Shown one piece after another: positions 1 through 64,000 of a stretch of DNA of 64,000 nt. Origin of the DNA: Thermococcus celer Vu 13 = JCM 8558 (lineage in GTDB: Archaea > Methanobacteriota_B > Thermococci > Thermococcales > Thermococcaceae); NCBI RefSeq assembly GCF_002214365.1, contig NZ_CP014854.1, positions 1,661,092 through 1,725,091 on the forward strand. Reading direction: 5' to 3'. The position numbers and the translations under genes were made by a program. Within the stretch, counting starts at the first letter, position 1. Every line of letters starts with the position of its first letter. Under the pieces are notes generated by a model, which saw only the letters and a list, made by a program, of their open reading frames with translations, had not been told where the DNA came from and made no database searches.

Positions 1-384
1 AACGCCGGCCACTTCGACGTGGAGATAAGCAAGCCCGACCTCGAGGCCCTGTCGGTTGAGATAAGCCAGCCGAGGCCGAACGTAACCGAGTACAGGATGG
101 CGGACGGGAGGAGGCTCTACCTGCTGGCCGAGGGCAGACTCGTGAACCTGGCGGCGGCCGACGGCCATCCCGCGGAGATAATGGACATGAGCTTCTCCCT
201 GCAGGCGAAGGCGGCGGAGTACATCAAGGACAACCACGAGAGGCTCGACCCGAAGGTCTACGTGCTCCCGCGGGAGGTGGACGAGATGGTCGCCAAAATC
301 AAACTCGCGGCCATGGGGGTAAAGATAGAGGAGCTTACAGAGGAGCAGAGGAAGTACCTGGCGAGCTGGGAGCACGGGACATGA
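1..384 (+). CDS. ahcY: Adenosylhomocysteinase, C-terminal part (5' end outside window)
   Basis: Reading frame 1 is open from the first base and gives the last 127 residues of S-adenosyl-L-homocysteine hydrolase, which splits S-adenosylhomocysteine into adenosine and homocysteine and so relieves product inhibition of methyltransferases. The segment begins NAGHFDVEI, the end of the NAD-binding domain, and continues through the conserved [10 protein letters not shown] and MDMSFSLQA stretches. The C-terminal lobe has the expected EEQ..YL..WEHGT-type ending. The gene is truncated only by the window edge; no start can be assigned. Its 3' end faces the next gene with a 4-base gap. Confidence 0.95.
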
Positions 385-388
385 GCCC

Positions 389-1261
389 TCACCATCCTGC
401 GGTGAAAAGAACGTATCTCCCGTCCCCCTTCGCCCACTCCCTTTTCTTTGTGAGAACCCGGGTTTCCCAGGGCGATCTCAGGGTGATCGTCTCCGGAACC
501 TCTCCATCCCACTCCAGTTTTAGAAGGATTGGCCGCTTCACCGGTGAGCCTCCTATCAGTTCGAGGGTGACCCTCCCGTTATCCCCGAGGCGCTCGATCC
601 TGGGAGAGTCCCCCGCGGTCATGTAGGCCCTCAGCACGAGAAACGTTCTTGAAGGGTTCTCGGGGGGTTTTCGGTTCCCCCCGGGCTCCACCTGGAAGGC
701 CAGTACAACGGCAACCGTCGCACCGGCCAGGAAGGGCAGGAGGAGATAGAAGGGGAACATCTGAGGAGGTTCCCTGGCCCAGGAACTTTGGGCGAAGAGG
801 AGGAAGAAGAAAGCCATCCCAACGGCCATTGAAAATAGAACCTCCCCCAGGGCGGAGAGCGTTACCTCCCCCAGCTCCCTCCGGGAAACACCGGGGATAA
901 GGGCGGACGACCACTCCAGGTACCCGGCCAGCAAGAGGAAAACCGTGTAAGCCAGGAAACCCAGTGTATATCCCGGGACGAGTTTCAGGGGAAGGCCGAG
1001 GAGGCCGGGGAAAAGGTAGAGGCCGAACTCAAGCCCAACCATAACCGGGAGCCTTCTCCAGAGGTAATAGAGGCCCGCGGAGAGCGGGGAGAACACCAAC
1101 GCCAGAAGGATGACCGGAGGAACCCACAGTCCGATGACACCGTAGATCTGGGAAGAGACCTCGGTTCCCACCCTGCCCTCCGAGAGGAGCCAGGCAAGGG
1201 GCAGGGGTGAGGAGAGGGCGATGGAGTACTCCAGCAGTCCGATGGAATCCTCAGCGCGCAC
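389..1261 (-). CDS. Multi-pass membrane protein, last gene of MoxR/DUF58 operon
   Basis: About 290 residues. The N-terminal two thirds is very hydrophobic with five or six likely transmembrane segments, for example around GVIGLWVPPVILLALVF and AVGMAFFFLLFA. The C-terminal third is a soluble beta-rich tail. I do not recognise a named family. Its start overlaps the end of the upstream DUF58 gene, so it is translationally coupled to it and probably belongs to the same membrane-associated complex. A GTG at 1261 with GGTGGTG before it is the most likely start; a GTG at 1273 is the alternative. Function unknown. Confidence 0.7.
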   Translation of the reverse strand: MRAEDSIGLLEYSIALSSPLPLAWLLSEGRVGTEVSSQIYGVIGLWVPPVILLALVFSPLSAGLYYLWRRLPVMVGLEFGLYLFPGLLGLPLKLVPGYTLGFLAYTVFLLLAGYLEWSSALIPGVSRRELGEVTLSALGEVLFSMAVGMAFFFLLFAQSSWAREPPQMFPFYLLLPFLAGATVAVVLAFQVEPGGNRKPPENPSRTFLVLRAYMTAGDSPRIERLGDNGRVTLELIGGSPVKRPILLKLEWDGEVPETITLRSPWETRVLTKKREWAKGDGRYVLFTAGW

Positions 1262-2507
1262 CGAAGACACCACCTACAACCCTTTTAACGGCGGTTCCAA
1301 CGTCTTCCTTCCCCGGATCCCAGCGAACGACGAGGGCTTCGAGGTTCTTGGAGAGGCCCTCTTTGTGAAGGGATGATAGGACGAGGGGGACCTCCCCGAA
1401 ATCCCCGTAGGGGTTGACGTCAACGAGGAGGACACGGCAACCGAAATGTCTCCTAAGCCCCCCAATGGCGTTTTTAACCTCGTCGAGGTTGTGGGGGGTA
1501 AGGTTGGTGACGATGACGGCGAGGCTGAGGCCTCCCCCCAAGGAGGTTCTGGAGCGTTCGACGGCGAGGGGGAGGGACTCGTCCTCCCTGACGGAGGGGC
1601 CGGCCGACAGCAGGGCACGCGTAAAGGTGGACAAGGCCTGAATTCCGGTCCTCGGGGTGATGAGCTTTCGGGAACCGGCGAGGTAGAGGCCCACGCGAAA
1701 GTCGTTCCTCAGGAGGAGGGCGACGAGGGACAGGGCGAGGCCAAGGGAACTCTCAAGGGCGCCGTGGAAGACGTTTCCAACCGCCACCTCCTCCGTCGTG
1801 TCGAGGTAGAGCATCACCGTTGCCCTCCCCTCCGGCTCGTACTCGTTGACGAGGACGTCCCCGAGGCGGGCGGTCGCCTTCCAGTTTATCTTCCTCAGCG
1901 GATCCCCGGGGCGGTACTCACGTATCTCCCTGAAGTCGGTCGACGTCGGCCCCATCGGTGCCACGTGACTTGAGGACATCCTCTCACGGGTTTTCAGTTT
2001 TGAAATCCGTATCCGTCTGAGGCCGGCCACCCTCGGGTAGGCCTCGATTCGAGCCTCGTCCCCTGCCACGAGGTAGGTAACGTCCTTTATGCCCAGAAAG
2101 TCCAGCCCTATGACCTCAACGGGGGAGAGCGTGTGGACGCCCTTCTTCAGGGGGCGAATGGTGTACTCGTACTCGGCGACCAGTCTCTTCCCTGGCCTTT
2201 TGAAAAAGACGTGGCGGTTCTCCCCGGCCACCTCGAGACCTGGGGAAGCAAAGTCCTCAACGACAACGAAGCCCGAACCCCTCTCAACGGTGAGGCGAAC
2301 CCGAACGCGCCCCTCCTTGCCAACGCCCAGCTTCTCTCTTTCCACCCACCGCTCGACTTCAATGCCCGAGGGTGTCTCCGAGAGGATCCCGTAGAACAAA
2401 ACGAACGCCGGAACAAAGCTGACGTAGGCTATTCCAATGACCCCCGTCAGAACGGCGAGCGCGAAGGGAGCCAACGTTAAAAGAACCAACCACGTCAGCC
2501 TATGCAC
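1251..2507 (-). CDS. DUF58 family protein
   Basis: 418 residues from a GTG start that overlaps the preceding gene's stop by 8 bases. Two N-terminal transmembrane segments (about 5-20 and 24-42) are followed by a beta-rich domain. The DUF58 hallmark YRPGDPLRKINWKATAR lies at about residues 198-214 and leads into a von Willebrand A-like fold, where the metal-site strand is degenerate (YLDTTEE, about 234-240). DUF58 proteins almost always accompany MoxR AAA+ ATPases and are thought to be partners or substrates in assembling cell-envelope or enzyme complexes. That is the arrangement here, with MoxR as first gene of the operon. Specific target unknown. Confidence 0.88.
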   Translation of the reverse strand: MHRLTWLVLLTLAPFALAVLTGVIGIAYVSFVPAFVLFYGILSETPSGIEVERWVEREKLGVGKEGRVRVRLTVERGSGFVVVEDFASPGLEVAGENRHVFFKRPGKRLVAEYEYTIRPLKKGVHTLSPVEVIGLDFLGIKDVTYLVAGDEARIEAYPRVAGLRRIRISKLKTRERMSSSHVAPMGPTSTDFREIREYRPGDPLRKINWKATARLGDVLVNEYEPEGRATVMLYLDTTEEVAVGNVFHGALESSLGLALSLVALLLRNDFRVGLYLAGSRKLITPRTGIQALSTFTRALLSAGPSVREDESLPLAVERSRTSLGGGLSLAVIVTNLTPHNLDEVKNAIGGLRRHFGCRVLLVDVNPYGDFGEVPLVLSSLHKEGLSKNLEALVVRWDPGKEDVGTAVKRVVGGVFGAR

Positions 2508-3318
2508 CCCGTATCCCCCCGTGGGCTTTGAGCCTCCTCACCAGCTCCTTCACGAGCACTGCCCTTCTCCTCCTCTCCTCGAGGGCCATCTTTTCAACCA
2601 CCCACGGAGGAGCGAGGGAAGGAGCCGATGCTTCCCTGTAATTGGCTATCGGCCTTATTATCTCCTCGAGGTGGGGGGTGTAGAGGGAGGAGGCGTTCCT
2701 CACGACGAACACCAGCAGGGGAGCGCTGTCGCCCTTCTCAACGAAAGCCCTGACGACCCTCTCCAGATCCCGCGAGTAGGCGTCCCTCTTGGGCTCAAGA
2801 TCGGGAAGTGGCAGGGGCGTTAAATCTTCTGAACCGGCCCACCTCGAGGAGAGATAGCTGGAGACGAGGTACGCGAGGTAGAACACCGCCAGCGACGCGA
2901 AGAGGTAGAACAGCAGGAGAACTGCAGAGCTGGTGGACGGGTAGGCGAGTATGAAAGCTGAAATCGCTCCAACGGCGGCCATTCCAAGGAGGTTCCTCTC
3001 GAGGAAGTCGCTGTTCTGCCTGATCCTGAGAACGTAGGCGAGGGCATAGAGCAGGGCCACCCACAGGAGGAGCGACACCGCGAAGGTCCCGAGCCACAGG
3101 TCGGTGTGGAGCAGGAAGACGGCGAGGGCCATTATCAGAAAACCCAGACCCCTGACCAGCAGGTCCCCGTACCTTCTGGCGTGCCTCGCGACCCCGGCAA
3201 CGGCCGCACCCACCCCAAAGAGCAGGCCCGGATAAAAGCCCAGAAACCCCAGTCCCACGAGACTCCAGATGACGGCGTTCTTGACGAAGTCCTTGAGTGC
3301 ATCACCGCTTTTAAGCAT
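2500..3318 (-). CDS. Membrane protein of MoxR/DUF58 operon
   Basis: 272 residues. Six or so hydrophobic segments occupy residues 15-160 (for example around LGFLIMALAVFLLHT), followed by a charged, soluble, largely helical C-terminal half ending in a run of arginines and lysines. The ATG at 3318 overlaps the preceding stop as TGATG and has GGGGGTGG upstream; its own end overlaps the DUF58 gene. Similar membrane proteins fill this slot in archaeal MoxR-DUF58 operons, but I cannot assign a family. Likely a membrane component coupled to the ATPase; this rests on operon context only. Confidence 0.72.
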   Translation of the reverse strand: MLKSGDALKDFVKNAVIWSLVGLGFLGFYPGLLFGVGAAVAGVARHARRYGDLLVRGLGFLIMALAVFLLHTDLWLGTFAVSLLLWVALLYALAYVLRIRQNSDFLERNLLGMAAVGAISAFILAYPSTSSAVLLLFYLFASLAVFYLAYLVSSYLSSRWAGSEDLTPLPLPDLEPKRDAYSRDLERVVRAFVEKGDSAPLLVFVVRNASSLYTPHLEEIIRPIANYREASAPSLAPPWVVEKMALEERRRRAVLVKELVRRLKAHGGIRGA

Positions 3319-5285
3319 CAAACCACCCCCAGCCCCCTCAGTCCTTTGATGAGGTCGAAGAACTCCTTTTCTCCCACCGTGTGCTCCGAGTACTTCGCCA
3401 GAATAAACGGTCGGGTGACGGAGCGGAGAGAGTTTTCGTCGAACCCCCTGCGGACGAGCAGGCGCTCGATTTCGATGGGCGTCACGTTCCTTCCGGAAAC
3501 GCCGCTGGAATACACAAAGGGCAGGAAGTGCAGTTCGTAGGCCTTGATGATGGCCTCCCTCGGCGGAAGAACGTAAAGCTCGAGCTCGCCCTTTCCAGCG
3601 CTGAGAACGTGGCGGCCCTCCCCAGGCCTCAGCGTGAACTCCTTTCCAGCGCCGAGGTACTCACCGTCGAGGAAGAGTTCTCCCTCCGACGATAAGGCAA
3701 CCCTAACCGTCTCGTCCGGAAGGAAAACCCTGCGCGACGGTTCCAGAAAGTCCACGCTCCCGCCGGGGGATTCCTTCCGGGAGGGGTGATAGGCCCTGTT
3801 CCCGGTCTTTTTCTTTGAGTATGCGGAGTAGCCCGCGCTGACAAGGGCGGCAGCGGCCAGCAGGATGAAGAGCCCACCGAAAGTCCGGGAAGACCTTTTC
3901 AAAAGCTTCAGCAGTTTCTGCAGGATGGGAGTTGAACTGGTGCCCCCCTCACCGGTCGAGAGCGGGACGGTCTCGTTGAGCGGGAGGTAGTAACGGTTCC
4001 CCCCGTAAACGATGTTGGTTGAGTCCGCCCGAACGCCGCTCAGGTTGAGGGTCGCGTAGCCTTCCCCGTCGGTTTTGAGCGTAACCACCCCCGAACCGAT
4101 GGAAACGTTCAGGGTCTCGTTGGCGAGCGGGACGTTCCTCCAGTGGAGGTAAAGCCTCAAAGTAGAGTTGATTATCTCCACGGAAAGCTGGGGTTTTCGC
4201 CTGACGACAATAGTTGGATCGCTGTTGGAGGGGTAAGCCTCGTAACCGCGGTAGTAGGCTATGACGTGGTACCTGCCGGGTGGCAGTCCCGGTTCCAGAG
4301 TACCGTTCACGATGAACCTGCCGTGCCGAACCGTTCCCCGGCCCAGTTGAACCCCGGGCTTGCCCTTGGTCTCGTTCAGCGTCACCCACACGACCCCGCT
4401 CTCCACGGGCCTCCCATCGGGATAGCGGACGGTGCCGGCGACGGTAATCGCAAGTGAGCCGTTCCCCTCAACGACCGCCGGATAATCCGTTATCTCAACC
4501 ACCGGCTTCTTGAGAAGGGCCACCCACATGAGGAGTGCGGCGGTCCCTCTCCCGGATTTGACGGTGACGAAGAGCGGGTAGTACCCCGGCTTCTGGGAGG
4601 GGTCCACCGGGCCGATCGAGTACCTGTAAATCCGATAGCCACCTGAAATCCGGAAGGATTCCTCCTTCAGGGGTAGGGAGGTATGGATGTGGGCCACACC
4701 ATTGTCGGAGCTCTCCCTGAACTCGAGGGTGACGCTCTGGTTGTAGGTCATGAAAACCAGCGGGGTATCCGTGTCAATCGTAACCGAGCCCGGGGAGATC
4801 CCCCTAATCGTTCTGACCTCTCCATCCTCAGAAACGAGGGGAACGTAGTAGGTGCCGTTGTACCACACGATGATGTCATCGGGTGAACTGTTGGGAAGAA
4901 CGGGAAGGCTATTCGCGGGCCCTTCGGTGCAGACGAGCATCGGATCACCCGGCAGGACCGCCACGGGACAGTTGGTTTTGATGTTCGCGGGCTTAAACGT
5001 GAAGTCGGATCTGGGGAAGTCCTCCCGGAGGTTTAACCCTTCACTGGAAGAAGTTTCCTCCTTAACTCTGCGGGGGGAGGCATTCCTATCCCCGGAGCGG
5101 GACGATAACATCGCCTTCAGCAGGCTCTGGACGTGTGAGTCCCCCGACTTCGAAGTGTTTGAACCCCCCGATTTCAAATCCGGAGAACCGCCGGATCGTG
5201 AATATTGAATGGTGGAATAGCCGAGGGTTATGGACGCGAGGAACAGCATCGTGATGAAGAGGAGCGCGGCGTGTTCCTTCCTCAT
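3318..5285 (-). CDS. Large anchored surface protein with DUF4129-like cytoplasmic tail
   Basis: 655 residues. A hydrophobic N-terminus (about 7-26) acts as signal or anchor. Residues 30-465 form an extracytoplasmic region rich in Ser/Thr, beta strands and N-glycosylation sequons, with Ig-like or carboxypeptidase-regulatory-like character (VSGTVRYPDGRPVESGVVWVT type repeats, partly seen near residue 285). One transmembrane helix follows at about 469-490. The cytoplasmic tail has a short beta module and, from about residue 577, a helical segment resembling DUF4129. DUF4129 is commonly found with MoxR and DUF58. The ATG overlaps the MoxR stop as ATGA. Probably the surface-exposed member of this membrane complex; ligand unknown. 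Confidence 0.7.
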   Translation of the reverse strand: MRKEHAALLFITMLFLASITLGYSTIQYSRSGGSPDLKSGGSNTSKSGDSHVQSLLKAMLSSRSGDRNASPRRVKEETSSSEGLNLREDFPRSDFTFKPANIKTNCPVAVLPGDPMLVCTEGPANSLPVLPNSSPDDIIVWYNGTYYVPLVSEDGEVRTIRGISPGSVTIDTDTPLVFMTYNQSVTLEFRESSDNGVAHIHTSLPLKEESFRISGGYRIYRYSIGPVDPSQKPGYYPLFVTVKSGRGTAALLMWVALLKKPVVEITDYPAVVEGNGSLAITVAGTVRYPDGRPVESGVVWVTLNETKGKPGVQLGRGTVRHGRFIVNGTLEPGLPPGRYHVIAYYRGYEAYPSNSDPTIVVRRKPQLSVEIINSTLRLYLHWRNVPLANETLNVSIGSGVVTLKTDGEGYATLNLSGVRADSTNIVYGGNRYYLPLNETVPLSTGEGGTSSTPILQKLLKLLKRSSRTFGGLFILLAAAALVSAGYSAYSKKKTGNRAYHPSRKESPGGSVDFLEPSRRVFLPDETVRVALSSEGELFLDGEYLGAGKEFTLRPGEGRHVLSAGKGELELYVLPPREAIIKAYELHFLPFVYSSGVSGRNVTPIEIERLLVRRGFDENSLRSVTRPFILAKYSEHTVGEKEFFDLIKGLRGLGVV

Positions 5286-6256
5286 TTTTCGGCCGCCCCT
5301 TTAGGCACAGGGGTCTTCGTCAACGCTTCCCTGACAACGTCCACCCCACTCACGCCCTCGAAAGCGTACTCCGGCTTAATTACAATCCTGTGGGCAAGAG
5401 CATCCACCGCATAAACCTTAACATCATCCGGTAGCACAAAATCTCGCCCCTCAAGCAAAGCATTCGCTTTAGCAACCTTCATCAGCGCGATGCCACCCCT
5501 CGGACTCGGGCCAGCCTCAACCCGCTCATCAGAACGAGCATTCCGCACCAACTCCGCAATATACCGCAACAAATCCCCGCTGATGAAGATTCCCCGCTCA
5601 ACGAACTCCTGCATCTCCATGAAGGTCTCCCGATCAATAACGGGCTCAAGATCAACCGTCGGATCATCCTTCCCCCAGGAGAGGCGCGCTTCAAGAATGG
5701 CAACCTCATCCTCCAAACTCCTCGGATAACCCACGCTTAGCCGAAGCAAGAACCTGTCCAGCTGGGCCTCGGGGAGGGGGTAAGTTCCCTCGAACTCTAT
5801 CGGGTTTTGAGTGGCGATCACGAAGAACGGTTTCTCCAGGGTAAAAGTCTCTCCTTCAATGGTGACCTGCCTCTCCTCCATCGCTTCAAGCAAAGCACTC
5901 TGTGTCTTCGGAGGAGCCCTGTTGATCTCGTCCGCGAGGAGGACGTGCGTGAATATCGGTCCCTTGATCAGTTCGAAGGTTCCGATGTTTTGACGCCAGA
6001 CCTTCGTCCCGAGGATGTCGGCCGGGAGTAGGTCGGGCGTGAATTGGACGCGCGTGTAGTTCAGGCCGAGGGTTTTTCCGAAGGCTTTGGCGAGGAGGGT
6101 TTTGCCCAGTCCCGGGTAATCCTCGAAGAGGACGTTCCCGTTCACGAGAGCCGCCGCCAGCGTCTTCCTAACTACCGTTTCATTCCCAATATAAACCCGC
6201 GAAATGGCGTTGATTACATCGCGCGCTATTTCACTAAACTCGTCAACGGTCGGCAT
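5282..6256 (-). CDS. MoxR family AAA+ ATPase
   Basis: 324 residues from ATG 6256, which has GGTGGGGTG upstream. Walker A is EDYPGLGKT (about 46-53) and Walker B is HVLLADEINR (about 104-113), followed by the MoxR-typical PPKTQSALLEAMEE stretch, sensor motif IATQNPIE and arginine finger region LDRFLLR. MoxR ATPases act as chaperone-like motors that activate or assemble protein complexes, usually with DUF58 and von Willebrand A proteins. This is the first gene of a five-gene minus-strand operon running to position 389, with 4-11-base overlaps between members. TATA-like runs at about 6290-6320 probably carry the promoter. Confidence 0.95.
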   Translation of the reverse strand: MPTVDEFSEIARDVINAISRVYIGNETVVRKTLAAALVNGNVLFEDYPGLGKTLLAKAFGKTLGLNYTRVQFTPDLLPADILGTKVWRQNIGTFELIKGPIFTHVLLADEINRAPPKTQSALLEAMEERQVTIEGETFTLEKPFFVIATQNPIEFEGTYPLPEAQLDRFLLRLSVGYPRSLEDEVAILEARLSWGKDDPTVDLEPVIDRETFMEMQEFVERGIFISGDLLRYIAELVRNARSDERVEAGPSPRGGIALMKVAKANALLEGRDFVLPDDVKVYAVDALAHRIVIKPEYAFEGVSGVDVVREALTKTPVPKGAAEK

Positions 6257-6358
6257 AGTACACCCCACCTATGGAGCTTGTTTACCATTCAACTTAAAAA
6301 TTCGAGGAAGTTTAAAAGTTTTATGGGACGCCTGGAAAACTGAATGGATGCCTGTTCT

Positions 6359-7393
6359 TTAGAACACGTGAAGGGCGCTCGCCTTGAAGCCCGCGTAGAG
6401 CTCCTTCCCCTCCTCTATCCCAAGCTCGAGCATCGAGGAACGGGTCACGAAGGCCCTCAGATGAATTCCTCCAACTTTGAGGTGCACCCTGACGAGGGGG
6501 CCGAGCTCCTCGACCGATTCGACCGTTGCCCTGAGCTCGTTCCTGGCGGAGGTTCTCACGGGCTCGAGAGAGAGGATTACATCCTCGGGCCTCAGACCTA
6601 CGCGCACCCTCCCGCTCGCCTCCACCGGGAGCTCTATCTCTATGCCGTTCGCCCTCAGGAGCCTCCCTTCGGCCGTCCCCTCGATGATGTTCTCGAAGCC
6701 GAGGAAGCGTGCTACCTCCTCGCTCGCCGGCCTCGAGAAGACCTCCCCGACTGAACCGACCTGGACGAGCCTCCCGTCGAGCATAACCCCCACCCTATCC
6801 CCTAAACTCACCGCCTCCTCGAAGGAGTGGGTGACGTGAAGGGCCGTGAAGCCGAGTTCCCGCCTCCAGCGCTTCATCTCCACAATCAGCCTCCCCCTCG
6901 TCCGGACGTCCAGGTTGGCGAAGGGCTCGTCGAGGAGGAGGAGCCTGGGCTCCACCGCGAGGGCCCTCGCTATGGCCACCCTCTGGCTCTCGCCCCCGCT
7001 GAGGGTCTTCGGTCTCCTGCGGAGGAGGTGGGTTATGCCGAGGACCTCTGAGATATCCCTGATCTTCCGCTCGATTTCCTGCTTTGGAAGCTTTCTCAGC
7101 TTTAAACCGAAGGCTATGTTGTCGTAGACGCTCATGTGGGGAAAAAGGGCGTAGTTCTGAGGGATGTACGCCAAACCGCGCTTCTCGGGGGGCAGGCGGG
7201 TTACGTCCCTTCCCTCGAGGAGGACCCCGCCCGAGTCGGGGGTTATTATACCCGCGATGATCTCGAGGAGAACCGTCTTCCCAGCGCCGCTCGGCCCGAG
7301 GATTATGAAGTACTCCCCCGCCTCAACGTCGAAGGTAATCTCCCTGAGTTTGAACTCCTTCCAGTCCTTGGATACGGATTCAACCCTCAGCAT
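6359..7393 (-). CDS. wtpC: Tungstate/molybdate ABC transporter, ATP-binding protein
   Basis: 344 residues. Walker A GPSGAGKT lies at about 33-40, the ABC signature [15 protein letters not shown] at about 132-146 and Walker [13 protein letters not shown] just after. The last 90 residues form a TOBE/MOP-like oxyanion-sensing domain, as in other molybdate and tungstate importers. It powers uptake through WtpB with WtpA as receptor. The start overlaps wtpB by 14 bases and the order A-B-C is that known from Pyrococcus and Thermococcus. The tungsten aldehyde:ferredoxin oxidoreductase at 29443-31299 is a likely consumer of the metal. Confidence 0.95.
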
Positions 7394-8132
7394 TCGAACC
7401 CCTCCCGACGAGCCACCTGAGAACCACGAACAGGGTGAGGCTCACCACGATGAGGAGAACGGAGAGGGGCCTCGACGCCCTTAGGCCGTAGTTGTTGAAG
7501 TACTCTAAGACGAGGATCTGGGCGGTCTTCGGGTAGTAGGCGACTATCAAAATCGCCCCGACCTCGCTTATCGCCCTCGCCCACGTCATTATGGCCCCGC
7601 TTGCTATGGACGGAAGGGCCATGGGGAGAGCTATCGATAGGAAGGCCCTTAAGCGGGACGCCCCAAGGGTCCTCGCGACGTGCTCCAGCCTCTCGTCCAC
7701 CGCCAGAAATCCATCTCGCGCGGCGTTTACCGTGAAGGAAGCTGATACGAAGAGCATCGCCGCGATTATTCCAGCGTAGTTATCCAGAATCGCCTTCGAG
7801 AAGGTCACGAGGAGCATTATGCCGACGACGGAATGGGGGATGACTATGGGGACATCTATCAGAGCCTGGACGAGGCTCTTGCCCCTGAAGTTCTCCCTCG
7901 CAAGGACGTAACCGAGGGGAACGCCGAGGAGGAGCGCTATCACCGCGGTGGCGGTTGCCGTCAGCAGGGAGTTCCTGAGGGCCCTTATCACGAGTCCGTC
8001 GTGGAGCGTCTTTAAGAGCATCCTCCAGTCGGCCGCCTGTTTCAGGAAGATGGCGACTAAGGGAACCGCGATGTAGAGGATCAGGAAGCTCCCCATTATC
8101 GCGAAGAACGCCACCGTGTAGTCGCGCCTCAT
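7380..8132 (-). CDS. wtpB: Tungstate/molybdate ABC transporter, permease
   Basis: About 250 residues with six predicted transmembrane helices. The EAA loop of binding-protein-dependent permeases is visible around [24 protein letters not shown] chose ATG 8132 because the resulting N-terminus (MRRDYTV) lines up with the known Pyrococcus protein, and GGGGGA lies 6-11 bases upstream. An ATG at 8174 that overlaps the wtpA stop would add 14 residues and cannot be excluded. It forms the membrane channel for tungstate between WtpA outside and WtpC inside. Confidence 0.93.
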
Positions 8133-8170
8133 TCTCGTCCCCCAGAGGGTTAAAGGTGAAGAATAAAAAC

Positions 8171-9229
<1,059 letters not shown>

Positions 9230-9242
9230 TCAGAAACGGGCA

Positions 9243-9333
9243 TTTAAACATTTTGGGGAAACAGGAGCGTTTAAGTTAAATATTCTCGTTTACAACGGAT
9301 TTCGCAATCGGGCGTAGTTTACAGAAACGAGAA
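9243..9333 (-). promoter_or_regulatory. wtpA promoter region with inverted repeat
   Basis: On the minus strand TTTAAA (9243-9248) lies about 32 bases before the wtpA ATG. A second AT-rich box, AATATTTAA, lies at about 9275-9283. Just upstream are perfect 9-base arms TTCTCGTTT (9283-9291) and AAACGAGAA (9325-9333), separated by 33 bases that also contain two copies of GTTTACA. This could be an operator for metal-responsive control. The outer arm also falls in a T-rich run that may terminate the gene at 9355-9915, so part of the symmetry may be fortuitous. Confidence 0.35.
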
Positions 9334-9354
9334 AAATTGAAAGAAGGCGCAACT

Positions 9355-9915
9355 TCACCGCCTTTTCCTGAGGAAGAGCGGTAAAGCTGCGAGGGCCACC
9401 ATTATCCCCGGCCCGCAGATCCCGCCACCGGCTTCAGTTGTGCTTCCTCCTCCCGGCATCCTGTGCTCAACGTATATCGCCTGGAGCTTTCCGATTATCG
9501 TCTCGTTCTTGATGAGGTAGGCCTTGCCACCGGTGAAGAGCAGCAGTCCATCGTTGTCGAGGGCCGCCTTCACGATCTCGGGTGTGGCCGAGACGTTGTA
9601 CTCCCCCTCAACTATCGCCACGAGCTTTCCATCGTAGGCTATGCCTATAGCCGGCACCCCTCCTATCCCAGTGTAGTTGTACTGGGCCGCGAAGAGCCTC
9701 TCGTTCTCGTCGTTGTTGACCAGCTCGTAGTAGGTGAGGCTCTTTTCACCGTAGACCTTTGGGATCTCCGCCTTCATCCTCTGACAGTGGGGGCACGTTG
9801 CCATCCCGTACATGTAAAAATGAAGTTTGCTTGGGTCGATTTGGGCCTCAGCGATGGCGTAGGAGACCGTTGAGAACACCAGCAGACCCATGAAAAACAA
9901 ACTTAACTTCTTCAT
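9355..9915 (-). CDS. Exported thioredoxin/glutaredoxin-like protein with CGP-CTERM tail
   Basis: 186 residues from the ATG at 9915. A signal sequence spans about 1-24. A thioredoxin-fold domain follows, with redox motif CPHC at 41-44 and the cis-proline region GVPA near 87. A Gly/Ser/Thr-rich linker leads to the C-terminal CGPG motif, a hydrophobic helix and the basic end LRKRR. That tail is the CGP-CTERM signal described in Thermococcales surface proteins, thought to be cut or lipidated at the cysteine. The protein is probably membrane-anchored outside the cell and handles thiol/disulfide exchange there. Partner and substrate are unknown. Confidence 0.85.
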   Translation of the reverse strand: MKKLSLFFMGLLVFSTVSYAIAEAQIDPSKLHFYMYGMATCPHCQRMKAEIPKVYGEKSLTYYELVNNDENERLFAAQYNYTGIGGVPAIGIAYDGKLVAIVEGEYNVSATPEIVKAALDNDGLLLFTGGKAYLIKNETIIGKLQAIYVEHRMPGGGSTTEAGGGICGPGIMVALAALPLFLRKRR

Positions 9916-10007
9916 TTTCTCACCCGGTCCCATTTCTCACGGGGAGTTATAAACCTTGGCCGCGGAAAGCTTAAATCCTTGGAGTTCCAAAAGTTCTGGG
10001 GGTCATC

Positions 10008-10472
10008 ATGCAGGAATGGTACCGCTCCCGGGCGCTTTACGAGGCGGTTCTCAAGCTCCTCGATTCGGGGAAGGTGGAGGAAGCGATGGAGATGGCCGAG
10101 GGCATACCAGACAAGGTCATCAGGTCAAAAGCACTCTCCAGAATAGCGGTTGAGGTCGCGCGAAGGGGTGCACCCTACGGGGAGGCACTTGAGAGGGCCA
10201 TCAAAGCGGCGCTGGATGTGGATAACCACGAGGAGGGCACCAAGGCCCTCATGGGCCTGGCCTTTGAGTTCCTCAACATGGGCAAAACTGAGGAAGCACT
10301 CCGCGTATCGAGCTACATCACCGACCTCTCGAACAGGTCGAAGGTTGAGGCGGAGGTAGCGCTTGCCCTTGCAAAGGCCGGGAAGGTCTCCGAGGCCATG
10401 GAACTCATCAACAGGATCCTCGACGAGGACGTTAAGACGTGGGCCATGTCACGTCTCGCAAGCCAGCTTTAA
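10008..10472 (+). CDS. Helical-repeat (TPR-like) protein
   Basis: 154 residues, almost entirely paired amphipathic helices with recurring patterns such as ALKLLDSGKVEEAMEMAEGI-type units, suggesting about four TPR-like repeats. No signal peptide or membrane segment. Such repeats mediate protein-protein contacts. The end (LDEDVKTWAMSRLASQL) resembles the repeat end [13 protein letters not shown] of the larger protein at 27317-28573, so the two probably belong to one Thermococcales family. GGGGGTCATC precedes the ATG. It is divergent from the thioredoxin-like gene, so the 9916-10007 interval should hold both promoters. Function unknown. Confidence 0.75.
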   Translation: MQEWYRSRALYEAVLKLLDSGKVEEAMEMAEGIPDKVIRSKALSRIAVEVARRGAPYGEALERAIKAALDVDNHEEGTKALMGLAFEFLNMGKTEEALRVSSYITDLSNRSKVEAEVALALAKAGKVSEAMELINRILDEDVKTWAMSRLASQL

Positions 10473-10580
10473 CTTTGGGCTTTGTCCTGTCTATTTCCTT
10501 GAAATTTCAGGCGGATTTTGACAGCAAGCCATCCACAAGACTTTTTACGCTTTTCTCCCCCTCCAGCTGGAGGTGAGAGA

Positions 10581-10838
10581 ATGAACGGTGGAGCTTTAAT
10601 AGGACTCGTAGGAATGCTCCTCCTTGTGAGCGCGTGGGTTCCCCAGACGTGGGAGACTATAAAGACGAGGAAGTGCCCGCTCAACATGGGGTTCATACTG
10701 ATATACGTGACGGCCTCGACGTTGCTCACGGTGTACTCCTACATAATCGGGGACTGGATATTCTTCGCCCTGAACTTCCTCGCGGCGTTTCAGAGCGCGA
10801 TAAACCTGACGGTAAAACTGATGGAAAAGAAAAGGTGA
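10581..10838 (+). CDS. SemiSWEET/PQ-loop family small membrane protein
   Basis: 85 residues with three transmembrane helices (about 4-21, 32-53 and 58-78). The first helix contains the VPQ turn (SAWVPQTWETIKTRK), which is the PQ-loop hallmark. SemiSWEETs are three-helix sugar transporters that work as dimers; others of the fold move amino acids. Ligand cannot be deduced. I chose ATG 10581 because GGAGGTGAG lies just upstream; the longer frame would add a non-conserved proline-rich stretch. TATA-like CTTTTTAC at 10540-10548 fits the promoter. The gene ends flush against the convergent YbhB-like gene. Confidence 0.85.
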   Translation: MNGGALIGLVGMLLLVSAWVPQTWETIKTRKCPLNMGFILIYVTASTLLTVYSYIIGDWIFFALNFLAAFQSAINLTVKLMEKKR

Positions 10839-11396
10839 TCACTTCCTCTCGTAGAGGCCGACGAGCTCTCCCCTCTGGATGACGTGGCCCTCCATGGCCC
10901 TCTCCAGCTCCTTTCTGTCCGAGCCGGGCCCGAGGTTGAGGGTCGTGTCGAGTGCGTAGACCTTGAAATGGTAGTGGTGAACGCCGTGGCCCCTCGGCGG
11001 GCACGGACCGCCGTAGCCTATCCTCCCGAAGTCGTTGCGGCCCTGAACAAGGTGCACGGGGGCCTCAACCTCGGGCTGGGGAGGCACACCCTTTGGAATC
11101 TCCCCGAGCGGGGGGATGTTCCAGGCTATCCAGTGGGTGAAGGTTCCCCCTGGGGCGTCGGGGTCGTCCACGATGATGACAAGACTCTTGGCCTTCGGAT
11201 CTATGTGCCCGATGAATATCGGTGGGTTGACGTCCTCGCCGTCGCACGTGAACTCAACGGGTATGTAATCCCCGTTGTGAAATACCGAGCCTATCTCCAG
11301 ATCCATACTACCCCCTCCTTCAGGTTTTTGCTGGGATACACACCCAGCGGCCAGCATCCCAAAAACCAAAACCAGCACCACCACCCATTCCTTCAT
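10839..11396 (-). CDS. YbhB/YbcL (PEBP-like) lipoprotein
   Basis: 185 residues. A lipoprotein signal ends at MLAAGC (Cys19) and is followed by a short linker. The body is the phosphatidylethanolamine-binding-protein fold of the YbhB/YbcL family. Diagnostic motifs are FTCDGEDVNPP, the VDDPDAPGGTFTHWIAWNIPP core and YGGPCPPRGHGVHHYHFKVYAL. The cytosolic bacterial relatives have no settled role; this one is exported and membrane-tethered, so it probably binds a small anion or lipid headgroup outside the cell. No ribosome site is seen, and a TATA-like AAATATTTTTA about 30 bases upstream suggests a leaderless transcript. Confidence 0.9.
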   Translation of the reverse strand: MKEWVVVLVLVFGMLAAGCVSQQKPEGGGSMDLEIGSVFHNGDYIPVEFTCDGEDVNPPIFIGHIDPKAKSLVIIVDDPDAPGGTFTHWIAWNIPPLGEIPKGVPPQPEVEAPVHLVQGRNDFGRIGYGGPCPPRGHGVHHYHFKVYALDTTLNLGPGSDRKELERAMEGHVIQRGELVGLYERK

Positions 11397-11408
11397 GTTA
11401 ATAACTTC

Positions 11409-11460
11409 TTTTTCAAACGTAAAAATATTTCGGCGTTAGGATTTATTAAGTTTAAATGTA
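11409..11460. promoter_or_regulatory. Divergent promoter pair between YbhB-like and SDR genes
   Basis: The 72-base interval carries an AT-rich box for each direction. On the minus strand AAATATTTTTA (about 11420-11431) lies near -30 from the lipoprotein ATG. On the plus strand TTTATTAA (about 11443-11450) lies 25-30 bases before the SDR start. Spacings to both start codons are those of archaeal TATA boxes with leaderless or near-leaderless mRNAs. Confidence 0.5.
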
Positions 11461-11468
11461 AAGAATGG

Positions 11469-12203
11469 ATGGTGATGGCCGTGGAGCTGAAGGGAAAGGT
11501 CGCCCTCGTCACCGGCGGGGGAAGAGGAATAGGAAGGGCTATATCCCTCGCCCTCGCGGAGAGGGGCGCGAGCGTTGCCGTGAACTACGCCCACAGCAGA
11601 GAAAAGGCGGAGGAGACGGTGGAACTGTGCCGTTCCCTCGGGGTCGATGCCATCGCGGTGAAAGCCGACGTGAGCAACCGCGAAGAGGTCAGGAGGATGG
11701 TCGAGGAGGTCGTCGGCCACTTCGGGAGGATAGACGTCCTTGTGAACAACGCGGGGATCCTCGGAAGGGCCCTCAAGCCAATGGAAGTAACCGACGAGGA
11801 CTGGGACGCGGTGCTCGGCGTCAACCTCAAGGGGGCCTTCATCGTCACGCAGGAGGTTCTCAGGTACATGAAGAAAGGCAAGATAGTCAACGTGGCCTCG
11901 ATAGCCGGCAAGGACGGTGGAACCGTGGGCCCGCACTACGCCGCCTCCAAAGGCGGGCTCATAGCCCTGACGTTCAACCTCGCGAGGCACCTCGCCCCGG
12001 ACATCCTCGTCAACGCGGTCGCCCCCGGCCCCGTCGATACAGACCTGATAAGTCCAGAGATAAAGGAGAAACTCCGTTCGCTCTCGCTGACGGGGGAGAT
12101 AGCTAAACCCGAGGAGATAGCCCACGCAGTGATTTTCCTCCTCGAGAACGACCACGTAACAGGGGAAGTGGTGGACGTCAACGGCGGAAGACTGATGGAT
12201 TGA
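11469..12203 (+). CDS. Short-chain dehydrogenase/reductase (FabG-like)
   Basis: 244 residues, NAD(P)-dependent classical SDR. The cofactor glycine motif is TGGGRGIG (about 15-22), followed by the structural NNAG, the catalytic Ser in NVASIAG and the YAASKGG catalytic Tyr/Lys pair. The C-terminus has the conserved DVNGG end. It resembles 3-oxoacyl-ACP reductases and sugar dehydrogenases, but Thermococcales lack bacterial fatty acid synthesis, so the substrate is probably another ketone or alcohol. Two in-frame ATGs (11469 and 11475) are separated only by GTG; either may be used. It stands alone, divergent from the YbhB-like gene. Confidence 0.88.
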   Translation: MVMAVELKGKVALVTGGGRGIGRAISLALAERGASVAVNYAHSREKAEETVELCRSLGVDAIAVKADVSNREEVRRMVEEVVGHFGRIDVLVNNAGILGRALKPMEVTDEDWDAVLGVNLKGAFIVTQEVLRYMKKGKIVNVASIAGKDGGTVGPHYAASKGGLIALTFNLARHLAPDILVNAVAPGPVDTDLISPEIKEKLRSLSLTGEIAKPEEIAHAVIFLLENDHVTGEVVDVNGGRLMD

Positions 12204-12239
12204 TTTTTAAGTTCCTTCCCCATTTTTCTTCGATGTCGC

Positions 12240-12701
12240 ATGAGGGTGCTGTGGGAGAGGGAGATTCCGGCCGGGGAAATAGTCGTCTCGCCGAGGCCGG
12301 TCTGGAAGTGCCGCGCCTGTCCGATGTACGGTAAACGACCGAGCTGTCCCCCTTACGCCCCCGACTGGAGGGAGGCCGGGGAGTGGGTGGAACACTTCAA
12401 AAGGGCTCTGCTGGTGAAATTCGAGGTGGACATGGACCAGTTTGAGGAGGAGAAACGAAGGGCCATCCTGTACCTCCTGAAAAGGGAGGCGGAGTTCTTC
12501 AGGCAGGGAAAGATGTACGCCTTCGCCCTGTTCCCGGGAAGCTGCAACCTCTGCGACGACTGCCCCTTCGAGAGGGGCGAGCCGTGCAGGATGCCCACGA
12601 AGGTCAGACCGAGCATAGACGCCATCGGCATCGAGATAGGACGGCTCGTGAAGATAGACTTCTCGGAAAGCGTTTTGTACGGGATGGTGATGATCGAATA
12701 G
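12240..12701 (+). CDS. DUF2284 predicted metal-binding protein
   Basis: 153 residues. Cysteine clusters CRACPMYGKRPSCPPYAP (about 25-42) and CNLCDDCPFERGEPC near residues 102-116 are the DUF2284 signature and suggest an iron-sulfur or zinc site. Biochemical function of the family is not established. There is no ribosome-binding site at the ATG, but TTTTTAAG at about 12204-12212 lies at the right distance for a leaderless transcript. It is followed after 35 bases by the CARF-like/PIN pair on the same strand, which has its own ribosome site. Confidence 0.85.
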   Translation: MRVLWEREIPAGEIVVSPRPVWKCRACPMYGKRPSCPPYAPDWREAGEWVEHFKRALLVKFEVDMDQFEEEKRRAILYLLKREAEFFRQGKMYAFALFPGSCNLCDDCPFERGEPCRMPTKVRPSIDAIGIEIGRLVKIDFSESVLYGMVMIE

Positions 12702-12736
12702 TGGACGGTTGAGTTTCAGGTGTTGGGGATGGTGGT

Positions 12737-13219
12737 ATGAAGCTCGCCTACGTTACGTTGCTCGGCCGCTCGGAGTGGGCCCTCGTCAACACCTACTACG
12801 CGGTCGTTTCGGGGGGAAGGAAGCCGGACAGGGTCTTCGTCTTCACGGAGGAGACGTATCGGGGAAAACTTCCCCGGGTGATTAAGGCACTCAGGGCAAT
12901 CTCGGAGGCCCACAACTTCACACCGGAGATCATGACAGCTGTAATCCCAGATAACGGCTTCCTCGAGGCGGATAGAAGGTTCAGGGAGCTCTTCCGGGAC
13001 CTCGAGGAAAAAGGCTACACGATAGACCTGGACATCACCTCGGGACGAAAGGCCCTCGCGACCGCCGCCGTGGTTCAGGCGGGAAAGTTCCGGGTTGGGA
13101 GGATAGTGTACCTCGCGCTCCTCGACACGGACTTCCCGAACAGGCCCTACATGATGATACCCCTCCACATGCAGCGCCTCAAGAACTTCACAGGTGAGGG
13201 GAATGAAGTTTCCGGTTGA
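12737..13219 (+). CDS. Small CARF-like (Rossmannoid) domain protein
   Basis: 160 residues, soluble. The layout is that of a CARF or closely related Rossmann-like ligand domain: a first strand AYVTLLG with a following polar helix, a strand DRVFVFTEE, and the nucleotide-loop motif DLDITSGRKALATA (98-110), which matches the D-[IV]-[ST]-[GS]-G-[TR]-K-A pattern of CARF proteins. There is no fused effector. Its last 17 bases overlap the PIN nuclease gene, so a sensor/effector pair is plausible. CARF domains usually bind cyclic oligoadenylates made by type III CRISPR systems. Family assignment rests on motif reading only and no cas genes are in the window. Confidence 0.6.
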   Translation: MKLAYVTLLGRSEWALVNTYYAVVSGGRKPDRVFVFTEETYRGKLPRVIKALRAISEAHNFTPEIMTAVIPDNGFLEADRRFRELFRDLEEKGYTIDLDITSGRKALATAAVVQAGKFRVGRIVYLALLDTDFPNRPYMMIPLHMQRLKNFTGEGNEVSG

Positions 13220-14204
13220 GGTCATCGAAAAGCCCGAGCTCCAGATCCTCATGAACGTCCTCGGAGAGATGGAGGTTGGCTTTCCCCTCTACGATATTCC
13301 CCTGCTGAGGGCGAAACCCACGGAAAAGGGTTACCGGGTTGAGGTCGTAGCTGGGAAGAGGGAGTTCGACGAAAACGTTCCCGGGGGCCTCTCCCACGAG
13401 CTGCCGACGTGGAGCGACCTCTACGAGTGCTTCATCTCCTCGGGGATACTGAGATACGGGAACATCGACGAGTTTCTCCAGAACCTCGAGCTCTACGAGA
13501 GGCTCAGAAAGGGCGTCGTCTTCGCCCCCGACACCAACGTACTCTACCACCGCTTCATCTCAAGTTTTAGACCGCTCGACGGTTACCGGATAGTCGTGGC
13601 CGAAGGCGTGAAGAAGGAGATAGAGAACGCCATGAACTACAAGTACAGGCGCAGGGAGCTCGAGGAGATGAGGCGGGGGGTCAAGAACGGGCACCTCCTG
13701 ATGGAGCTCAGCAACAGGCGAACGAAGAGGAGCAGGAAAGCCGCCTACATAGCCCTCAAGGAGTTCGAGAGGCTCAAGGACAGGGTAATCATAGCGGAGA
13801 GCGTTAAAGAGCCTGCCCACAACAACGACGAGGTGATAGTCAAGAGCCTAAAGCGTTACGACGACATGACGCCGACCCTTCTCGTCTTCCTCACCGCGGA
13901 CATAGCGATAACCGACGTGGCGGAGATGGAGGGGCTGGAGTACTTCCTCTTCCGATACCCGCGTGAGAACCTCGGCAGGCACGACGTTTCCGCCTACCAG
14001 CTGAGGACGCTCCTCTTCAACCTCGCGGCGGTCTTCGGGGTTATCGAGGTCAACGGTATCAAGGTATTCGGCGAGTTCGGAGGCAAGGGCGGCCTCAACG
14101 AGCTTAAGCTGGTCTTTCCGGAGGAGAACCGACTATACCACGAGTTCGGCTTCCACCTGAGGCTGAGCAGGAAGCTGGTGGATATCATGAGCGGGAGGGC
14201 TTGA
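13203..14204 (+). CDS. PIN-domain ribonuclease with unknown N-terminal region
   Basis: 333 residues from ATG 13203, which has GGTGAGGGG upstream and overlaps the CARF-like gene by 17 bases. Residues 1-105 are an unrecognised domain. A PIN domain follows, with acidic residues at the expected places: D110 in APDTNVLY, E139 in VKKEIEN, D209 in HNNDEVIV and D233 in LTADIAITDVA. A helical insert rich in Arg/Lys (145-190) separates the first two from the rest and may bind RNA. The C-terminal 80 residues are unassigned. PIN proteins are Mg-dependent endoribonucleases. This is not a small VapC-type toxin; no VapB-like antitoxin is adjacent. Confidence 0.8.
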   Translation: MKFPVEVIEKPELQILMNVLGEMEVGFPLYDIPLLRAKPTEKGYRVEVVAGKREFDENVPGGLSHELPTWSDLYECFISSGILRYGNIDEFLQNLELYERLRKGVVFAPDTNVLYHRFISSFRPLDGYRIVVAEGVKKEIENAMNYKYRRRELEEMRRGVKNGHLLMELSNRRTKRSRKAAYIALKEFERLKDRVIIAESVKEPAHNNDEVIVKSLKRYDDMTPTLLVFLTADIAITDVAEMEGLEYFLFRYPRENLGRHDVSAYQLRTLLFNLAAVFGVIEVNGIKVFGEFGGKGGLNELKLVFPEENRLYHEFGFHLRLSRKLVDIMSGRA

Positions 14205-14475
14205 ACTTGAACATGAGGACGGCCAGCTCGATAACGAACACGGAAGCAACGAGAGCCTCCGCGAGCGTTGCATTCAGGGGCAGGAGTAACATCGGCGTCG
14301 AGACCCCAACCGCGACCAGCTCTTCTTCCGCCTTGCCCTTACTCCCGTAGCGATATTCAAGGGCAAAGGTGAGCCAGCCGAGGAGCACCGCAGCGAGGTA
14401 ATCCGGGCGGAAGTTCACGGCGATGTAAAAGGTACCCGGGAGCAGGAACGCGAGGGAAACGAAGAGACGGCGCAT
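14185..14475 (-). CDS. Small membrane protein
   Basis: 96 residues with three hydrophobic segments (about 5-20, 25-42 and 55-88), the second pair separated by a charged loop (YGSKGKAEEE). The extreme C-terminus is basic. No family recognised. It converges on the PIN gene with a 20-base overlap. An AT-rich interval (14476-14510) lies immediately upstream for its promoter. Function unknown. Confidence 0.6.
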   Translation of the reverse strand: MRRLFVSLAFLLPGTFYIAVNFRPDYLAAVLLGWLTFALEYRYGSKGKAEEELVAVGVSTPMLLLPLNATLAEALVASVFVIELAVLMFKFKPSRS

Positions 14476-14544
14476 ACCATCACCGTGTGTATTAAGAAAT
14501 TTAAACTTAAAAGGGTTGTGGAAAATTTCCCAAAAGAAGGGACT

Positions 14545-15867
14545 TCAGCTCAGCATCCCCTCGAGCTTCTCGACGAACTCCATGCTCCTGTTGAGGTCGG
14601 CGAAGTACTCCTTTGCCTTCTCCACGTGCTCCTTTTCGACCTTTCCGCCCTTCGCCAGGACGCTCGCCGGGGCAAGGAGCTGGACGGCGTAGCGCAGGCT
14701 GGTCTTCTCGCCGAGCTCCGCCAGGTACTCCACCGCCTCCTCGTCCACCTCTATCTTCTCCTCCCTCGCACGGATCTTGACTATCTCTCTGATTTCTTCC
14801 TTCCTGTAGGGCTCGGTGTTGATGATGAGGAGCCTGTCGAGCATGTCTATGGGTATGCCGTGCGGCGCCTCGATGTCGGTGCCCCTTATCTTCGTCCTTC
14901 CCCTGTTGGTGGCCAGTATGAGGATCGGCGCCAGATCGCCCTCCATCGCCCTCGCGAGGAAGGAGAACGCCTCGATGTCGAGCATGTGAACCTCGTCGAT
15001 GAAGAGGACGCCGGGCACGAGGCTGGCCTTCCCTTCCTCTATCCACTGCTTGACGGTCTCGTCCACCCTCGCCCTTATCTCGTCGTCTATCTCCCTGCCC
15101 ATGCTGAAGAGCAGACCGAAGATGTTGCCGCGGGCGTTGGCGACGTCGAGGTCGTGGAGGGTGACTGTGTAGGTGAACTCCTTTATCTTGAGAACCGGGC
15201 CGCTCGGGAGCTCAACCCTGCGCTTGAAGAAGAGCCCCTCCTCCTCTTTTGTGGTTCCTATCTTGGAGATCCTACCCGTTTCGGCGTCTATCCCTATGAC
15301 ATCGCCCTCCTCGATCCCCATCTCGAGCAGCTGCTGGGCTATCTCCCTTCCAGCCCTCACCGTCTTCTCGTCGTCCTTCGTGCGGAGGGTTATTACAACG
15401 CTCTCCGGAACCTCAACGTAGGGGTTGAACGGATGCCTCGTTCTGTTGATCTCGATCTTTCTCACTTCGCCCTCGTAGACCTTCCTCTCCTCGCTTATCC
15501 TCACGCCTATGGCCTTCCTTAGGGCCTCCTTCAGGAACTCCGTTTTCTTGACCTCCGTCGAGTAGATCTCGCTCCCCGCGATTTGAACAAACGGCACGTC
15601 TTCGCCGAGTTCCCTCGCAATGCCCATGGCTATGGCAGTCTTACCGCTCCCGGTCGGCCCGACGAGGAGGATTCCCTTTCCGGCGAGCTTTCCGCGTTTG
15701 ATGAGCTCAACGGCTATCCCGGCCGCTTCCCTCGCCTTGACCTGTCCGACCATTCCATCGGCCATGAACCTGGCCTTCCCGTTCTCGTCAAGACCGAGAC
15801 CCTTTATGTGGGAGTGCATGCCGATCCTCTCGAACCTTCTCGTGGCCACTTCTTCCACCAGCGGCAT
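14545..15867 (-). CDS. RuvB-like AAA+ ATPase (archaeal TIP49/RuvBL)
   Basis: 440 residues, the full length of RuvBL1/2-type proteins. Walker A is GPTGSGKT (70-77), and between the Walker motifs lies the family's inserted OB-like DNA/RNA-binding domain II (about 125-290). Walker B is LFIDEVHMLDIE, with sensor 1 LATNRG and the arginine finger region MLDRLLI following. In eukaryotes RuvBL proteins work in chromatin remodelling, snoRNP and PIKK assembly; archaeal copies occur in scattered lineages and their role is unsettled. GGGGGTGGT lies just before the ATG. The gene stands alone on the minus strand. Confidence 0.93.
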   Translation of the reverse strand: MPLVEEVATRRFERIGMHSHIKGLGLDENGKARFMADGMVGQVKAREAAGIAVELIKRGKLAGKGILLVGPTGSGKTAIAMGIARELGEDVPFVQIAGSEIYSTEVKKTEFLKEALRKAIGVRISEERKVYEGEVRKIEINRTRHPFNPYVEVPESVVITLRTKDDEKTVRAGREIAQQLLEMGIEEGDVIGIDAETGRISKIGTTKEEEGLFFKRRVELPSGPVLKIKEFTYTVTLHDLDVANARGNIFGLLFSMGREIDDEIRARVDETVKQWIEEGKASLVPGVLFIDEVHMLDIEAFSFLARAMEGDLAPILILATNRGRTKIRGTDIEAPHGIPIDMLDRLLIINTEPYRKEEIREIVKIRAREEKIEVDEEAVEYLAELGEKTSLRYAVQLLAPASVLAKGGKVEKEHVEKAKEYFADLNRSMEFVEKLEGMLS

Positions 15868-15931
15868 GGTACCACCCCCTTAATCTTTCCGGCGGTTACT
15901 AAAAGAGGAAGACTTAAAAATTTGACGGAGG

Positions 15932-15988
15932 CTCAGGCCGTCGATCCCGGGCATCGCCTACCCCAAAGGCCAATCTCATCATCGCCGC
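15932..15988 (-). ncRNA. Candidate C/D box sRNA (2'-O-methylation guide)
   Basis: On the minus strand a perfect box C, ATGATGA (15976-15982), is followed about 40 bases later by box D, CTGA (15933-15936). A GGCGATG element between them could be a degenerate C' box; the D' box is not canonical. Upstream, TTTTAAGC (about 16007-16014) is a TATA-like box at the distance that would start transcription 2-6 bases before box C. Size and boxes fit archaeal C/D guides of 50-60 nt. The D guide would be the bases just before box D (CCGGGATCGACGGC). No target was searched. Confidence 0.45.
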
Positions 15989-16036
15989 CTCTCCTTGGAG
16001 AGAACGCTTAAAAGTCATCCGATCCTCATCGGCCAC

Positions 16037-16798
16037 TCAGAGGACGTTGAGGTATTTGTGAACCTGAAAGCTCAGCCCGACGTTCCTCCTTCCGAGTATC
16101 AGGGCCGCCTCGCGGTAGAGCTCCATGAGTCTCCCCTGGCTTATCTCAATCGGCTCCCTCGGCTGTATTACGAGGGGCGCGAGGCCCCTCAGGAGTTCCG
16201 CGTACCAGCGGACGTTCTCGGTTTTCGTTTCGGATGTAACGACGAGCTTGGCGTAGACCTTGGCCCCCGCCTCCTTCAGGAGCTTAACGCTCTCGACCTC
16301 CCTCAGGACGAGCCCCCTCCAGTCCTCCGTGGCCCCGGCCGTCTCGTCCTTTATGTCAACGCTCGCGTAGTCGACGAGGTGGGCGACCTCTTTAATCAGG
16401 GCGGGCAGGCCCCCGTGGGTCTCGAGGAAGTTATCGAAGCCGAGTTCCCTCATCTTCTCCATCATGGCCCTCAAGGCCTTAACCTGGAGGGTCGGCTCGC
16501 CGCCCGTGTAGCTTATCGAGTGAACGTCGCCCGTGTCGAGGCGCAGGACGGCGTCGATTACCTCATTTAGCGGGGCAGGGTTCGGCCTGTACTCGAACCT
16601 CCCGGTGAAGGGCTCCACCTCGTACCTCCAGAGGGAAACCTTTGAGGCGTCTATGTATCCTTTGGAGTCGCACCAGATGCAGTGAAGGTCGCAACCGGCG
16701 AACCTGACGAATATCTGGCGCCTCCCGAAGGCCGACCCCTCGACGCTCCCTCCCTCGCCCTGCCAGCTGTTGAAGACCTCCGCCATGACGAGCCTCAT
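16037..16798 (-). CDS. queE: 7-carboxy-7-deazaguanine synthase
   Basis: 253 residues, radical SAM enzyme. The cluster motif is CDLHCIWC in FAGCDLHCIWCDSK (about 35-48), preceded by the typical start FNSWQGEGGSVEG, and the SYTGGEPTLQ glycine-rich SAM motif lies near residue 100. QueE converts 6-carboxytetrahydropterin to 7-carboxy-7-deazaguanine, the committed step to preQ0; in archaea this feeds archaeosine in the tRNA D-loop. It follows the small unknown gene at 16808-17068 by 9 bases on the same strand. Confidence 0.93.
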   Translation of the reverse strand: MRLVMAEVFNSWQGEGGSVEGSAFGRRQIFVRFAGCDLHCIWCDSKGYIDASKVSLWRYEVEPFTGRFEYRPNPAPLNEVIDAVLRLDTGDVHSISYTGGEPTLQVKALRAMMEKMRELGFDNFLETHGGLPALIKEVAHLVDYASVDIKDETAGATEDWRGLVLREVESVKLLKEAGAKVYAKLVVTSETKTENVRWYAELLRGLAPLVIQPREPIEISQGRLMELYREAALILGRRNVGLSFQVHKYLNVL

Positions 16799-16807
16799 AG
16801 CGACCCC

Positions 16808-17068
16808 TCAGAGTTCGTCCACGTCAACTCCCCTGATCTTATCGCTCACGTAACCTTCAAGTATCTCGATCCTCACTTCCCTCTCCTCGCCCGTGAGGTC
16901 GGCCATGAGCTTTACCCCCCTCGCGTAGTCCCACAGCCTCCTCTTCGCTTCCTCGGTAACGCTCTCGGCCATGACTATTATCTCCCTCTCCCCGGGCCTC
17001 TGACTTACGAACCCGATTACCTTCCCAGCGTCCTCCTCCGTGAAGGCTCCCCTCTTCTTGAAGAGCAT
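16808..17068 (-). CDS. Conserved small protein of unknown function
   Basis: 86 residues, soluble and acidic, with predicted alpha/beta character (strands around EIIVMAES and EVRIEILEGYV). No cysteine motif, signal or membrane segment. GGAGGTTGGGGG stands directly before the ATG. It is immediately upstream of queE with 9 bases between, so the two are probably co-transcribed, but this alone does not show a role in archaeosine synthesis. Not recognised. Confidence 0.7.
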   Translation of the reverse strand: MLFKKRGAFTEEDAGKVIGFVSQRPGEREIIVMAESVTEEAKRRLWDYARGVKLMADLTGEEREVRIEILEGYVSDKIRGVDVDEL

Positions 17069-17128
17069 CCCCCAACCTCCGGCTTTAATTGAATAAGCAC
17101 ATTAAGCAACAATTAAATAATTAAAGAG

Positions 17129-17629
17129 TTAAAGGTACTTCAGCAGGATTTCAACGGCCTCCTCAAATGCCTCTCTATCCTCTTCATCGAGAACGCCCTC
17201 GAGGTAGTAGAGGTTGGCTATGTTGAAGATGACGTAGGCGGTGTTCCCCTCCAGGCCGAGGTCGTAGGCCTCGTAGTAGACGATTTCCTTACCAAGGGCC
17301 TCGTTTATCAAGTCCACGAAATGGGCGATGTCCTCCACGCTCAGTTCGTCCCGCTTGCTCTCCATCTCGTCGAAGTAGCGCTCCATCACCCTCAGCGTCT
17401 CGAGGTCGAGCTTGAGCGTTCCCCTGAAGTAGGGAAACTCGCCCACGCGGAAGACCTTCACTCCCTCCCCGTCCTGGACACCGACGTAATCCCAGAGGAT
17501 GACCCCTTCTATCGGGTTGTGGCCGTATCTACTCGCCAGATAGGAGAAGCGCTCCATCGCCTCGCTCATGTCGTCGAGGAACCCCTCCTCATCCTCGAAG
17601 TGGATTATCTTGCTCACGGTTCCGGCCAT
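17129..17629 (-). CDS. Acidic protein of unknown function
   Basis: 166 residues, strongly acidic, mostly helical, without signal or membrane segments. Start chosen at ATG 17629 (MAGTVSKI); an ATG at 17638 would add three residues. A palindromic TTATAA at 17661-17666 sits about 30 bases upstream and can serve as its TATA box with a short leader. I do not recognise a family. Separated from the 16808 gene by an AT-rich 60-base interval that should carry that gene's promoter. Confidence 0.65.
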   Translation of the reverse strand: MAGTVSKIIHFEDEEGFLDDMSEAMERFSYLASRYGHNPIEGVILWDYVGVQDGEGVKVFRVGEFPYFRGTLKLDLETLRVMERYFDEMESKRDELSVEDIAHFVDLINEALGKEIVYYEAYDLGLEGNTAYVIFNIANLYYLEGVLDEEDREAFEEAVEILLKYL

Positions 17630-17687
17630 GCTTCGCACCTACCGGAAGTTGACCCAAGGGTTATAAGGCTTTACGCGTAAACCCTCC

Positions 17688-17825
17688 GCCCGACGAGTAC
17701 CGGGTTGCGATGACGTCGGGACCCCCAGGGGGGCGACGTCCCAACTGCCCCCCTACAGTGATCTCACGGCTTTGAAGGCTTGAATCACCGTCCAGAAGGT
17801 CTGTAAGTGTGCACTCGTTTTTAAA
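17688..17825 (+). ncRNA. Possible structured RNA with two competing hairpins
   Basis: If TTATAA at 17661 also works rightward, transcription would begin near 17688. Arms GACGTCG (17712-17718) and CGACGTC (17734-17740) form a perfect 7-bp stem with an inner CCCC/GGGG extension. The same strand segment can instead form AGGGGGGC (17727-17734) with GCCCCCCT (17747-17754), a perfect 8-bp stem with 12-base loop, followed directly by ACA. The stems share bases and exclude one another. A short T-run at about 17817-17822 could end the transcript. An H/ACA guide fold was tried and does not close properly. Confidence 0.25.
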
Positions 17826-17929
17826 ATCCACCGCCGGGTTTCATCCCCGAGGACAGAAATCTTTAAATTGCCGGCGATCCCCACCGGTTCGGAGCCCGAG
17901 GGGTTTAATCTCCGGGCAAAGGTTTATAA

Positions 17930-17938
17930 AACGTCCCC
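17930..17938 (+). promoter_or_regulatory. TATA box of the eL43 gene
   Basis: TTTATAAAA preceded by purine-rich GGGCAAAGG (BRE-like) lies about 55 bases before the eL43 ATG. A start of transcription about 25 bases downstream would give a leader of roughly 28 bases that includes the GGGGTGAT ribosome site. Confidence 0.6.
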
Positions 17939-17987
17939 TGGAACACTCTCCAGTCGTGAAAATCGGTTGATGTTAGGGGTGATGCTC

Positions 17988-18248
17988 ATGGGAAGGACTA
18001 ACAAGGTTGGTTCGGCCGGAAGATACGGTCCAAGGTACGGTCTCAAGATCAGAAGAAGGGTAGCGGCCGTTGAGGCCAAGATGAGGCAGAAGCACGTCTG
18101 CCCGGTCTGCGGAAGCAAGGCCGTTAGAAGGATAAGCACGGGAATATGGCAGTGCCAGAAGTGCGGCGCCACCTTCGCCGGCGGTGCCTACCTGCCGACC
18201 ACTCCGGCCGGCAAGGTCGCCAGGCGCGTCACGGCCTCCAAGGCCTGA
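17988..18248 (+). CDS. rpl37ae: Large-subunit ribosomal protein eL43 (L37Ae)
   Basis: 86 residues. The N-terminus [18 protein letters not shown] is the family's conserved start, followed by a C2-C2 zinc ribbon CPVC...CQKC (about 39-60) and the [15 protein letters not shown] stretch. Start at 17988 gives the family's normal length and has GGGGTGAT 5-12 bases upstream. Followed after 35 bases by the Rpo12 gene, an order common in archaea, so the two are probably one operon. Confidence 0.96.
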
Positions 18249-18283
18249 CCTCTTTCCTTTGATTGGTTTATTGGGTGATAACC

Positions 18284-18433
18284 ATGGTGATGGCCGTTTA
18301 TCGGTGCGCAAAGTGCGGTAGGGAGGTCGAGCTCGACCTCGAGAACACGAGGGAAGTACGCTGCCCCTACTGCGGCAGCAAGATACTCTACAAGCCCAGG
18401 CCAAGGGTGGCCAGGCGCGTAAAGGCCATCTGA
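18284..18433 (+). CDS. rpoP: RNA polymerase subunit Rpo12 (RpoP)
   Basis: 49 residues. The translation contains the zinc-binding pairs CAKC (9-12 region) and CPYC (26-29 region) and the conserved C-terminal KILYKPRPRVARRVKAI type end. It is the archaeal counterpart of eukaryotic Rpb12, a small zinc subunit that supports assembly of the Rpo3/Rpo10 platform. Two in-frame ATGs (18284, 18290) are separated by GTG; I report the first. It follows eL43 and precedes the Brix-domain gene, a conserved archaeal order. Confidence 0.93.
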   Translation: MVMAVYRCAKCGREVELDLENTREVRCPYCGSKILYKPRPRVARRVKAI

Positions 18434-18485
18434 TTCTCTCGTTTCGAAAGCCTTTTATCGTTCAAACGAATTTTGAGTGAGGGCC

Positions 18486-19124
18486 ATGATGCTGATAACC
18501 ACCTCCCACCGACCGACGAGGAGGACGAGGAGCTTCGGTCACGATCTGGAGAGGGTATTCCCCGGCTCACTCTACCTGACCCGGGGAAAGAAGACCGTCA
18601 AGGATCTCCTCATGGAGGCCTACGACAGGAACTACGAGCGATTGTTGATCATCAACGTCTGGAAGGGCAACCCGCTCAAGATGACCTTCATAAGGGTCAA
18701 CCCGGAGGGCTGGGGCTACCTCGGCTACCTTTACCTCCACGGGATAAAGCTCCAGCGCGAGATGGGTTTCAGGAACGTAAGGCCCATACGCGAGGAGATG
18801 CCCTTCGTTGTGACCACCGCCAAGAGGGTCGGAATAGACCACACGGCCTTCGCCCAGGTCTTCGCCGAGCTGACCGGCGGTAAGTTCGTGCCGAGGGGTA
18901 ACAAAAGCCTCGAAACGATAGCCGACAGGAACAACACCGACGTTATAGGCGTCGTCGAGAACTACCCGCGCGGGATGGCCGTCAACTTCCACCGCCTCGA
19001 CGTCACGAAGGAGAGGGCCGTCGGCCCGCTGATCCTCGTCAAGATATGGCTCATGGAGGACGGACGGAGATGGGACTACAAGGAAGCCCTTCAGCAAAGG
19101 AGTGGCCAATCGAAGGCTTTATAG
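18486..19124 (+). CDS. Brix-domain ribosome biogenesis protein (Imp4-like)
   Basis: About 212 residues. MLITTSHRPTRRTRSFGHDLERV is the N-terminal Brix/IMP4 signature (SHRP..R.R.F..DL), followed by a duplicated alpha/beta fold around LLIINVWKGNPLKM and the GPLILVKIWLMEDG end. Brix proteins bind rRNA during ribosomal subunit assembly; archaea usually have one Imp4-like member. Start 18486 or 18489 (adjacent ATGs). Its last 55 bases overlap the Pcc1 gene, which indicates co-translation. Confidence 0.92.
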   Translation: MMLITTSHRPTRRTRSFGHDLERVFPGSLYLTRGKKTVKDLLMEAYDRNYERLLIINVWKGNPLKMTFIRVNPEGWGYLGYLYLHGIKLQREMGFRNVRPIREEMPFVVTTAKRVGIDHTAFAQVFAELTGGKFVPRGNKSLETIADRNNTDVIGVVENYPRGMAVNFHRLDVTKERAVGPLILVKIWLMEDGRRWDYKEALQQRSGQSKAL

Positions 19125-19342
19125 AGCTCTCTTTTCCTGATGAGGAGACGGCAAAGGTGGTTTACGAGAGCGTTCTTTACGAGCACAGGTCCGTCCCCTA
19201 CAGAAGGAGCAGGATAGAGTTCCTCCGGGATGGAAAGAAGATAAGGATAAGGTTCCTCGCGAGGGACAACTCGGCCCTTCGGGGAACGCTGAACTCCTAC
19301 CTCCGCTGGATCAGGGTCGCCATGGACTCGCTCGAGGTTTAG
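19070..19342 (+). CDS. pcc1: KEOPS complex subunit Pcc1
   Basis: 90 residues from ATG 19070; an ATG at 19046 would add eight. The domain IELSFPDEETAKVVYESVLYE...R.R.EFLRDGKKIRIRFLARDNSALRGTLNSYLRWI is typical of Pcc1. Pcc1 is the dimerisation subunit of KEOPS, which makes t6A at position 37 of ANN-decoding tRNAs with Kae1, Bud32 and Cgi121. Last gene of the eL43-Rpo12-Brix-Pcc1 group. It ends in a 4-base convergent overlap with the phoU-like gene. Confidence 0.9.
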   Translation: MGLQGSPSAKEWPIEGFIELSFPDEETAKVVYESVLYEHRSVPYRRSRIEFLRDGKKIRIRFLARDNSALRGTLNSYLRWIRVAMDSLEV

Positions 19343-19938
19343 AGCCTTTTGCCCTCCCTGATGTAGACCACCCTCGCCCCGATTTCCTTGGCGTGGTCGC
19401 TTATCCTCTCGAGGTGCCTCAGGATGAGGGCGTCCACTGCGCTACACCTGTCCGGATCCCTGAGGTTCTCGAGGGACTTTAAGTAGAGGCCATCGATTTT
19501 CTCGTCGAGCTCGAGCAACCTTCCCGCCGAGGTCTCGTCGAGGTTCGAGAACCCGTCGATGGCGGTTCTGACTGCTTTAACCGTCACCTCGAAGCCCTCT
19601 TTGGAGAGCCCGGGAACGCAGTCGGGCTTAACGACCCTCATCGTCCTCTCGATCTCCATCGCGTAGCGGGAGATGCGGTAGAGGTCGTAGGAGACGTCTA
19701 TGGCGCTCTGGATGAAGCGGAGGTCGCCCGCCACCGGGGAGTACCTCACGAGCAGCTCCGTGGCAATGTCGAGCACCTCATCCCTCATCAGGTGGAGCCT
19801 GCTCGCGGTCTCCACCGTCCCGTTGAATTCCCCGTCGAGGGATTTCCTCGCCGACTCAAGGGCGTCAAGCGAGCCGGTTCCCATCTCAATGATTAGCTTC
19901 CTTATCTGCCCCATACCCATGTCAAGGAGTTTCCTCAT
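19339..19938 (-). CDS. phoU: PhoU-family phosphate regulator, copy 2
   Basis: 199 residues, all-helical, with the PhoU repeat signature including the metal-binding-type segments RDEVLDIATELLVRYSPVAGDLRFIQSAIDVSYDLYRI (about 52-90) and LILRHLERISDHAKEIGARVVYI near the end. PhoU proteins sense the state of the PstSCAB transporter and hold back phosphate uptake. Last gene of the pst operon, 9 bases after the first phoU-like gene. It keeps the standard motifs better than its neighbour. Confidence 0.9.
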   Translation of the reverse strand: MRKLLDMGMGQIRKLIIEMGTGSLDALESARKSLDGEFNGTVETASRLHLMRDEVLDIATELLVRYSPVAGDLRFIQSAIDVSYDLYRISRYAMEIERTMRVVKPDCVPGLSKEGFEVTVKAVRTAIDGFSNLDETSAGRLLELDEKIDGLYLKSLENLRDPDRCSAVDALILRHLERISDHAKEIGARVVYIREGKRL

Positions 19939-19947
19939 ACCATCACC

Positions 19948-20529
19948 TCACTTCACAATCCGTACCCGGGCTGTTTTCGGGTGATAAAGGCCGATCCCGA
20001 GGAGGTGTTTCGCCAGTTTGAAGGCCCCTTCACAGTGCATCAAAACACCCATCACGTAGGGGTCGTCGGTCTTCACGTTTGTCTTCCAGAACTCCTCGAA
20101 GGACGACTCGAAAAACGGGGGCCTCTGAATCCCTGCCCTTCCCCCCGTGAGGGCTGAAACCCCCGCCTCCAAAGCGGGCTGAATCGTCGTGATGCCCTCT
20201 ATCGCAGTGTTCCTAACGGGTTCCCTGCCGTCAACCATCAGGATGGCCTCGACCCGCGAGCAGTGCCTCACTATCCTGTAGGCGTCGTAGGAGGCAACAA
20301 GCAGCAAACGGGCGAGCGGTGCATCTCCGCCTGCGATCCCGTCCCCGGTGAGTACTCCGACGAGGGCATCTCTGAGCCTTTCCCTTGTGTCAACCGCCCT
20401 CCTCAGGAGGCCGTTTACCAGCCCGTACTCGTCCATCTGGGCCTCCCGAAGGAGAACGTTGGTTGCAGAGATGGTCACGATTCCAAGCTCTTTGAACCCC
20501 TTTTCAAGCTCCTCGAGGGGTTTCCTCAT
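19948..20529 (-). CDS. PhoU-like protein, copy 1 (divergent)
   Basis: 193 residues, helical. It keeps a single recognisable PhoU-like half ([21 protein letters not shown], about 86-106) but the C-terminal repeat lacks the usual LE.I.DHA..I motif and instead ends [23 protein letters not shown]. It overlaps pstB by 4 bases (ATGA) and is followed by a canonical phoU gene. Probably a partner or specialised PhoU in control of the transporter; the divergence suggests a different ligand or partner. Confidence 0.75.
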
Positions 20530-21284
20530 CCGAGCGCCCCCGTGACGTACTTCTCAGTCAGCTCGTGCTCCGGGTTCTCGAAGACCTTCCTCGTCGGGCC
20601 GACCTCGATGAGCTCCCCGAGGTAGAGGAACGCCACGTAGTCCGAGACCCTCGCCGCCTGGGCGGGCGAGTGCGTGACGAGGACTATCGTGTGATCGCTC
20701 TTCAGCTCAAAGAGGAGCTCCTCTATCTTCTGCGTTCCAACGGGGTCTATGTTGGCGGTCGGCTCGTCCATCAGGATGACCTTCGGCCTCATCGCGAGGG
20801 CCCTCGCTATGACCAGCCTCTGCCTCTGCCCGCCCGAGAGGTCCGAGGGGTAATCGTCGAGCCTGTCCTTGACCTCATCCCAGAGCGCCGCCTTCCTGAG
20901 CGCCCACTCAACCCTCTCATCGAGCTCTTCCTTCGAATCGACGAGGCGGTTGAGCTTCAGGCCAAGGGCGACGTTGTCGTATATCGTGAGGTGGGGGAAG
21001 GGGTTGGGGTACTGGAAGACTATGCCTATCCCTTTCCTTATCTCCACGGGATCGACGTCCGGGTCGTAAACGTTCTTCCCGAAGAGGAGCACCTCGCCCT
21101 CCACGCGGGCATCGTCGTTTAACTCGAGGAGCCTGTTGAACGTCCTGAGCATAGTGGACTTCCCGCACCCGCTCGGTCCCATGAGGGCGAAGACGCCGTT
21201 CGGCGGGACCTGCAGGTTCACCCCCTTTATCACCTCGTTATCACCGTACCAGACGCGAAGGTTCCTCGTCTCTATCGCGTGCAT
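20526..21284 (-). CDS. pstB: Phosphate ABC transporter, ATP-binding protein
   Basis: 252 residues. Walker [10 protein letters not shown] is at about 35-43, the signature [15 protein letters not shown] at about 148-162, Walker [14 protein letters not shown] next, then the H-loop VTHSPAQA. Sequence features such as [42 protein letters not shown]-type (here in parts) are diagnostic for PstB rather than other ABC ATPases. It energises phosphate import through PstC/PstA. Overlaps pstA by one base and the first phoU-like gene by four. Confidence 0.96.
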
Positions 21285-22114
21285 CAGAGTTTCACCTCCT
21301 TAAGACTGAGCCTTAGGGGAACGAAAACCGCGAGGAATATCAGTAGGAGAACAAGCGACGCCCCCCAGGCCATCTCGTGGTCGGCCCTGCTCGGGCTCTG
21401 GACGAGCTGGTAAATTAGCAGGGGCACCGCGCCGACGGGTCTGGCAATGGAACTCGGATAGCTCTCGTACAGACCTCCCGCCGTGAAGAGGAGCGGTGCC
21501 GTCTCCCCGGCGGCCTTGGCCATGCCTATGAGGACTCCCGTGAGTATCCCGCGCTTGGCCATGGGGGCGAGGAGTCGGAACAGAACATTTATCCTCGTCA
21601 GGCCGAGGGCGTAACCGGCCTCACGATAGGTGAAGGGAATCCTGCGCATTGCCTCGTGGGTGTATATGGCTACGTAGGGCATGAGGATTATCGCGAGGGC
21701 AAGCGCCCCGGCCACGGCCGAGTAGGTGCCCATAGGCACGACGACGAGTTGCATGACGAACACGCCGACGAGTATCGTAGGGAACTCCATCATTATCTCG
21801 AGCAGGGACTTCGTCCACCGCCCGATGGTGCTCTTGGGGTTCTCGTAGGCGTAGATTCCTACGATTATCGCGAGGGGGACTCCTATGATGCTGGAGAGGA
21901 AGGTCAGGATGAAGGTTCCGGCTATCGCGGGCCCGATTCCACCCTCCTCAAGCGAACCCGTGATGAAGGTCGTCCCCCCGGCGAGCAGGGTCGAGAGGCC
22001 GTTCATGGTGACCGTGTATATGATGTGGAAGAGCGGGAGCACCGCCAGCAGGGCCAGGGAGCCCGTGAGACCGAGGAAGAACTTCTCCTTTAGTTTGCGG
22101 TCAAAGCTGAACAT
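21284..22114 (-). CDS. pstA: Phosphate ABC transporter, permease PstA
   Basis: 276 residues, six transmembrane helices. The binding-protein-dependent permease loop is at [30 protein letters not shown] (about 170-200), and the [12 protein letters not shown] motif that follows is typical of PstA. Start overlaps pstC by 14 bases. Forms the phosphate channel with PstC. Confidence 0.95.
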
Positions 22115-23021
22115 TCTCCTCCCACCTCCTGAGGGCCCGTATCCCGAGCAGGTTCACGGTGAGTCCTATAAGGAACAGGGCGAGCCCCGCCGCGAAGAGA
22201 ACCGGCGTCATGTAGGAGTAGATGAAGGCGTTTCCGAACTGGTTCGCTATCAGCGAGGAGATTGTGTAGCCCGGCGCAAAGAGCTTTGAGGTCATGTTGA
22301 AGGTGTTCCCGATGACGAGGCTCACAGCAACGGTCTCCCCGATGGCCCGCCCGAAGGCGAGTATGACACCGGACACCATCGCGGGCCGCAAGTAACCGAG
22401 GAGGATCCTGGTGGCCTCGTACCTCGTCGCGCCGAGGGCGTAGGCCGCCTCCCTGTAGGTGAAGGGTATCATGGAGTAGGCCTCCCTGACGACAGCGGAG
22501 ACGAAGGGGGTGACCATTATCGCGAGGAGAACCCCGGCGGAGAGGTAGCTGTAACCTCCCACTGGAGGGTAATCGAAGAGCGGAATGAAGGATAAGTGAG
22601 CGTAAAGGGGCTTCATCACGTAATCCCGCAGGAACGGCACGAGGACGAAAGCGCCCCAGATTCCGTAGATTATGGTCGGCAGGCCCGCCATCACGTCGGA
22701 GGTTACGATAAGCGCGTTTTTTAGCCATTTGGGGGCGTAGTCGACCACGAAGACGGAGAACGCTACGGAGAGGGGGAGCGAGATCAGGATCGCGATTACG
22801 GATGTGTAAACGCTCCCCCAGATCGCCGCGGCTATCCCGTAAACCTCGTCCTCCGGAACCTCAGCGGCTTTCCACACGTTTTTTAGGTAGACATCCACCC
22901 CGAACCTGTGAAAGGCCGGAACGGCGTTCGTGAAGAACACCACCAACATTCCCGCGAACAGGCTGAATACGAGGAGCACAACCGGAAAGGTCAGGTAGTC
23001 AAAGGAGTCCCTTCTTCCCAT
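22101..23021 (-). CDS. pstC: Phosphate ABC transporter, permease PstC
   Basis: 306 residues, six transmembrane helices plus an extra N-terminal segment (about 10-35) and a large first extracytoplasmic loop. The permease loop reads YREAAYALGATRYEATR and is followed by ILAFGRAIGETVAVSLVIGN, the PstC version of the charged motif. It lies four bases after the isomerase-like gene's stop and overlaps pstA, so all are co-transcribed. Confidence 0.95.
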   Translation of the reverse strand: MGRRDSFDYLTFPVVLLVFSLFAGMLVVFFTNAVPAFHRFGVDVYLKNVWKAAEVPEDEVYGIAAAIWGSVYTSVIAILISLPLSVAFSVFVVDYAPKWLKNALIVTSDVMAGLPTIIYGIWGAFVLVPFLRDYVMKPLYAHLSFIPLFDYPPVGGYSYLSAGVLLAIMVTPFVSAVVREAYSMIPFTYREAAYALGATRYEATRILLGYLRPAMVSGVILAFGRAIGETVAVSLVIGNTFNMTSKLFAPGYTISSLIANQFGNAFIYSYMTPVLFAAGLALFLIGLTVNLLGIRALRRWEENVQL

Positions 23022-23025
23022 CCTA

Positions 23026-23805
23026 TCACCTCGCGGTGCTCTCCACCTTTTTGAAGTGGCGAAGCGATTCGATTATCTCATTCGGGGATCCGTAGTTCCT
23101 GACCTCGAGAACCGCCGTGGACGGGTTCACGGCCACCAGGAGTTTCCTTATAAAGTCCCTTCCGAGGAGGCCCCTCCCAGGTGGCAGGTGCTCGTCCCTC
23201 GCTCCGTTGTTGTCGTGGACGTGCGCGTGGTCAACGTACGGCGCGAGCAGGAGGAACTCGTCCATGCTCAGCCCGAGCTCCATAGCGGTCAGGAAAGCGT
23301 GGCCCGTATCGAGGCACACCTTAAGGTTCTCGTCGAGCAAAGAGGCGAGCTCGTAGGGGAGGACGCCGACCATCGGGCCGAAGAGGTTCTCGATGACGAG
23401 GCCAACCCCGCTCTCCTCCGCCATCCAGCTTATCTCCCTCAGCTGTCGCTTGGTGTTCAGGTAGGCCCTGTGGTAGGACTTCTCAACGCTTCCACCGTGG
23501 ATAACGATCTTTTCCGCGTTCAGCGCCGAGGCAACCTGAAAGACCCTCTCCATGACCCTGGCGTTGAGCCTCGAGCGCCTTCCGAGATCGATGGAGGAAA
23601 ACTTCCCGGTCCCGGTCGGCGCGTGAACCGTGAAATCCACCCCGAGACCGCCCAGGTCCCGCACGAGTGACCAGTCCACGGAGGTGCCTATCAAGGCCGG
23701 AACCTCGTCGAGGTAGACCTCCACGAGGGGAACGCCCAGCTCGTCTATGCCGAGGCCCCTTCCCGATACCTCCCGAACCAACCCGGATGTTACGCCGAGC
23801 CTCAT
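23026..23805 (-). CDS. TIM-barrel sugar isomerase/endonuclease IV-like protein in the pst operon
   Basis: 259 residues from ATG 23805, which has GGGGAGTG upstream. The fold is the xylose isomerase-like barrel (AP endonuclease 2 family). Likely metal ligands and family motifs are VHAPTGTG near residue 61, VIHGG, VIENLFGP, VCLDTGHAFL and DHAHVHDNNGARDEHLPPGRG, the last being the typical substrate/metal strand. The family covers sugar (phosphate) isomerases, epimerases and DNA AP endonucleases; the residues do not decide. It lies between pstS and pstC, so its product may act on a phosphate-containing or phosphate-releasing metabolite. Confidence 0.85.
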   Translation of the reverse strand: MRLGVTSGLVREVSGRGLGIDELGVPLVEVYLDEVPALIGTSVDWSLVRDLGGLGVDFTVHAPTGTGKFSSIDLGRRSRLNARVMERVFQVASALNAEKIVIHGGSVEKSYHRAYLNTKRQLREISWMAEESGVGLVIENLFGPMVGVLPYELASLLDENLKVCLDTGHAFLTAMELGLSMDEFLLLAPYVDHAHVHDNNGARDEHLPPGRGLLGRDFIRKLLVAVNPSTAVLEVRNYGSPNEIIESLRHFKKVESTAR

Positions 23806-23841
23806 GGCGGCACTCCCCAAGAAAAGGTTGGGTTGGAGGGT

Positions 23842-25002
23842 TTAGCCCTCCTGAATCATGTCAACGGCCTTGAGCCCTATCCCGGCCACCTCGGGCGGGA
23901 GGCCAACGTAACCGGGCGCCAGGTTCTCCGGCTTCTGCCCCTCTGTGAGAACCCACTTCAGGAAGTCCTTGATGGCCTTGGCCTCCTCCTTTGAGTAGTG
24001 CTTCCCGTTCTTGTTCTCCCAGACGAGGAGGTGGGTGAAGGCAACTATCGGGTAGGACTTCTCACCGGGGGCGTTGAGGAGCTGTCTGAGGTTCTCCTTG
24101 TAGCCCTCGGTCGGCCCGGGTATGAAGGACTTCACGCCCGCAACCGCGGCCTTTATGCTATCGTCCGTGGGCTTGACGAAGTTCCCCGCCTTGTTCTTGA
24201 GGGCGACGACGTTGAGTTTGTCCTCAATGGCGAAGGAGAGCTCGGTGTAGGCGATGCTGTACTTCGTGCTCTTCAGGGCCTGGACGACTCCAGGGTTGCC
24301 CTTTCCGCCTATTCCCCTGCCCATCTTGTCAACGGGCCAGTCAACGAGCTTTCCAGCACCCACCTTCTCGGCGAACTCCTTGCTGACGAGGCTGAGGTAG
24401 GTGGTGAATATCGCGGTGGTTCCGCTCGAGTCGCTCCTGTGAACGACGATTATCTTCTGGTGAGGCAGGTTGGCGTTGGGGTTGAGGGCCTTTATCGCAT
24501 CGTCGTCCCAGTACTCTATCTCCCCCATGAAGATCTTTGCGAGGGTCTCACCGTCGAGTTTGAGCTCGCTAACGCCGGGAACGTTGTAGGCCACCACGAC
24601 CGCACCGACGATCTCGGGGAACTGTAGGGGCTGGTCACCCGTCTGGAGGAACTTCTTCCAGGTGGCTTCGGTAACCGGCGGGTCGCTCCTTCCTATCTGC
24701 GTCAGACCCTTCAGAAAAGCGTCCTGACCGTGACCGCTTCCGCCACCCTCGTACTCTATCTTAACGCCCGGGTGGCTCTTCATGTAAACGTTGATCCACT
24801 TCTGAATCTGGTACTGCGGGAAGGTCGCACCGGTGGTGCGCAGGGTTATGACCTCGGCCGAGGAGGATGTTGACGATGACGTCGATGCGGGAGAGCCCGT
24901 TGGAGAGCCTGCACCCCCGTTGCCGTTGCTTCCTATGCACCCGCTGACGGCGACGGAGACCGCCAGCAGGAAAACCATCAATATAGCCAGTGCCTTTTTC
25001 AT
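23842..25002 (-). CDS. pstS: Phosphate-binding lipoprotein PstS
   Basis: 386 residues from ATG 25002 (GGTGAAACCC just upstream). Lipobox VAVSGC places the lipidated cysteine at 22, followed by a long Ser/Thr/Gly linker. The mature domain is a PstS-type class II phosphate receptor with TTGATFPQYQIQKW, GSGHGQDAFLKG and the conserved VHRSDSSGTTAIFTTYL stretch that contacts phosphate. First gene of the operon pstS-isomerase-pstC-pstA-pstB-phoU-phoU. Confidence 0.96.
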   Translation of the reverse strand: MKKALAILMVFLLAVSVAVSGCIGSNGNGGAGSPTGSPASTSSSTSSSAEVITLRTTGATFPQYQIQKWINVYMKSHPGVKIEYEGGGSGHGQDAFLKGLTQIGRSDPPVTEATWKKFLQTGDQPLQFPEIVGAVVVAYNVPGVSELKLDGETLAKIFMGEIEYWDDDAIKALNPNANLPHQKIIVVHRSDSSGTTAIFTTYLSLVSKEFAEKVGAGKLVDWPVDKMGRGIGGKGNPGVVQALKSTKYSIAYTELSFAIEDKLNVVALKNKAGNFVKPTDDSIKAAVAGVKSFIPGPTEGYKENLRQLLNAPGEKSYPIVAFTHLLVWENKNGKHYSKEEAKAIKDFLKWVLTEGQKPENLAPGYVGLPPEVAGIGLKAVDMIQEG

Positions 25003-25029
25003 GGGTTTCACCGTATATCCCGAGGTTCC

Positions 25030-25054
25030 ATTTAAATATAAAGATTGCCGCAAT
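25030..25054 (-). promoter_or_regulatory. pstS promoter: TATA box and adjoining palindrome
   Basis: On the minus strand TTTATATTTAAA (about 25030-25042) is a strong TATA box 28-40 bases before the pstS ATG. Immediately upstream is the palindrome ATTGC-C-GCAAT (25044-25054), over the position where TFB binds. Two CAATAG half-copies at 25051-25056 and 25090-25095, each followed by a TATAG element, extend further upstream. A phosphate-responsive repressor site is possible. Confidence 0.45.
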
Positions 25055-25096
25055 AGAATATAGTTTGATACCATTAACCGGACATATCCCAATAGT

Positions 25097-25106
25097 CTAT
25101 ATAGAT
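25097..25106 (+). promoter_or_regulatory. Probable promoter element of the prefoldin operon
   Basis: TCTATATAGA (about 25096-25105) is a palindromic TATA-like box about 75 bases upstream of the prefoldin beta ATG; TTTCTTAAA at about 25120 is a closer, weaker alternative. A GGAGGTGTTGTT ribosome site sits directly before the ATG at 25176. Confidence 0.35.
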
Positions 25107-25175
25107 AATCCGCCCAAACTTTCTTAAACTCCCGTCCCTACCCTATCCCGGAATCGCGATTACGGAGGTGTTGTT

Positions 25176-25526
25176 ATGCAAAACATCCCACCCCAGGTTC
25201 AGGCCATGCTCGGTCAGCTCGAGGGCTACCAGCAGCAGCTCCAGCTGGTCATCCAGCAGAAGCAGAAGGTTCAGCTCGAACTCACCGAGGCCAAGAAGGC
25301 CCTGGAAGAGATCGAGAAAGTCGAGGAAGGAACGACCATCTACAAGACCGTCGGGACTCTCATCGTGAAGACGGACAAGGCCAGGGCGGTGGAGGAACTG
25401 AAGGAGAAGGTTGAGACCCTCGAAGTCCGCCTCAACGCCCTCGACAGGCAGGAGAAGAAGCTCAACGAGAAGCTCAAGGAGCTGACGGCAAAGATACAGG
25501 CGGCTTTAAGGCCCACCGCGGGCTGA
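25176..25526 (+). CDS. pfdB: Prefoldin beta subunit
   Basis: 116 residues: two long coiled-coil helices (about 8-45 and 73-112) joined by the beta hairpin EEGTTIYKTVGTLIVKTD, the family hallmark. Six subunits (two alpha, four beta) make the jellyfish-shaped prefoldin that hands unfolded proteins to the thermosome. First of a three-gene group with DUF3194 and a DHH phosphoesterase, an arrangement common in Thermococcales. Confidence 0.96.
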   Translation: MQNIPPQVQAMLGQLEGYQQQLQLVIQQKQKVQLELTEAKKALEEIEKVEEGTTIYKTVGTLIVKTDKARAVEELKEKVETLEVRLNALDRQEKKLNEKLKELTAKIQAALRPTAG

Positions 25527-25553
25527 CCCCTCTTCTTTCCTTTGGTGGTGGCG

Positions 25554-25880
25554 ATGGGCGGAGAGGGGAAAAGGGTTATCCACATAGGCCTGCCGGAGCT
25601 GAGCGAGGAGGAACTGATAGAGATAGGGGAGCTCGCCCAGGAGACGGTGATGAAGAGCATCTTTGGCGTCCTCAACAGGAGCGACGTCAAGGACGTAGAG
25701 GTAACGACGAGGATAAACCGCGGCGAGACGCTCGACCTCGAGCTGGAGGTCTACCTCGAGGTTCCCGTCTTCGTGAGGATCGATGTGGATAGGCTCATCG
25801 AAGAGGCCGTTGAGAGGGCTTACAATGTCGTTGAGAGGAGACTGAGGGAGATAGCGGATGAGGGGAAAGCTCAGGCTTAA
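25554..25880 (+). CDS. DUF3194 family protein
   Basis: 108 residues from ATG 25554 with GGTGGTGG immediately upstream. Acidic, alpha/beta; recognisable DUF3194 pattern LPELSEEELIEIGELAQETVMKSIF and the LDLELEVYLEVPVFVRIDVDRLI strand pair. Function of the family unknown. It sits 27 bases after the prefoldin gene and its end overlaps the DHH gene by 23 bases, so the three genes are translated together. Confidence 0.85.
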   Translation: MGGEGKRVIHIGLPELSEEELIEIGELAQETVMKSIFGVLNRSDVKDVEVTTRINRGETLDLELEVYLEVPVFVRIDVDRLIEEAVERAYNVVERRLREIADEGKAQA

Positions 25881-26841
25881 GCGCTTCCTTCAAAACTCGC
25901 GGGATAGGTCCTTTCTCCTGCTCTGCCACCACAACGCCGACCCCGATTCCCTCGGCTCGGCGATAGCCTTCGCCCTCTACCTTAAATCCATCGGAGTTGA
26001 GGGGGTTAGGATAGGGGTCGCCCAGAGCGTTTCGTCCTACGCCAAGAGGCTCCTTACCCTCTCACCCGTCCCCGTCGAGAAGAACCCCGAGGTTCTCGAG
26101 GACGTCGTGATGATATTCGACACCTCGTCACTCGAACAGCTCGCGCCCATCGAGGTTCCAGGGGATAAAACGATTATCGTCATCGACCACCACCTCGAGA
26201 AGGAGAGGCCGATTAAAGCGGACATAGCCGTCGTTGACTCCTCCAGAAGCTCAACGGCCGAGATCGTCTGGGAGCTCTTTAGGTACTTCGGCTTCGCGGA
26301 CGAGAACGCGATTAAGGCCCTCCTGGCCGGAATCGTCACGGACACGGCCAGCTTCCGGTTCGCGAACGCAAATACGTTCAAAGCTGTAGGCGAGATGTTA
26401 ACGCTTTTCCCGATTCAGATGGGCGAGGTGTTCCAGCTCGTCGCACCGGTTAGCGAGGAGAACATCGACCAGTCGAAGAGAACCGCCGTTCTGAAGGCCT
26501 GCCAGCGGCTGGAGATAAGGAAGTTCCGAAAGTACATCATAGCGGTCTCCAAGGTCTCTGCCTACGAATCGCTGGCCTGCAAGGTCTTCCTCCAGCTCGG
26601 TGCCGACGTAGCCGTGGTCGGGAGCGAGAAGAGGGGCGTCAGGATATCCGCGAGGGCGAAGGAGAGCCTCGTGAAGAAGGGCCTCCACCTGGGCAAGATC
26701 ATGGAGAAGGTGGGGCCGGTCATAGACGGTTCCGGCGGCGGCCACGCCGGGGCCGCGGGGGCCAACGGCAAGGCCAACCTCGACGAGGGCATCAAGCTGA
26801 TCCTGAAGGAGATAGAGAATTTTTTAAGGGAAATGGTTTAG
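25858..26841 (+). CDS. DHH/DHHA1 family phosphoesterase
   Basis: 327 residues. DHH motifs in order: HHNADPDSLGSA (about 22-33), IFDTSSLEQL (about 83-92), IDHHLEKE (about 103-110) and the acidic VDSSRSSTAE segment. The C-terminal DHHA1 domain has GSGGGHAGAAGA (about 297-308). Relatives include RecJ-like exonucleases and NrnA-type nanoRNases/pAp phosphatases; the length and single DHHA1 favour the NrnA-like group, so degradation of short oligonucleotides or cyclic dinucleotides is likely. Mn is the usual cofactor. Confidence 0.9.
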   Translation: MRGKLRLKRFLQNSRDRSFLLLCHHNADPDSLGSAIAFALYLKSIGVEGVRIGVAQSVSSYAKRLLTLSPVPVEKNPEVLEDVVMIFDTSSLEQLAPIEVPGDKTIIVIDHHLEKERPIKADIAVVDSSRSSTAEIVWELFRYFGFADENAIKALLAGIVTDTASFRFANANTFKAVGEMLTLFPIQMGEVFQLVAPVSEENIDQSKRTAVLKACQRLEIRKFRKYIIAVSKVSAYESLACKVFLQLGADVAVVGSEKRGVRISARAKESLVKKGLHLGKIMEKVGPVIDGSGGGHAGAAGANGKANLDEGIKLILKEIENFLREMV

Positions 26842-26933
26842 CCCCCGGCTTTTGGGTCTCCTCACCAACGATCCGGTAGCGCGTCCTTAGGAAACGTTTA
26901 AAACAACCGGCCACCAGAAGAATCCCGGTGGTG

Positions 26934-27266
26934 ATGGAATTGGCGAGGTGCCCGCTCTGTGGGGCCGCCCTCGACTGGGCGGAGCTCATCGAACAGATGC
27001 TTTCAATCGAGAACGCCCGCGAGGTTTTCGGGGATAAGGAGAGGTTCGTGGAGGCCTTCGAGAACTTCGTCTTCAAATGCCCGCACTGCGGCGAGGAGTT
27101 CTACGGGAGGAACCTTCCGGCGAAGGAGGCCGAAAAGGTCTTCGAGCTCCTCAACGAGTTTAAGGGCTCAATAGACTGGGAGAGGGGGAAAGTCCGCCTC
27201 AGGCTCAACAACCTGCTCGCCCTCGACACCATGCTCGAGAACTGGGATAAGAAGGTGAAGGGTTAG
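26934..27266 (+). CDS. Small zinc-ribbon protein of unknown function
   Basis: 110 residues from ATG 26934, preceded by GGTGGTG. Two CxxC knuckles, CPLC (near 6) and CPHC (near 48), can bind one zinc. The remaining sequence is acidic and helical. No family name recognised. TATA-like CGTTTAAAAC lies at about 26894-26903. A pyrimidine-rich run (CCTTTTTTACTTCC, from about 27272) follows the stop and probably terminates the transcript. Confidence 0.7.
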   Translation: MELARCPLCGAALDWAELIEQMLSIENAREVFGDKERFVEAFENFVFKCPHCGEEFYGRNLPAKEAEKVFELLNEFKGSIDWERGKVRLRLNNLLALDTMLENWDKKVKG

Positions 27267-27316
27267 CGATAGCCTTTTTTACTTCCGTTTCCTACTCTTC
27301 CCAGCCGGTGGTTCCC

Positions 27317-28573
27317 GTGGAGGCCGTTGAACTCTACCTGTCAAAGGGTGACTACAGGAACGCGCTGAGGAGCGCCATGGAAATCAAGGACAGGATACGC
27401 CGGCTCGTGGCGTTGGTTGAGGTGCTCACGGCCTTCCCGAGGGACGAAGTACTCGCGGCCATGTTCGACACGCTCGAGACCACTGGCGGAACTCCGGAGA
27501 AGGCCCTGGCACATTCAATCATGGGAAGGGCCTTCTACCTGCTCGACAGGGAAAAGGATGCAGAGGCCCACTTCGAGAGGGCGATGGAGCTGGTGCGGAC
27601 GATAGCCTCCCCAAGGATACAGGGGGAGGTTCTGGCGGGGATAGCGAGGAACCTCGTCCTGTCGGACCGCTATAAAGACGGTCTGGAGCTCTTCAGAAGG
27701 GCCGTGGAGCTCCTCCAGACCTCGCGGGGGCTGTCCTCGGCGGCCACATCCTCGCTCATAAAGGTCGCCAGGCTGATCGAGAAGAGCGCCGACGAGATAC
27801 CCAACGAGACCGCCCTCGAGTTCTACGGCCTCGCGAGGGACGTTTACTCCTCGATATTCTTCAAACTGCAGGCAAGGCACCTCAATGACAAGATGGAGCT
27901 CATCCGCGACGTCCTAAAGAGGGGTAAAGCGGCCGTGGAGGAGCTCATCGAGGTGGGGGAAGTCGAACGGGCCATCGAGACCATCCGCTTCCTTCCGCTG
28001 GAGGAACGGGTTACGGCCATGCTCGAGCTATCCTACTGGCTCCACCTCCACGAGCGTCCGGGGCTCGGGGGGAGGGTCTTCGAGGAGGCCCTCGAGATGG
28101 TCCTGGTAGGCAAGTTCGTTCCGGCCGATAGGGAACTGGAGCGCATCGCGAGGCGCTTCCTTCGCTTGGGTCTCCTCGAGGAGCCGCTCGTCCTCGCCGG
28201 AGTGATAAGGGACGACGGGAGGGCCTCGAGGCTGATCGGGGAGGTGGCCTTGGCGTACGCCCGGCGGGGGGAGGAGGCGAGGGCCCGCTCCATAGCCGAG
28301 GGGATAATGGACGAAAGCGTTAAGAGGCGTGTTCTAAAGGAACTGGTGGGGGAGAGCCATGTGGGACACGAGCAAGGATTATCGCTTACTGGTGGCGGAG
28401 AAGAGCGTGGAGCTGTTCCTGAAGACGGTGGAGCACGCGAAGTTCAAGGGGAAGTGGAACAAGAAGAGGGCGATTCAGCTGGCGAAGGAGATGATCCCAG
28501 AGATAGAGGCGATGAGGTACAGTTACGTGGAGCCGAGGGAGCTCGTAGAGACGCCGCAGATGAAGGCCCTTAA
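27317..28573 (+). CDS. Helical-repeat (TPR-like) protein; 3' end runs into next gene
   Basis: Residues 1 to about 345 are amphipathic helical repeats (for example [29 protein letters not shown]), a protein-interaction scaffold. From residue 348 to the stop the frame reads the tRNA-binding gene in the wrong phase and becomes Gly/Glu/Arg-rich without helical-repeat pattern, so the natural end is probably near 28358 and the stop seems to be lost or hidden by a frame change. In the phase of the next gene a TAA is at 28335-28337. Start chosen at GTG 27317, 3 bases after GGTGGTT; GTG 27308 is the alternative. Function unknown. Confidence 0.65.
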
Positions 28574-29084
28574 GGAGAAGGCCGCGGGAATAATCGAGGC
28601 CCTCGGCGGGGAGGACTGGCACCACACCTTCATAGGCCTCGCGGACAGGGACGAGAGGCCCAAGGTTGAGGAGCACGTCGCCAAGGTCCGTTTCTTCCTC
28701 AACACGATACTGGGCCTCGATAGGCGCCTGGCCCTCGGAAGGATAAACGACCCGGTCATAGCGGTGGACATAAAGGTCGGGGAGGTCATGAGCGTCGGCA
28801 AACACCCGAACGCGGACAGACTGCTCGTTACGAACGTTAACATCGGCGACAGGGCAATAACCGTCGTCACCAACGACCTAACCGTGAAGGAGGGGAACCG
28901 CGTGGCCGTCGCGTTGCTCCCGCCGGCGAGCTTCCGAGGGATAGTGAGCGAGGGCATGTTCCTCGGAGCCGGGGAGGGGGTCCTGAAGGACGTCAAGGGT
29001 GAGATCGGCGGCCTGCCGAAGGGGATCCCGCTCGAGGCCTTCAACGAGACGAGGAACCTGGTCGAGGCCTTCCTGAAGGGATGA
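28359..29084 (+). CDS. tRNA-binding OB-fold protein
   Basis: 241 residues. The C-terminal 110 residues form a tRNA_bind (EMAP-II/CsaA-like) OB domain with [27 protein letters not shown] (about 145-170), [11 protein letters not shown] and [12 protein letters not shown]. The N-terminal half is helical and specific to archaea. Such proteins bind the tRNA elbow and associate with aminoacyl-tRNA synthetases. Start ATG 28359 gives the N-terminus MWDTSKDYR that I remember from Thermococcales homologues. The first 215 bases are shared with the out-of-phase tail of the preceding gene. Confidence 0.88.
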
Positions 29085-29088
29085 TCCC

Positions 29089-29391
29089 ATGGACGAGGAC
29101 ACCGCAACGATCCTGGTCATCACGGCCGTCCCCTTCCTCTTCTTCCCCTACATAGTGCTTTTTGCCGTTGGGGTGTTGGATATCACCGGCGTGGACAGGA
29201 TGCTTCCCGGCCCCCTCTTTCCAATCACAGCCTCCCTTCTCTCCACGGTTATTATCTGCGGCATCCTGGCCCCGGTCATGAAGTTCCTCAGAAAGCCCGC
29301 CCCCTGGATTAAGATGGCCCTGACAAGGATAGGGCTCGTTGCTTACTTCCTGTCCCTCCTGATCGTGAACTTTTTCTTCCGTGCCAGATAA
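29089..29391 (+). CDS. Small membrane protein
   Basis: 100 residues with three transmembrane segments (about 7-27, 35-60 and 77-97). Charged residues are few; the acidic start MDEDTA precedes the first helix. Four bases separate it from the tRNA-binding gene, so it is co-transcribed. No family recognised. Confidence 0.65.
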   Translation: MDEDTATILVITAVPFLFFPYIVLFAVGVLDITGVDRMLPGPLFPITASLLSTVIICGILAPVMKFLRKPAPWIKMALTRIGLVAYFLSLLIVNFFFRAR

Positions 29392-29442
29392 TCCCGGGAG
29401 CAGAACGTAAAGACAGAAAAGGAGAACAGTGGGATTGGGGAC

Positions 29443-31299
29443 TCAGGCCCCCATCCTTCTCCTCACAGTCTCCAGGGCCCTCCCCGCGTCTTCGCTGAAC
29501 TCCGGATAGCCGAGCTCCTCCATCGTCTCCGGCAACGGGACGCCGAGCTCTTCGTGCCAGCCCCTGAGCCTGTAGAACTCCCTCCTCGCCTCGAGGAAGT
29601 CGTCCATGTCTATGAAGGCCCTGTTGCCCTTCGCCGGCCCGTCGGGCTCGGGCTCCCACCAGCGCGGTGGAATCGTGTCGTCGATGGGCGGCGTTAACCG
29701 GTCGAGGGCGTCGTGTATCCTCGCGATGCTCTCGACGGCCCACGCAACCCTCTTGAGCTTTTCAACCGTCCACTCCTCACCCGTGGCGAGAGAGTAGAGC
29801 CTCGCGAGGTCCTCCATCCTGTAGGGCACGAACTTGCACACGCCGAGCATGTCGATGATGTAGCTCTCGTGCCTGGCCTCTATCAGGGACGGAACGAGCT
29901 CCTTCGCGGGCCCCTGGTTGGGGAGCTGGTGCGGCTCCGGCCAGCCCCTCAGGTGAGAGGCGCCGACGTCGGCGGTGGCGTAGCTCAGGCCGTACGTCCT
30001 CCTGCCGCGCGGGTCCCAGGCCGGGCTCTCCATGCCCTTGACGTGGACCGCGAACTCGCATCCCCTGCCGAGCCTCTCGCAGGCCCTCTTGACGCCGTCC
30101 GCCAGAATCGCCCCGATCCCCTTTCTCTCGGCCATCAGCTTGATGAGCCTCTCCTCCGCCTCCTCGTCGCCGAAGCCCTTAACCGGGAAGCCTATCTCCT
30201 CCTCGCCGATGAGGCCCCTCTCGACCATCTCGAAGAACCAGCCTATCGTCGCGCCCGTCGCTATGCTGTCCATCCCGAGGTCGTTGACCAGCCGGTTGAA
30301 GTAGGCCACCGCCGGGAAGTTGAAGACGCCGGTTGCCGCCCCGAGCATGGCTATGCTCTCGTACTCGGGCTTGACGCGTATCTTCTTTCCCTTATACTCA
30401 ACCTCGACGTAGCGGGCGCACTTTATGGGACAGCTCTTGCCGTGGACGTACCACTCCGGGGTTACCTCGTACTTCTTGACCTCGTCCCCCGACAGCCTCA
30501 AGGCGAGCTCGTCCGGGATGTACGGCCTGGAGAAGTTGTAAGCGGGGCTCATCCCGAGCGAGGCCGCGCTCCTCAGCGCGTCGCTCGTGCCGTAGTTCCT
30601 CGTGTGCTCGTACTTTGGATTCGTGGCGAACTCGTCGTAGAACTCCCTCCAGAGCCTCTGGAATTCCTCTGGATCGGCGACCCCCGGCCTCTCCCCGGGC
30701 TCAACGACAACTGCTTTCACCCTCTTGCTCCCGAGGACCGCCCCGAGGCCGCCCCTGCCGCTGGCCCTCTCCGTGTCGTAGATGACGTTCGCGATTCTGC
30801 TCAGCCTTTCCCCCGCGGGCCCCACCAAAGCTAAGCTCGCCTTCGGGTACTCCCGCCAGAGCTCTCCCGCCACCTCGGAATTTCCCTTACCCCAGAGGTG
30901 GGCCGCGCCCCTGATCTCAACCTCTCCATCGTGGACGTAGAGGTAAACCGGTTCCTCGCTCCGTCCCTCGATGACCAGCGCGTCGAAGTGTCCCTTGAGC
31001 TTCGGCCCGAAGGCGTCGCCCCCGCTGGAATCGCTTATCAGCCCGGTCTCGGGGCTCTTGCTGACGGCTATGACCTTGCTCGAGCCCGGAATCAGGCCGG
31101 TCAATCCGCCGGGGGCGAAGACGAACCTGTTGGCCGGGCTGAGCGGATCCGTGCCCGGCGGCACCTCCTTGTAAATAATGTAATAGCCGAGCCCCTTCCC
31201 GCCTACGAACTTCCTTATCACCTCGTCCGGCAGTTCCTCGTAGGTTACCTTCCCCTTGGTCAGGTTCACGCGGGCGATTCTGTTCTTATAACCTAACAT
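29443..31299 (-). CDS. Tungsten aldehyde:ferredoxin oxidoreductase family protein
   Basis: 618 residues from ATG 31299 (GGAGGTG upstream). N-terminal domain GYKNRIARVNLTKGKV and the tungstopterin-binding SRKS-free variant around SKSPETGLISDSSGG are typical of the AOR family. Cluster ligands visible are C290 and C294 in KSCPIKCAR and C488 in MLGVCKF; the first Cys of the usual CxxCxxxC is replaced by Gly287. The enzyme should oxidise an aldehyde to a carboxylate and reduce ferredoxin. Among Thermococcales paralogues it is not a canonical AOR, FOR or GAPOR; the WOR4/WOR5 group is likelier. The preceding aldo/keto reductase gene overlaps it (TGATG). Confidence 0.88.
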   Translation of the reverse strand: MLGYKNRIARVNLTKGKVTYEELPDEVIRKFVGGKGLGYYIIYKEVPPGTDPLSPANRFVFAPGGLTGLIPGSSKVIAVSKSPETGLISDSSGGDAFGPKLKGHFDALVIEGRSEEPVYLYVHDGEVEIRGAAHLWGKGNSEVAGELWREYPKASLALVGPAGERLSRIANVIYDTERASGRGGLGAVLGSKRVKAVVVEPGERPGVADPEEFQRLWREFYDEFATNPKYEHTRNYGTSDALRSAASLGMSPAYNFSRPYIPDELALRLSGDEVKKYEVTPEWYVHGKSCPIKCARYVEVEYKGKKIRVKPEYESIAMLGAATGVFNFPAVAYFNRLVNDLGMDSIATGATIGWFFEMVERGLIGEEEIGFPVKGFGDEEAEERLIKLMAERKGIGAILADGVKRACERLGRGCEFAVHVKGMESPAWDPRGRRTYGLSYATADVGASHLRGWPEPHQLPNQGPAKELVPSLIEARHESYIIDMLGVCKFVPYRMEDLARLYSLATGEEWTVEKLKRVAWAVESIARIHDALDRLTPPIDDTIPPRWWEPEPDGPAKGNRAFIDMDDFLEARREFYRLRGWHEELGVPLPETMEELGYPEFSEDAGRALETVRRRMGA

Positions 31300-32123
31300 C
31301 AGACACACCTCCTCGCTTTTTCCCTGTCCTCCTTCGAGAGCCTCCACCCCATCGCGCCGGCGTTCTCCTCAACGTGCTCCTTCCTTCCCGCCTTTGGAAT
31401 CGCCAGAACGTTCTCCTCCCAGATGAGGTAGTTCAGCGCGACCTGGGCGGCCGTTTTTCCGTAGGGCTTTCCAATCGCAGCCAGGCAGTCGTTCCGCGCT
31501 AAGGTGCCCTTCTCGAGCGGCGTGTAGGCTATGAGGGCAATCTTTTCCTTTTTCATGTATTCGAGCAGGCCGCTCTCCTCTGGCCAGCGGTCCTTCAGCG
31601 AGTACTTCACCTCGTTGGCGACTATCTCGTACCTTCTCATAACTTCCTGGCTCCTCCTCAGGAGCTCGAGGTCGAAGTTGCTCACGCCGATGTACCTTAT
31701 CAGCCCCTCGTCCACGAGATCCTCGAGCGCGTGGAGCGTCTCCTCTATCTTCCCGAAGTCGTCGGTCGGCCAGTGGAGGAGGTAGAGGTCGATGTAGGTT
31801 CCCAGCCTTTTGGCGCTTGCCCTTGCGGCCTTTTTGGCCTCGTCATAACCGAAGTGGGTCGGCCAGACCTTGCTGACGATGAAGAGCTCCTCGCGGTCAA
31901 AACCCCTGATGGCCTCTCCAACGAGCTCCTCGCTGTGGCCCGCGGCGTAGAACTCCGCCGTGTCGATGAGGTTTATCCCGAGCTCAAGGCCGTGACGGAG
32001 GGCCTCGACGCTCTCCTTATCCCGTGAATAGTCCGGCCTCTCCTTTCCGCCGATGCCCCATGTCCCAAGTCCTATGGACGTAACCCTATCATCGCCGATA
32101 ACCTTTAGGTCTTTCACGTTCAT
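31299..32123 (-). CDS. Aldo/keto reductase
   Basis: 274 residues. The (alpha/beta)8 AKR signatures are SIGLGTWGIGG near the start, the INLIDTAEFYAAGHSEELVG segment (catalytic Asp and Tyr, about 50-70), SKVWPTHFG (catalytic Lys) and LLHWP (catalytic His). It reduces aldehydes or ketones with NAD(P)H. It shares a TGATG junction with the tungsten oxidoreductase, so the two act on aldehydes in one operon in opposite redox senses. ATG 32123 chosen over GTG 32126. TATA-like CTTAATAA lies about 30 bases upstream. Confidence 0.92.
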   Translation of the reverse strand: MNVKDLKVIGDDRVTSIGLGTWGIGGKERPDYSRDKESVEALRHGLELGINLIDTAEFYAAGHSEELVGEAIRGFDREELFIVSKVWPTHFGYDEAKKAARASAKRLGTYIDLYLLHWPTDDFGKIEETLHALEDLVDEGLIRYIGVSNFDLELLRRSQEVMRRYEIVANEVKYSLKDRWPEESGLLEYMKKEKIALIAYTPLEKGTLARNDCLAAIGKPYGKTAAQVALNYLIWEENVLAIPKAGRKEHVEENAGAMGWRLSKEDREKARRCV

Positions 32124-32300
32124 CACCGAAAATAGTTGGAGTCGGAAGTTATTAAGGTTTGCGTCTTAACGTTCAGAGGGAGAGAAGTGTGGATCGAACC
32201 GGAAGGTTGATGTTGACTCGAAAGAGCCCAAGAAGGCCCTGAAATGCAAGAAGTGAAGAAAACTGAAGGAGAGGGCCTCAAATGTTGAAAACGTGGGCTC

Positions 32301-33536
32301 TCAGGCCCCGAACTTCTCGCTCCGGTTCATGAGGTCCATCATCACCGGCACTATGTCGTGCCCCCTTATCCTGCCGAGGCCGCCGCGCATGCACTCGCGC
32401 TCGCCGAAAGTCTCCGTCCGGTCAGGCCTGACGCCGCCACCGGCTATCAGGAGCGGCACCGGGTCGCCGCTGTGGTTCATGACCTCGCAGGGCGTCGAGT
32501 GGTCGCCGGTTATGGCTATCACGACGTCCTCAAGGTCGAGGTTGTCAACTATGTAACCCACCATCCGGTCGGCCTTCTCTATCATCTCGGCCTTCAGCTT
32601 GGGTTTGTTGTCGTGACCGGCGGCGTCCGTCGGCTTGAAGTGCAGGAAGACGAAGTCGTAATCGTTGAGGAGCTCGACGACCTTCCTCGCCTTCGCCATC
32701 TCATCCGTGTCGTACTCGCCGGTCGCCCCTTCCGGCGTGTAGATATCGAAGCCTATCGCCCTTGCGACGCCCTTGACGAGGGAGACTGCGACGACGGCGG
32801 CCGCCTTCACCCTCCACTGCTCCGTGAACTTCATCGGGATGTCGGGGTAGGTTCCGGCCCCCCTTATCAGGAGGTAGTTGGCAGCGGGCTTGCCGGCCCT
32901 CCTCCGCGCCTCGTTTATCGGGTGTTTATCGAGGACCTCGTGCGCCTTCTCGACGAACTCTCCGAGGATCTCCGCCACGTGTCTGCTCTCCTCGTCCTCC
33001 CAGCCGAACTCGTGGGGTGGCTTTCCGGCCTCGTGCGGGTCGTTCTCGCCGACGCGGTAGCCCTTTGAGAGCCCCTTGAGGACCAGAACGGCCCTGTGAC
33101 CTGTGGCCCCTTTGAAGATGAACTCAACCGGGAGCTTCACCTCCTCCTGAACCGCCCTCGCGAGCTCGTGGGCCTCCTCCGTGCTTATCCTTCCCGCCCT
33201 CCTGTCGGTGATGACGCCGTTCTCGAGGGTGGCGAAGTTCACCCTGAAGGCCAGATCGTCCTCATCGAGGTCGAGGCCGACGCCGAGTGCCTCGAGGAAC
33301 CCCCTCCCGCGGTAGACCTTGTAGGGGTCGTAGCCGAAGATGCTGAGGTGCGCGGTGTCGCTTCCCGCCGGCTGTCCGGGCCTTATCGGGTCCTGCTGGC
33401 CCAGTATCCCGAGTTCAGCGAGTCTGTCCATGTTCGGCGTCTTCGCGTACTCGAGCGGGGTCTTTCCGCCGAGTTCCTTAACGGGCCTGTCCCCGAGGCC
33501 GTCGAGGATTATGAGAAGTCCCTTCCTCCGCTTCAC
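32301..33536 (-). CDS. apgM: 2,3-bisphosphoglycerate-independent phosphoglycerate mutase, archaeal type
   Basis: 411 residues from a GTG start at 33536, with GGTGATAAAC before it; this gives the length known for Pyrococcus ApgM. Alkaline-phosphatase superfamily features: N-terminal LLIILDGLGDRPV with metal ligand Asp, the GSDTAHLSIFGYDP nucleophile Ser region, and the C-terminal FLHFKPTDAAGHD and ITGDHSTP metal sites. It interconverts 3- and 2-phosphoglycerate in the modified Embden-Meyerhof pathway. Divergent from the HIT gene, with the promoters in 33537-33646. Confidence 0.95.
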   Translation of the reverse strand: MKRRKGLLIILDGLGDRPVKELGGKTPLEYAKTPNMDRLAELGILGQQDPIRPGQPAGSDTAHLSIFGYDPYKVYRGRGFLEALGVGLDLDEDDLAFRVNFATLENGVITDRRAGRISTEEAHELARAVQEEVKLPVEFIFKGATGHRAVLVLKGLSKGYRVGENDPHEAGKPPHEFGWEDEESRHVAEILGEFVEKAHEVLDKHPINEARRRAGKPAANYLLIRGAGTYPDIPMKFTEQWRVKAAAVVAVSLVKGVARAIGFDIYTPEGATGEYDTDEMAKARKVVELLNDYDFVFLHFKPTDAAGHDNKPKLKAEMIEKADRMVGYIVDNLDLEDVVIAITGDHSTPCEVMNHSGDPVPLLIAGGGVRPDRTETFGERECMRGGLGRIRGHDIVPVMMDLMNRSEKFGA

Positions 33537-33646
33537 GTTTATCACCACGGGTGAATATGTTTGGAAAGTTAAAAGCTTTGTCGGATGGCCGGCCGCTTCA
33601 AAAAAGCTTTTAACCCCCCGTCGTTTCTCCCACCGGAGGTGAGGAC

Positions 33647-34150
33647 ATGAAGGTGCTGTGGGCACCGTGGCGCATCGAGTACATACGCTCACCGAAGCAC
33701 GAAGGGTGCATATTCTGCGATTTCCCGAGGGAGAACCGCGATAGGGAGAGGCTCATACTCCACCGCGGGCGTTACAGCTTCGTCATCATGAACAACTACC
33801 CCTACAACCCCGGGCACGTGATGATAGCCCCCTACAGGCACGTCGGGCGGTGGGAGGATCTCACCGATGAGGAGCTCCTCGAGATTATGAGGCTCTCCCA
33901 GCTCATGATAAAGGTTATCAAGAAGGTTATGAACCCCGACGGCTTCAACATGGGCGTGAACCTCGGGAGGGTTGCGGGCGCGGGAATAGAGGACCACGTG
34001 CACCTCCACATAGTGCCGAGGTGGAACGGGGACACGAACTTCATGCCCGTGGTCGCGGACACCAAGGTTATCCCCGAGTCGCTCCAGGAGGCGTACGAAG
34101 AGCTCAAGGCGGCGATAGAGGAGATGATGGAAGAATCTAAATCCGTCTGA
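33647..34150 (+). CDS. HIT family nucleotide hydrolase/phosphorylase
   Basis: 167 residues. The histidine triad is HVHLHIVPRW (about 126-135). An N-terminal zinc pair is CIFC (about 21-24), and the FNMGVNLGRVAGAGIEDH stretch is typical of archaeal and actinobacterial Ap4A-type HIT enzymes. Probably cleaves diadenosine or other dinucleoside polyphosphates, or adenylylated small molecules. GGAGGTGAGGAC precedes the ATG; AAAAAAGCTTTTAA at 33599-33612 is a likely TATA region. Its 3' end overlaps the next convergent gene by 14 bases. Confidence 0.9.
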   Translation: MKVLWAPWRIEYIRSPKHEGCIFCDFPRENRDRERLILHRGRYSFVIMNNYPYNPGHVMIAPYRHVGRWEDLTDEELLEIMRLSQLMIKVIKKVMNPDGFNMGVNLGRVAGAGIEDHVHLHIVPRWNGDTNFMPVVADTKVIPESLQEAYEELKAAIEEMMEESKSV

Positions 34151-34832
34151 CCGTTATTTTGAACTTCTCGTTCAGCGGCAGGCCTTCGAAGAGCTCCGGC
34201 CCTACCTCCAGAACGGGAACGTCCGCCTCTACTACCGTTTCTTTACCGTTCTGTTCTCTCACCGTGAGTTTAAGGAGCTTTCCATCCCTAACGGTTGCGG
34301 AAAGCCTGATACCGTTCTCTGAAATCCCTTCAATGACGAAATCTTCCCCCTTGAGCTCCCAGACGATTCTCTTGACGAGCGCCGGTGCGCTCTCGGGGGT
34401 TACGTGGTGGACAACGCCGGCCCCATCCCCAAATTCCAGAACCGGGCAGGTAGAGCGGGCGGTGCAGAAGTCCCGTATGGCCTCTGCTATTCCCTCCGCG
34501 AAGATCTGGAGGGGTTTACCCATGAGGAGCTCGCCGAAGCCTGACCAACTGGCAGTTACCCTGAGGCGCCTCTCAGCCATCTCAAAGGTAACCGTAAGCA
34601 CGCCCTTCTCTCCGGTAAAGGTGTAGACCGCACCGTTCTTCCTGAACCCAAGCGCCAGTTTGAACTCGTAACCGAAGTCGAAGATGAACCTCGGAACCCT
34701 GAACCTGACTGTCTCCCCCTCAAGGCTCTCAAAGTAGGGAAAGAACGGAAGGGTCTTTTCCGGTTCGCTGATGATTACCTGCAGGCTGTTCCACGAATGG
34801 GGAAGCTCCACCTCACAACTCCTGATCTTCAC
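34137..34832 (-). CDS. Conserved protein of unknown function
   Basis: 231 residues from GTG 34832, which has GGTGGTCATC directly before it. A longer frame running back to 35084 lies on top of thyX in another phase and is ignored. Mostly beta strands with a helical middle (IFAEGIAEAIRDFC) and two cysteines near ARSTCPVLEF. No signal, membrane segment or known motif. Lies 47 bases after thyX on the same strand. Function not recognised. Confidence 0.65.
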   Translation of the reverse strand: MKIRSCEVELPHSWNSLQVIISEPEKTLPFFPYFESLEGETVRFRVPRFIFDFGYEFKLALGFRKNGAVYTFTGEKGVLTVTFEMAERRLRVTASWSGFGELLMGKPLQIFAEGIAEAIRDFCTARSTCPVLEFGDGAGVVHHVTPESAPALVKRIVWELKGEDFVIEGISENGIRLSATVRDGKLLKLTVREQNGKETVVEADVPVLEVGPELFEGLPLNEKFKITVRRI

Positions 34833-34879
34833 GATGACCACCGTGTTTTCGGAGAGAACGGCCGTGTAAAAAAAGTTTC

Positions 34880-35629
34880 TTAAACCATTTGTTTGGAACC
34901 CTCGAGCGCTTTCCACTTCTCCCTCGTCCTCTTCCAGCAACCGGGGGGCATGAGCTCTCCCTCGGGGCAGTAGCCGAGCTGGACGCACCTCGGCCCGAGC
35001 TTCGCCCACTTGATGATCGGCCTCAGCTCGTCGTTCCTCGCTATCTCCTCGAGCATCTTCCACGCCACTTCCCTTATCTCCCACTGCGCCCTTTCGCAGG
35101 CCCTGAGGCCGAGGAAGTGCTTGAGCTCCCGTAGGTTCATCGTGACGACGATTTTGGTGCGCACCGCCTGGGGGAGGATGAAGCGCGCGTCCTCCTGGTG
35201 GACACCGGAATCATAACTTTCCTCGTAGAGCTCCATCGCTTCCCTCATGAGGCCCTTCCATTTCTCGTAGAGCTCCGGGCGGTTCTTCACGCTCTCCGGA
35301 ATCACGAAGGTCTCCTCCACGTCCTCCCGGTTCAGCTTGATGTACCTCTGGCTCTGCTGGGTGTAGCTCGCCAGCCTGTGCCTCACGAGCTGATGACTGC
35401 AGACGCGGGAGCATCCCTCAATCGCGAACGTCAGGACCGCGTGCTCAAGAATCGACTCGTGGCCGTAGCCGAGGACCCTGGGCAGGTGCATCTCGACGTC
35501 GTTTTTGCCCATACGCCCGAAGGCCTCGCTCTCCCATCCATCCCAGTAGCTTATAAGCGCCGCCCAAGTGACGGTTTCCAGGGGTTTTTTCGTATAGTTG
35601 ACAAGATCAACCCTGATTCCATTCCCCAT
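34880..35629 (-). CDS. thyX: Flavin-dependent thymidylate synthase
   Basis: 249 residues from ATG 35629 with GGTGGCGCGC upstream. The ThyX signature RHRxxxxxxxS is present as RHRLASYTQQS (about 83-93), preceded by CSHQLV, and the FAD/dUMP loop LRELKHFLGLRACERAQWEIR follows. It makes dTMP from dUMP with methylene-tetrahydrofolate-type donors and reduced FAD, replacing ThyA. The gene lies alone on the minus strand before the gene of unknown function. Confidence 0.95.
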   Translation of the reverse strand: MGNGIRVDLVNYTKKPLETVTWAALISYWDGWESEAFGRMGKNDVEMHLPRVLGYGHESILEHAVLTFAIEGCSRVCSHQLVRHRLASYTQQSQRYIKLNREDVEETFVIPESVKNRPELYEKWKGLMREAMELYEESYDSGVHQEDARFILPQAVRTKIVVTMNLRELKHFLGLRACERAQWEIREVAWKMLEEIARNDELRPIIKWAKLGPRCVQLGYCPEGELMPPGCWKRTREKWKALEGSKQMV

Positions 35630-35826
35630 GCGCGCCACCGGTGGTAAATGATGGCCGGGTTTATTAGATTTACCTTGAGGAGAGATCAAAGGGAAAGATC
35701 CATCGCGGGCACACATTACATTTGGAAAGTTAGTGTGCGCTGGTGCTCAAAAGGTTTCAGCCGAGGGTTATTTTTTCCGACGAAAGGGTTATTAAAACGG
35801 AGCGTTAGCATTAAACGGTGATTCAC

Positions 35827-36774
35827 ATGGTGGTTAGTCTGGCCGGAAGGGACGTTCTCTGCCTTCAGGACTTCACGAGGGAGGAGATAGAGACCGTTCT
35901 CAAGACCGCCGAGATTATGAAGATATGGAAGAAGATAGGAAAGCCGCACCGCCTCCTCGAGGGTAAGACCCTTGCGATGATATTCCAGAAGCCTTCGACG
36001 AGGACGAGGGTCTCCTTCGAGGTGGGCATCTACCAGCTCGGCGGCTACGGCCTCTACCTCAACGCCCAGGACCTTCAGCTGAGGAGGGGCGAAACGATAG
36101 CCGACACCGCGAGGGTTCTGAGCAGGTACGTGGACGGGATCATGGCGAGGGTCTACGCTCACAAGGACGTTGAGGACCTGGCGAAGTACGCCAGCGTTCC
36201 GGTCATCAACGGCCTGAGCGACTTCAGCCACCCGTGCCAGGCCTTAGCGGACTACCAGACCATACTCGAGAAGAAGGGCAGGATAGCGGGCCTCAAGGTG
36301 GTCTACGTCGGTGACGGAAACAACGTGGCTCATTCGCTCATGATAGCCGGAACCAAGCTCGGGGCGGACGTTGTCGTTGCGACACCCGAGGGCTACGAGC
36401 CGGATCAAAAGGTCATCAGGTGGGCAGAGCAGAACGCGGCCGAGAGCGGTGGAAGCTTTGAGCTCCTGCACGACCCGGTCAAGGCAGTCAAGGACGCCGA
36501 CGTTATCTACACCGACGTCTGGGCCTCTATGGGGCAGGAGGCTGAGGCCGAGGAGAGGAGGAAGGTATTCCTGCCATTCCAGGTCAACAGGGAGCTCGTC
36601 AAGCACGCCAAGCCGGACTACATCTTCATGCACTGCCTCCCCGCTCACAGGGGCGAGGAGGTAACGGACGACGTCGTCGACTCCCCGAACAGCGTCGTCT
36701 TCGACGAGGCCGAGAACCGCCTGCACGCCCAGAAGGCGGTGATGGCCCTCACCATGGGCGGGATAAAAGTCTGA
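35827..36774 (+). CDS. argF: Ornithine carbamoyltransferase
   Basis: 315 residues from ATG 35827 (GGTGATTC just before). Carbamoyl-phosphate loop FQKPSTRTR (about 53-61), FSHPCQALAD (about 130), the ornithine loop region YTDVWASMGQE, and the carbamoyl/ornithine motif HCLPAHRGEE near 270 are all intact. Makes citrulline from ornithine and carbamoyl phosphate. Closely resembles the well-studied Pyrococcus enzyme. TTATTAAAA at about 35788-35797 is a plausible TATA box. A pyrimidine-rich run follows the stop. Confidence 0.96.
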   Translation: MVVSLAGRDVLCLQDFTREEIETVLKTAEIMKIWKKIGKPHRLLEGKTLAMIFQKPSTRTRVSFEVGIYQLGGYGLYLNAQDLQLRRGETIADTARVLSRYVDGIMARVYAHKDVEDLAKYASVPVINGLSDFSHPCQALADYQTILEKKGRIAGLKVVYVGDGNNVAHSLMIAGTKLGADVVVATPEGYEPDQKVIRWAEQNAAESGGSFELLHDPVKAVKDADVIYTDVWASMGQEAEAEERRKVFLPFQVNRELVKHAKPDYIFMHCLPAHRGEEVTDDVVDSPNSVVFDEAENRLHAQKAVMALTMGGIKV

Positions 36775-36822
36775 CTCCGCCTTTTCTCATTTCTATTGGT
36801 GCCTGGTAAGGGATGTCTCAAC

Positions 36823-38145
36823 CTATCGCACGAGGTCCTCAAGGTCGCGCAGGTCCAGCATGTTCTCGCCCTTTCCCTCAATTCTCCGGGCAACGAGTAG
36901 ATACCTTTTATTGCCCTCAAAGCCCTCCGCCTTCCGTTTAAGTTCTCCGAGCACTTTCTCCGCTTCCTTTCTTTTCAAGTCTTTCCACTTAACCTCGACG
37001 AAGAGGAGACCATCCTCGAGTTCAAGAATAGCGTCGATTTCCTGTCCCCTGTGCCACCACCTCGCGACCCTCCTCTGGCCGAAGTTGAGGAGCTTTCGGC
37101 GGAGCATATCCCTCACGAGCCTCTCAAAGGCCTGTCCGTAGTAGGCGTTCAGCTCGCGTTCAATCCTCAACCAGACCTCATCGACCAGTCCGAGCTCAAG
37201 GTCGCCCCGGTTCGGGTAGATGAAGCGGAACCAGAAGTTGAAGAAGTTGTCCCTTATGTAGTAGCGTCCCCTCTTCCGCCTGCCGTAGGAAAGTTCGTAA
37301 CCCACCAGACCGAGCCTCTCGAGCGTTTCAAGGTACCTTGAGAGATTACCCCTGTCGATCCCCGTGAAGTTAACCAGCTCCCCCAGGGACTCGTAGCCGA
37401 GGGAGAGGCCTTTGAGTATCAGCTTGTACCTCTTCGGCTCCCTGAGCTCCTCTCTGAGGAGAAACTCCGGCTCCTCGTAGAGGACTTCCCCCTTCCTCAG
37501 GACCCTCTCCCTTATCGCATCCTCGACGCTCAGTCCCCTGATGAGGTCGAGGTAGAAGGGAATCCCACCGAAGACGGCGTAGACCTTCACGAGCTCTTCC
37601 ATGTTCAGATTCGGGAGCATCCTCCGCATTGCTTTGATGTCAAAGGGCCCTACCTTCCACTGCCCCGTCCTCCTCCCGTAGAGAGGGCTTCTGTACTCGA
37701 GAGTCTTCTCCATCATTCCGATTGAGGAACCGCAGAGCACGAGGAAAGCCCGGGTGTTGCGAAGATGCTCATCCCATACCTTCTGGATGATGCTCAGGAT
37801 TCCCGGTTCCAGACCCATCAAATACTGGAATTCATCGATAACGATGGCCACCCTTTCGTTCCTTATCTCTTCGGCAAGGTAGATAAAGAGCCTTCCGAAA
37901 TCCTTGACTTCCCGGAAGTACCCCTTCCCCGTGAGTTTTGAGAATTTTTCGGCGAGTCCTTTAACGTTCTCCGCCATGGAATCTGCGGTGGCGAGAAAAT
38001 AGACGCCCTTCTTATCCCTCAGGAACTCTCTCAAGAGCATGGTTTTGCCAACTCTCCTTCGCCCATAGACGATTATCAGCTGGGCTCGCTCTTCTCTCCA
38101 CTTCCTCTCGAGGAATTCAAGCTCCCTCTCCCTATCCACGAACAT
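36823..38145 (-). CDS. Archaeal DUF234-type ATPase with winged helix and nuclease-like domain
   Basis: 440 residues. The N-terminal ATPase has Walker A YGRRRVGKT (about 23-31) and Walker B VAIVIDEFQYL. A winged-helix segment follows (LGELVNFTGIDRGNLSRYLETLERLGLVG). The C-terminal DUF234 domain carries a PD-(D/E)xK pattern, EIDAILE...LFVEVKW (about 365-385). These proteins are abundant in Thermococcales and are poorly characterised; nuclease or mobile-element links have been proposed. Start at ATG 38145 with GGTGGTGCC before it. A palindrome flanks its TATA region, suggesting self-regulation. Confidence 0.88.
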   Translation of the reverse strand: MFVDRERELEFLERKWREERAQLIIVYGRRRVGKTMLLREFLRDKKGVYFLATADSMAENVKGLAEKFSKLTGKGYFREVKDFGRLFIYLAEEIRNERVAIVIDEFQYLMGLEPGILSIIQKVWDEHLRNTRAFLVLCGSSIGMMEKTLEYRSPLYGRRTGQWKVGPFDIKAMRRMLPNLNMEELVKVYAVFGGIPFYLDLIRGLSVEDAIRERVLRKGEVLYEEPEFLLREELREPKRYKLILKGLSLGYESLGELVNFTGIDRGNLSRYLETLERLGLVGYELSYGRRKRGRYYIRDNFFNFWFRFIYPNRGDLELGLVDEVWLRIERELNAYYGQAFERLVRDMLRRKLLNFGQRRVARWWHRGQEIDAILELEDGLLFVEVKWKDLKRKEAEKVLGELKRKAEGFEGNKRYLLVARRIEGKGENMLDLRDLEDLVR

Positions 38146-38158
38146 GGCACCACCATTA

Positions 38159-38199
38159 AAATGCTGTAACCAAAGTATAATAATCTTTCTACAGCATTT
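38159..38199 (-). promoter_or_regulatory. Palindromic operator/promoter of the DUF234 ATPase gene
   Basis: Perfect 10-base arms AAATGCTGTA (38159-38168) and TACAGCATTT (38190-38199) flank a 21-base spacer. On the minus strand the spacer holds ATTATTATA, a TATA-like box 30-40 bases before the ATG. The arms thus enclose the core promoter, a layout typical of an autorepressor; the ATPase itself has a winged helix. Confidence 0.5.
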
Positions 38200-38305
38200 C
38201 ATCCCACACATCGGGCTCAAAGTATGTAAATGGAGAACGGTTTTTGTGATTCAGTGTGCCCGTCAGAACGGCGAACCTTTTAAACTCCCCTGCCAACCCA
38301 AAACC

Positions 38306-39235
38306 ATGCTTGAGAGACTCTTCAGCCTCGGCTACTCCAGAACCTTCGCAGAGCGCTACTACGAGCTCTGGGGCGAGAGGGCGTTGAGGATAGCCGAGGC
38401 CATGGAAAGGCCACTGCCGAGATGCTTCCGTGTGAACACCCTCAGGATAACGCTCCAGGAGCTAACCAAGCTCCTCAACAGGAAGGGTTTCCAGTTCAAG
38501 CGAGTTCCGTGGGCGAGGGAGGGCTTCTGTCTCACGAGGGAGCCGTTCTCGATAACATCAACGCCCGAGTATCTAAGCGGCCTGCTCTACATCCAGGAGG
38601 CCAGCTCCATGTACCCCCCCGTTGCCCTCGAGCCGAAGCCCGGGGAGGTGATAGCGGACATGGCGGCCGCCCCGGGAGGAAAGACGAGCTACCTCGCCCA
38701 GCTGATGGAGAATAAGGGCCTTATCTACGCCTTCGACGTTGGGGAGGAGAGGTTGAAGGAGACCCGCTTAAACCTCTCCCGCCTCGGCGTGATCAACACC
38801 GTCCTGATTCACGGTTCGGCCCTTCACATAGACGAGCTCGGTGTGGAGTTCGATGGGATACTCCTCGATGCACCCTGCACAGGGAGCGGGACGATACACA
38901 AGAACCCTGAGAGGAAGGCCAACCGAACGATGGAGGACGTTAAGTTCTGCCAGGGCCTTCAGATGAAGCTCCTCGAGAAGGGGCTTGAGGTTCTCAAAAA
39001 AGGCGGAACGCTCGTTTACTCCACCTGTTCCCTCGAGCCGGAGGAGAACGAGTTCGTGATCCAGTGGGTCCTCGATAACTTCGACGTCGAGCTCCTGCCC
39101 CTGCGGTACGGAGAGCCGGCCTTAAGGAAGCCCTTCGGCGTCGAACTGAGCGAGGAGATAGAAAAGGCGAGGCGCTTTTACCCGGACAAACACGGTACGA
39201 GCGGTTTCTTCGTCGCGAAGCTGAGGAAGCTTTAA
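38306..39235 (+). CDS. NOL1/NOP2/Sun family RNA m5C methyltransferase
   Basis: 309 residues from ATG 38306. The SAM site is MAAAPGGKTSYLAQLM (about 115-130). Both catalytic cysteines are present: the nucleophile motif STCSLEPEENE near 237 and DAPCTGSG near 192. Forms C5-methylcytosine in tRNA or rRNA. Size and sequence resemble the Pyrococcus Trm4/NSUN6-type enzyme, so tRNA is the likelier substrate. An N-terminal PUA domain is absent; residues 1-90 form the RNA-binding N1 domain. Its stop overlaps the next convergent gene by 4 bases. Confidence 0.93.
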   Translation: MLERLFSLGYSRTFAERYYELWGERALRIAEAMERPLPRCFRVNTLRITLQELTKLLNRKGFQFKRVPWAREGFCLTREPFSITSTPEYLSGLLYIQEASSMYPPVALEPKPGEVIADMAAAPGGKTSYLAQLMENKGLIYAFDVGEERLKETRLNLSRLGVINTVLIHGSALHIDELGVEFDGILLDAPCTGSGTIHKNPERKANRTMEDVKFCQGLQMKLLEKGLEVLKKGGTLVYSTCSLEPEENEFVIQWVLDNFDVELLPLRYGEPALRKPFGVELSEEIEKARRFYPDKHGTSGFFVAKLRKL

Positions 39236-40206
39236 TCCCCGGATTCCTTGACCAGCTTTTCCTCTATCTCACGGAGCCGCTCGAGAACGTCCCGGCTCAG
39301 GTTCCTCTCCAGTTCCTCGCGGGCGGCCTTGGCGAGCTCGAACTTCGAATCGAACTCCCCCAGGGACGTCCAGCTTACCTTCTTGCCCTCCAGAAAAACG
39401 TCTATGTCGCAGAGCCTCCTGTACCCGAGGTACTCGATGCCTTTGAGGAGGAACTTGACGCGTGCGGGGTCCTCCCAGGTGAGGAGCTTGAGCCTGTAGA
39501 CGGGAACGCGCATGAACGGCCTCGGGTAGTCCCAGTCCCAGCCCTCGCCGACGACGAAGCCGAGGTCGAGGTCCTCTATGACCATCATCAGCCGCTCGAT
39601 GTTTTCATCGTAGCGTTTCTCCGTGTCGTAGACCTTGATGGTGATCTCCTTCCACCCGGGTAGTAGTTTGAGCAGAAGAAGGGGGACGTCGATGGTCAGC
39701 TCGTGGTAAACCTTCAGGAAGTCCCTGTGTATCAGGATCGCCCCCTCGATGTCCTCCGGGCCAATAGGGGAGTTGAGATTCTTCCGAGTTACCCCTATTA
39801 TCGTGTCGCCGGCCTCGCCCTCATCGAAGGCCGTCCTTACGTCCATAACCTTACCGCCGTACTTCTCCGCCAGAAGCTTAAGCCCTTCCTCCACCCTCTC
39901 GGGGATCCTCATGAGGATGAGCACGCTCTCGACATGAACCTTCTCGACCGGGAGCTTTCTGTTCACGACCTTGCTCAGAACGACGGGCACGTGACAGCTC
40001 AGGAGGAACGCCGTGTCCGGTGGAATGGTCTCCTTCTCCCACTCATCCGTGACGAAAACGATGGTCTCGAACTCCCTGCTTCTCCTTATGGCCTCGTCGG
40101 TGGGGATCTCCTCGACCCCGAAGAGCCGGGAGATTGCCGCTTTAACGTTCTCCTCCTCATGGGTTCGAAGGAAGATTATCGACGGCCCAAAGCGGATGAC
40201 CCTCAT
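39232..40206 (-). CDS. Conserved protein of unknown function
   Basis: 324 residues from ATG 40206, which shares TGATG with the stop of the phosphoesterase-like gene. Alpha/beta with long charged helices at the C-terminus (about 285-320); no signal or membrane segment. Motifs such as ILIHRDFLKVYHELTIDVPLLLLKLLPG do not match a family I recognise. Co-translation with a degenerate phosphoesterase suggests a joint function. An ATG-less upstream extension of five residues is unlikely. Confidence 0.68.
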   Translation of the reverse strand: MRVIRFGPSIIFLRTHEEENVKAAISRLFGVEEIPTDEAIRRSREFETIVFVTDEWEKETIPPDTAFLLSCHVPVVLSKVVNRKLPVEKVHVESVLILMRIPERVEEGLKLLAEKYGGKVMDVRTAFDEGEAGDTIIGVTRKNLNSPIGPEDIEGAILIHRDFLKVYHELTIDVPLLLLKLLPGWKEITIKVYDTEKRYDENIERLMMVIEDLDLGFVVGEGWDWDYPRPFMRVPVYRLKLLTWEDPARVKFLLKGIEYLGYRRLCDIDVFLEGKKVSWTSLGEFDSKFELAKAAREELERNLSRDVLERLREIEEKLVKESGD

Positions 40207-40784
40207 CACATACCCCTCCACATCCTGTATCCCCTATCAAAGTCCGTTCCCGAGGGGTACTTTACCCTGTACGTTCTCCCACTCGGGAGTAGAACGAAGT
40301 TGACGCCGAGGACTCCGTTTAGACCCCTCTCGATCAGCTTGAAGTTGTGGCCGTAGAGCCTGAAGTCCGCCTCGAGTCCGGCGACGTCCCACAAGCTGTG
40401 GCCGAGGGCGAACCTGAATCCCCCGATGGTGACCACGGTCCCCGGTTCAACGACCGCCTTTCCGAAGAACTCCCTCAGCAGACCCGGGTCGTCCTCGTTG
40501 CCAGGAACTATGTAAAGAACCGCCCCGGAACCTTTGAGAATGTGGGCCAGTTTCCTCAGGGCGCCCCTGTAAAGGGGTAGCAGGTCGGGCCTCCTCTCCA
40601 GCTTTACGTTGTCGACGAGGTCGCCGGTGTGGATTACGTAATCCGGCCCGGTCTTCTCTATGAGTTCGTCGATAAAAGGGTAAAGGCTCTCGGGGGTGTC
40701 GCTCACGTGCATGACCTTGGTCTCATCGGAGGAAGCGAGCGTTTCCAGCACGTTCTTGCGGAAGATGGACAGTTTGAACGGCAT
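40206..40784 (-). CDS. Metallophosphoesterase-fold protein with degenerate metal site
   Basis: 192 residues. The calcineurin-like order is visible: motif I HVSDTPE (26-32), motif II HTGDLVD (52-58), motif III VPGNEDD (94-99), motif IV LGHSLWD and motif V YGHNF (144-148). The His of D-x-H in motif I is Pro31 and the last His of GHTH is Phe148. Two metal ligands are therefore missing, so it may bind one metal or act as a non-catalytic partner. Gene pair with the downstream unknown protein. Divergent from the saccharopine dehydrogenase-like gene. Confidence 0.78.
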   Translation of the reverse strand: MPFKLSIFRKNVLETLASSDETKVMHVSDTPESLYPFIDELIEKTGPDYVIHTGDLVDNVKLERRPDLLPLYRGALRKLAHILKGSGAVLYIVPGNEDDPGLLREFFGKAVVEPGTVVTIGGFRFALGHSLWDVAGLEADFRLYGHNFKLIERGLNGVLGVNFVLLPSGRTYRVKYPSGTDFDRGYRMWRGM

Positions 40785-40842
40785 TGGTAAATGTAAGGGC
40801 AGGGCTTATATATACCTTGCCCAACCGCTGGAGGGGATTGAG

Positions 40843-42568
<1,726 letters not shown>

Positions 42569-42593
42569 ATTGGGTAGAAAAATCACACAATGT

Positions 42594-42602
42594 TTTTATA
42601 TA
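42594..42602 (+). promoter_or_regulatory. TATA box for the NSS-like membrane protein gene
   Basis: TTTTATATA lies about 65-70 bases upstream of the ATG at 42665, with AT-rich DNA before it. A leader of about 40 bases would contain the strong ribosome site GGAGGTG (42652-42658). Confidence 0.5.
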
Positions 42603-42664
42603 CCTTCCCCATTACTCTTTAGGGCCCTGATAGACGGAACAATCACTGGCCGGAGGTGCGATGG

Positions 42665-44044
42665 ATGAGAAAGGTTGGCTTCCTGATGGCGTTTTTGATA
42701 ACGGGGTACATCCTCGGGATATGGAACTTCCTGGTACTGCCGAAGTACTACATAAACTTTGGATTGAAGGGATTCCTGATATCTCTGATACCGATGCTCA
42801 TCGCCCTGTTCCTGATATACAGCGAGGTTGAGAGCACCAGGCGCACAAGGTACCTGATATACGAGCTGTTCTTCAAGGTATCCCGCACACCCGCGTTCAT
42901 CTTCGTCCTGCTGATGTTTCTGCTCGTGATGCTCGGAATAACCACATACTACTCCTCTTACAGCCTCATCTACGTCTTCAACGTTGCCCCCAGGTACATT
43001 CCGGCGATAGCCTTCGGAACGATACTCATCTCCTTCCTCCTCCTCGTACTCGCCAAGGGAAGAACTCTCGAGGTCATCTCCGTACTTTCGGTGCTTTTCG
43101 TGCTCTTTGCAATAGCTTCGGCGTTCCTTATCAGGGAGCAGGCACTCAGCACCGTTACATCACCACGGGCGATCAACTACATGGAAACCGCGGTCTCGGC
43201 GATAACGTCCTTTGGACACTCTATTTCCCTCAAAGGAGTTCTGTATATGTCCGTCTCCGTGCTCGTATCCCTCGGTCTCGGTGCCGGTGTTTACTACGTG
43301 GTGGGAAGCTTCACCCCTGAGGGGGTCAGCTTCAAAAGGGTCCTCGCCGCCGTTTTCATCCTCCAGGTAATACTGAGCTTCGCGGCGGCCTTCACCGTCG
43401 CCTACTCCCTCGGTGCCGCTTACCAGGGGTTTGAGAGGGCTTTCCATAACCCGAACATTCCGGCGGAGCGATCCATGAAGCTATTTATAGGGTTCCAGAA
43501 CCTCAAGGAGTACACCACGAACACCGAGAAGAGCCCGATGACCTCGATCGAGGTGTTCTATTCGATCCCCTACGTGCTCAGGGGCAACATCGCCAACGCG
43601 GACAGGTTGATATACCTCCTCATGCTCTCGCTCTACTTCGCGGGGCTGACCACCATAATCGTCCTGATAGAGATGGGCAACCAGATACTGTCCGAGGTCA
43701 TGCAGATCGGAAGGGGAAAGAGTCTAACTCTGGTGTCCCTCCTCGGTTTCGTGGTCTCGGCAACTATGGTAGTAGGCGACATCAGGACGATGTTCGTCGT
43801 GGTGCCCTTCAGCGTTGGCGCTATAATAGCCGCGGTGGAGGCGTACCCCCTTCTCTCGGAGGGGCTTGAGCACAACAAAGGGATAGTGGGGGTCATAGTG
43901 GCCACCCTTCTGCTGATCGGACTGCTCACGCTGTACTATGCACTCAGGACGTCGAGCACTACCGTGAGGATAGGGGGGCTCCTTGGACTGGTGCTCCTCG
44001 TGCCGGTCTTCATGAACGGAGTGCTGATGAGGGGCCGTCGTTGA
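42665..44044 (+). CDS. Multi-pass membrane protein, possibly divergent sodium symporter (NSS-like)
   Basis: 459 residues with 11 or 12 hydrophobic helices. The N-terminus (ITGYILGIWNFLVLPKYYINFGLKGFLISLIP) parallels the first helices of neurotransmitter:sodium symporters, where GxGNxWRFPY precedes a glycine-rich loop, but the core motif is altered. A middle segment SPMTSIEVFYSIPYV is likewise NSS-like. If so, it would import an amino acid or similar solute with Na+. Start chosen at ATG 42665, seven bases after GGAGGTG; a GTG at 42656 is the longer option. Confidence 0.6.
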   Translation: MRKVGFLMAFLITGYILGIWNFLVLPKYYINFGLKGFLISLIPMLIALFLIYSEVESTRRTRYLIYELFFKVSRTPAFIFVLLMFLLVMLGITTYYSSYSLIYVFNVAPRYIPAIAFGTILISFLLLVLAKGRTLEVISVLSVLFVLFAIASAFLIREQALSTVTSPRAINYMETAVSAITSFGHSISLKGVLYMSVSVLVSLGLGAGVYYVVGSFTPEGVSFKRVLAAVFILQVILSFAAAFTVAYSLGAAYQGFERAFHNPNIPAERSMKLFIGFQNLKEYTTNTEKSPMTSIEVFYSIPYVLRGNIANADRLIYLLMLSLYFAGLTTIIVLIEMGNQILSEVMQIGRGKSLTLVSLLGFVVSATMVVGDIRTMFVVVPFSVGAIIAAVEAYPLLSEGLEHNKGIVGVIVATLLLIGLLTLYYALRTSSTTVRIGGLLGLVLLVPVFMNGVLMRGRR

Positions 44045-44064
44045 CCTTTCCTTTATTCAAAAAT

Positions 44065-44073
44065 TTTTTAAAG
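44065..44073 (+). promoter_or_regulatory. TATA box of the aIF5A gene
   Basis: TTTTTTAAA preceded by an A-rich BRE-like run (TTCAAAAA) lies about 45 bases before the aIF5A ATG. The leader of about 20 bases holds GGAGGTCTGAG. Confidence 0.5.
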
Positions 44074-44116
44074 ACCAGTCCCAATCGGTTTTAGAACGCT
44101 TATGGAGGTCTGAGAA

Positions 44117-44527
44117 ATGGGAGACAAGACCAAGGTTCAGGTCAGCAAGCTCAAACCCGGAAGGTACATCCTCATCGATGGAGAGCCCTGCAGGATCGGC
44201 AACATAACCGTTTCCTCACCCGGAAAGCACGGTTCCGCCAAGGCCAGGATAGAGGCGGTCGGGATCTTTGACGGCAAGGTCAGGAGCATCGTTAAACCCA
44301 CCAGCGCCGAGGTTGAGGTCCCGATAATCGACAAGAGAACCGCCCAGGTCATAGCCATGACCCCCGACACCGTCCAGATAATGGACATGGAGACCTATGA
44401 GCTCTACGACGTCCCAATAGAGGGCGGCGTCGCCGACGAGATAAAGGACCAGCTCAAAGAGGGCATCAACGTCGAGTACTGGGAGACCCTCGGTAGGATA
44501 AAGATAATGAAGCTCAAGGGCGAGTGA
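44117..44527 (+). CDS. eif5a: Translation factor aIF5A
   Basis: 136 residues in two beta-barrel domains. The hypusination loop [10 protein letters not shown] places the modified lysine at Lys37. The C-terminal OB domain ends [15 protein letters not shown]. aIF5A relieves ribosome stalling at polyproline and other difficult stretches after Lys37 is converted to (deoxy)hypusine using spermidine. The agmatinase-family gene starts 84 bases downstream on the same strand, so the factor and a polyamine enzyme are neighbours. Confidence 0.97.
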
Positions 44528-44611
44528 GCCCTTCTCCTTTTTCTGCTTCGAATCCGCTCACTCCATCCGAATCCTTTTAAGGTGCGCCTTCTACTCTACG
44601 GAGGTGAGGGC

Positions 44612-45475
44612 ATGGATTTCCTCTACACTTACGAGACGCTCAAGCTCGAATTCCCACTCTCCGAACCAGAGAACGCTAAGTTCGTCATCCTCGGGGTTCC
44701 CTTCGACGGGACGACAAGCTTTAAGCCCGGGGCGAGGTTCGGGCCGACGCTCATAAGGCACGCGACGCTCAACCTCGAGAGCTACATCCTGGACTACGAC
44801 GTGGATATAGCAGAGCTCCCGATAGCGGACATAGGTGACATCGCCGTCGTTGCCGGCGACCCGAGGAGAACCGCGGACAGGGTGAGGGAAACGGTTGAAG
44901 AGCTCAAAAGGGCCAATCCCGGTGCAATTCCGATACTCCTCGGGGGGGAGCACTCACAGACCCTTGGGGCGGTGGAGGCCCTGAAACCCGCGAGCTACGT
45001 GGTATTCGACGCCCACCTCGACCTCAGGGACTCCTACGAGGAGAACCCCTACAACCACGCCTGCGTGGCGAGGAGAATAGCGGAACTCGGGGTAGGCGAG
45101 GCGATTTTCGGGATAAGGAGCGGGACGAGGGAGGAGGTCACCTACGCCGAGGAGCATGGAATCCCCTGGGTCCATGCAAGGGACTACGACTTCGATGCCT
45201 TCGTCGAACTGGTAAAGCCCCTCCCGGAGCCCGTTTACCTCTCCATAGACATAGACGCCTTCGACCTCTCGCTCGTTCCCTCGACCGGGACACCTGAGGC
45301 CGGTGGACTGGGCTTCTGGGAAGTGGTGGAGGCCATGGAGTGGCTCGTGGAGAACAAGAGGCTGGTCGGCTTCGATATAATGGAGGTTGGGGGTGGCGAA
45401 CTCGGGGACATCACGGCGCTAACCGCGGCGAAACTCCTCTTCTATTTCCTGGGTGCAGGGGCCGGTATCCTTTAA
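44612..45475 (+). CDS. speB: Agmatinase/aminopropylagmatine ureohydrolase family
   Basis: 287 residues from ATG 44612 (GGAGGTGAGGGC before it). The ureohydrolase binuclear Mn site is complete: GGEHSQT (about 112-118), DAHLDLRDSYEENPYNHAC (about 134-152, His and Asp ligands) and SIDIDAFDLS (about 211-220). In Thermococcus kodakarensis the corresponding enzyme splits N1-aminopropylagmatine to spermidine and urea; agmatine is the alternative substrate. Spermidine is the donor for hypusine on aIF5A, encoded just upstream. Confidence 0.93.
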   Translation: MDFLYTYETLKLEFPLSEPENAKFVILGVPFDGTTSFKPGARFGPTLIRHATLNLESYILDYDVDIAELPIADIGDIAVVAGDPRRTADRVRETVEELKRANPGAIPILLGGEHSQTLGAVEALKPASYVVFDAHLDLRDSYEENPYNHACVARRIAELGVGEAIFGIRSGTREEVTYAEEHGIPWVHARDYDFDAFVELVKPLPEPVYLSIDIDAFDLSLVPSTGTPEAGGLGFWEVVEAMEWLVENKRLVGFDIMEVGGGELGDITALTAAKLLFYFLGAGAGIL

Positions 45476-45610
45476 TTCTCCTTTCGTTGGGATTCTGTTA
45501 CCGCCTGGAGAAATGACCTGCTGGTACAATGCTCTAAACGTCTCTCCAGTGTCCTCAATAACTCACGAAACCTTAAATAGAACCTCGTTCGTTCTTTAAA
45601 CCCGGTGGTG
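45476..45610. repeat. Intergenic inverted repeat upstream of the CBS protein
   Basis: CTGGAGA (45505-45511) and TCTCCAG (45543-45549) form a 7-base inverted repeat across 31 bases. It lies downstream of the ureohydrolase gene and before a CTTAAATAG TATA-like box (about 45572-45580) for the CBS gene. Could be an extended hairpin or operator; the loop is long, so it may be chance. Confidence 0.25.
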
Positions 45611-46108
45611 ATGATGGAAGTCGAGTCCGCCCTTGAAATCCTTCACTCCATAAAGCTGGCGGATATCATGCCCAGCATTGAAACAATGCCCGTAGTCACC
45701 GCTGACACGGATATCATAAACGTCCTCAAAATTCTGAGAAGCAGACACCATGTTTGGGTGGTTGACGACAGGGAGAACAGGGAACTCGTGGGTGTCATCA
45801 GGTACCTTGACGTTATGGACCTCCTCCTCCCCCCCGAGGCCCACAGGTTTAAGCTCGGTATGACGAGCAACACCATGAGATCGATCCTCGGAGGGGCCAC
45901 CAGAGCGGGGGACGTTGCCGAGAGACAGGTTCTCACGATAGAGGAAGACGCCACCGTCCTTGACGCCCTGATGAAGATGCGCAAGTACAGGATACAGGTG
46001 CTGGCGGTCGTGAAGGACGGAAAACTGGTTGGTGAGATGAGCCTGCGCATACTGATAGACGAACTGCTGAGACTGCTCCGGGTGGGTGGGGCCCAATGGA
46101 AACGGTAA
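45611..46108 (+). CDS. Two-CBS-domain protein, partner of downstream antiporter
   Basis: 165 residues: two tandem CBS motifs, IMPSIETMPVVTADTDIINVLKIL (about 20-43) with VVDDRENRELVGVIRYLDVMDLL, and ERQVLTIEEDATVLDALMKMRKYRIQVLAVVKDGKLVGEMSLR-type C-terminal repeat. CBS pairs bind adenine nucleotides and regulate linked transporters or enzymes. The gene overlaps the antiporter gene by 13 bases, which suggests that it is a stand-alone regulatory subunit. GGTGGTG abuts adjacent ATGs at 45611 and 45614. Confidence 0.85.
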   Translation: MMEVESALEILHSIKLADIMPSIETMPVVTADTDIINVLKILRSRHHVWVVDDRENRELVGVIRYLDVMDLLLPPEAHRFKLGMTSNTMRSILGGATRAGDVAERQVLTIEEDATVLDALMKMRKYRIQVLAVVKDGKLVGEMSLRILIDELLRLLRVGGAQWKR

Positions 46109-47415
46109 CGTGGCTTCTCTTCACCGTAGGAATCTCTCTGATCCTGGCCAAGATAGGGGACAGCATAATCGAGCGATTCGAACTGCCTGGCGTTCTTGGA
46201 GAGCTTCTGATGGGAATGATACTGGGGAACCTCGTCTATTTCGGGATGATCGCCCCCCAGTACCTCCCGATAGTCAGCGGGGAGGGCTTCACCACGGATT
46301 TGACGGTCGTTTCCAACTTTCTGGCCAAGTTGGGCATAATATTCCTGCTGTTCCTCGGCGCCCTCGATTCCGATATCGAGCAACTCAAGAAAACGGGGAT
46401 TACCGCTACGGTCTCCACAGTTCTCGGCGTCTTCGTGCCGCTCGTCCTTGGCTGGTTCGCCCTCACGGAGATGGGATACCCGAGTAGAGAGGCCTTCGCC
46501 GGCGGTGTCCTGCTCACAGCCACGAGCGTAGGATTAACCGTCCGCGTCATGATGGACCTTGGGGTCCTCACGAGCGAGGTCGGCGCCGCCTCGCTGAGCG
46601 CGAGCGTCATGGACGATTTCCTTGGCATAGCCCTCATCATATTCGCCGTCGGCACAGGAAGTCTCCTCGAGCTGAGCGTCAAGATAGTCGCGTTCTTCAT
46701 AATAACCGGTCTCGTCTGGTGGTACCTCGTCGATTATTACATAAAGTTCGCGGAGAGGCTCCACGTCGAGAAGGGCATCCTCGGAACCGTCCTCGGGATG
46801 ATGTTCCTCTTCGCGGCCTTAGCCGAGGGATGGTTCGCGGCGGCCATCGAGGGCGCGTTCATGATGGGCCTCGTGCTCTCGAAGCTCCCGGAAGGGAAGC
46901 GCCTCATGGAAGACGTGAAGGCCATCGGCTACGGCCTGCTCATACCATTCTTCTTCGTCCACACCGGCGCGATGCTCAACCTGACGGTCTTCGAGAACGC
47001 GAACGCCCTCGTGCTCGCGGCGGTTCTGACAACGGTTGCCGTCGTCGGAAAGATAGTCGGAAGGGGATTCGGAGCGTGGATGACGGCGTGGGGCCGCGGC
47101 AGGGCCTTTCTCTTCACGAGGGAGAACTTCTGGATGTCCCTCCAGATGGGCATAGGCTCGATTCCGAGGACGGAGGTGGCTCTCGTCGACCTCATGGTGG
47201 CGGTACACGGTGGTGCGATAAAGCCGCAGGACGCCCCCGAGTTCATAGCGGCGACGCTGATATTCATAACGGTCTCGGTGCTGATAACGCCACCGCTCCT
47301 CAAGTGGGCGTTCAGGAGGGAGATAAGCGAGGCCACCACCGCAAAGACCGCGAGGAAGGTGGAGAGAATCCAGAAAACCAAGGAGAGGATAAAGAAGATA
47401 AAGGGTTCACCGTGA
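46096..47415 (+). CDS. Kef/Nha-type (CPA2) cation:proton antiporter
   Basis: 439 residues with about 12 transmembrane helices. Features include the GELLMGMILGN pore segment (about 34-44), the double repeat ATSVGLTVRVMMDLG and AASLSASVMDDFLGIALI (the conserved ion-binding DD region), and FFFVHTGAMLNL. C-terminal tail is short and lysine/arginine-rich without a TrkA-N domain; nucleotide sensing may come from the overlapping CBS protein. Exports Na+ or K+ in exchange for protons. A T-rich stretch just after the stop likely terminates the transcript. Confidence 0.9.
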   Translation: METVTWLLFTVGISLILAKIGDSIIERFELPGVLGELLMGMILGNLVYFGMIAPQYLPIVSGEGFTTDLTVVSNFLAKLGIIFLLFLGALDSDIEQLKKTGITATVSTVLGVFVPLVLGWFALTEMGYPSREAFAGGVLLTATSVGLTVRVMMDLGVLTSEVGAASLSASVMDDFLGIALIIFAVGTGSLLELSVKIVAFFIITGLVWWYLVDYYIKFAERLHVEKGILGTVLGMMFLFAALAEGWFAAAIEGAFMMGLVLSKLPEGKRLMEDVKAIGYGLLIPFFFVHTGAMLNLTVFENANALVLAAVLTTVAVVGKIVGRGFGAWMTAWGRGRAFLFTRENFWMSLQMGIGSIPRTEVALVDLMVAVHGGAIKPQDAPEFIAATLIFITVSVLITPPLLKWAFRREISEATTAKTARKVERIQKTKERIKKIKGSP

Positions 47416-47430
47416 GCCTTTCCTTTTTTG

Positions 47431-47901
47431 TCAGCCAAAGAACGCCCCCATCATGTCCATCTGCTCATCGCCGATTCCCTTTACCCTGAACTCGGGCATC
47501 TCGGGGATGAGCCTCTCGTACTCCTCGCCCGTTATCTCCCTCGCTTTTCCGCTCTCAACGAGGTAGAAGAGCCCGTAGTCCGGGTCACGGTAGGCGACGA
47601 GGAACCTCTCGACCTCTACGTCGTCGAAGTTCACGAAGATGACGTTTCCACCGGTGTAGGGACGCCTGCACTTGAAGGGGAAGCTCGAGGAGTTGAGCAT
47701 GGCATCGCCAAGGGCCTGGTTGGCCCTCTCCCCGTTTATCTCCGTCCAGAACTTCCTGCCCTCGAAGTCGCCCTCGACAACTATGAGGAACCTCACCCCG
47801 TCGAGCTCGAGGACGGGGGCACTGTTCTTCGCGAGTATCTTAAACAGCTCGCCGATGGTCTCGGCGTTCCTGAGGGAAGCTACGAATCCTTCGACCTTCA
47901 T
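47431..47901 (-). CDS. Conserved protein of unknown function
   Basis: 156 residues from ATG 47901 (GGTGG upstream). Alpha/beta, acidic, no signal or transmembrane helix; segments LIVVEGDFEGRKFW and NVIFVNFDDVEVERFLVAYRDPDYGLFYL are strand-rich. No family recognised. Convergent with the antiporter, separated by about 15 bases, and divergent from the ClC gene with an AT-rich shared promoter interval at 47920-47960. Confidence 0.68.
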   Translation of the reverse strand: MKVEGFVASLRNAETIGELFKILAKNSAPVLELDGVRFLIVVEGDFEGRKFWTEINGERANQALGDAMLNSSSFPFKCRRPYTGGNVIFVNFDDVEVERFLVAYRDPDYGLFYLVESGKAREITGEEYERLIPEMPEFRVKGIGDEQMDMMGAFFG

Positions 47902-47976
47902 GGTTTCCACCGGGGCTATTGTGGTGGGGGACTATAAAAGCTTAAGCTTTTTAGTGAGTACTCCCATCAGGTATCG

Positions 47977-49695
47977 ATGACCTCTAAAGGTGCCTATCTA
48001 AGAAGGTGGAGTGTTATCATCGTTTTCTCAATCCTTGCCGGGATAGTGGGGGGACTGGGGGCGGTGATATTTCGACTGTTGATCAGCGGGGTTAACCGGC
48101 TCTTCTTCAGAGGGTTACTGCAGAAAGCCTCCTACACCATCGGCGGTATCAACGTTGGGTACGTTCTTCCCCCAACCCTCGGGGCGCTGGTGGTCACCCT
48201 CATAGTCCTCAAACGTCCAGAGATACGGGGAAACGGTATACCCGAGGTGATAGAAGCGGTAATATTCAAAGGCGGTAACATTCCCGGGGAGTTCGCGGTT
48301 CTGAAGACGATAGCCACGGCGGTAACGATAGGTTCCGGCGGAAGCGTTGGCCGGGAGGGGCCTATAGGCTTCATAGGTGCCGCCCTGACGTCGATCCTGG
48401 CGCGCTGGTTCAACCTATCCCGGGAGATGAAGAGGCTCCTCGTCACCTGTGGCCTGGCGGCCGGTATAGCAGGGACCTTCAACACCCCGCTCGCCGGGGC
48501 GATGTTCGCCCTTGAGGTGGTCTACATGGGAGCCTTCTCCATAAACCTCGTGCCCATCTTCATCTCCGCGGTTACGGGCAACGCGATAACCCTGGCGGTT
48601 CTCAAAAGGGCGGTCGAGATAGAGATCCCCGGCGGAATAGGGCACACCCTTCCGGAGCTCCCCCTGTTTTTCATCCTCGGACTGCTCCTCGGCTCTCTCG
48701 CCGCGTTCTACGCCAGGTTCCTCTACGGCACGGTTGACTGGTTCTCGAAGGCCCGGCTACCCGAATACGTCAAGCCCGCCCTGGGGGGTTTTGGGGTCGG
48801 CCTCCTCGGCATGATGCTTCCAGCCTACGGTATATTCGGGATAGGCTACGAGGGCATGAGGATGGCCTTCTACGGGAAACTAACCGTGGGGTTCCTCGTA
48901 GTCCTCGGAGTGGCCAAGATGCTGGCGACGGCCCTTACCATAGGCCCCGGCCAGAGCGGCGGCATCTTCGCCCCGAGCCTCTACATCGGAACCATGTTCG
49001 GGGCGGCCTTCGGGGAAGCCGTAAGGGCCCTCCTCCCCGGTTTGAACGCGAACCCCACCGTTTACGCCCTCGCGGGGATGGCCGCCTTCTTCAGCGGCAT
49101 GACACAGGCCCCGCTTACCCAGATACTCATGGTTACCGAGCTGACGAGGAGCTACGCTGTCCTCCCCGCGGTTATGACCTCAGCAACAATGGGTTTTCTC
49201 ACCGCCCGGCTCTTTCTACGGGGGGAGTCCATCTATACCCTCAAGCTACTCCGGAAGGGTTATCGTGTAAAAACAGGAAGGCCCGTCATCCTCGAGACGA
49301 TACCCGTGGGGGAGATAATGACGCGGGAGCCGGTTTACGTTAGCGAGGATCAGGCCCTCTTCGAGGTTGAAAGGCTGATAGGAGAGACCGGCCACGACTG
49401 CTTCCCCGTAGTCAACGAGGACATGGAGGTCATCGGCGTAATCGGCGTAAAGGACGTTCTCAAGAAGTCCTCACGGATTAAAGGCCTGCCGGTGAGACGC
49501 TTCCTCAGGCGTTCCTACGGGGTTACGTATCCAAACGAGACGGCCGAGGAGGCCTTTGAGAAGCTCATGGCCCACGATCAGAACCTCCTGCCAGTTCTGG
49601 AGAGTCCAGAGAGCAGAAAGCTCGTTGGAGTGGTGACCAAAAGGGACATATACCGCGCCTACTACCGCGGTCTGGAGGGCATGTACATAGAGTGA
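47977..49695 (+). CDS. ClC-family chloride channel/transporter with CBS pair
   Basis: 572 residues. ClC selectivity motifs are present: GNGIPE (about 87-92), GSGGSVGREGPIG (about 116-128, with the gating Glu of GREGP), and GPGQSGGIFAPSLY (about 326-339). The C-terminal cytoplasmic part holds two CBS domains, starting IPVGEIMTREPVYVSEDQ and YPNETAEEAFEKLMAHDQ, which bind nucleotides to regulate gating. Gating Glu is kept, so either Cl-/H+ exchange or channel activity is possible. The ATG has only a weak ribosome site. Confidence 0.93.
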   Translation: MTSKGAYLRRWSVIIVFSILAGIVGGLGAVIFRLLISGVNRLFFRGLLQKASYTIGGINVGYVLPPTLGALVVTLIVLKRPEIRGNGIPEVIEAVIFKGGNIPGEFAVLKTIATAVTIGSGGSVGREGPIGFIGAALTSILARWFNLSREMKRLLVTCGLAAGIAGTFNTPLAGAMFALEVVYMGAFSINLVPIFISAVTGNAITLAVLKRAVEIEIPGGIGHTLPELPLFFILGLLLGSLAAFYARFLYGTVDWFSKARLPEYVKPALGGFGVGLLGMMLPAYGIFGIGYEGMRMAFYGKLTVGFLVVLGVAKMLATALTIGPGQSGGIFAPSLYIGTMFGAAFGEAVRALLPGLNANPTVYALAGMAAFFSGMTQAPLTQILMVTELTRSYAVLPAVMTSATMGFLTARLFLRGESIYTLKLLRKGYRVKTGRPVILETIPVGEIMTREPVYVSEDQALFEVERLIGETGHDCFPVVNEDMEVIGVIGVKDVLKKSSRIKGLPVRRFLRRSYGVTYPNETAEEAFEKLMAHDQNLLPVLESPESRKLVGVVTKRDIYRAYYRGLEGMYIE

Positions 49696-49713
49696 AGGGA
49701 AGAAGGTGGTTCA

Positions 49714-50973
49714 ATGCTGGCCGATGCGGATCTTCACATACATTCCCGTTATTCAAAGGCGGTCTCGAAGTTCATGACCTTCCCGAACCTCGCCGAAAAC
49801 GCGCGTTTTAAGGGGCTCGCGGTGGTCGGTACCGGGGACGTACTAAACCCGAGGTGGGAGGAGGAACTGCTCAAATATACAGAGAAAGTCGATGAGGGCA
49901 CCTACGAGAGAAAAGGGGTTCGTTTCATCCTCACGACGGAGGTCGAGGACAGCAGGCGGGTTCACCACCTCCTCATTTTTCCGAGCCTATCAGCCGTGGA
50001 GGAGATGCGGGAAAGGCTGAGCCCCTATTCGAGCGATATAGAGAACGAAGGAAGGCCGAGGGTCAACCTTTCGGCGGCGGAGATAGCGGACCTGGCGAAC
50101 GAGCTCGACGTTCTGATAGGGCCTGCCCACGCCTTCACCCCCTGGACGGCCCTTTACAAGGAGTACAACAGCCTAAGGGAGGCCTACGACGGGGCGAGGA
50201 TAGACTTCCTCGAGCTCGGTCTCTCGGCGGACAGCGAGATGGCCGACATGATAAGATCCCATCACTCGCTCACCTACCTGAGCAACAGCGACGCCCACTC
50301 GCCGATGCCCCACCGCCTCGGGAGGGAGTTCAACCGCTTTGAGGTCGATGAGGCGACGTTCGAGGAGGTACGGAAGGCCATTCTGAAACGCGGAGGCAGG
50401 AAGATCGTCCTGAACGCCGGTCTCGACCCCAGGTTGGGCAAGTACCACCTCACCGCGTGCTCCCGCTGTTACACGAAGTACTCCCTCGAGGATGCGGAGG
50501 CGTTCAGGTGGAAGTGCCCCAAGTGCGGCGGCAGGATAAAGAAAGGCGTGAGGGACAGGATCCTCGAGCTGGCCGACACGGAGGAGAGGCCGAATGACAG
50601 GCCGCCCTACCTCCGTCTGGCGCCGCTGGCGGAGATAATCGCGATGGTCATCGGGAGGGGTGTGGAAACGAAGGCCGTGAGGGCTATCTGGGAGCGCTTT
50701 TTAAGGGAGTTCAGGAGCGAGATAAGGGTCCTCGTCGACGTCCCCATCGAGAGCCTGGCGGAGGTTCACGAGGAGGTCGCCAAAGCCGTGTGGGCCTACA
50801 GAAAAGGCAAGCTCAGCGTTATCCCCGGAGGGGGAGGGAAGTACGGCGAGATAAGGCTACCGGAGGAGATAAGGAACGCAAAGATAGAGGACCTTGAATC
50901 CATTGAGATCAACGTTTCGGAGGATGAATACAGGCCCAGACAGACGAGCCTTATGAAATTCCTGAGGAGGTAA
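49714..50973 (+). CDS. endoQ: Endonuclease Q, PHP-domain DNA repair nuclease
   Basis: 419 residues. The PHP domain carries metal-binding motifs ADLHIHSRYS (about 5-14), TTEVEDSRRVHHL, IGPAHAFTPW and SNSDAHSPMPHR. A zinc ribbon CSRCYTKYS...CPKCGG (about 249-275) follows, then a helix-hairpin-like segment. EndoQ cuts 5' to deaminated bases and abasic sites. The last residues, QTSLMKFL, form a PCNA-interacting (PIP) motif. ATG 49714; it starts 18 bases after the ClC stop. The thiL gene follows by 5 bases. Confidence 0.94.
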   Translation: MLADADLHIHSRYSKAVSKFMTFPNLAENARFKGLAVVGTGDVLNPRWEEELLKYTEKVDEGTYERKGVRFILTTEVEDSRRVHHLLIFPSLSAVEEMRERLSPYSSDIENEGRPRVNLSAAEIADLANELDVLIGPAHAFTPWTALYKEYNSLREAYDGARIDFLELGLSADSEMADMIRSHHSLTYLSNSDAHSPMPHRLGREFNRFEVDEATFEEVRKAILKRGGRKIVLNAGLDPRLGKYHLTACSRCYTKYSLEDAEAFRWKCPKCGGRIKKGVRDRILELADTEERPNDRPPYLRLAPLAEIIAMVIGRGVETKAVRAIWERFLREFRSEIRVLVDVPIESLAEVHEEVAKAVWAYRKGKLSVIPGGGGKYGEIRLPEEIRNAKIEDLESIEINVSEDEYRPRQTSLMKFLRR

Positions 50974-50978
50974 GGTGG

Positions 50979-51950
50979 ATGGCGAGTGAATGGGATATAA
51001 TTGAGCTCTTTACGCGGAACCTCAAACTCCAGGGTGACCTTCCGCTTGGAGACGACGCGGGGGCGATTAGGCTGGGCGACGAATGGCTCGTGGCGACGAA
51101 CGACATGCTCGTGAGAGAGACGGACGTACCGGATATCATGACGCCCGAGCAGGTCGGTTTCAAGGCCGTTACAATGAACGTCAGCGACGTTGCGGCGATG
51201 GGTGCGAAACCGCTCGGTTTCCTCTTCTCCCTTGGGATTCCTGCGGACATCGATACGAACTACCTGGAGGGCGTTGCGAGGGGGATCGGGGAAGCCCTCG
51301 AGTTCTACGATGTGCCAGTTCTCAGCGCCGACACGAACAAGGCCGATGACCTGATAATAGACGGGATGGCCCTCGGGAGAACGGAGAGGCTCCTCACAAG
51401 GAGCGGGGCGAAGCCCGGCGATCTGGTCTGCGTGACCGGCGACGTGGGGCGGGCCCTCGCGGGTCTTCTTCTATGGAAGAATAAGATGGATGTGCCCAAA
51501 AGAATAAGGGAGCCGCTCTACGAGAAGCTCCTCGAACCGAGGGCCCGGGTGGTCGAGGGAATGGAGCTTAGCAGGTACGCTAACGCCGCCATAGACGTAA
51601 GTGACGGCCTCTCCAAGGAACTGCACCTCCTCTCAAGGATGAGCGGCGTTAGGCTTGAGATCGATGTCGAAAGGCTCCCGATTAGGGATGAGGTCATCGA
51701 GGCCGCACGGATGCTTGGAGTGGACCCCATCGAGATGGCACTCACCAGCGGCGAGGAGTTCGAGCTCGTCTTCACGGTACCCCCCGAGATGGTTACTGCC
51801 CTTCAAATGGATTTCACCGTTATAGGAAGGGTCGAAAACGGAGCCGGCGTGTACATTACCACCGATGGAAAAAGAACGGAAATGCCCCTACTCGGCTGGG
51901 AACACCTCGAGGGAGGGTTAAACGGAACGTATAGAGCGTTGTTCCGATAA
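50979..51950 (+). CDS. thiL: Thiamine-monophosphate kinase
   Basis: 323 residues with the PurM-like ATP-grasp fold. Motifs: LPLGDDAGAIRLG (about 24-36), TNDMLVRETDVP (about 43-54), MNVSDVAAMGAKPLGFL (about 67-83), GDTNKAD-like ADTNKADDLII, and IDVSDGLSKEL near 205. Phosphorylates thiamine monophosphate to thiamine pyrophosphate with ATP. The five-base gap to endoQ suggests co-transcription, although functions are unrelated. Confidence 0.94.
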   Translation: MASEWDIIELFTRNLKLQGDLPLGDDAGAIRLGDEWLVATNDMLVRETDVPDIMTPEQVGFKAVTMNVSDVAAMGAKPLGFLFSLGIPADIDTNYLEGVARGIGEALEFYDVPVLSADTNKADDLIIDGMALGRTERLLTRSGAKPGDLVCVTGDVGRALAGLLLWKNKMDVPKRIREPLYEKLLEPRARVVEGMELSRYANAAIDVSDGLSKELHLLSRMSGVRLEIDVERLPIRDEVIEAARMLGVDPIEMALTSGEEFELVFTVPPEMVTALQMDFTVIGRVENGAGVYITTDGKRTEMPLLGWEHLEGGLNGTYRALFR

Positions 51951-51990
51951 CGTTATAAAATCACGAGCCAATGAGGGGTAGGTCGGGACT

Positions 51991-52872
51991 ATGCTGGGGA
52001 GTATTGCAACATCGGCAAGACAGTATTTTTCACTGGTTGGGACCGTCTCCCCAAGGTACCTTGCCCTGGCCTTTCTCACTTACTACGTGAGCGTCCTTCT
52101 CTACGGGATTCGATGGAAACTCGTTCTAAACGGTGTAGGCAGAGACGCTCCACTGGGGGAGCTCGTTAAGGCCATACTCGCCTCCATCTTCATAAACAAC
52201 GTCACCCCGATGAGCAGGAGCGGGGGGGAACTGCTCAGGATGGCGTGGGTGTCGAGAAGGGCCATGGTACCCACGGGGGTCTCGGCCGTCAGCATAGTCT
52301 ACGAGCGCATACTTGAGACGGTCCCCGTGTTCGTCCTTTTCCTTGCCGGGATGACCTACTTCTCGTCCGAGGAACCGATACCCTTTGTGCTCCTGGGGGT
52401 TACGGGCATATTCCTGATATGGGTTAAATGGGATTCCTTCGTCAGGCTCTCCCTCCACCTGTTCAAAGCCCCCGTAAGCCCCGAAGAGATCGAGAGGATA
52501 GCCTCCTTAAAGGACATGCACGGCCTCAACGTTGCCGCGATCATCCTCAGTTCGGTCGTCTGGCTCCTCGACGTCCTCCGGTTGAAGCTCATCACCCTCG
52601 CCTTTGGGCTCAACCTTGCCTGGAGCTTTATAGCGGTCATCTCAATAGCCAACCTCTTCTTTGGCCTCCTCGCCTTTACCCCGGGGGGCGTGGGAATAAT
52701 CGAAGGCGGGCTCATCGGAACGCTCACGTACTTCGGTATCCCCACCGCCCTCGCGGTCTCGATAACCCTACTGGAACGCTTTGTATCGTACGTAGTCAGC
52801 AGCCTGGTGGGACTGGTGGTGCTCCTGACGTCCGGAGGGGTTGAAATATGGAAAGCCTTAAAATCGCAATAG
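51991..52872 (+). CDS. UPF0104/lysylphosphatidylglycerol synthase TM-like membrane protein
   Basis: 293 residues with about seven transmembrane helices. The family signature NNVTPMSRSGGELLRMAWV (about 70-88) and the C-terminal TPGGVGIIEGGLIGTLTYFG (about 229-248) are clear. The family is flippase-like and transfers or translocates lipid-linked groups. Its end overlaps the glycosyltransferase gene by 25 bases, which in turn overlaps a deacetylase gene, so it probably handles a glycolipid made by those enzymes. TATA-like GTTATAAAA at about 51951-51959. Confidence 0.87.
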   Translation: MLGSIATSARQYFSLVGTVSPRYLALAFLTYYVSVLLYGIRWKLVLNGVGRDAPLGELVKAILASIFINNVTPMSRSGGELLRMAWVSRRAMVPTGVSAVSIVYERILETVPVFVLFLAGMTYFSSEEPIPFVLLGVTGIFLIWVKWDSFVRLSLHLFKAPVSPEEIERIASLKDMHGLNVAAIILSSVVWLLDVLRLKLITLAFGLNLAWSFIAVISIANLFFGLLAFTPGGVGIIEGGLIGTLTYFGIPTALAVSITLLERFVSYVVSSLVGLVVLLTSGGVEIWKALKSQ

Positions 52873-54074
52873 CCTCCGACTGGTTCTACCCCAAAATCGG
52901 GGGAATAGAGTCCCATATTGATGAGCTCTCCCGCAACCTCCTTCTCAGGGGACACGAGCCCCACGTCCTGACCCACGATTACCGCTACATGAAACCTTAC
53001 GTGGACGACTCTCCCTACCCCGTTCACAGATTCGCCGGGACCTTCTATTTTCGTAGCTACCACTCCAGCGTTGGATTCTCACAGCTGTGGAGAATAAACG
53101 AGCTCTACAAGGAGATGAACTTTGACATCACCCACGTTCACAGCATATACTCCCCCTTCTCGGTGGCTGTCTCGGACGTGTCAAGGGGGCTGAGAAACGT
53201 CCCCGTCGTGGCCACGAACCACTCCTTCTACGGAAAGCCCCCCTTTGATTCTCTGATCAGGAGGTTCATCGGCAACAACCTCAAGAGGGTGGACACGTTT
53301 ATAGCCGTCAGTACCCCGGTAGCAGAGGACACCCGGAACCTGCTTGGCGAGAGGCTCAGAGGACGTCCCGTTTTTGTGGTGCCCAACGGGATAGACGTTG
53401 AGAGATGGCGGCCGCCGGAGCCTGAGGAAAGGGAGAGGGCCAGAAGGGAGGTCGGTGTGAAGAACGAGGTGGTGATCCTCTACCTCGGGAGGATGACGGA
53501 ACGCAAGCAGGCACACAGAATACCGGTAATGGTGAGGGAGGCCCTAAGACGGAGCGGAATTCCGAAAAATAAGGTGAGGCTTATAATGGTGGGAAACGGA
53601 CCTATGAGGCCAGTCCTTGAGAGGAACCTTAGGGAAACGGGCGTAGGAGAAATAACCGACCTCTACGACTTCATGGAGAGGGGGAGGCTCCTACCGCTCT
53701 ACTGGGCGGCCGACATGGTCCTGACGCCCGGTATCCTCGAGGCCTTTCCCGTCGTGGGCCTTGAGGCAATGGCAACGGGAAAACCGGTAATCGGGAGGAA
53801 AGAGAGCGGCATATCCGATATGATAGTGAACGGTGTAACGGGCCTCCTGGCGGAGAGCGAGGAGGGCATGGTAGAAAACCTGGCCGTTGCCATACAGGAG
53901 AGGGATAAACTTGTGGCCATGGGGAGGGAGGCCCGCAGGCGCGCCGAGAGGGAATTCTCGTGGGAGGTTGTGCTGGATAGACTGCTGGGCGTGTACAGAC
54001 GCACGATGGATATGAGGGACGAAGTGGACAGGAGGTACCTGCTCTACAGGCTGATCAGGGGGATTTCGTTATGA
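52848..54074 (+). CDS. Glycosyltransferase family 4 protein
   Basis: 408 residues, GT-B fold. N-terminal glycine loop DWFYPKIGGIESHIDELSRNL (about 12-32), VPNGIDVERW (about 178-187), LYLGRMTERKQ (nucleotide-sugar region) and the E-x7-E motif GILEAFPVVGLEAMA (about 297-311). Similar to PimA-like enzymes that mannosylate lipid acceptors. Linked by overlapping ends to the flippase-like gene before it and a deacetylase after it. Sugar and acceptor are unknown. Confidence 0.92.
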   Translation: MESLKIAIASDWFYPKIGGIESHIDELSRNLLLRGHEPHVLTHDYRYMKPYVDDSPYPVHRFAGTFYFRSYHSSVGFSQLWRINELYKEMNFDITHVHSIYSPFSVAVSDVSRGLRNVPVVATNHSFYGKPPFDSLIRRFIGNNLKRVDTFIAVSTPVAEDTRNLLGERLRGRPVFVVPNGIDVERWRPPEPEERERARREVGVKNEVVILYLGRMTERKQAHRIPVMVREALRRSGIPKNKVRLIMVGNGPMRPVLERNLRETGVGEITDLYDFMERGRLLPLYWAADMVLTPGILEAFPVVGLEAMATGKPVIGRKESGISDMIVNGVTGLLAESEEGMVENLAVAIQERDKLVAMGREARRRAEREFSWEVVLDRLLGVYRRTMDMRDEVDRRYLLYRLIRGISL

Positions 54075-54793
54075 TGGTGTCGATAACCTTCGACGTCGAG
54101 CACGACTGCCCGCCTTACTTAGAGACCACGAGGGGAATGGAAGATGGACTGCCAAGGCTTTTGGACCTGCTGGCGGAGAAGGGGGTAAAGGGGACCTTCT
54201 TCTTCACGGCCGAGATGGCGAGGCGCTTCCCGGGGCTCGTAAGGCGGGTGATCGACGAGGGACATGAACTTGGAAGTCACAACTACAACCACGAAAGGCT
54301 CGATAAGCTCACGAGGGGAGAGGGCGAGAGGGTCATCGAAAAGTCGCTCGAGGTACTACGCCAGTTCGGGGAGGTGGTCTCATTCCGGGCCCCCAACCTG
54401 CAGTTCCCTAATTACTATTATGATATACTGTCAAAAAACGGAGTCCTCGTGGACTCGTCGAAGGCAACATACAAGGGCTACCGCGAGGGCGTGAGGTTCT
54501 TTGGAGACGTCCTCGAGGTCCCCGCCTCGACCACGTCCTCGGTCATAAGGCTCCCCTGGAGGATTCAGAGGATCGTCCACAAACGCCTGAAGGAGCCGAG
54601 GGTCTACTTCGTCCACCCGTGGGAGTTCGTCCCGATGCAAAAGGAAAAGATAAGGTGGGACTGCAGGTTCAACACGGGGGAGAAGGCCCTCGAGCTTCTG
54701 GGAAGGTTGATAGACTGGTACAAGAGCCAAGATGTAGAGTTCCTGACGATGAGGGAGTACTACGAGAGGTACCAAAAGCTTAAACGGGGGTGA
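54071..54793 (+). CDS. Polysaccharide deacetylase (NodB-like)
   Basis: 240 residues. NodB motifs: TFDVEHDC (motif 1, catalytic base Asp and metal Asp), HELGSHNYNHERLDKL (metal His pair), FRAPNLQFPNYYY (motif 3) and FVHPWEF near the C-terminus. Catalyses metal-dependent N-deacetylation of N-acetylated sugars. Overlaps the GT4 gene by four bases (adjacent ATGs at 54071 and 54074). With GT4 and the flippase-like protein it suggests synthesis of a surface glycolipid with a free amino sugar. Confidence 0.92.
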   Translation: MMVSITFDVEHDCPPYLETTRGMEDGLPRLLDLLAEKGVKGTFFFTAEMARRFPGLVRRVIDEGHELGSHNYNHERLDKLTRGEGERVIEKSLEVLRQFGEVVSFRAPNLQFPNYYYDILSKNGVLVDSSKATYKGYREGVRFFGDVLEVPASTTSSVIRLPWRIQRIVHKRLKEPRVYFVHPWEFVPMQKEKIRWDCRFNTGEKALELLGRLIDWYKSQDVEFLTMREYYERYQKLKRG

Positions 54794-54817
54794 GCCTACC
54801 TTCCTTGGGTGAGAGCC

Positions 54818-55864
54818 ATGCGCGAGGCCATGTACTGGGAGCCGCTCGGGGACGGAAAGGTGAGGTGCAGGCTGTGTCCCCTCAACTGCATAATAAACGA
54901 GGGCCAGCGCGGCTCCTGCAGGGTGAGGAAGAACATCGGCGGCAGACTCTACACCCTCAACTACGGGAAGGTCTCATCGATCGCCGCCGACCCCGTCGAG
55001 AAAAAACCCCTCTTCCACTTCTGGCCGGGTTCGTGCGCCCTCTCCGTGAGCACCGTCGGGTGCAACATGCACTGCAAGCACTGCCAGAACTGGGAGATAA
55101 GTCAGGCGGACGAGAGCTTTCCCTATCTCCACGACGCCACACCCGGGGAAATCGTTGCCTTAGCCAGGCGCTACGGATGCGAGAGCATAGCCTACACCTA
55201 CAACGAGCCGGTCATCTGGTACGAGTTCGTCCTCGATACCGCCAAACTGGCCAGGAGGGAGGGCGTGTACAACCTCCTAATAACCAACGGTTACATAAAC
55301 GAGGAGCCCTTCAGGGAGCTTGCCCCCTACGTAGACGCCATGAACATCGACATCAAGGCCTTCAACGATGAATTCTACATGAAAATATCGGGAGTGCCGG
55401 GCGGCGAGCCGAGCAGAAGGACCGCTGAAATAGCCAAGAAGGAGTTCGGAATCCAGGTTGAGCTGACCTACCTGATAATCCCTACGCTGAACGACGGCGA
55501 GGACGAGATACGGAGGTTCGCCCGGTGGGTGGTCGAGAGCCTCGGCGATGAAACGCCGGTTCACTTCTCCAGGTTCTTCCCCAACTACAAGCTCACCAAC
55601 CTGCCCCCGACCCCCATCGAGACTGTGGAAAAGGCGTACCGCATCGCCAGGGAGGAGGGGCTGAAGTTCGTCTACGTTGGCAACGTACCCGGTCACGAGG
55701 GCGAGAACACCTACTGCCCGAAGTGCGGCAAACCTTTAATAGTCCGCAGGGGATTCGAGATCATCGGGTACCACGTGAAGGACGGAAGGTGCGGGTACTG
55801 CGGCGAGCCCGTTCCCGTGGTGGGCACTTACCGAAAAAAGCGATATAAATGGATGTGGTGGTGA
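54818..55864 (+). CDS. amrS: AmrS-type radical SAM protein (AmmeMemoRadiSam)
   Basis: 348 residues from ATG 54818, with GGGTGAGAGCC before it. An N-terminal Cys-rich segment CRLCPLNCIINEGQRGSC leads to the cluster motif CNMHCKHC (C82, C86, C89) and the VTYNEP-like AYTYNEPVIW. The C-terminus has a zinc-ribbon-like pair CPKC...CGYC. The AmmeMemoRadiSam family is linked with AMMECR1 and Memo proteins, neither of which is seen in the window; its reaction is not fully settled. Its stop overlaps or abuts the next gene. Confidence 0.9.
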   Translation: MREAMYWEPLGDGKVRCRLCPLNCIINEGQRGSCRVRKNIGGRLYTLNYGKVSSIAADPVEKKPLFHFWPGSCALSVSTVGCNMHCKHCQNWEISQADESFPYLHDATPGEIVALARRYGCESIAYTYNEPVIWYEFVLDTAKLARREGVYNLLITNGYINEEPFRELAPYVDAMNIDIKAFNDEFYMKISGVPGGEPSRRTAEIAKKEFGIQVELTYLIIPTLNDGEDEIRRFARWVVESLGDETPVHFSRFFPNYKLTNLPPTPIETVEKAYRIAREEGLKFVYVGNVPGHEGENTYCPKCGKPLIVRRGFEIIGYHVKDGRCGYCGEPVPVVGTYRKKRYKWMWW

Positions 55865-55866
55865 AA

Positions 55867-56691
55867 TTGACGGATATAGAGGTTATCTTCTACATCGAAG
55901 GCATAGGCAACGACGAGAAAGTTTTAGAAAGGGCCCTGAAGGAGACCGCCGAGAACCTCAGGAAAGAGAAGAACGTTAAGATCAAGTACGTGAACCTTGA
56001 GGAGGTCATGGAGAGCCCGGAGGAGGAGCTCCTCAGGTATTCGGGGGTCATAGAGGCCGGGTTGGAGGGAGGCCTCGCGGAGGTAGTCCGTCTGACCCTG
56101 CGCTACTCCCCCGCCATAGTGGAGGTACTGAGACCCGGAAAGCTGGAGGTTGAATCCAAGGAGCTCATGAAGATCCTCGGGGAAGTTTCGCTGTTCATGG
56201 GAAAACTCATGGAGGAGTTCGGAGGTCTGGCCGTTTATCCCAAGCTCGACGACGTGCCCGAGCCGAGAATGGGCTATTCACGGAATGAAACTGAAGAGTT
56301 CATAGTCGAGGATAGGGACGTGCTCTACCGCTTTGTCATAGAGGTCTTCGGTGAAGACGAGGAAGGCATAAAGACGACCATGGCCAAGGCCCTCGCGATC
56401 GAGGGGTGCAAAATAAACAAGCTCGTCGTTCAGGGAAAAGCCGAGGATGGAAAGTTTAAGGGTCTCCTCGCGGCCGAGCTTCTATCACCCGTTGAGACGC
56501 TCTTTCAGCTAACGGCAAAGTACGCCCCCGTTGCGATCTCGATAATGGAGCCCGAGATCATAGACATCACCGCCAACGAGCTTCAGAACACGTTAACCGA
56601 CCTGGGCGGCTTCGTCAACGAACTGGTGACGAGGCCCTTGAAGAGGCGGCTCGCGGAGAAGAAGAACACGGAGTTCAAACTGAACCCGTGA
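55867..56691 (+). CDS. Internally duplicated protein of unknown function
   Basis: 274 residues from a TTG at 55867 (MTDIEVIFYIEG) with GGTGGTG 4-10 bases upstream; ATG 55849 or GTG 55861 would overlap the amrS stop. Residues 1-120 and 160-260 are homologous halves: each has a beta strand and helices ending in a pattern like RYSPAIVEVLRP...LGEVSLFMGKLMEEFGG versus KYAPVAISIMEP...LTDLGGFVNELVTRP. No known family recognised. Adjacent to amrS without a gap, which suggests joint function. Confidence 0.7.
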   Translation: MTDIEVIFYIEGIGNDEKVLERALKETAENLRKEKNVKIKYVNLEEVMESPEEELLRYSGVIEAGLEGGLAEVVRLTLRYSPAIVEVLRPGKLEVESKELMKILGEVSLFMGKLMEEFGGLAVYPKLDDVPEPRMGYSRNETEEFIVEDRDVLYRFVIEVFGEDEEGIKTTMAKALAIEGCKINKLVVQGKAEDGKFKGLLAAELLSPVETLFQLTAKYAPVAISIMEPEIIDITANELQNTLTDLGGFVNELVTRPLKRRLAEKKNTEFKLNP

Positions 56692-56800
56692 TATTATCGT
56701 CAAAAGGCGAAAAGCTTATAGGCATTTAATTAAGCCCCCTTTCATTTTTACGGCAATGAGCGAGCTTTTTTAAGGCAGAGAAAGGGTCTGAAAGCGAAAA

Positions 56801-56870
56801 GTATATATACCCCAATGGGATAGAGAGTGAGTGACGATACATCTTAGACCATTTCCGGGCTCAAAGCCCG
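56801..56870 (+). promoter_or_regulatory. S-layer gene promoter and leader hairpin
   Basis: GTATATATAC (56801-56810) is a strong TATA box. Transcription should begin near 56830, giving a 60-base leader, long for this group. The leader contains a perfect 6-bp hairpin CGGGCT-CAA-AGCCCG (56856-56870). The consensus ribosome site GGAGGTG (56878-56884) follows 7 bases after it. Stable leader hairpins can protect abundant mRNAs. Confidence 0.6.
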
Positions 56871-56891
56871 CACTTAAGGAGGTGTTGGGAA

Positions 56892-58706
56892 ATGAAAGTG
56901 AAGAAGATCGCGGCCCTTGCAATCGGTGCCGCAATGGTTGGAGCCACCATGGGCTTTGCCAGCGCTCAGCCGACCGTCCCGAACATACCGAAGGACTTCT
57001 TCGTTAACGCCGACGGAACCCCGAACGTTAAAATCGTTGTTGGAAGTAACGCTGCCGCCATGGACGTTGCCAGCGCCGCTGACATAGCCGTTGCCCTCGG
57101 AAGCCTGCTCTACACCAGCAAGCAGGTTGACGTTCAGGGCGACTACGTGAAGATAAAGGCCGAATACCCACCCGCCACCCTTGACTCGTGGACGATTTAC
57201 GCTTACAACTACGACACCATGACCAACGACCACGGACTCACGATCAACGGAAGCGAGAACTGGGCCACCAAGTACGACGAGCTTCCGGGTGACTACTGGT
57301 ACAACGGCGCCGCCTACACCGGCACCTACGCTGACTGGAAGAGCCAGTTCATGGTTAACACCACCATCGCCGACAAGGACAAGATAAACGGCGACCAGCT
57401 CATCGACTGGCACATAACCCTCAGCAACGTGGGCCTCAGCTCCAAGGACCCGAGCAGCTGGGACCAGAGCAGGCCGCCCAAGGACGCCGACCTCGTCATC
57501 ACCCCGGGCAACGTCACGGTCTTCGTTGACTACGTCCTCTACAACTACAGCGTCACCAAACCCGAGCAGACCAGGGCCGAGTACCCCGAGTGGGGCGTCC
57601 CGGCCGACTACCAGAATGGCACTGAATATTACATTGGAGACGCCGAGAACGTCGCCGCCGGTGGCGGAACCATCGTCAGCACATACAGCAATGGCGTTGG
57701 AGCCGGTGGCACCTTCACGGTCTTCGGCCAGACCTACTACGTCCTCAGCGTCGGTAACGACACCTTCACGGCAGGTCTCGACAAGGGCACCGCCTGGTAC
57801 CAGGTTGGCCAGCCGCAGGCCATAGAGGGCACCGACTGGGTCGTCACCGCCCTCGACATAAGCATCATTGACCAGAGGGCCCTCGTCAAGGTAGAGAACG
57901 CCGTCACCGGCCAGCACGAAGACCACGTTATCCTCGAGAAGGACACCCCCGTTACGCTCTTCAGCGGTGCGGTTGTACTCACCCTCAAAGACACCTTCGT
58001 CGGTGTCAACGGCAACCTCATAGCCGAGATCGCGGCCCAGGTTGACGTTAAGGACCACAGCAGCGGTGACACCGTCACCTACGACGGCAAGACCTGGGAG
58101 ATGACCATCCACACCGACGGCACCTACATAACCAACATCACCCTCACCAACAAGGACACCCTCGAGGGCAACCCGGTCGACATCTTCGGCACCTACGACC
58201 TCAAGTACAGGTTTGAGCTCAAGAGCCTCAACGAGCAGGACGTTGGCTACGACATCGACGGCAACGGCGCCATCGACGACGTCGACCGCGTCGTCGCCTA
58301 CGCCTACATCGACCTCACCGAGAAGCAGGGCACCGTTAAGGAGATAGAGCTCAAACCCGGCGACCAGGTCCTCGGCAGTGATTACTACGTCAGCGAGATC
58401 CACGCCACCGCCCAGGTTACCACCATCAAGCCGGTCACCGAGCCGATAACCGTCATGGACTACGAGGTCGATGTCAACGATCCGGGAAGCAACCTCATCC
58501 TCGTCGGCGGTCCGGTCGCCAACAGCGTCACCAAGTACCTCGTCGACAACGGCATCAGCAACGTTGACTGGTACAACAGCCCAGGCGACATCGAGTACCT
58601 CCAGGGTGCCCTTGGCGGCTACGACGTCGTTATCGTCGCCGGTGCCACCAGGAACGAGACCAGGGCTGCGGCCGAGGCTCTTATGCAGTACCTTGCCGGC
58701 CTCTGA
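56892..58706 (+). CDS. slp: S-layer protein
   Basis: 604 residues. Signal peptide 1-26 with cleavage expected after ASA (25-27 region). The N-terminal S_layer_N-like part includes GSNAAAMDVASAADIAVALGSLLY, and the C-terminal S_layer_C-like part has LILVGGPVANSVTKYLVDNG and a final GGYDVVIVAGATRNETR stretch. Codon use is strongly biased to C/G-ending codons, as in abundant proteins. An EF-hand/dockerin-like calcium loop DIDGNGAIDDVD lies at 454-465. It is the main envelope lattice protein of Thermococcales. Strong promoter and ribosome site fit high expression. Confidence 0.93.
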   Translation: MKVKKIAALAIGAAMVGATMGFASAQPTVPNIPKDFFVNADGTPNVKIVVGSNAAAMDVASAADIAVALGSLLYTSKQVDVQGDYVKIKAEYPPATLDSWTIYAYNYDTMTNDHGLTINGSENWATKYDELPGDYWYNGAAYTGTYADWKSQFMVNTTIADKDKINGDQLIDWHITLSNVGLSSKDPSSWDQSRPPKDADLVITPGNVTVFVDYVLYNYSVTKPEQTRAEYPEWGVPADYQNGTEYYIGDAENVAAGGGTIVSTYSNGVGAGGTFTVFGQTYYVLSVGNDTFTAGLDKGTAWYQVGQPQAIEGTDWVVTALDISIIDQRALVKVENAVTGQHEDHVILEKDTPVTLFSGAVVLTLKDTFVGVNGNLIAEIAAQVDVKDHSSGDTVTYDGKTWEMTIHTDGTYITNITLTNKDTLEGNPVDIFGTYDLKYRFELKSLNEQDVGYDIDGNGAIDDVDRVVAYAYIDLTEKQGTVKEIELKPGDQVLGSDYYVSEIHATAQVTTIKPVTEPITVMDYEVDVNDPGSNLILVGGPVANSVTKYLVDNGISNVDWYNSPGDIEYLQGALGGYDVVIVAGATRNETRAAAEALMQYLAGL

Positions 58707-58708
58707 AG

Positions 58709-58740
58709 GCCTTTCCTTCTATTTTAATTCCCTTTTCTGG
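58709..58740 (+). terminator. Likely terminator of the S-layer gene
   Basis: A pyrimidine-rich run with several T stretches (CCTTTCCTTC then ATTTTAATTCCCTTTT) directly after the S-layer stop matches archaeal oligo-T termination. No stem precedes it. Confidence 0.4.
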
Positions 58741-58745
58741 GGGTT

Positions 58746-59534
58746 TTGAAGTTGAATCAAGGAAAACTCGCGGCGATTCTTGTAATTCTCGTATTGGTTG
58801 CGGCTCCAATCGGTTACTTACTGTACTTCTACCACGGCTTTGAGGCCGTCGTTAACCCTGGAGCGCCAAAGGCATCGAATCACTACGTGGTTGTGTACTC
58901 TCCCTCGGCCAAATTCTACGTCCTGACGGATGAACAATACCAAGAGCTCCTGGGCCAGGGAACGAAGCCATCGGAAGGCTCAAAGCTGTTCAGGGTCACG
59001 GTCGATAGTTACATCACCGGAAGTCCCGGCGTTGACCTCAACCTGACGCTCAGGAGCTTTTACAAACGCTTCACGGTAGTCATCGGGGATCCCTCGGTGG
59101 CCAACTGCAAGGATTCCCCGCAGCTGTATACGGGGGACTGCAGGTACAGAACCCTCACGGTCTCGGAGATCTCCGGCATGGTCTCCAACATATTCTCAAC
59201 GAACTACTACATAGAGGGCCTCAAGATGGGCTACGACAATGCCACGGCGAAGCAGTACGCCTTCAACCAGACGTGGCTCAGACACGAGAAGACTTACCTG
59301 TCCTTCTGGACCAAGGTGGACATCGGACGCGGCAAGATCGGAAACGAAAACCATCTGGTGGTTCTCCTCCTCGGACCGGCGGAAGGGGCTAAAGAAAACA
59401 GAATATTCGTCCCCCGAAAGGGAGTACTCGTGATAGAGGGTAAAACCGACGAGACGCTGAGGGCGGAAGTAGTTCTCATCGAGAACCTCATCGGGTTCTC
59501 GTGGCCCAGAAAGAACGAGACCACTACAGGGTGA
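58746..59534 (+). CDS. Secreted/anchored protein downstream of the S-layer gene
   Basis: 262 residues from a TTG start at 58746 (TTG 58752 is possible). One N-terminal hydrophobic helix (about 8-29) anchors or exports it. The rest is extracytoplasmic with sequons NLT, NAT, NQT and NET and a Cys pair (CKDSPQLYTGDC, about 120-131) that could form a disulfide. No family recognised. Forty bases after the S-layer stop, on the same strand; it may be an envelope accessory protein. Ends in an 11-base convergent overlap with the radical SAM gene. Confidence 0.68.
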   Translation: MKLNQGKLAAILVILVLVAAPIGYLLYFYHGFEAVVNPGAPKASNHYVVVYSPSAKFYVLTDEQYQELLGQGTKPSEGSKLFRVTVDSYITGSPGVDLNLTLRSFYKRFTVVIGDPSVANCKDSPQLYTGDCRYRTLTVSEISGMVSNIFSTNYYIEGLKMGYDNATAKQYAFNQTWLRHEKTYLSFWTKVDIGRGKIGNENHLVVLLLGPAEGAKENRIFVPRKGVLVIEGKTDETLRAEVVLIENLIGFSWPRKNETTTG

Positions 59535-61269
59535 TTATCCCGTCCAGGCTCTTCCTCTTCTCTTCTCCCACGAGGTCAAAGAACTCGTCCTTACCCCTAA
59601 ACGGTCTCTTCGAGAGTATCCGGACAACGTTTCTCTTTCCGATGCCCGGGAGGTATTGAAGAACCCTCGGGGACTCGGTGTTCACGTTAACGGGCACAGG
59701 GATCCCGGTTATGCTCCGAAAGCCATGATCGACTATCAGGACGTCGTAGAACCTGTTCAGTTCAACTTCCTTGGGAATGCCCACGATCAGGGGATAGCTC
59801 CCCATCTGCCTCCCGTAGGTTAGACCTTTGTCGAAAACCTCGGCGCGGACGTCCCGGAGGATCGTTCCAGCCGGAACGACGCGCCTGAGCATCGGGAGGT
59901 CTATCCCGTGTCTTATCTTGTACCTGTAGTGCTGGATGAGCTTCCTGTGCTTTTCCGTCTTGACCCTCTTCCTCAGATGCCACAGCGGAGTGCCCGGGAA
60001 GACGACCACCTGGCGGATGTTTATGCGCCTCACCATCAGTCCATCGTCCAGGATGCGCTTCAGGAACCCGAACGTCAGCTCGTAGCTCTTCTTCGTCTCC
60101 CCCGGGAGGCCGAAGATGATGTTTATCCCCGGAAGGAGCCAGGGCATGCCGTTGGGCCCGCGTTTTCCGCCGACCTCGTTGAGGATCCTCACCGCCTCGT
60201 AGGTCTCCTCCGCGGTGGCGTTCAGGTTGTTCAGCCTGGCAACCTTTGGGTCGGCGCTCTCGAGGCCGAAAGCCACCACGTTGCCCGGGGTTCCGTACCT
60301 CATCAGGGCCTTCGCTATCCTCACGGATTCCTCCGGGTAGTTGGCTATGACGGCAGGATTGGCGTTGTCAACGTGGAGCGTTTTAACGTCCGGTGCGACG
60401 GAGCGGATTCCCCTGAAGAGCTTCTCAATTGCCTCCGGATTGGGAACGGGAACGCGGCCGTTCGGCCTGGCCATGTAGGAGAATATACAGCTCTGCCGTC
60501 CAACGCGGAAGTGCCTCACGCCGAGGTCGTAGAGGGCCTTCACCTCGGCAACTATGTCCCCGATCGGCCTGTCCTCGACCGTTCTGTACCTCACGGGCTC
60601 GGTGCAGAAGGAGCATCCACCAATCCCCATGGCCTTGGGGCATCCCCGCTGGCTCTCGATCTCGACTATGACGAAATCCGGGTAATCGGGGAACTGCCTG
60701 ACAACCTCAGCGCCGAGGACGGCGTAGTCCCTCAGCTCATCGTAGGTTCTAAAACGGAAGGGGTCAGCCCGCCCGGGATCCCTCAGAAAGTCGTAAAGGA
60801 ACGCCTCGAGGTCACCGTATACGATGTGATCGAAGACGGCACCCGCCAGAGCCAGCTCGCGGGAACTGATCCGCGTACCCCCCTCGTGCGCGGAGCCCAT
60901 AAAAGCGGGCCCGCCGAGTATCTTAACCCCGCCGAACGGTTTGAGGAACCCCGCTACCTCCTCCACCTGAGAGGGAACCGCTGAGAGGTACTTGCCGGGG
61001 GTGTGGAGACCGCCCATGTAAACCAGAACGTCCGCCTTTTCAAGTATCCTCCTCGTCTCCGGAAAGTTGGGGGTTTTGTTTTTGGTGGCCACCCCCCTTT
61101 CTCCCTCGAACGTTGCCCTGAGGTCGTCTATGGTGAGATAGAAAACCCTGGCGTCGTTACGGGCCTTTTTAACCGCCCCGTAGGCGTAGCGGGGGTATAT
61201 GCCGAGGTACGGGGGCACGCCCAGCCCCGCGGGTTCGTCGGTGTAACCGTCTATGAGGGCAACTATCAT
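59524..61269 (-). CDS. Radical SAM protein with B12-binding-like N-terminus and HhH tail (UPF0313/YgiQ-like)
   Basis: 581 residues from ATG 61269. The N-terminal 180 residues form a Rossmann-like B12-binding-type domain (VYMGGLHTPGKYL region). The cluster motif reads CPKAMGIGGCSFC, i.e. Cx8CxxC instead of Cx3CxxC, followed by the PVRYR segment; the SAM-binding motif FGLPGETKKSYEL is in order. The C-terminal 90 residues include a helix-hairpin-helix, YLPGIGKRNVVRIL, typical of nucleic-acid binding. YgiQ-like proteins have unknown reactions; the HhH suggests RNA or DNA as substrate. Confidence 0.85.
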   Translation of the reverse strand: MIVALIDGYTDEPAGLGVPPYLGIYPRYAYGAVKKARNDARVFYLTIDDLRATFEGERGVATKNKTPNFPETRRILEKADVLVYMGGLHTPGKYLSAVPSQVEEVAGFLKPFGGVKILGGPAFMGSAHEGGTRISSRELALAGAVFDHIVYGDLEAFLYDFLRDPGRADPFRFRTYDELRDYAVLGAEVVRQFPDYPDFVIVEIESQRGCPKAMGIGGCSFCTEPVRYRTVEDRPIGDIVAEVKALYDLGVRHFRVGRQSCIFSYMARPNGRVPVPNPEAIEKLFRGIRSVAPDVKTLHVDNANPAVIANYPEESVRIAKALMRYGTPGNVVAFGLESADPKVARLNNLNATAEETYEAVRILNEVGGKRGPNGMPWLLPGINIIFGLPGETKKSYELTFGFLKRILDDGLMVRRINIRQVVVFPGTPLWHLRKRVKTEKHRKLIQHYRYKIRHGIDLPMLRRVVPAGTILRDVRAEVFDKGLTYGRQMGSYPLIVGIPKEVELNRFYDVLIVDHGFRSITGIPVPVNVNTESPRVLQYLPGIGKRNVVRILSKRPFRGKDEFFDLVGEEKRKSLDGIITL

Positions 61270-61355
61270 GGTCGAAACTACCGGCATCCTCTTAAAAATG
61301 AATCGGAGACGAAAAGTATAAGGGCTTCGATGCCATAGAGGTATGGGGGATTAAG

Positions 61356-63336
<1,981 letters not shown>

Positions 63337-63404
63337 AGTCTCTCCCCCAGAAATTATATCCCCCAGAGTTTTTATACTTTGTCTCGAAAAAGGAAAAGAA
63401 GGGA

Positions 63405-63767
63405 TCACTCTCGATATTCGTCGAGGAGCCGTATTATCTCCTCGGCCTCCTCTCTGGTGGGCATGTAATCCTCCTTGCTGAAGATCACCCGTATGTCAAA
63501 GTAATCCTCGGGCATGAGGTCAACGAGCTTCGCGGCGAGCCGCTCGTCCATCCACTCGAAGAGTTCCACGAGCTTTCCCTTCAGCTCAACCGCCTGCTCT
63601 GGTTTAAGCCTGGCGAAGCGCTCGGCGTGCTCGAGGCTAACCCTGGCCTCGTAAAACATTGGCTCCTCGGGGTTCTCCTCCATGCCCTCGGCCCTGCGCC
63701 TTTCGAGGAGCTCCCGGGTCTCGGCTATGGTAATGTACCGCTCCTCGAGCTTCTTCCTCCCTATCAT
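63405..63767 (-). CDS. rpoF: RNA polymerase subunit Rpo4 (RpoF)
   Basis: 120 residues from ATG 63767; an ATG at 63773 overlapping the eL21 stop as TGATG would add two residues. The HRDC-like Rpb4 fold shows ETRELLERRRAEG, HAERFARLKPEQA, LVELFEWMDERLAAKLVDLMP and the C-terminal DYMPTREEAEEIIRLLDEYR stretch. Pairs with Rpo7 to form the polymerase stalk. Neighbours eL21 upstream and DUF655/KsgA downstream are the archaeal standard. Confidence 0.93.
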   Translation of the reverse strand: MIGRKKLEERYITIAETRELLERRRAEGMEENPEEPMFYEARVSLEHAERFARLKPEQAVELKGKLVELFEWMDERLAAKLVDLMPEDYFDIRVIFSKEDYMPTREEAEEIIRLLDEYRE

Positions 63768-63769
63768 GC

Positions 63770-64000
63770 TCATCCCTTCTGGGCCCTGAGGTGAACCGGG
63801 TGGATGAAGAAGGTCTTAACCTTCCCGCCGTCCTTAACCTGGACGACGTAGGCGTCGCCGCGCTTTCCGACGACCGTTCCGGTTCTCCCGTGGAACCTCG
63901 GGTCGGGCATCCCCCTGTGGTAGCTCGGCTCGATGACTATGTGGACCCTCTGCCCGACTTCAAACTCCTGAAGGAAGCGGGTGAGCGGTGGGAGTCCCCT
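63770..64000 (-). CDS. rpl21e: Ribosomal protein eL21, C-terminal part (start outside window)
   Basis: Reverse strand frame runs off the window end; 76 residues up to the TGA at 63770-63772. The translation shows [23 protein letters not shown] and [19 protein letters not shown], diagnostic of eL21. About 20 N-terminal residues are missing. It leads the eL21-Rpo4-DUF655-KsgA cluster. Confidence 0.93.

Follow-up and report, generated by a model that had tools for sequence, protein, structure and literature searches.

The spacer between queE and a RuvB-like gene of Thermococcus celer, which lies in the 64,000-nucleotide stretch of DNA analyzed here (the window), had been proposed to encode an unannotated C/D box guide RNA driven by its own promoter. 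This raises the question of whether a real gene resides at this locus and, if so, what its product might do. The box C, box D and TATA-like element named in the original prediction are all present on the minus strand, and the features of the locus can be laid out as follows:

16007..16014, minus strand: TATA-like element of the small RNA (TTTTAAGC); a TTTTTAA-like motif lies there in most Thermococcus
15930..15986, minus strand: small RNA core, GGC...GCC, 57 nt; conserved block orthologous to Tko-sR33/ncRNA01
15976..15982, minus strand: box C (ATGATGA), from sequence and conservation
15965..15975, minus strand: first (D') guide GATTGGCCTTT, complementary to positions 902-912 of the organism's own 23S rRNA (AAAGGCCAATC)
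15961..15964, minus strand: position of box D', with GGGG in place of CTGA; near-invariant across the family
15949..15963, minus strand: candidate internal hairpin GGGUA (15963-15959) / UGCCC (15953-15949), from RNAalifold and pair counts; the interval includes the degenerate C' (CGATGCC)
15937..15948, minus strand: second (D) guide region, differing between lineages; no significant rRNA or tRNA target
15933..15936, minus strand: box D (CTGA), the same in all aligned orthologues
15924, minus strand: equivalent of the end of the T. kodakarensis circles, which comprise the core plus 6 nt (published junction 1053772-1053834)
15913..15923, minus strand: separate TATA-like element, AAATTTTTAAG, of the downstream RuvB-like (TIP49) gene

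The boxes alone are weak evidence, because about 0.3 pairs of the form RTGATGA...CTGA at C/D-like spacing are expected on both strands of 64 kb of first-order Markov sequence and three are seen; with an upstream TATA-like element added, about zero are expected and two are seen. The two additional pairs in the window, at 52547-52595 and 32301-32345 (both minus strand), have no Rfam hit.

Conservation of the small RNA gene in Thermococcaceae

A search of the family's genomes with this interval delineated a 57-nt block (15930-15986) sharply bounded by GGC...GCC and set between diverging spacers, identity being 89-96% for the majority of Thermococcus and 84-90% for the majority of matches in other genera. 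In each of the family's six genera the gene is conserved to nearly every base, and a clear copy is found in all but one of 74 high-quality family genomes. A sequence model (R1) derived from 28 different orthologues recovers it with E < 1e-8 in 89 of the 94 family genomes, nearly always as a single copy. Four of the five genomes lacking a match at this level are incomplete (G033, G052, G070 and G082, with a listed completeness of 74-82%). In the fifth, the complete Thermococcus genome G022, the end of queE abuts the RuvB-like gene's promoter directly, and the small RNA and its TATA element are cleanly absent (L140 954/955). Elsewhere in the class, 21 genomes of other families gave nothing better than chance-level matches to the same model (E 0.03 or worse), and a plasmid collection yielded no match. 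Judged from these alignments, it is conservation, and not the boxes alone, that is decisive for a real gene.

Within Thermococcus the consensus reads GGCGATGATGA[G/C]ATTGGCCTTTGGGGT...GATGCCCGGGATCGACGGCCTGAGCC. Box C and box D persist in the orthologues, as expected of a genuine C/D-type RNA under the original prediction, with box C being ATGATGA in most Thermococcus and ATGATGT in most members of the other genera. The terminal stem beside the boxes (GGC/GCC) is likewise present, with 96% of cells paired. The first guide, the GGGG and a GATGCCC element are near-constant, and the stretch preceding box D occurs in at least five lineage forms. In the organism's own genome the model also produces a weak second match (G000 C1:877360-877395, minus strand; 18 bits, E 0.004), which may represent a further C/D-type RNA that has the box C end in common with this one.

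The published orthologue and the genomic neighborhood

The T. kodakarensis orthologue maps to 1053772-1053828, inside an RNA that was published as Tko-sR33 by Jäger 2014 (PMC4247193) and has the alias ncRNA01 (1053772-1053834), a name outside the sR (C/D) names of the same study, in Liu 2022 (PMC9014305). Its first base is exactly the published 5' junction. In the latter study it accounts for 1,267,983 small-RNA reads and 68 circular reads, versus 3 in a ligase (Rnl) knock-out, and its transcription start is mapped at 1053770 (PMC9014305). The published data on the orthologue therefore establish a discrete, abundant and circular small RNA. The mapped start lies 2 nt before the RNA core, and the TATA motif begins 28 nt before the RNA in T. 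kodakarensis and at an equal distance in T. celer. Together, the mapped start, abundant reads and circles of the orthologue and the matching TATA spacing support the predicted C/D-type small RNA and its separate promoter. As to the coordinates of the published T. kodakarensis loci, 17 of 18 further ones display C/D-like box sets where listed, the remaining one being masked (N), and the 23S rRNA is at the position given by Liu et al. 2022. The T. celer gene shares with Tko-sR33/ncRNA01 a near-identical sequence, the location in the queE-RuvBL spacer and the promoter spacing; it differs in a few core bases and in the upstream spacer, and expression is known from the T. kodakarensis side. What began as a bare prediction is accordingly a located and conserved gene, expressed according to the data on its orthologue.

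The description as unannotated is true of Rfam 15, which gives no hit at gathering level: the best scores are 18.2 (snoPyro_CD), 18 (sR44) and 13 bits (sR1) against a cut-off of 45 bits, and the orthologues add a single sR44 hit at a loose threshold (22 bits, below the cut-off). It does not hold for the literature; the conserved family is missing from Rfam 15 but is already described, and is hence not new. Querying the literature with the sequence of the RNA retrieved no paper.

The small RNA is flanked downstream by the RuvB-like (TIP49) protein gene (RuvBL) and upstream by that of a QueE-like radical SAM protein. A connection with snoRNP assembly by way of the RuvBL neighbor, which the original prediction already allowed to be coincidental, is not supported. 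The adjacency varies within the family: many Thermococcus genomes have RuvBL about 2 kb off, and in the five other genera it went undetected next to the small RNA (mostly within flanks of about 300 bases), so that the link is best read as coincidence. The usual neighbor is queE, which adjoins the small RNA in four of these five genera; in the fifth, g3, to which genomes of Pyrococcus size belong, no adjacent queE was detected (flanks mostly of about 300 bases). Just upstream of queE lies an 86-aa ORF (16808-17068, minus strand) that matches no Pfam or NCBIfam model.

The location between these genes could also suggest a cis-acting kink-turn element in the 3' end of queE or the leader of RuvBL rather than a free small RNA, and k-turns in leaders have been discussed for T. 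kodakarensis (PMC4247193). However, RuvBL has its own TATA-like element downstream of the RNA, which places the small RNA outside the RuvBL leader; this element, AAATTTTTAAG, is retained before RuvBL in genomes that have the small RNA about 2 kb off or not at all, and the RNA stays in place where RuvBL is elsewhere. With the orthologue existing as an abundant, separately initiated and circularized RNA of about 63 nt, the published reads largely refute a cis-acting element, which we regard as extremely improbable.

Complementarity of the guides to rRNA

The first guide, GATTGGCCTTT, forms 11 Watson-Crick pairs with 23S 902-912 (context GGGGTGAAAGGCCAATCGAGG), exceeding the at least nine pairs sought in a guide, and its exact complement occurs once among the 16S, 23S and 44 tRNAs of the T. 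celer genome. When shuffled guides were compared against the 16S, 23S and tRNAs, only 13 of 20000 matched as well (P ~0.0007), which puts the match on a par with the top canonical guides of T. kodakarensis when these are tested alike. In canonical sRNAs of that species the interval from C to D' mostly holds a guide of 11-13 nt, and it is this place that GATTGGCCTTT occupies. In many Thermococcus the first guide base is C, leaving 10 pairs (34/20,000 shuffles as good), and two genomes carry ATTGACC in the guide, resulting in one mismatch. As the 23S target is almost invariant, covariation between guide and rRNA is unable to test the pairing. Since one part of the RNA matches 23S exactly, it probably contributes to ribosome modification or folding. 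We take the 902-912 stretch to be helix 35a because it resembles that part of E. coli 23S. H35/H35a is a reported hotspot of archaeal rRNA methylation (PMC4644070).

The rRNA complementarity expected of a guide RNA is thus perfect, but it belongs to the D' guide and not, as originally envisaged, to the stretch upstream of box D, which varies and for which no rRNA or tRNA target reaches significance (P 0.18 for T. celer, 0.71 for T. kodakarensis). That the guide next to box D nevertheless sets the functional target, for example 16S 7-16 or 23S 96-110, instead of H35a, appears very unlikely: imperfect complementarities of 10-15 bases do exist, but none beats shuffled guides, the region takes at least five forms among lineages with shifting spacing to box D, and the published sR15 is a better match to 16S 4-14. 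Pairing with the 16S 5' end (7-16, 17-26) was likewise rejected, being not significant at a site that sR15 explains better.

Degenerate internal boxes and possible roles

The original prediction missed that the internal boxes are non-canonical, and the RNA is not a canonical C/D sRNA in this respect. The D' position is occupied by GGGG, with AGGG or GGGA as occasional variants, and C' by NGATGCC, so that the first guide is kept beside degenerate boxes and the variable guide lies beside good ones. CTGA at D' is absent from all 28 distinct sequences, whereas a CTGA/CCGA-type box occupies this place in the canonical sRNAs of T. kodakarensis. The small RNA hence lacks the canonical D' (CUGA) and C' (RUGAUGA) boxes of an internal k-loop, a motif described as essential in archaea (PMC8413462). 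In length, GGC...GCC ends, box C, box D, an 11-12 nt first guide and rRNA complementarity it resembles the archaeal dual-guide C/D box sRNAs (Rfam sR1, sR44, snoPyro_CD), from which it differs in having no canonical D'/C', an unconserved second guide and scores far below the Rfam cut-offs. Good terminal C/D and degenerate internal C'/D' boxes are also seen in eukaryotic C/D snoRNAs with non-canonical C'/D', whose internal site is described as failing in most cases to bind the k-turn protein (PMC8413462), although the T. celer RNA is archaeal and short.

RNAalifold pairs GGGUA with UGCCC across the degenerate region, with 97% of cells paired. The changes in this hairpin affect two pairs, are one-sided and mostly still allow pairing (U-G to C-G once, A-U to G-U four times), and double compensatory changes are absent among the aligned orthologues; as nothing varies on both sides, the hairpin is possible only.

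We consider it probable that the RNA, as the orthologue of Tko-sR33/ncRNA01, is a short, promoter-driven C/D-type particle whose first guide acts on 23S helix 35a. Its ends would form the terminal stem and a box C/box D kink-turn binding L7Ae, Nop5 and fibrillarin, and the conserved first guide would base-pair in the cell with 23S 902-912. By the standard reading, the +5 rule, the particle would methylate the rRNA nucleotide opposite the fifth guide base before D'; this would be G905 or G906, according to the choice of GGGU or GGGG as D'. The existence of G022, a complete genome without the gene though its 23S target is unchanged, argues against this scenario. Also speaking against it are the degenerate D'/C' boxes, the placement of the conserved guide next to them, and the listing as ncRNA01 outside the sR names in Liu 2022.

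On the available sequences methylation would be the most likely role, with a role in folding as a close rival. According to this less likely alternative, the C/D-type particle does not methylate the H35a site and instead helps the rRNA to fold, the first guide holding the 3' strand of helix 35a, GCCC(GGG) perhaps touching its 5' strand (CCCGGGC, 887-893), and the internal hairpin replacing the C'/D' k-loop. The degenerate D'/C' with their conserved GGGG...GATGCCC and possible GGGUA/UGCCC hairpin, and a possible second contact (7 bp) directly 5' to the 23S target, are consistent with this proposal, and chaperone roles have been proposed for archaeal C/D sRNAs (PMC4644070). However, the second contact is not significant (329/5000 shuffles reach it, P ~0.07) and is down to 4-6 bp in several lineages, with one matching and one contradicting change, and the hairpin is not backed by double compensatory changes. 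Tentatively, one might conceive of an archaeal C/D RNA that occurs throughout the family and does without the canonical C'/D' k-loop, being either asymmetric in the eukaryote-like manner or a non-methylating chaperone of helix 35a, with a possible internal hairpin in place of the k-loop and an adjoining guide unchanged across six genera.

An archaeal C/D RNA lacking the canonical internal box pair bears on whether archaea always need C'/D', and the published Tko-sR33/ncRNA01 gains a specific, testable target in 23S 902-912. Two other published circular RNAs of T. kodakarensis, ncRNA02 (L238) and the TK0058 circle (L240), have an imperfect C/D box pattern, and given these, atypical C/D RNAs may form a wider group in Thermococcus.

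Follow-up and report, generated by a model that had tools for sequence, protein, structure and literature searches.

A promoter palindrome of a DUF234 ATPase gene in Thermococcus celer, probably a self-repression operator with letters private to its subfamily

The ATPase gene and its promoter palindrome

The window, by which we mean the whole analyzed stretch of 64,000 nucleotides of the Thermococcus celer genome, carries on its minus strand a DUF234 ATPase gene that is flanked by argF and an RsmB/F-type methyltransferase gene and preceded by a pair of inverted arms. The features of the locus are the following (positions are those of the window).

36823-38145, minus strand: DUF234 ATPase gene, 440 amino acids, start codon at 38145 (open reading frame, domains, PDC-S27 profile)
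36952-37233, minus strand: DUF234 domain, residues 305-398, within a predicted PD-(D/E)XK nuclease-like fold (PF03008, conservation, fold)
37255-37437, minus strand: predicted winged-helix domain, about residues 237-297 (profile matches and model)
37549-38142, minus strand: ATPase_2 (STAND-like NTPase) domain, residues 2-199 (PF01637; fold matches 2QEN and 2FNA)
38149-38154, minus strand: ribosome-binding-like GGTGGT in the leader (sequence; retained by most subfamily members)
38159-38168: gene-proximal outer arm, reading TACAGCATTT on the minus strand (ACAnCATTT-like in 18 of 18 subfamily members)
38174-38184, minus strand: inner dyad ATTAT-T-ATACT, axis at 38179 (inner half-site layout common to the subfamilies)
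38190-38199: distal outer arm, reading AAATGCTGTA on the minus strand (sequence and subfamily conservation)
38278-38284, plus strand: TATA-like TTTTAAA of the divergent methyltransferase gene at 38306-39235 (sequence; outside the dyad, at a distance of about 80 bases)

The arms AAATGCTGTA (38159-38168) and TACAGCATTT (38190-38199) are exact reverse complements around a 21-base spacer, just as an earlier note on this DNA had described them, and the spacer, which reads GAAAGATTATTATACTTTGGT on the minus strand, does contain the TATA-like element that the note had placed there (ATTATTATA, 38184-38176). This element coincides with the dyad axis and, judged by its letters, would act as the TATA element of the ATPase gene (a sigma-70 promoter scan is not informative for an archaeal promoter). 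Read along the minus strand, the order is AAATGCTGTA, GAAAGATTATTATACTTTGGT, TACAGCATTT, a leader with GGTGGT, and ATG. The arm pair with a gap of 15 to 27 bases has a single occurrence in the window, is absent from all of 100 shuffles, and is found at just one place in the whole 1,866,819-base T. celer genome, where a single arm occurs at four places, two of them being the window dyad and the other two distant. When dyads are scored as the number of paired offsets out of 20 in the best dyad between positions -75 and +30, the region of the window dyad reaches 15, a score attained by 2 of 368 control genes taken from 20 Thermococcaceae stretches.

The gene neighborhood was compared with that of related loci. 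argF and the methyltransferase gene adjoin without an ATPase in three of them (L297, L305, and L308), and in four others the place after argF holds another kind of ATPase (L298, L299, L303, and L304). Because the methyltransferase gene has a TATA-like element of its own and no such dyad is seen at the methyltransferase gene of L305, the dyad belongs to the ATPase gene. Across L296-L309, the place that corresponds to window positions 36775-38305 is empty or occupied by other DUF234 ATPases and looks like a recurrent insertion place. A separate observation is that the ATPase-less loci L297, L308, and L309 carry repeated TGAAA...TTTCATAAA palindromes between argF and the methyltransferase gene.

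Domains and predicted fold of the ATPase

The window ATPase combines ATPase_2 (PF01637, 112.7 bits against a cut-off of 33.2) and DUF234 (PF03008, 94.5 bits against a cut-off of 22.5) in a single protein, and PADLOC assigns it to PDC-S27 with a profile that spans most of its length (6.6e-47 over residues 2 to 411). Its AlphaFold2 model is confident (pLDDT 96.1, pTM 0.91) and places an NTPase core, which we take to be of the STAND type, ahead of a winged helix, of which the model shows the helices and the wing and which HTH_5 and HTH_IclR match weakly at residues 243 to 282. The NTPase and winged-helix core aligns with 2QEN (Z 23.4, rmsd 3.0, 292 aligned residues) and 2FNA (Z 21.5, rmsd 3.2, 287 aligned residues), with the cores of plant NLRs and CED-4 ranking lower (Z 15 to 17).

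For the C-terminal domain modeled alone (pLDDT 95.6), VIA-align comparisons, taken as a second look only, gave Cdn1 (Z 9.3, 121 aligned, rmsd 5.2), AF1548 (Z 9.2, 99 aligned, rmsd 2.6), and 2VLD (Z 9.1, 105 aligned, rmsd 4.1), and Foldseek returned no match reaching E 0.001 for this domain. D371 is invariant and E384 and K386 are nearly invariant among 50 sequences. Modeled fold and conserved D and E-x-K residues together point to the PD-(D/E)XK superfamily, with a putative nuclease activity. The predicted architecture of NTPase, winged helix, and nuclease-like domain agrees with the winged helix and PD-(D/E)XK-type domain read from the sequence in the earlier note.

The available excerpt of PMC12988326 presents PDC-S27 as a phage-defense candidate in which an ATPase is fused to a PD-(D/E)XK member, with 3,503 occurrences in Archaea and 4,562 in Bacteria, and states that most PDCs lack experiments. 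By profile and by this description, the window ATPase belongs to the same family, and by that assignment the DUF234 ATPases are candidate antiviral proteins. The same excerpt is silent on promoters and self-regulation.

Conservation of the dyad in the window's subfamily

A search of whole genomes detected relatives of the ATPase in 59 of the 61 that belong to the genus of the window and in 31 of the 33 from elsewhere in the family Thermococcaceae. The 160 best-scoring loci among the matches listed (30 + 100 + 30) yielded 164 gene records, 161 of them at least 370 amino acids long and 158 of these with enough upstream DNA, with start codons chosen by script. At a 57% identity cut, the 161 full-length genes form nine subfamilies and one singleton.

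The window's subfamily, c4, comprises 18 sequences including the window ATPase, and all 18 have the dyad upstream, with the axis 34 to 37 bases before the start codon and 13 to 17 of 20 offsets paired. The operator-like dyad over the promoter that the earlier note postulated is thus retained throughout the subfamily, and each member has what is expected of a self-repressor, a conserved dyad over its own promoter. Some members are near-identical, so that the 18 sequences hold 14 distinct operators. Among members with less than 90% protein identity, the 41-base dyad is on average 79% identical, as against 25%, i.e., random, for the 41 bases next upstream of it and the 41 bases beyond it. At offset 12, the distinct operators carry T-A (9/14) or C-G (5/14) and none is unpaired. 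The gene-proximal arm of the window is ACAGCATTT, where most relatives have ACATCATTT, which makes the window's arms perfect; in L009 it is the distal arm that instead matches ACATCATTT. Across genera, the type of dyad goes with its subfamily.

Window-type sites are nearly restricted to genes of this subfamily and their remnants. When at most one mismatch is allowed, the core pattern matches one place in each of 15 genomes out of 94; 14 of these places are at a subfamily gene (10 intact) or a remnant (4), and the one remaining site (L050) looks like chance. No further gene under a window-type operator was found by this core-pattern scan of 94 genomes, a strict pattern that would miss weaker sites. 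The outer-arm pattern ATGMTGT-N23-ACAKCAT likewise has one match in each of 15 of the 94 genomes, and 11 of these matches belong to DUF234 genes or their remnants; those in G062, G034, G083, and G090 have no inner core and are chance-like, although the pattern read backwards has no match in the 94 genomes.

The remnants are of two kinds. L037 (G002) and L049 (G059) are truncated or decayed c4 starts that retain the dyad. L042 (G020) and L046 (G040), compared with L005, show deletion scars in which the gene-proximal arm is fused to the last ATPase codons; the dyad survives and is followed by a repeat-rich open reading frame.

A common layout with different letters in each subfamily

The best dyad has at least 14 paired offsets in 92 of the 158 genes but in 4 of the 368 controls, and 6 of 790 shuffles reach this score. 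Each of the nine subfamilies has a dyad of its own, placed at the promoter or at the start codon; examples are TTTACTnnnnAGTAAATTACTGGTGAGTAAA in c0, GAGTATTATACTC followed by ATGAGTA in c1, TACTCnnnAGTATGATACTCatGAGTA in c2, AGTTAT...AGTATnATACC...ATAACT in c3, TTATCCT...AAGATTATCTTGGTGAAGATAA in c5, GTTGCA...GATTAGTCTAATC...TGCAAC in c6, and a GATATTaAATATC core in c8. The axis coincides with the TATA-like element in the window's c4 and is nearer the start codon in most other subfamilies, with the gene-proximal outer arm falling inside the first codons in c3 and c6. Weak cases with a poor fit to the layout are c1 (0/25 at 14 or more) and c7 (2/11), the axis of the latter lying between bases. 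Within subfamilies, the dyad is 79 to 93% identical, against 25 to 45% for the DNA beyond it. A single genome can hold many of these types, as in G024 (seven subfamilies, seven dyads) and G010 (five subfamilies, five dyads).

Aligned by their axes, the operators have a common layout of inner half-sites at offsets 1 to 5, a non-palindromic gap, and outer half-sites at about offsets 11 to 19. Mean pairing over ten groups is 0.79 to 1.0 at offsets 1 to 5, 0.32 to 0.42 at offsets 6 to 8, and 0.71 to 0.97 at offsets 12 to 16. Nine consensus operators, those of eight subfamilies and the singleton (c7 was omitted because its base-centered dyad is poor), have 131 of 180 cells paired. In 5,000 draws of nine control promoters, with every promoter placed on its own best axis, the count averaged 89.5 and never exceeded 105. 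Layout contrast was 0.63 for the operators and at most 0.39 for the control promoters. When the right-hand letters are dealt among the consensuses, at most 104 cells are paired with 19 extra pair types, against the observed 131 and 23, which implies that the letters changed together on both sides between subfamilies; the axis in this dealing test was picked to maximize pairing, so that the controls taken each at its best axis are the fair null. Within subfamilies, clean double changes appear at one offset of one subfamily only.

These comparisons divide a further proposal of the earlier note, that aligned upstream regions of DUF234 genes would reveal the same arms as a hallmark of the family. 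The layout is family-wide and the sequence is subfamily-specific: exact TACAGCATTT arms are limited to c4 and one relative from a Desulfurococcales metagenome-assembled genome (MAG), other subfamilies having other arms, and we reject them as a family-wide hallmark.

Relatives beyond the Thermococci and a neighboring family

We kept 80 of 114 further relatives, 79 of which could be scored (L226 is without upstream DNA), leaving 65 non-Thermococcal genes after removal of 14 Thermococci loci and L226. A score of at least 15 of 20 is reached by 17 of the 65, compared to 0.36% of 2,810 AT-matched windows from the same loci and 0.69% of shuffles, and 42 of the 65 score below 14. Relatives of 62 to 74% identity are found in MAGs of other phyla. 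The Desulfurococcales MAG relative (L207, protein 62% identical) carries AAATGCTGTAGATAAATTATTATATTTTATCTACAGCATTT with the window's own arms, an Archaeoglobaceae relative (L210) has a c0/c2-like dyad, and the operator of L209 (Archaeoglobus) is nearly that of L201 and L203 from Thermococci; MAG bins such as that of L209 may be mis-assigned. Bacterial examples include Hydrogenothermaceae genes (L236, L242, and L246, and with changes L239) in which TTCGTTTTTA...TAAAAACGAA flank a TATAAT-like core, an Omnitrophota gene (L217, 19/20), and a Sulfurovum gene (L276, 18/20). Every plasmid relative has less than 60% identity. A group of mostly Methanosarcinaceae and Methanoperedens genes (L247-L270) shows a conserved element of the ACTGAACAGTATGTTACT-nT-ATGGTAGG type across the start codon, with letters akin to c0 and a low dyad score.

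DUF4143 ATPases served as a neighboring family (30 loci, one yielding no gene), and 3 of 29 score 14 or more. This control is not clean, because start codons are uncertain and one subgroup (L318-L320, L326, L328, L330-L332, L337, L340, and L343) has a common imperfect dyad around GAGGGAAACTTTTTAAGGATTTTTACCTC, with L343 itself at 15/20. Since that subgroup may have a dyad, the trait may extend outside DUF234.

Proposed self-repression and alternative explanations

We consider the palindrome to be probably an operator, with letters private to the subfamily, at which the DUF234 ATPase represses the gene that encodes it. Dimers of the ATPase, or a dimer of dimers, would read the four half-sites, inner and outer pairs around one axis, and the winged helix is the proposed reader. 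As the c4 axis lies on the TATA-like element, bound ATPase would exclude TBP/TFB, and as the operator letters changed per subfamily while the layout was kept, paralogs in the same cell should not silence each other. Expression would be kept low because the product is a potentially toxic, nuclease-bearing, immune-type NTPase, a guess from the PDC-S27 assignment. The earlier note had suggested that the ATPase might bind the site itself; the comparative sequence evidence favors such self-binding, and from it we infer binding and repression.

That the dyads are instead operators of other, host-encoded regulators of the ATPase genes is unlikely. Operators of separate regulators are common at defense genes, and the recognition helices, which have no simple match to the operator letters, follow no obvious rule that would predict them. 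This explanation would, however, need one regulator per subfamily, up to the seven dyads of the seven subfamilies in G024, and such regulators would have to account for a dyad type that accompanies its subfamily across genera, into MAGs of other phyla, and into bacteria, as well as for window-type sites that lie at no other gene bar the one chance-like match. For a reader that would have to accompany the gene into hosts whose promoter machinery differs, the gene product is the simplest candidate.

We regard it as improbable that the dyad serves a mobile unit in insertion or homing, as the place where it recombines or is cleaved by the nuclease-like DUF234 domain. Mobility would fit the different subfamilies that occupy the same place beside argF, the relatives of 62 to 74% identity in MAGs of other phyla, and deletion scars that start at the edge of the dyad. 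Against it, no second copy of the dyad, as in a transposon-like terminal inverted repeat, is present at the 3' end of the gene or elsewhere in the genome, and a role in the promoter better explains an axis at the promoter or start codon at a subfamily-typical distance, with an arm sometimes in coding sequence. Those arms in the first codons (c3, c6, and others) would also suit a stem in RNA that controls translation, which we hold to be very improbable: the TATA-like element of c4 lies between the arms, so that the distal arm should not be transcribed, and Rfam has no match within 36700-38500. Short inverted repeats do arise by chance in A+T-rich promoters, an explanation that we practically dismiss in view of a dyad that all 18 subfamily members keep between random flanking sequences and of the statistics on shuffles, control genes, control promoters, and non-Thermococcal genes.

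Self-repression by the ATPase can be extended, tentatively and with considerable doubt, to the suggestion that, in archaea and bacteria alike, DUF234/PDC-S27 proteins are self-silencing immune receptors, each on a private four-half-site operator at its own promoter until infection releases, arms, and induces it. Operator binding would then both repress the gene and keep the protein inactive. Release could be triggered by a ligand, by nucleotide exchange, or by foreign DNA that titrates the protein, and it would at once arm the nuclease and raise expression. Paralogs would diversify operator and reader together, giving many receptors per cell without cross-talk.

Relation to known systems and significance

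Self-repression via a palindrome is an old theme. Self-regulated toxin-antitoxin systems and the C proteins of restriction-modification systems keep defense-type genes low through palindromic operators in their own promoters. In those systems a small separate protein, the antitoxin or the C protein, reads the operator, whereas the reader proposed here is a large NTPase with a nuclease-like domain. SSO1545 (2FNA) and PABY2304 (2QEN) have an NTPase and winged-helix core like that of the window ATPase, in chains of 350 to 352 residues that align to model residues 1 to 308 only and leave the DUF234 part uncovered. Mycobacterial IniR is likewise an ATPase with a predicted SSO1545-like domain, but it has a C-terminal DNA-binding domain, activates another operon, and is without a nuclease-like domain, and the available excerpt of its description mentions no dyad (PMC5760070). 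The plant NLR Rx1, with a related nucleotide-binding core that has been linked to SSO1545, also binds DNA; it is described as distorting DNA after pathogen perception rather than reading a dyad in its own promoter (PMC4599002).

The best-ranked open-access literature, with most subscription journals outside it, yielded no report of self-regulation or promoter palindromes for DUF234/PDC-S27, and no tested function of these proteins was found in this analysis (PMC10133366 contains DUF2341 and not DUF234). Nor did that literature describe a layout shared by archaea and some bacteria in which every paralogous subfamily of an NLR-like NTPase with a nuclease-like domain has private letters. Such a layout offers a testable first function for DUF234/PDC-S27, that of a DNA reader and self-repressor, and release from the operator would be a route to the activating signal. 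The subfamilies and their dyads also form a natural candidate set of orthogonal repressor-operator pairs, many of them derived from hyperthermophiles, and they bear on how NLR-like NTPases may use DNA binding.
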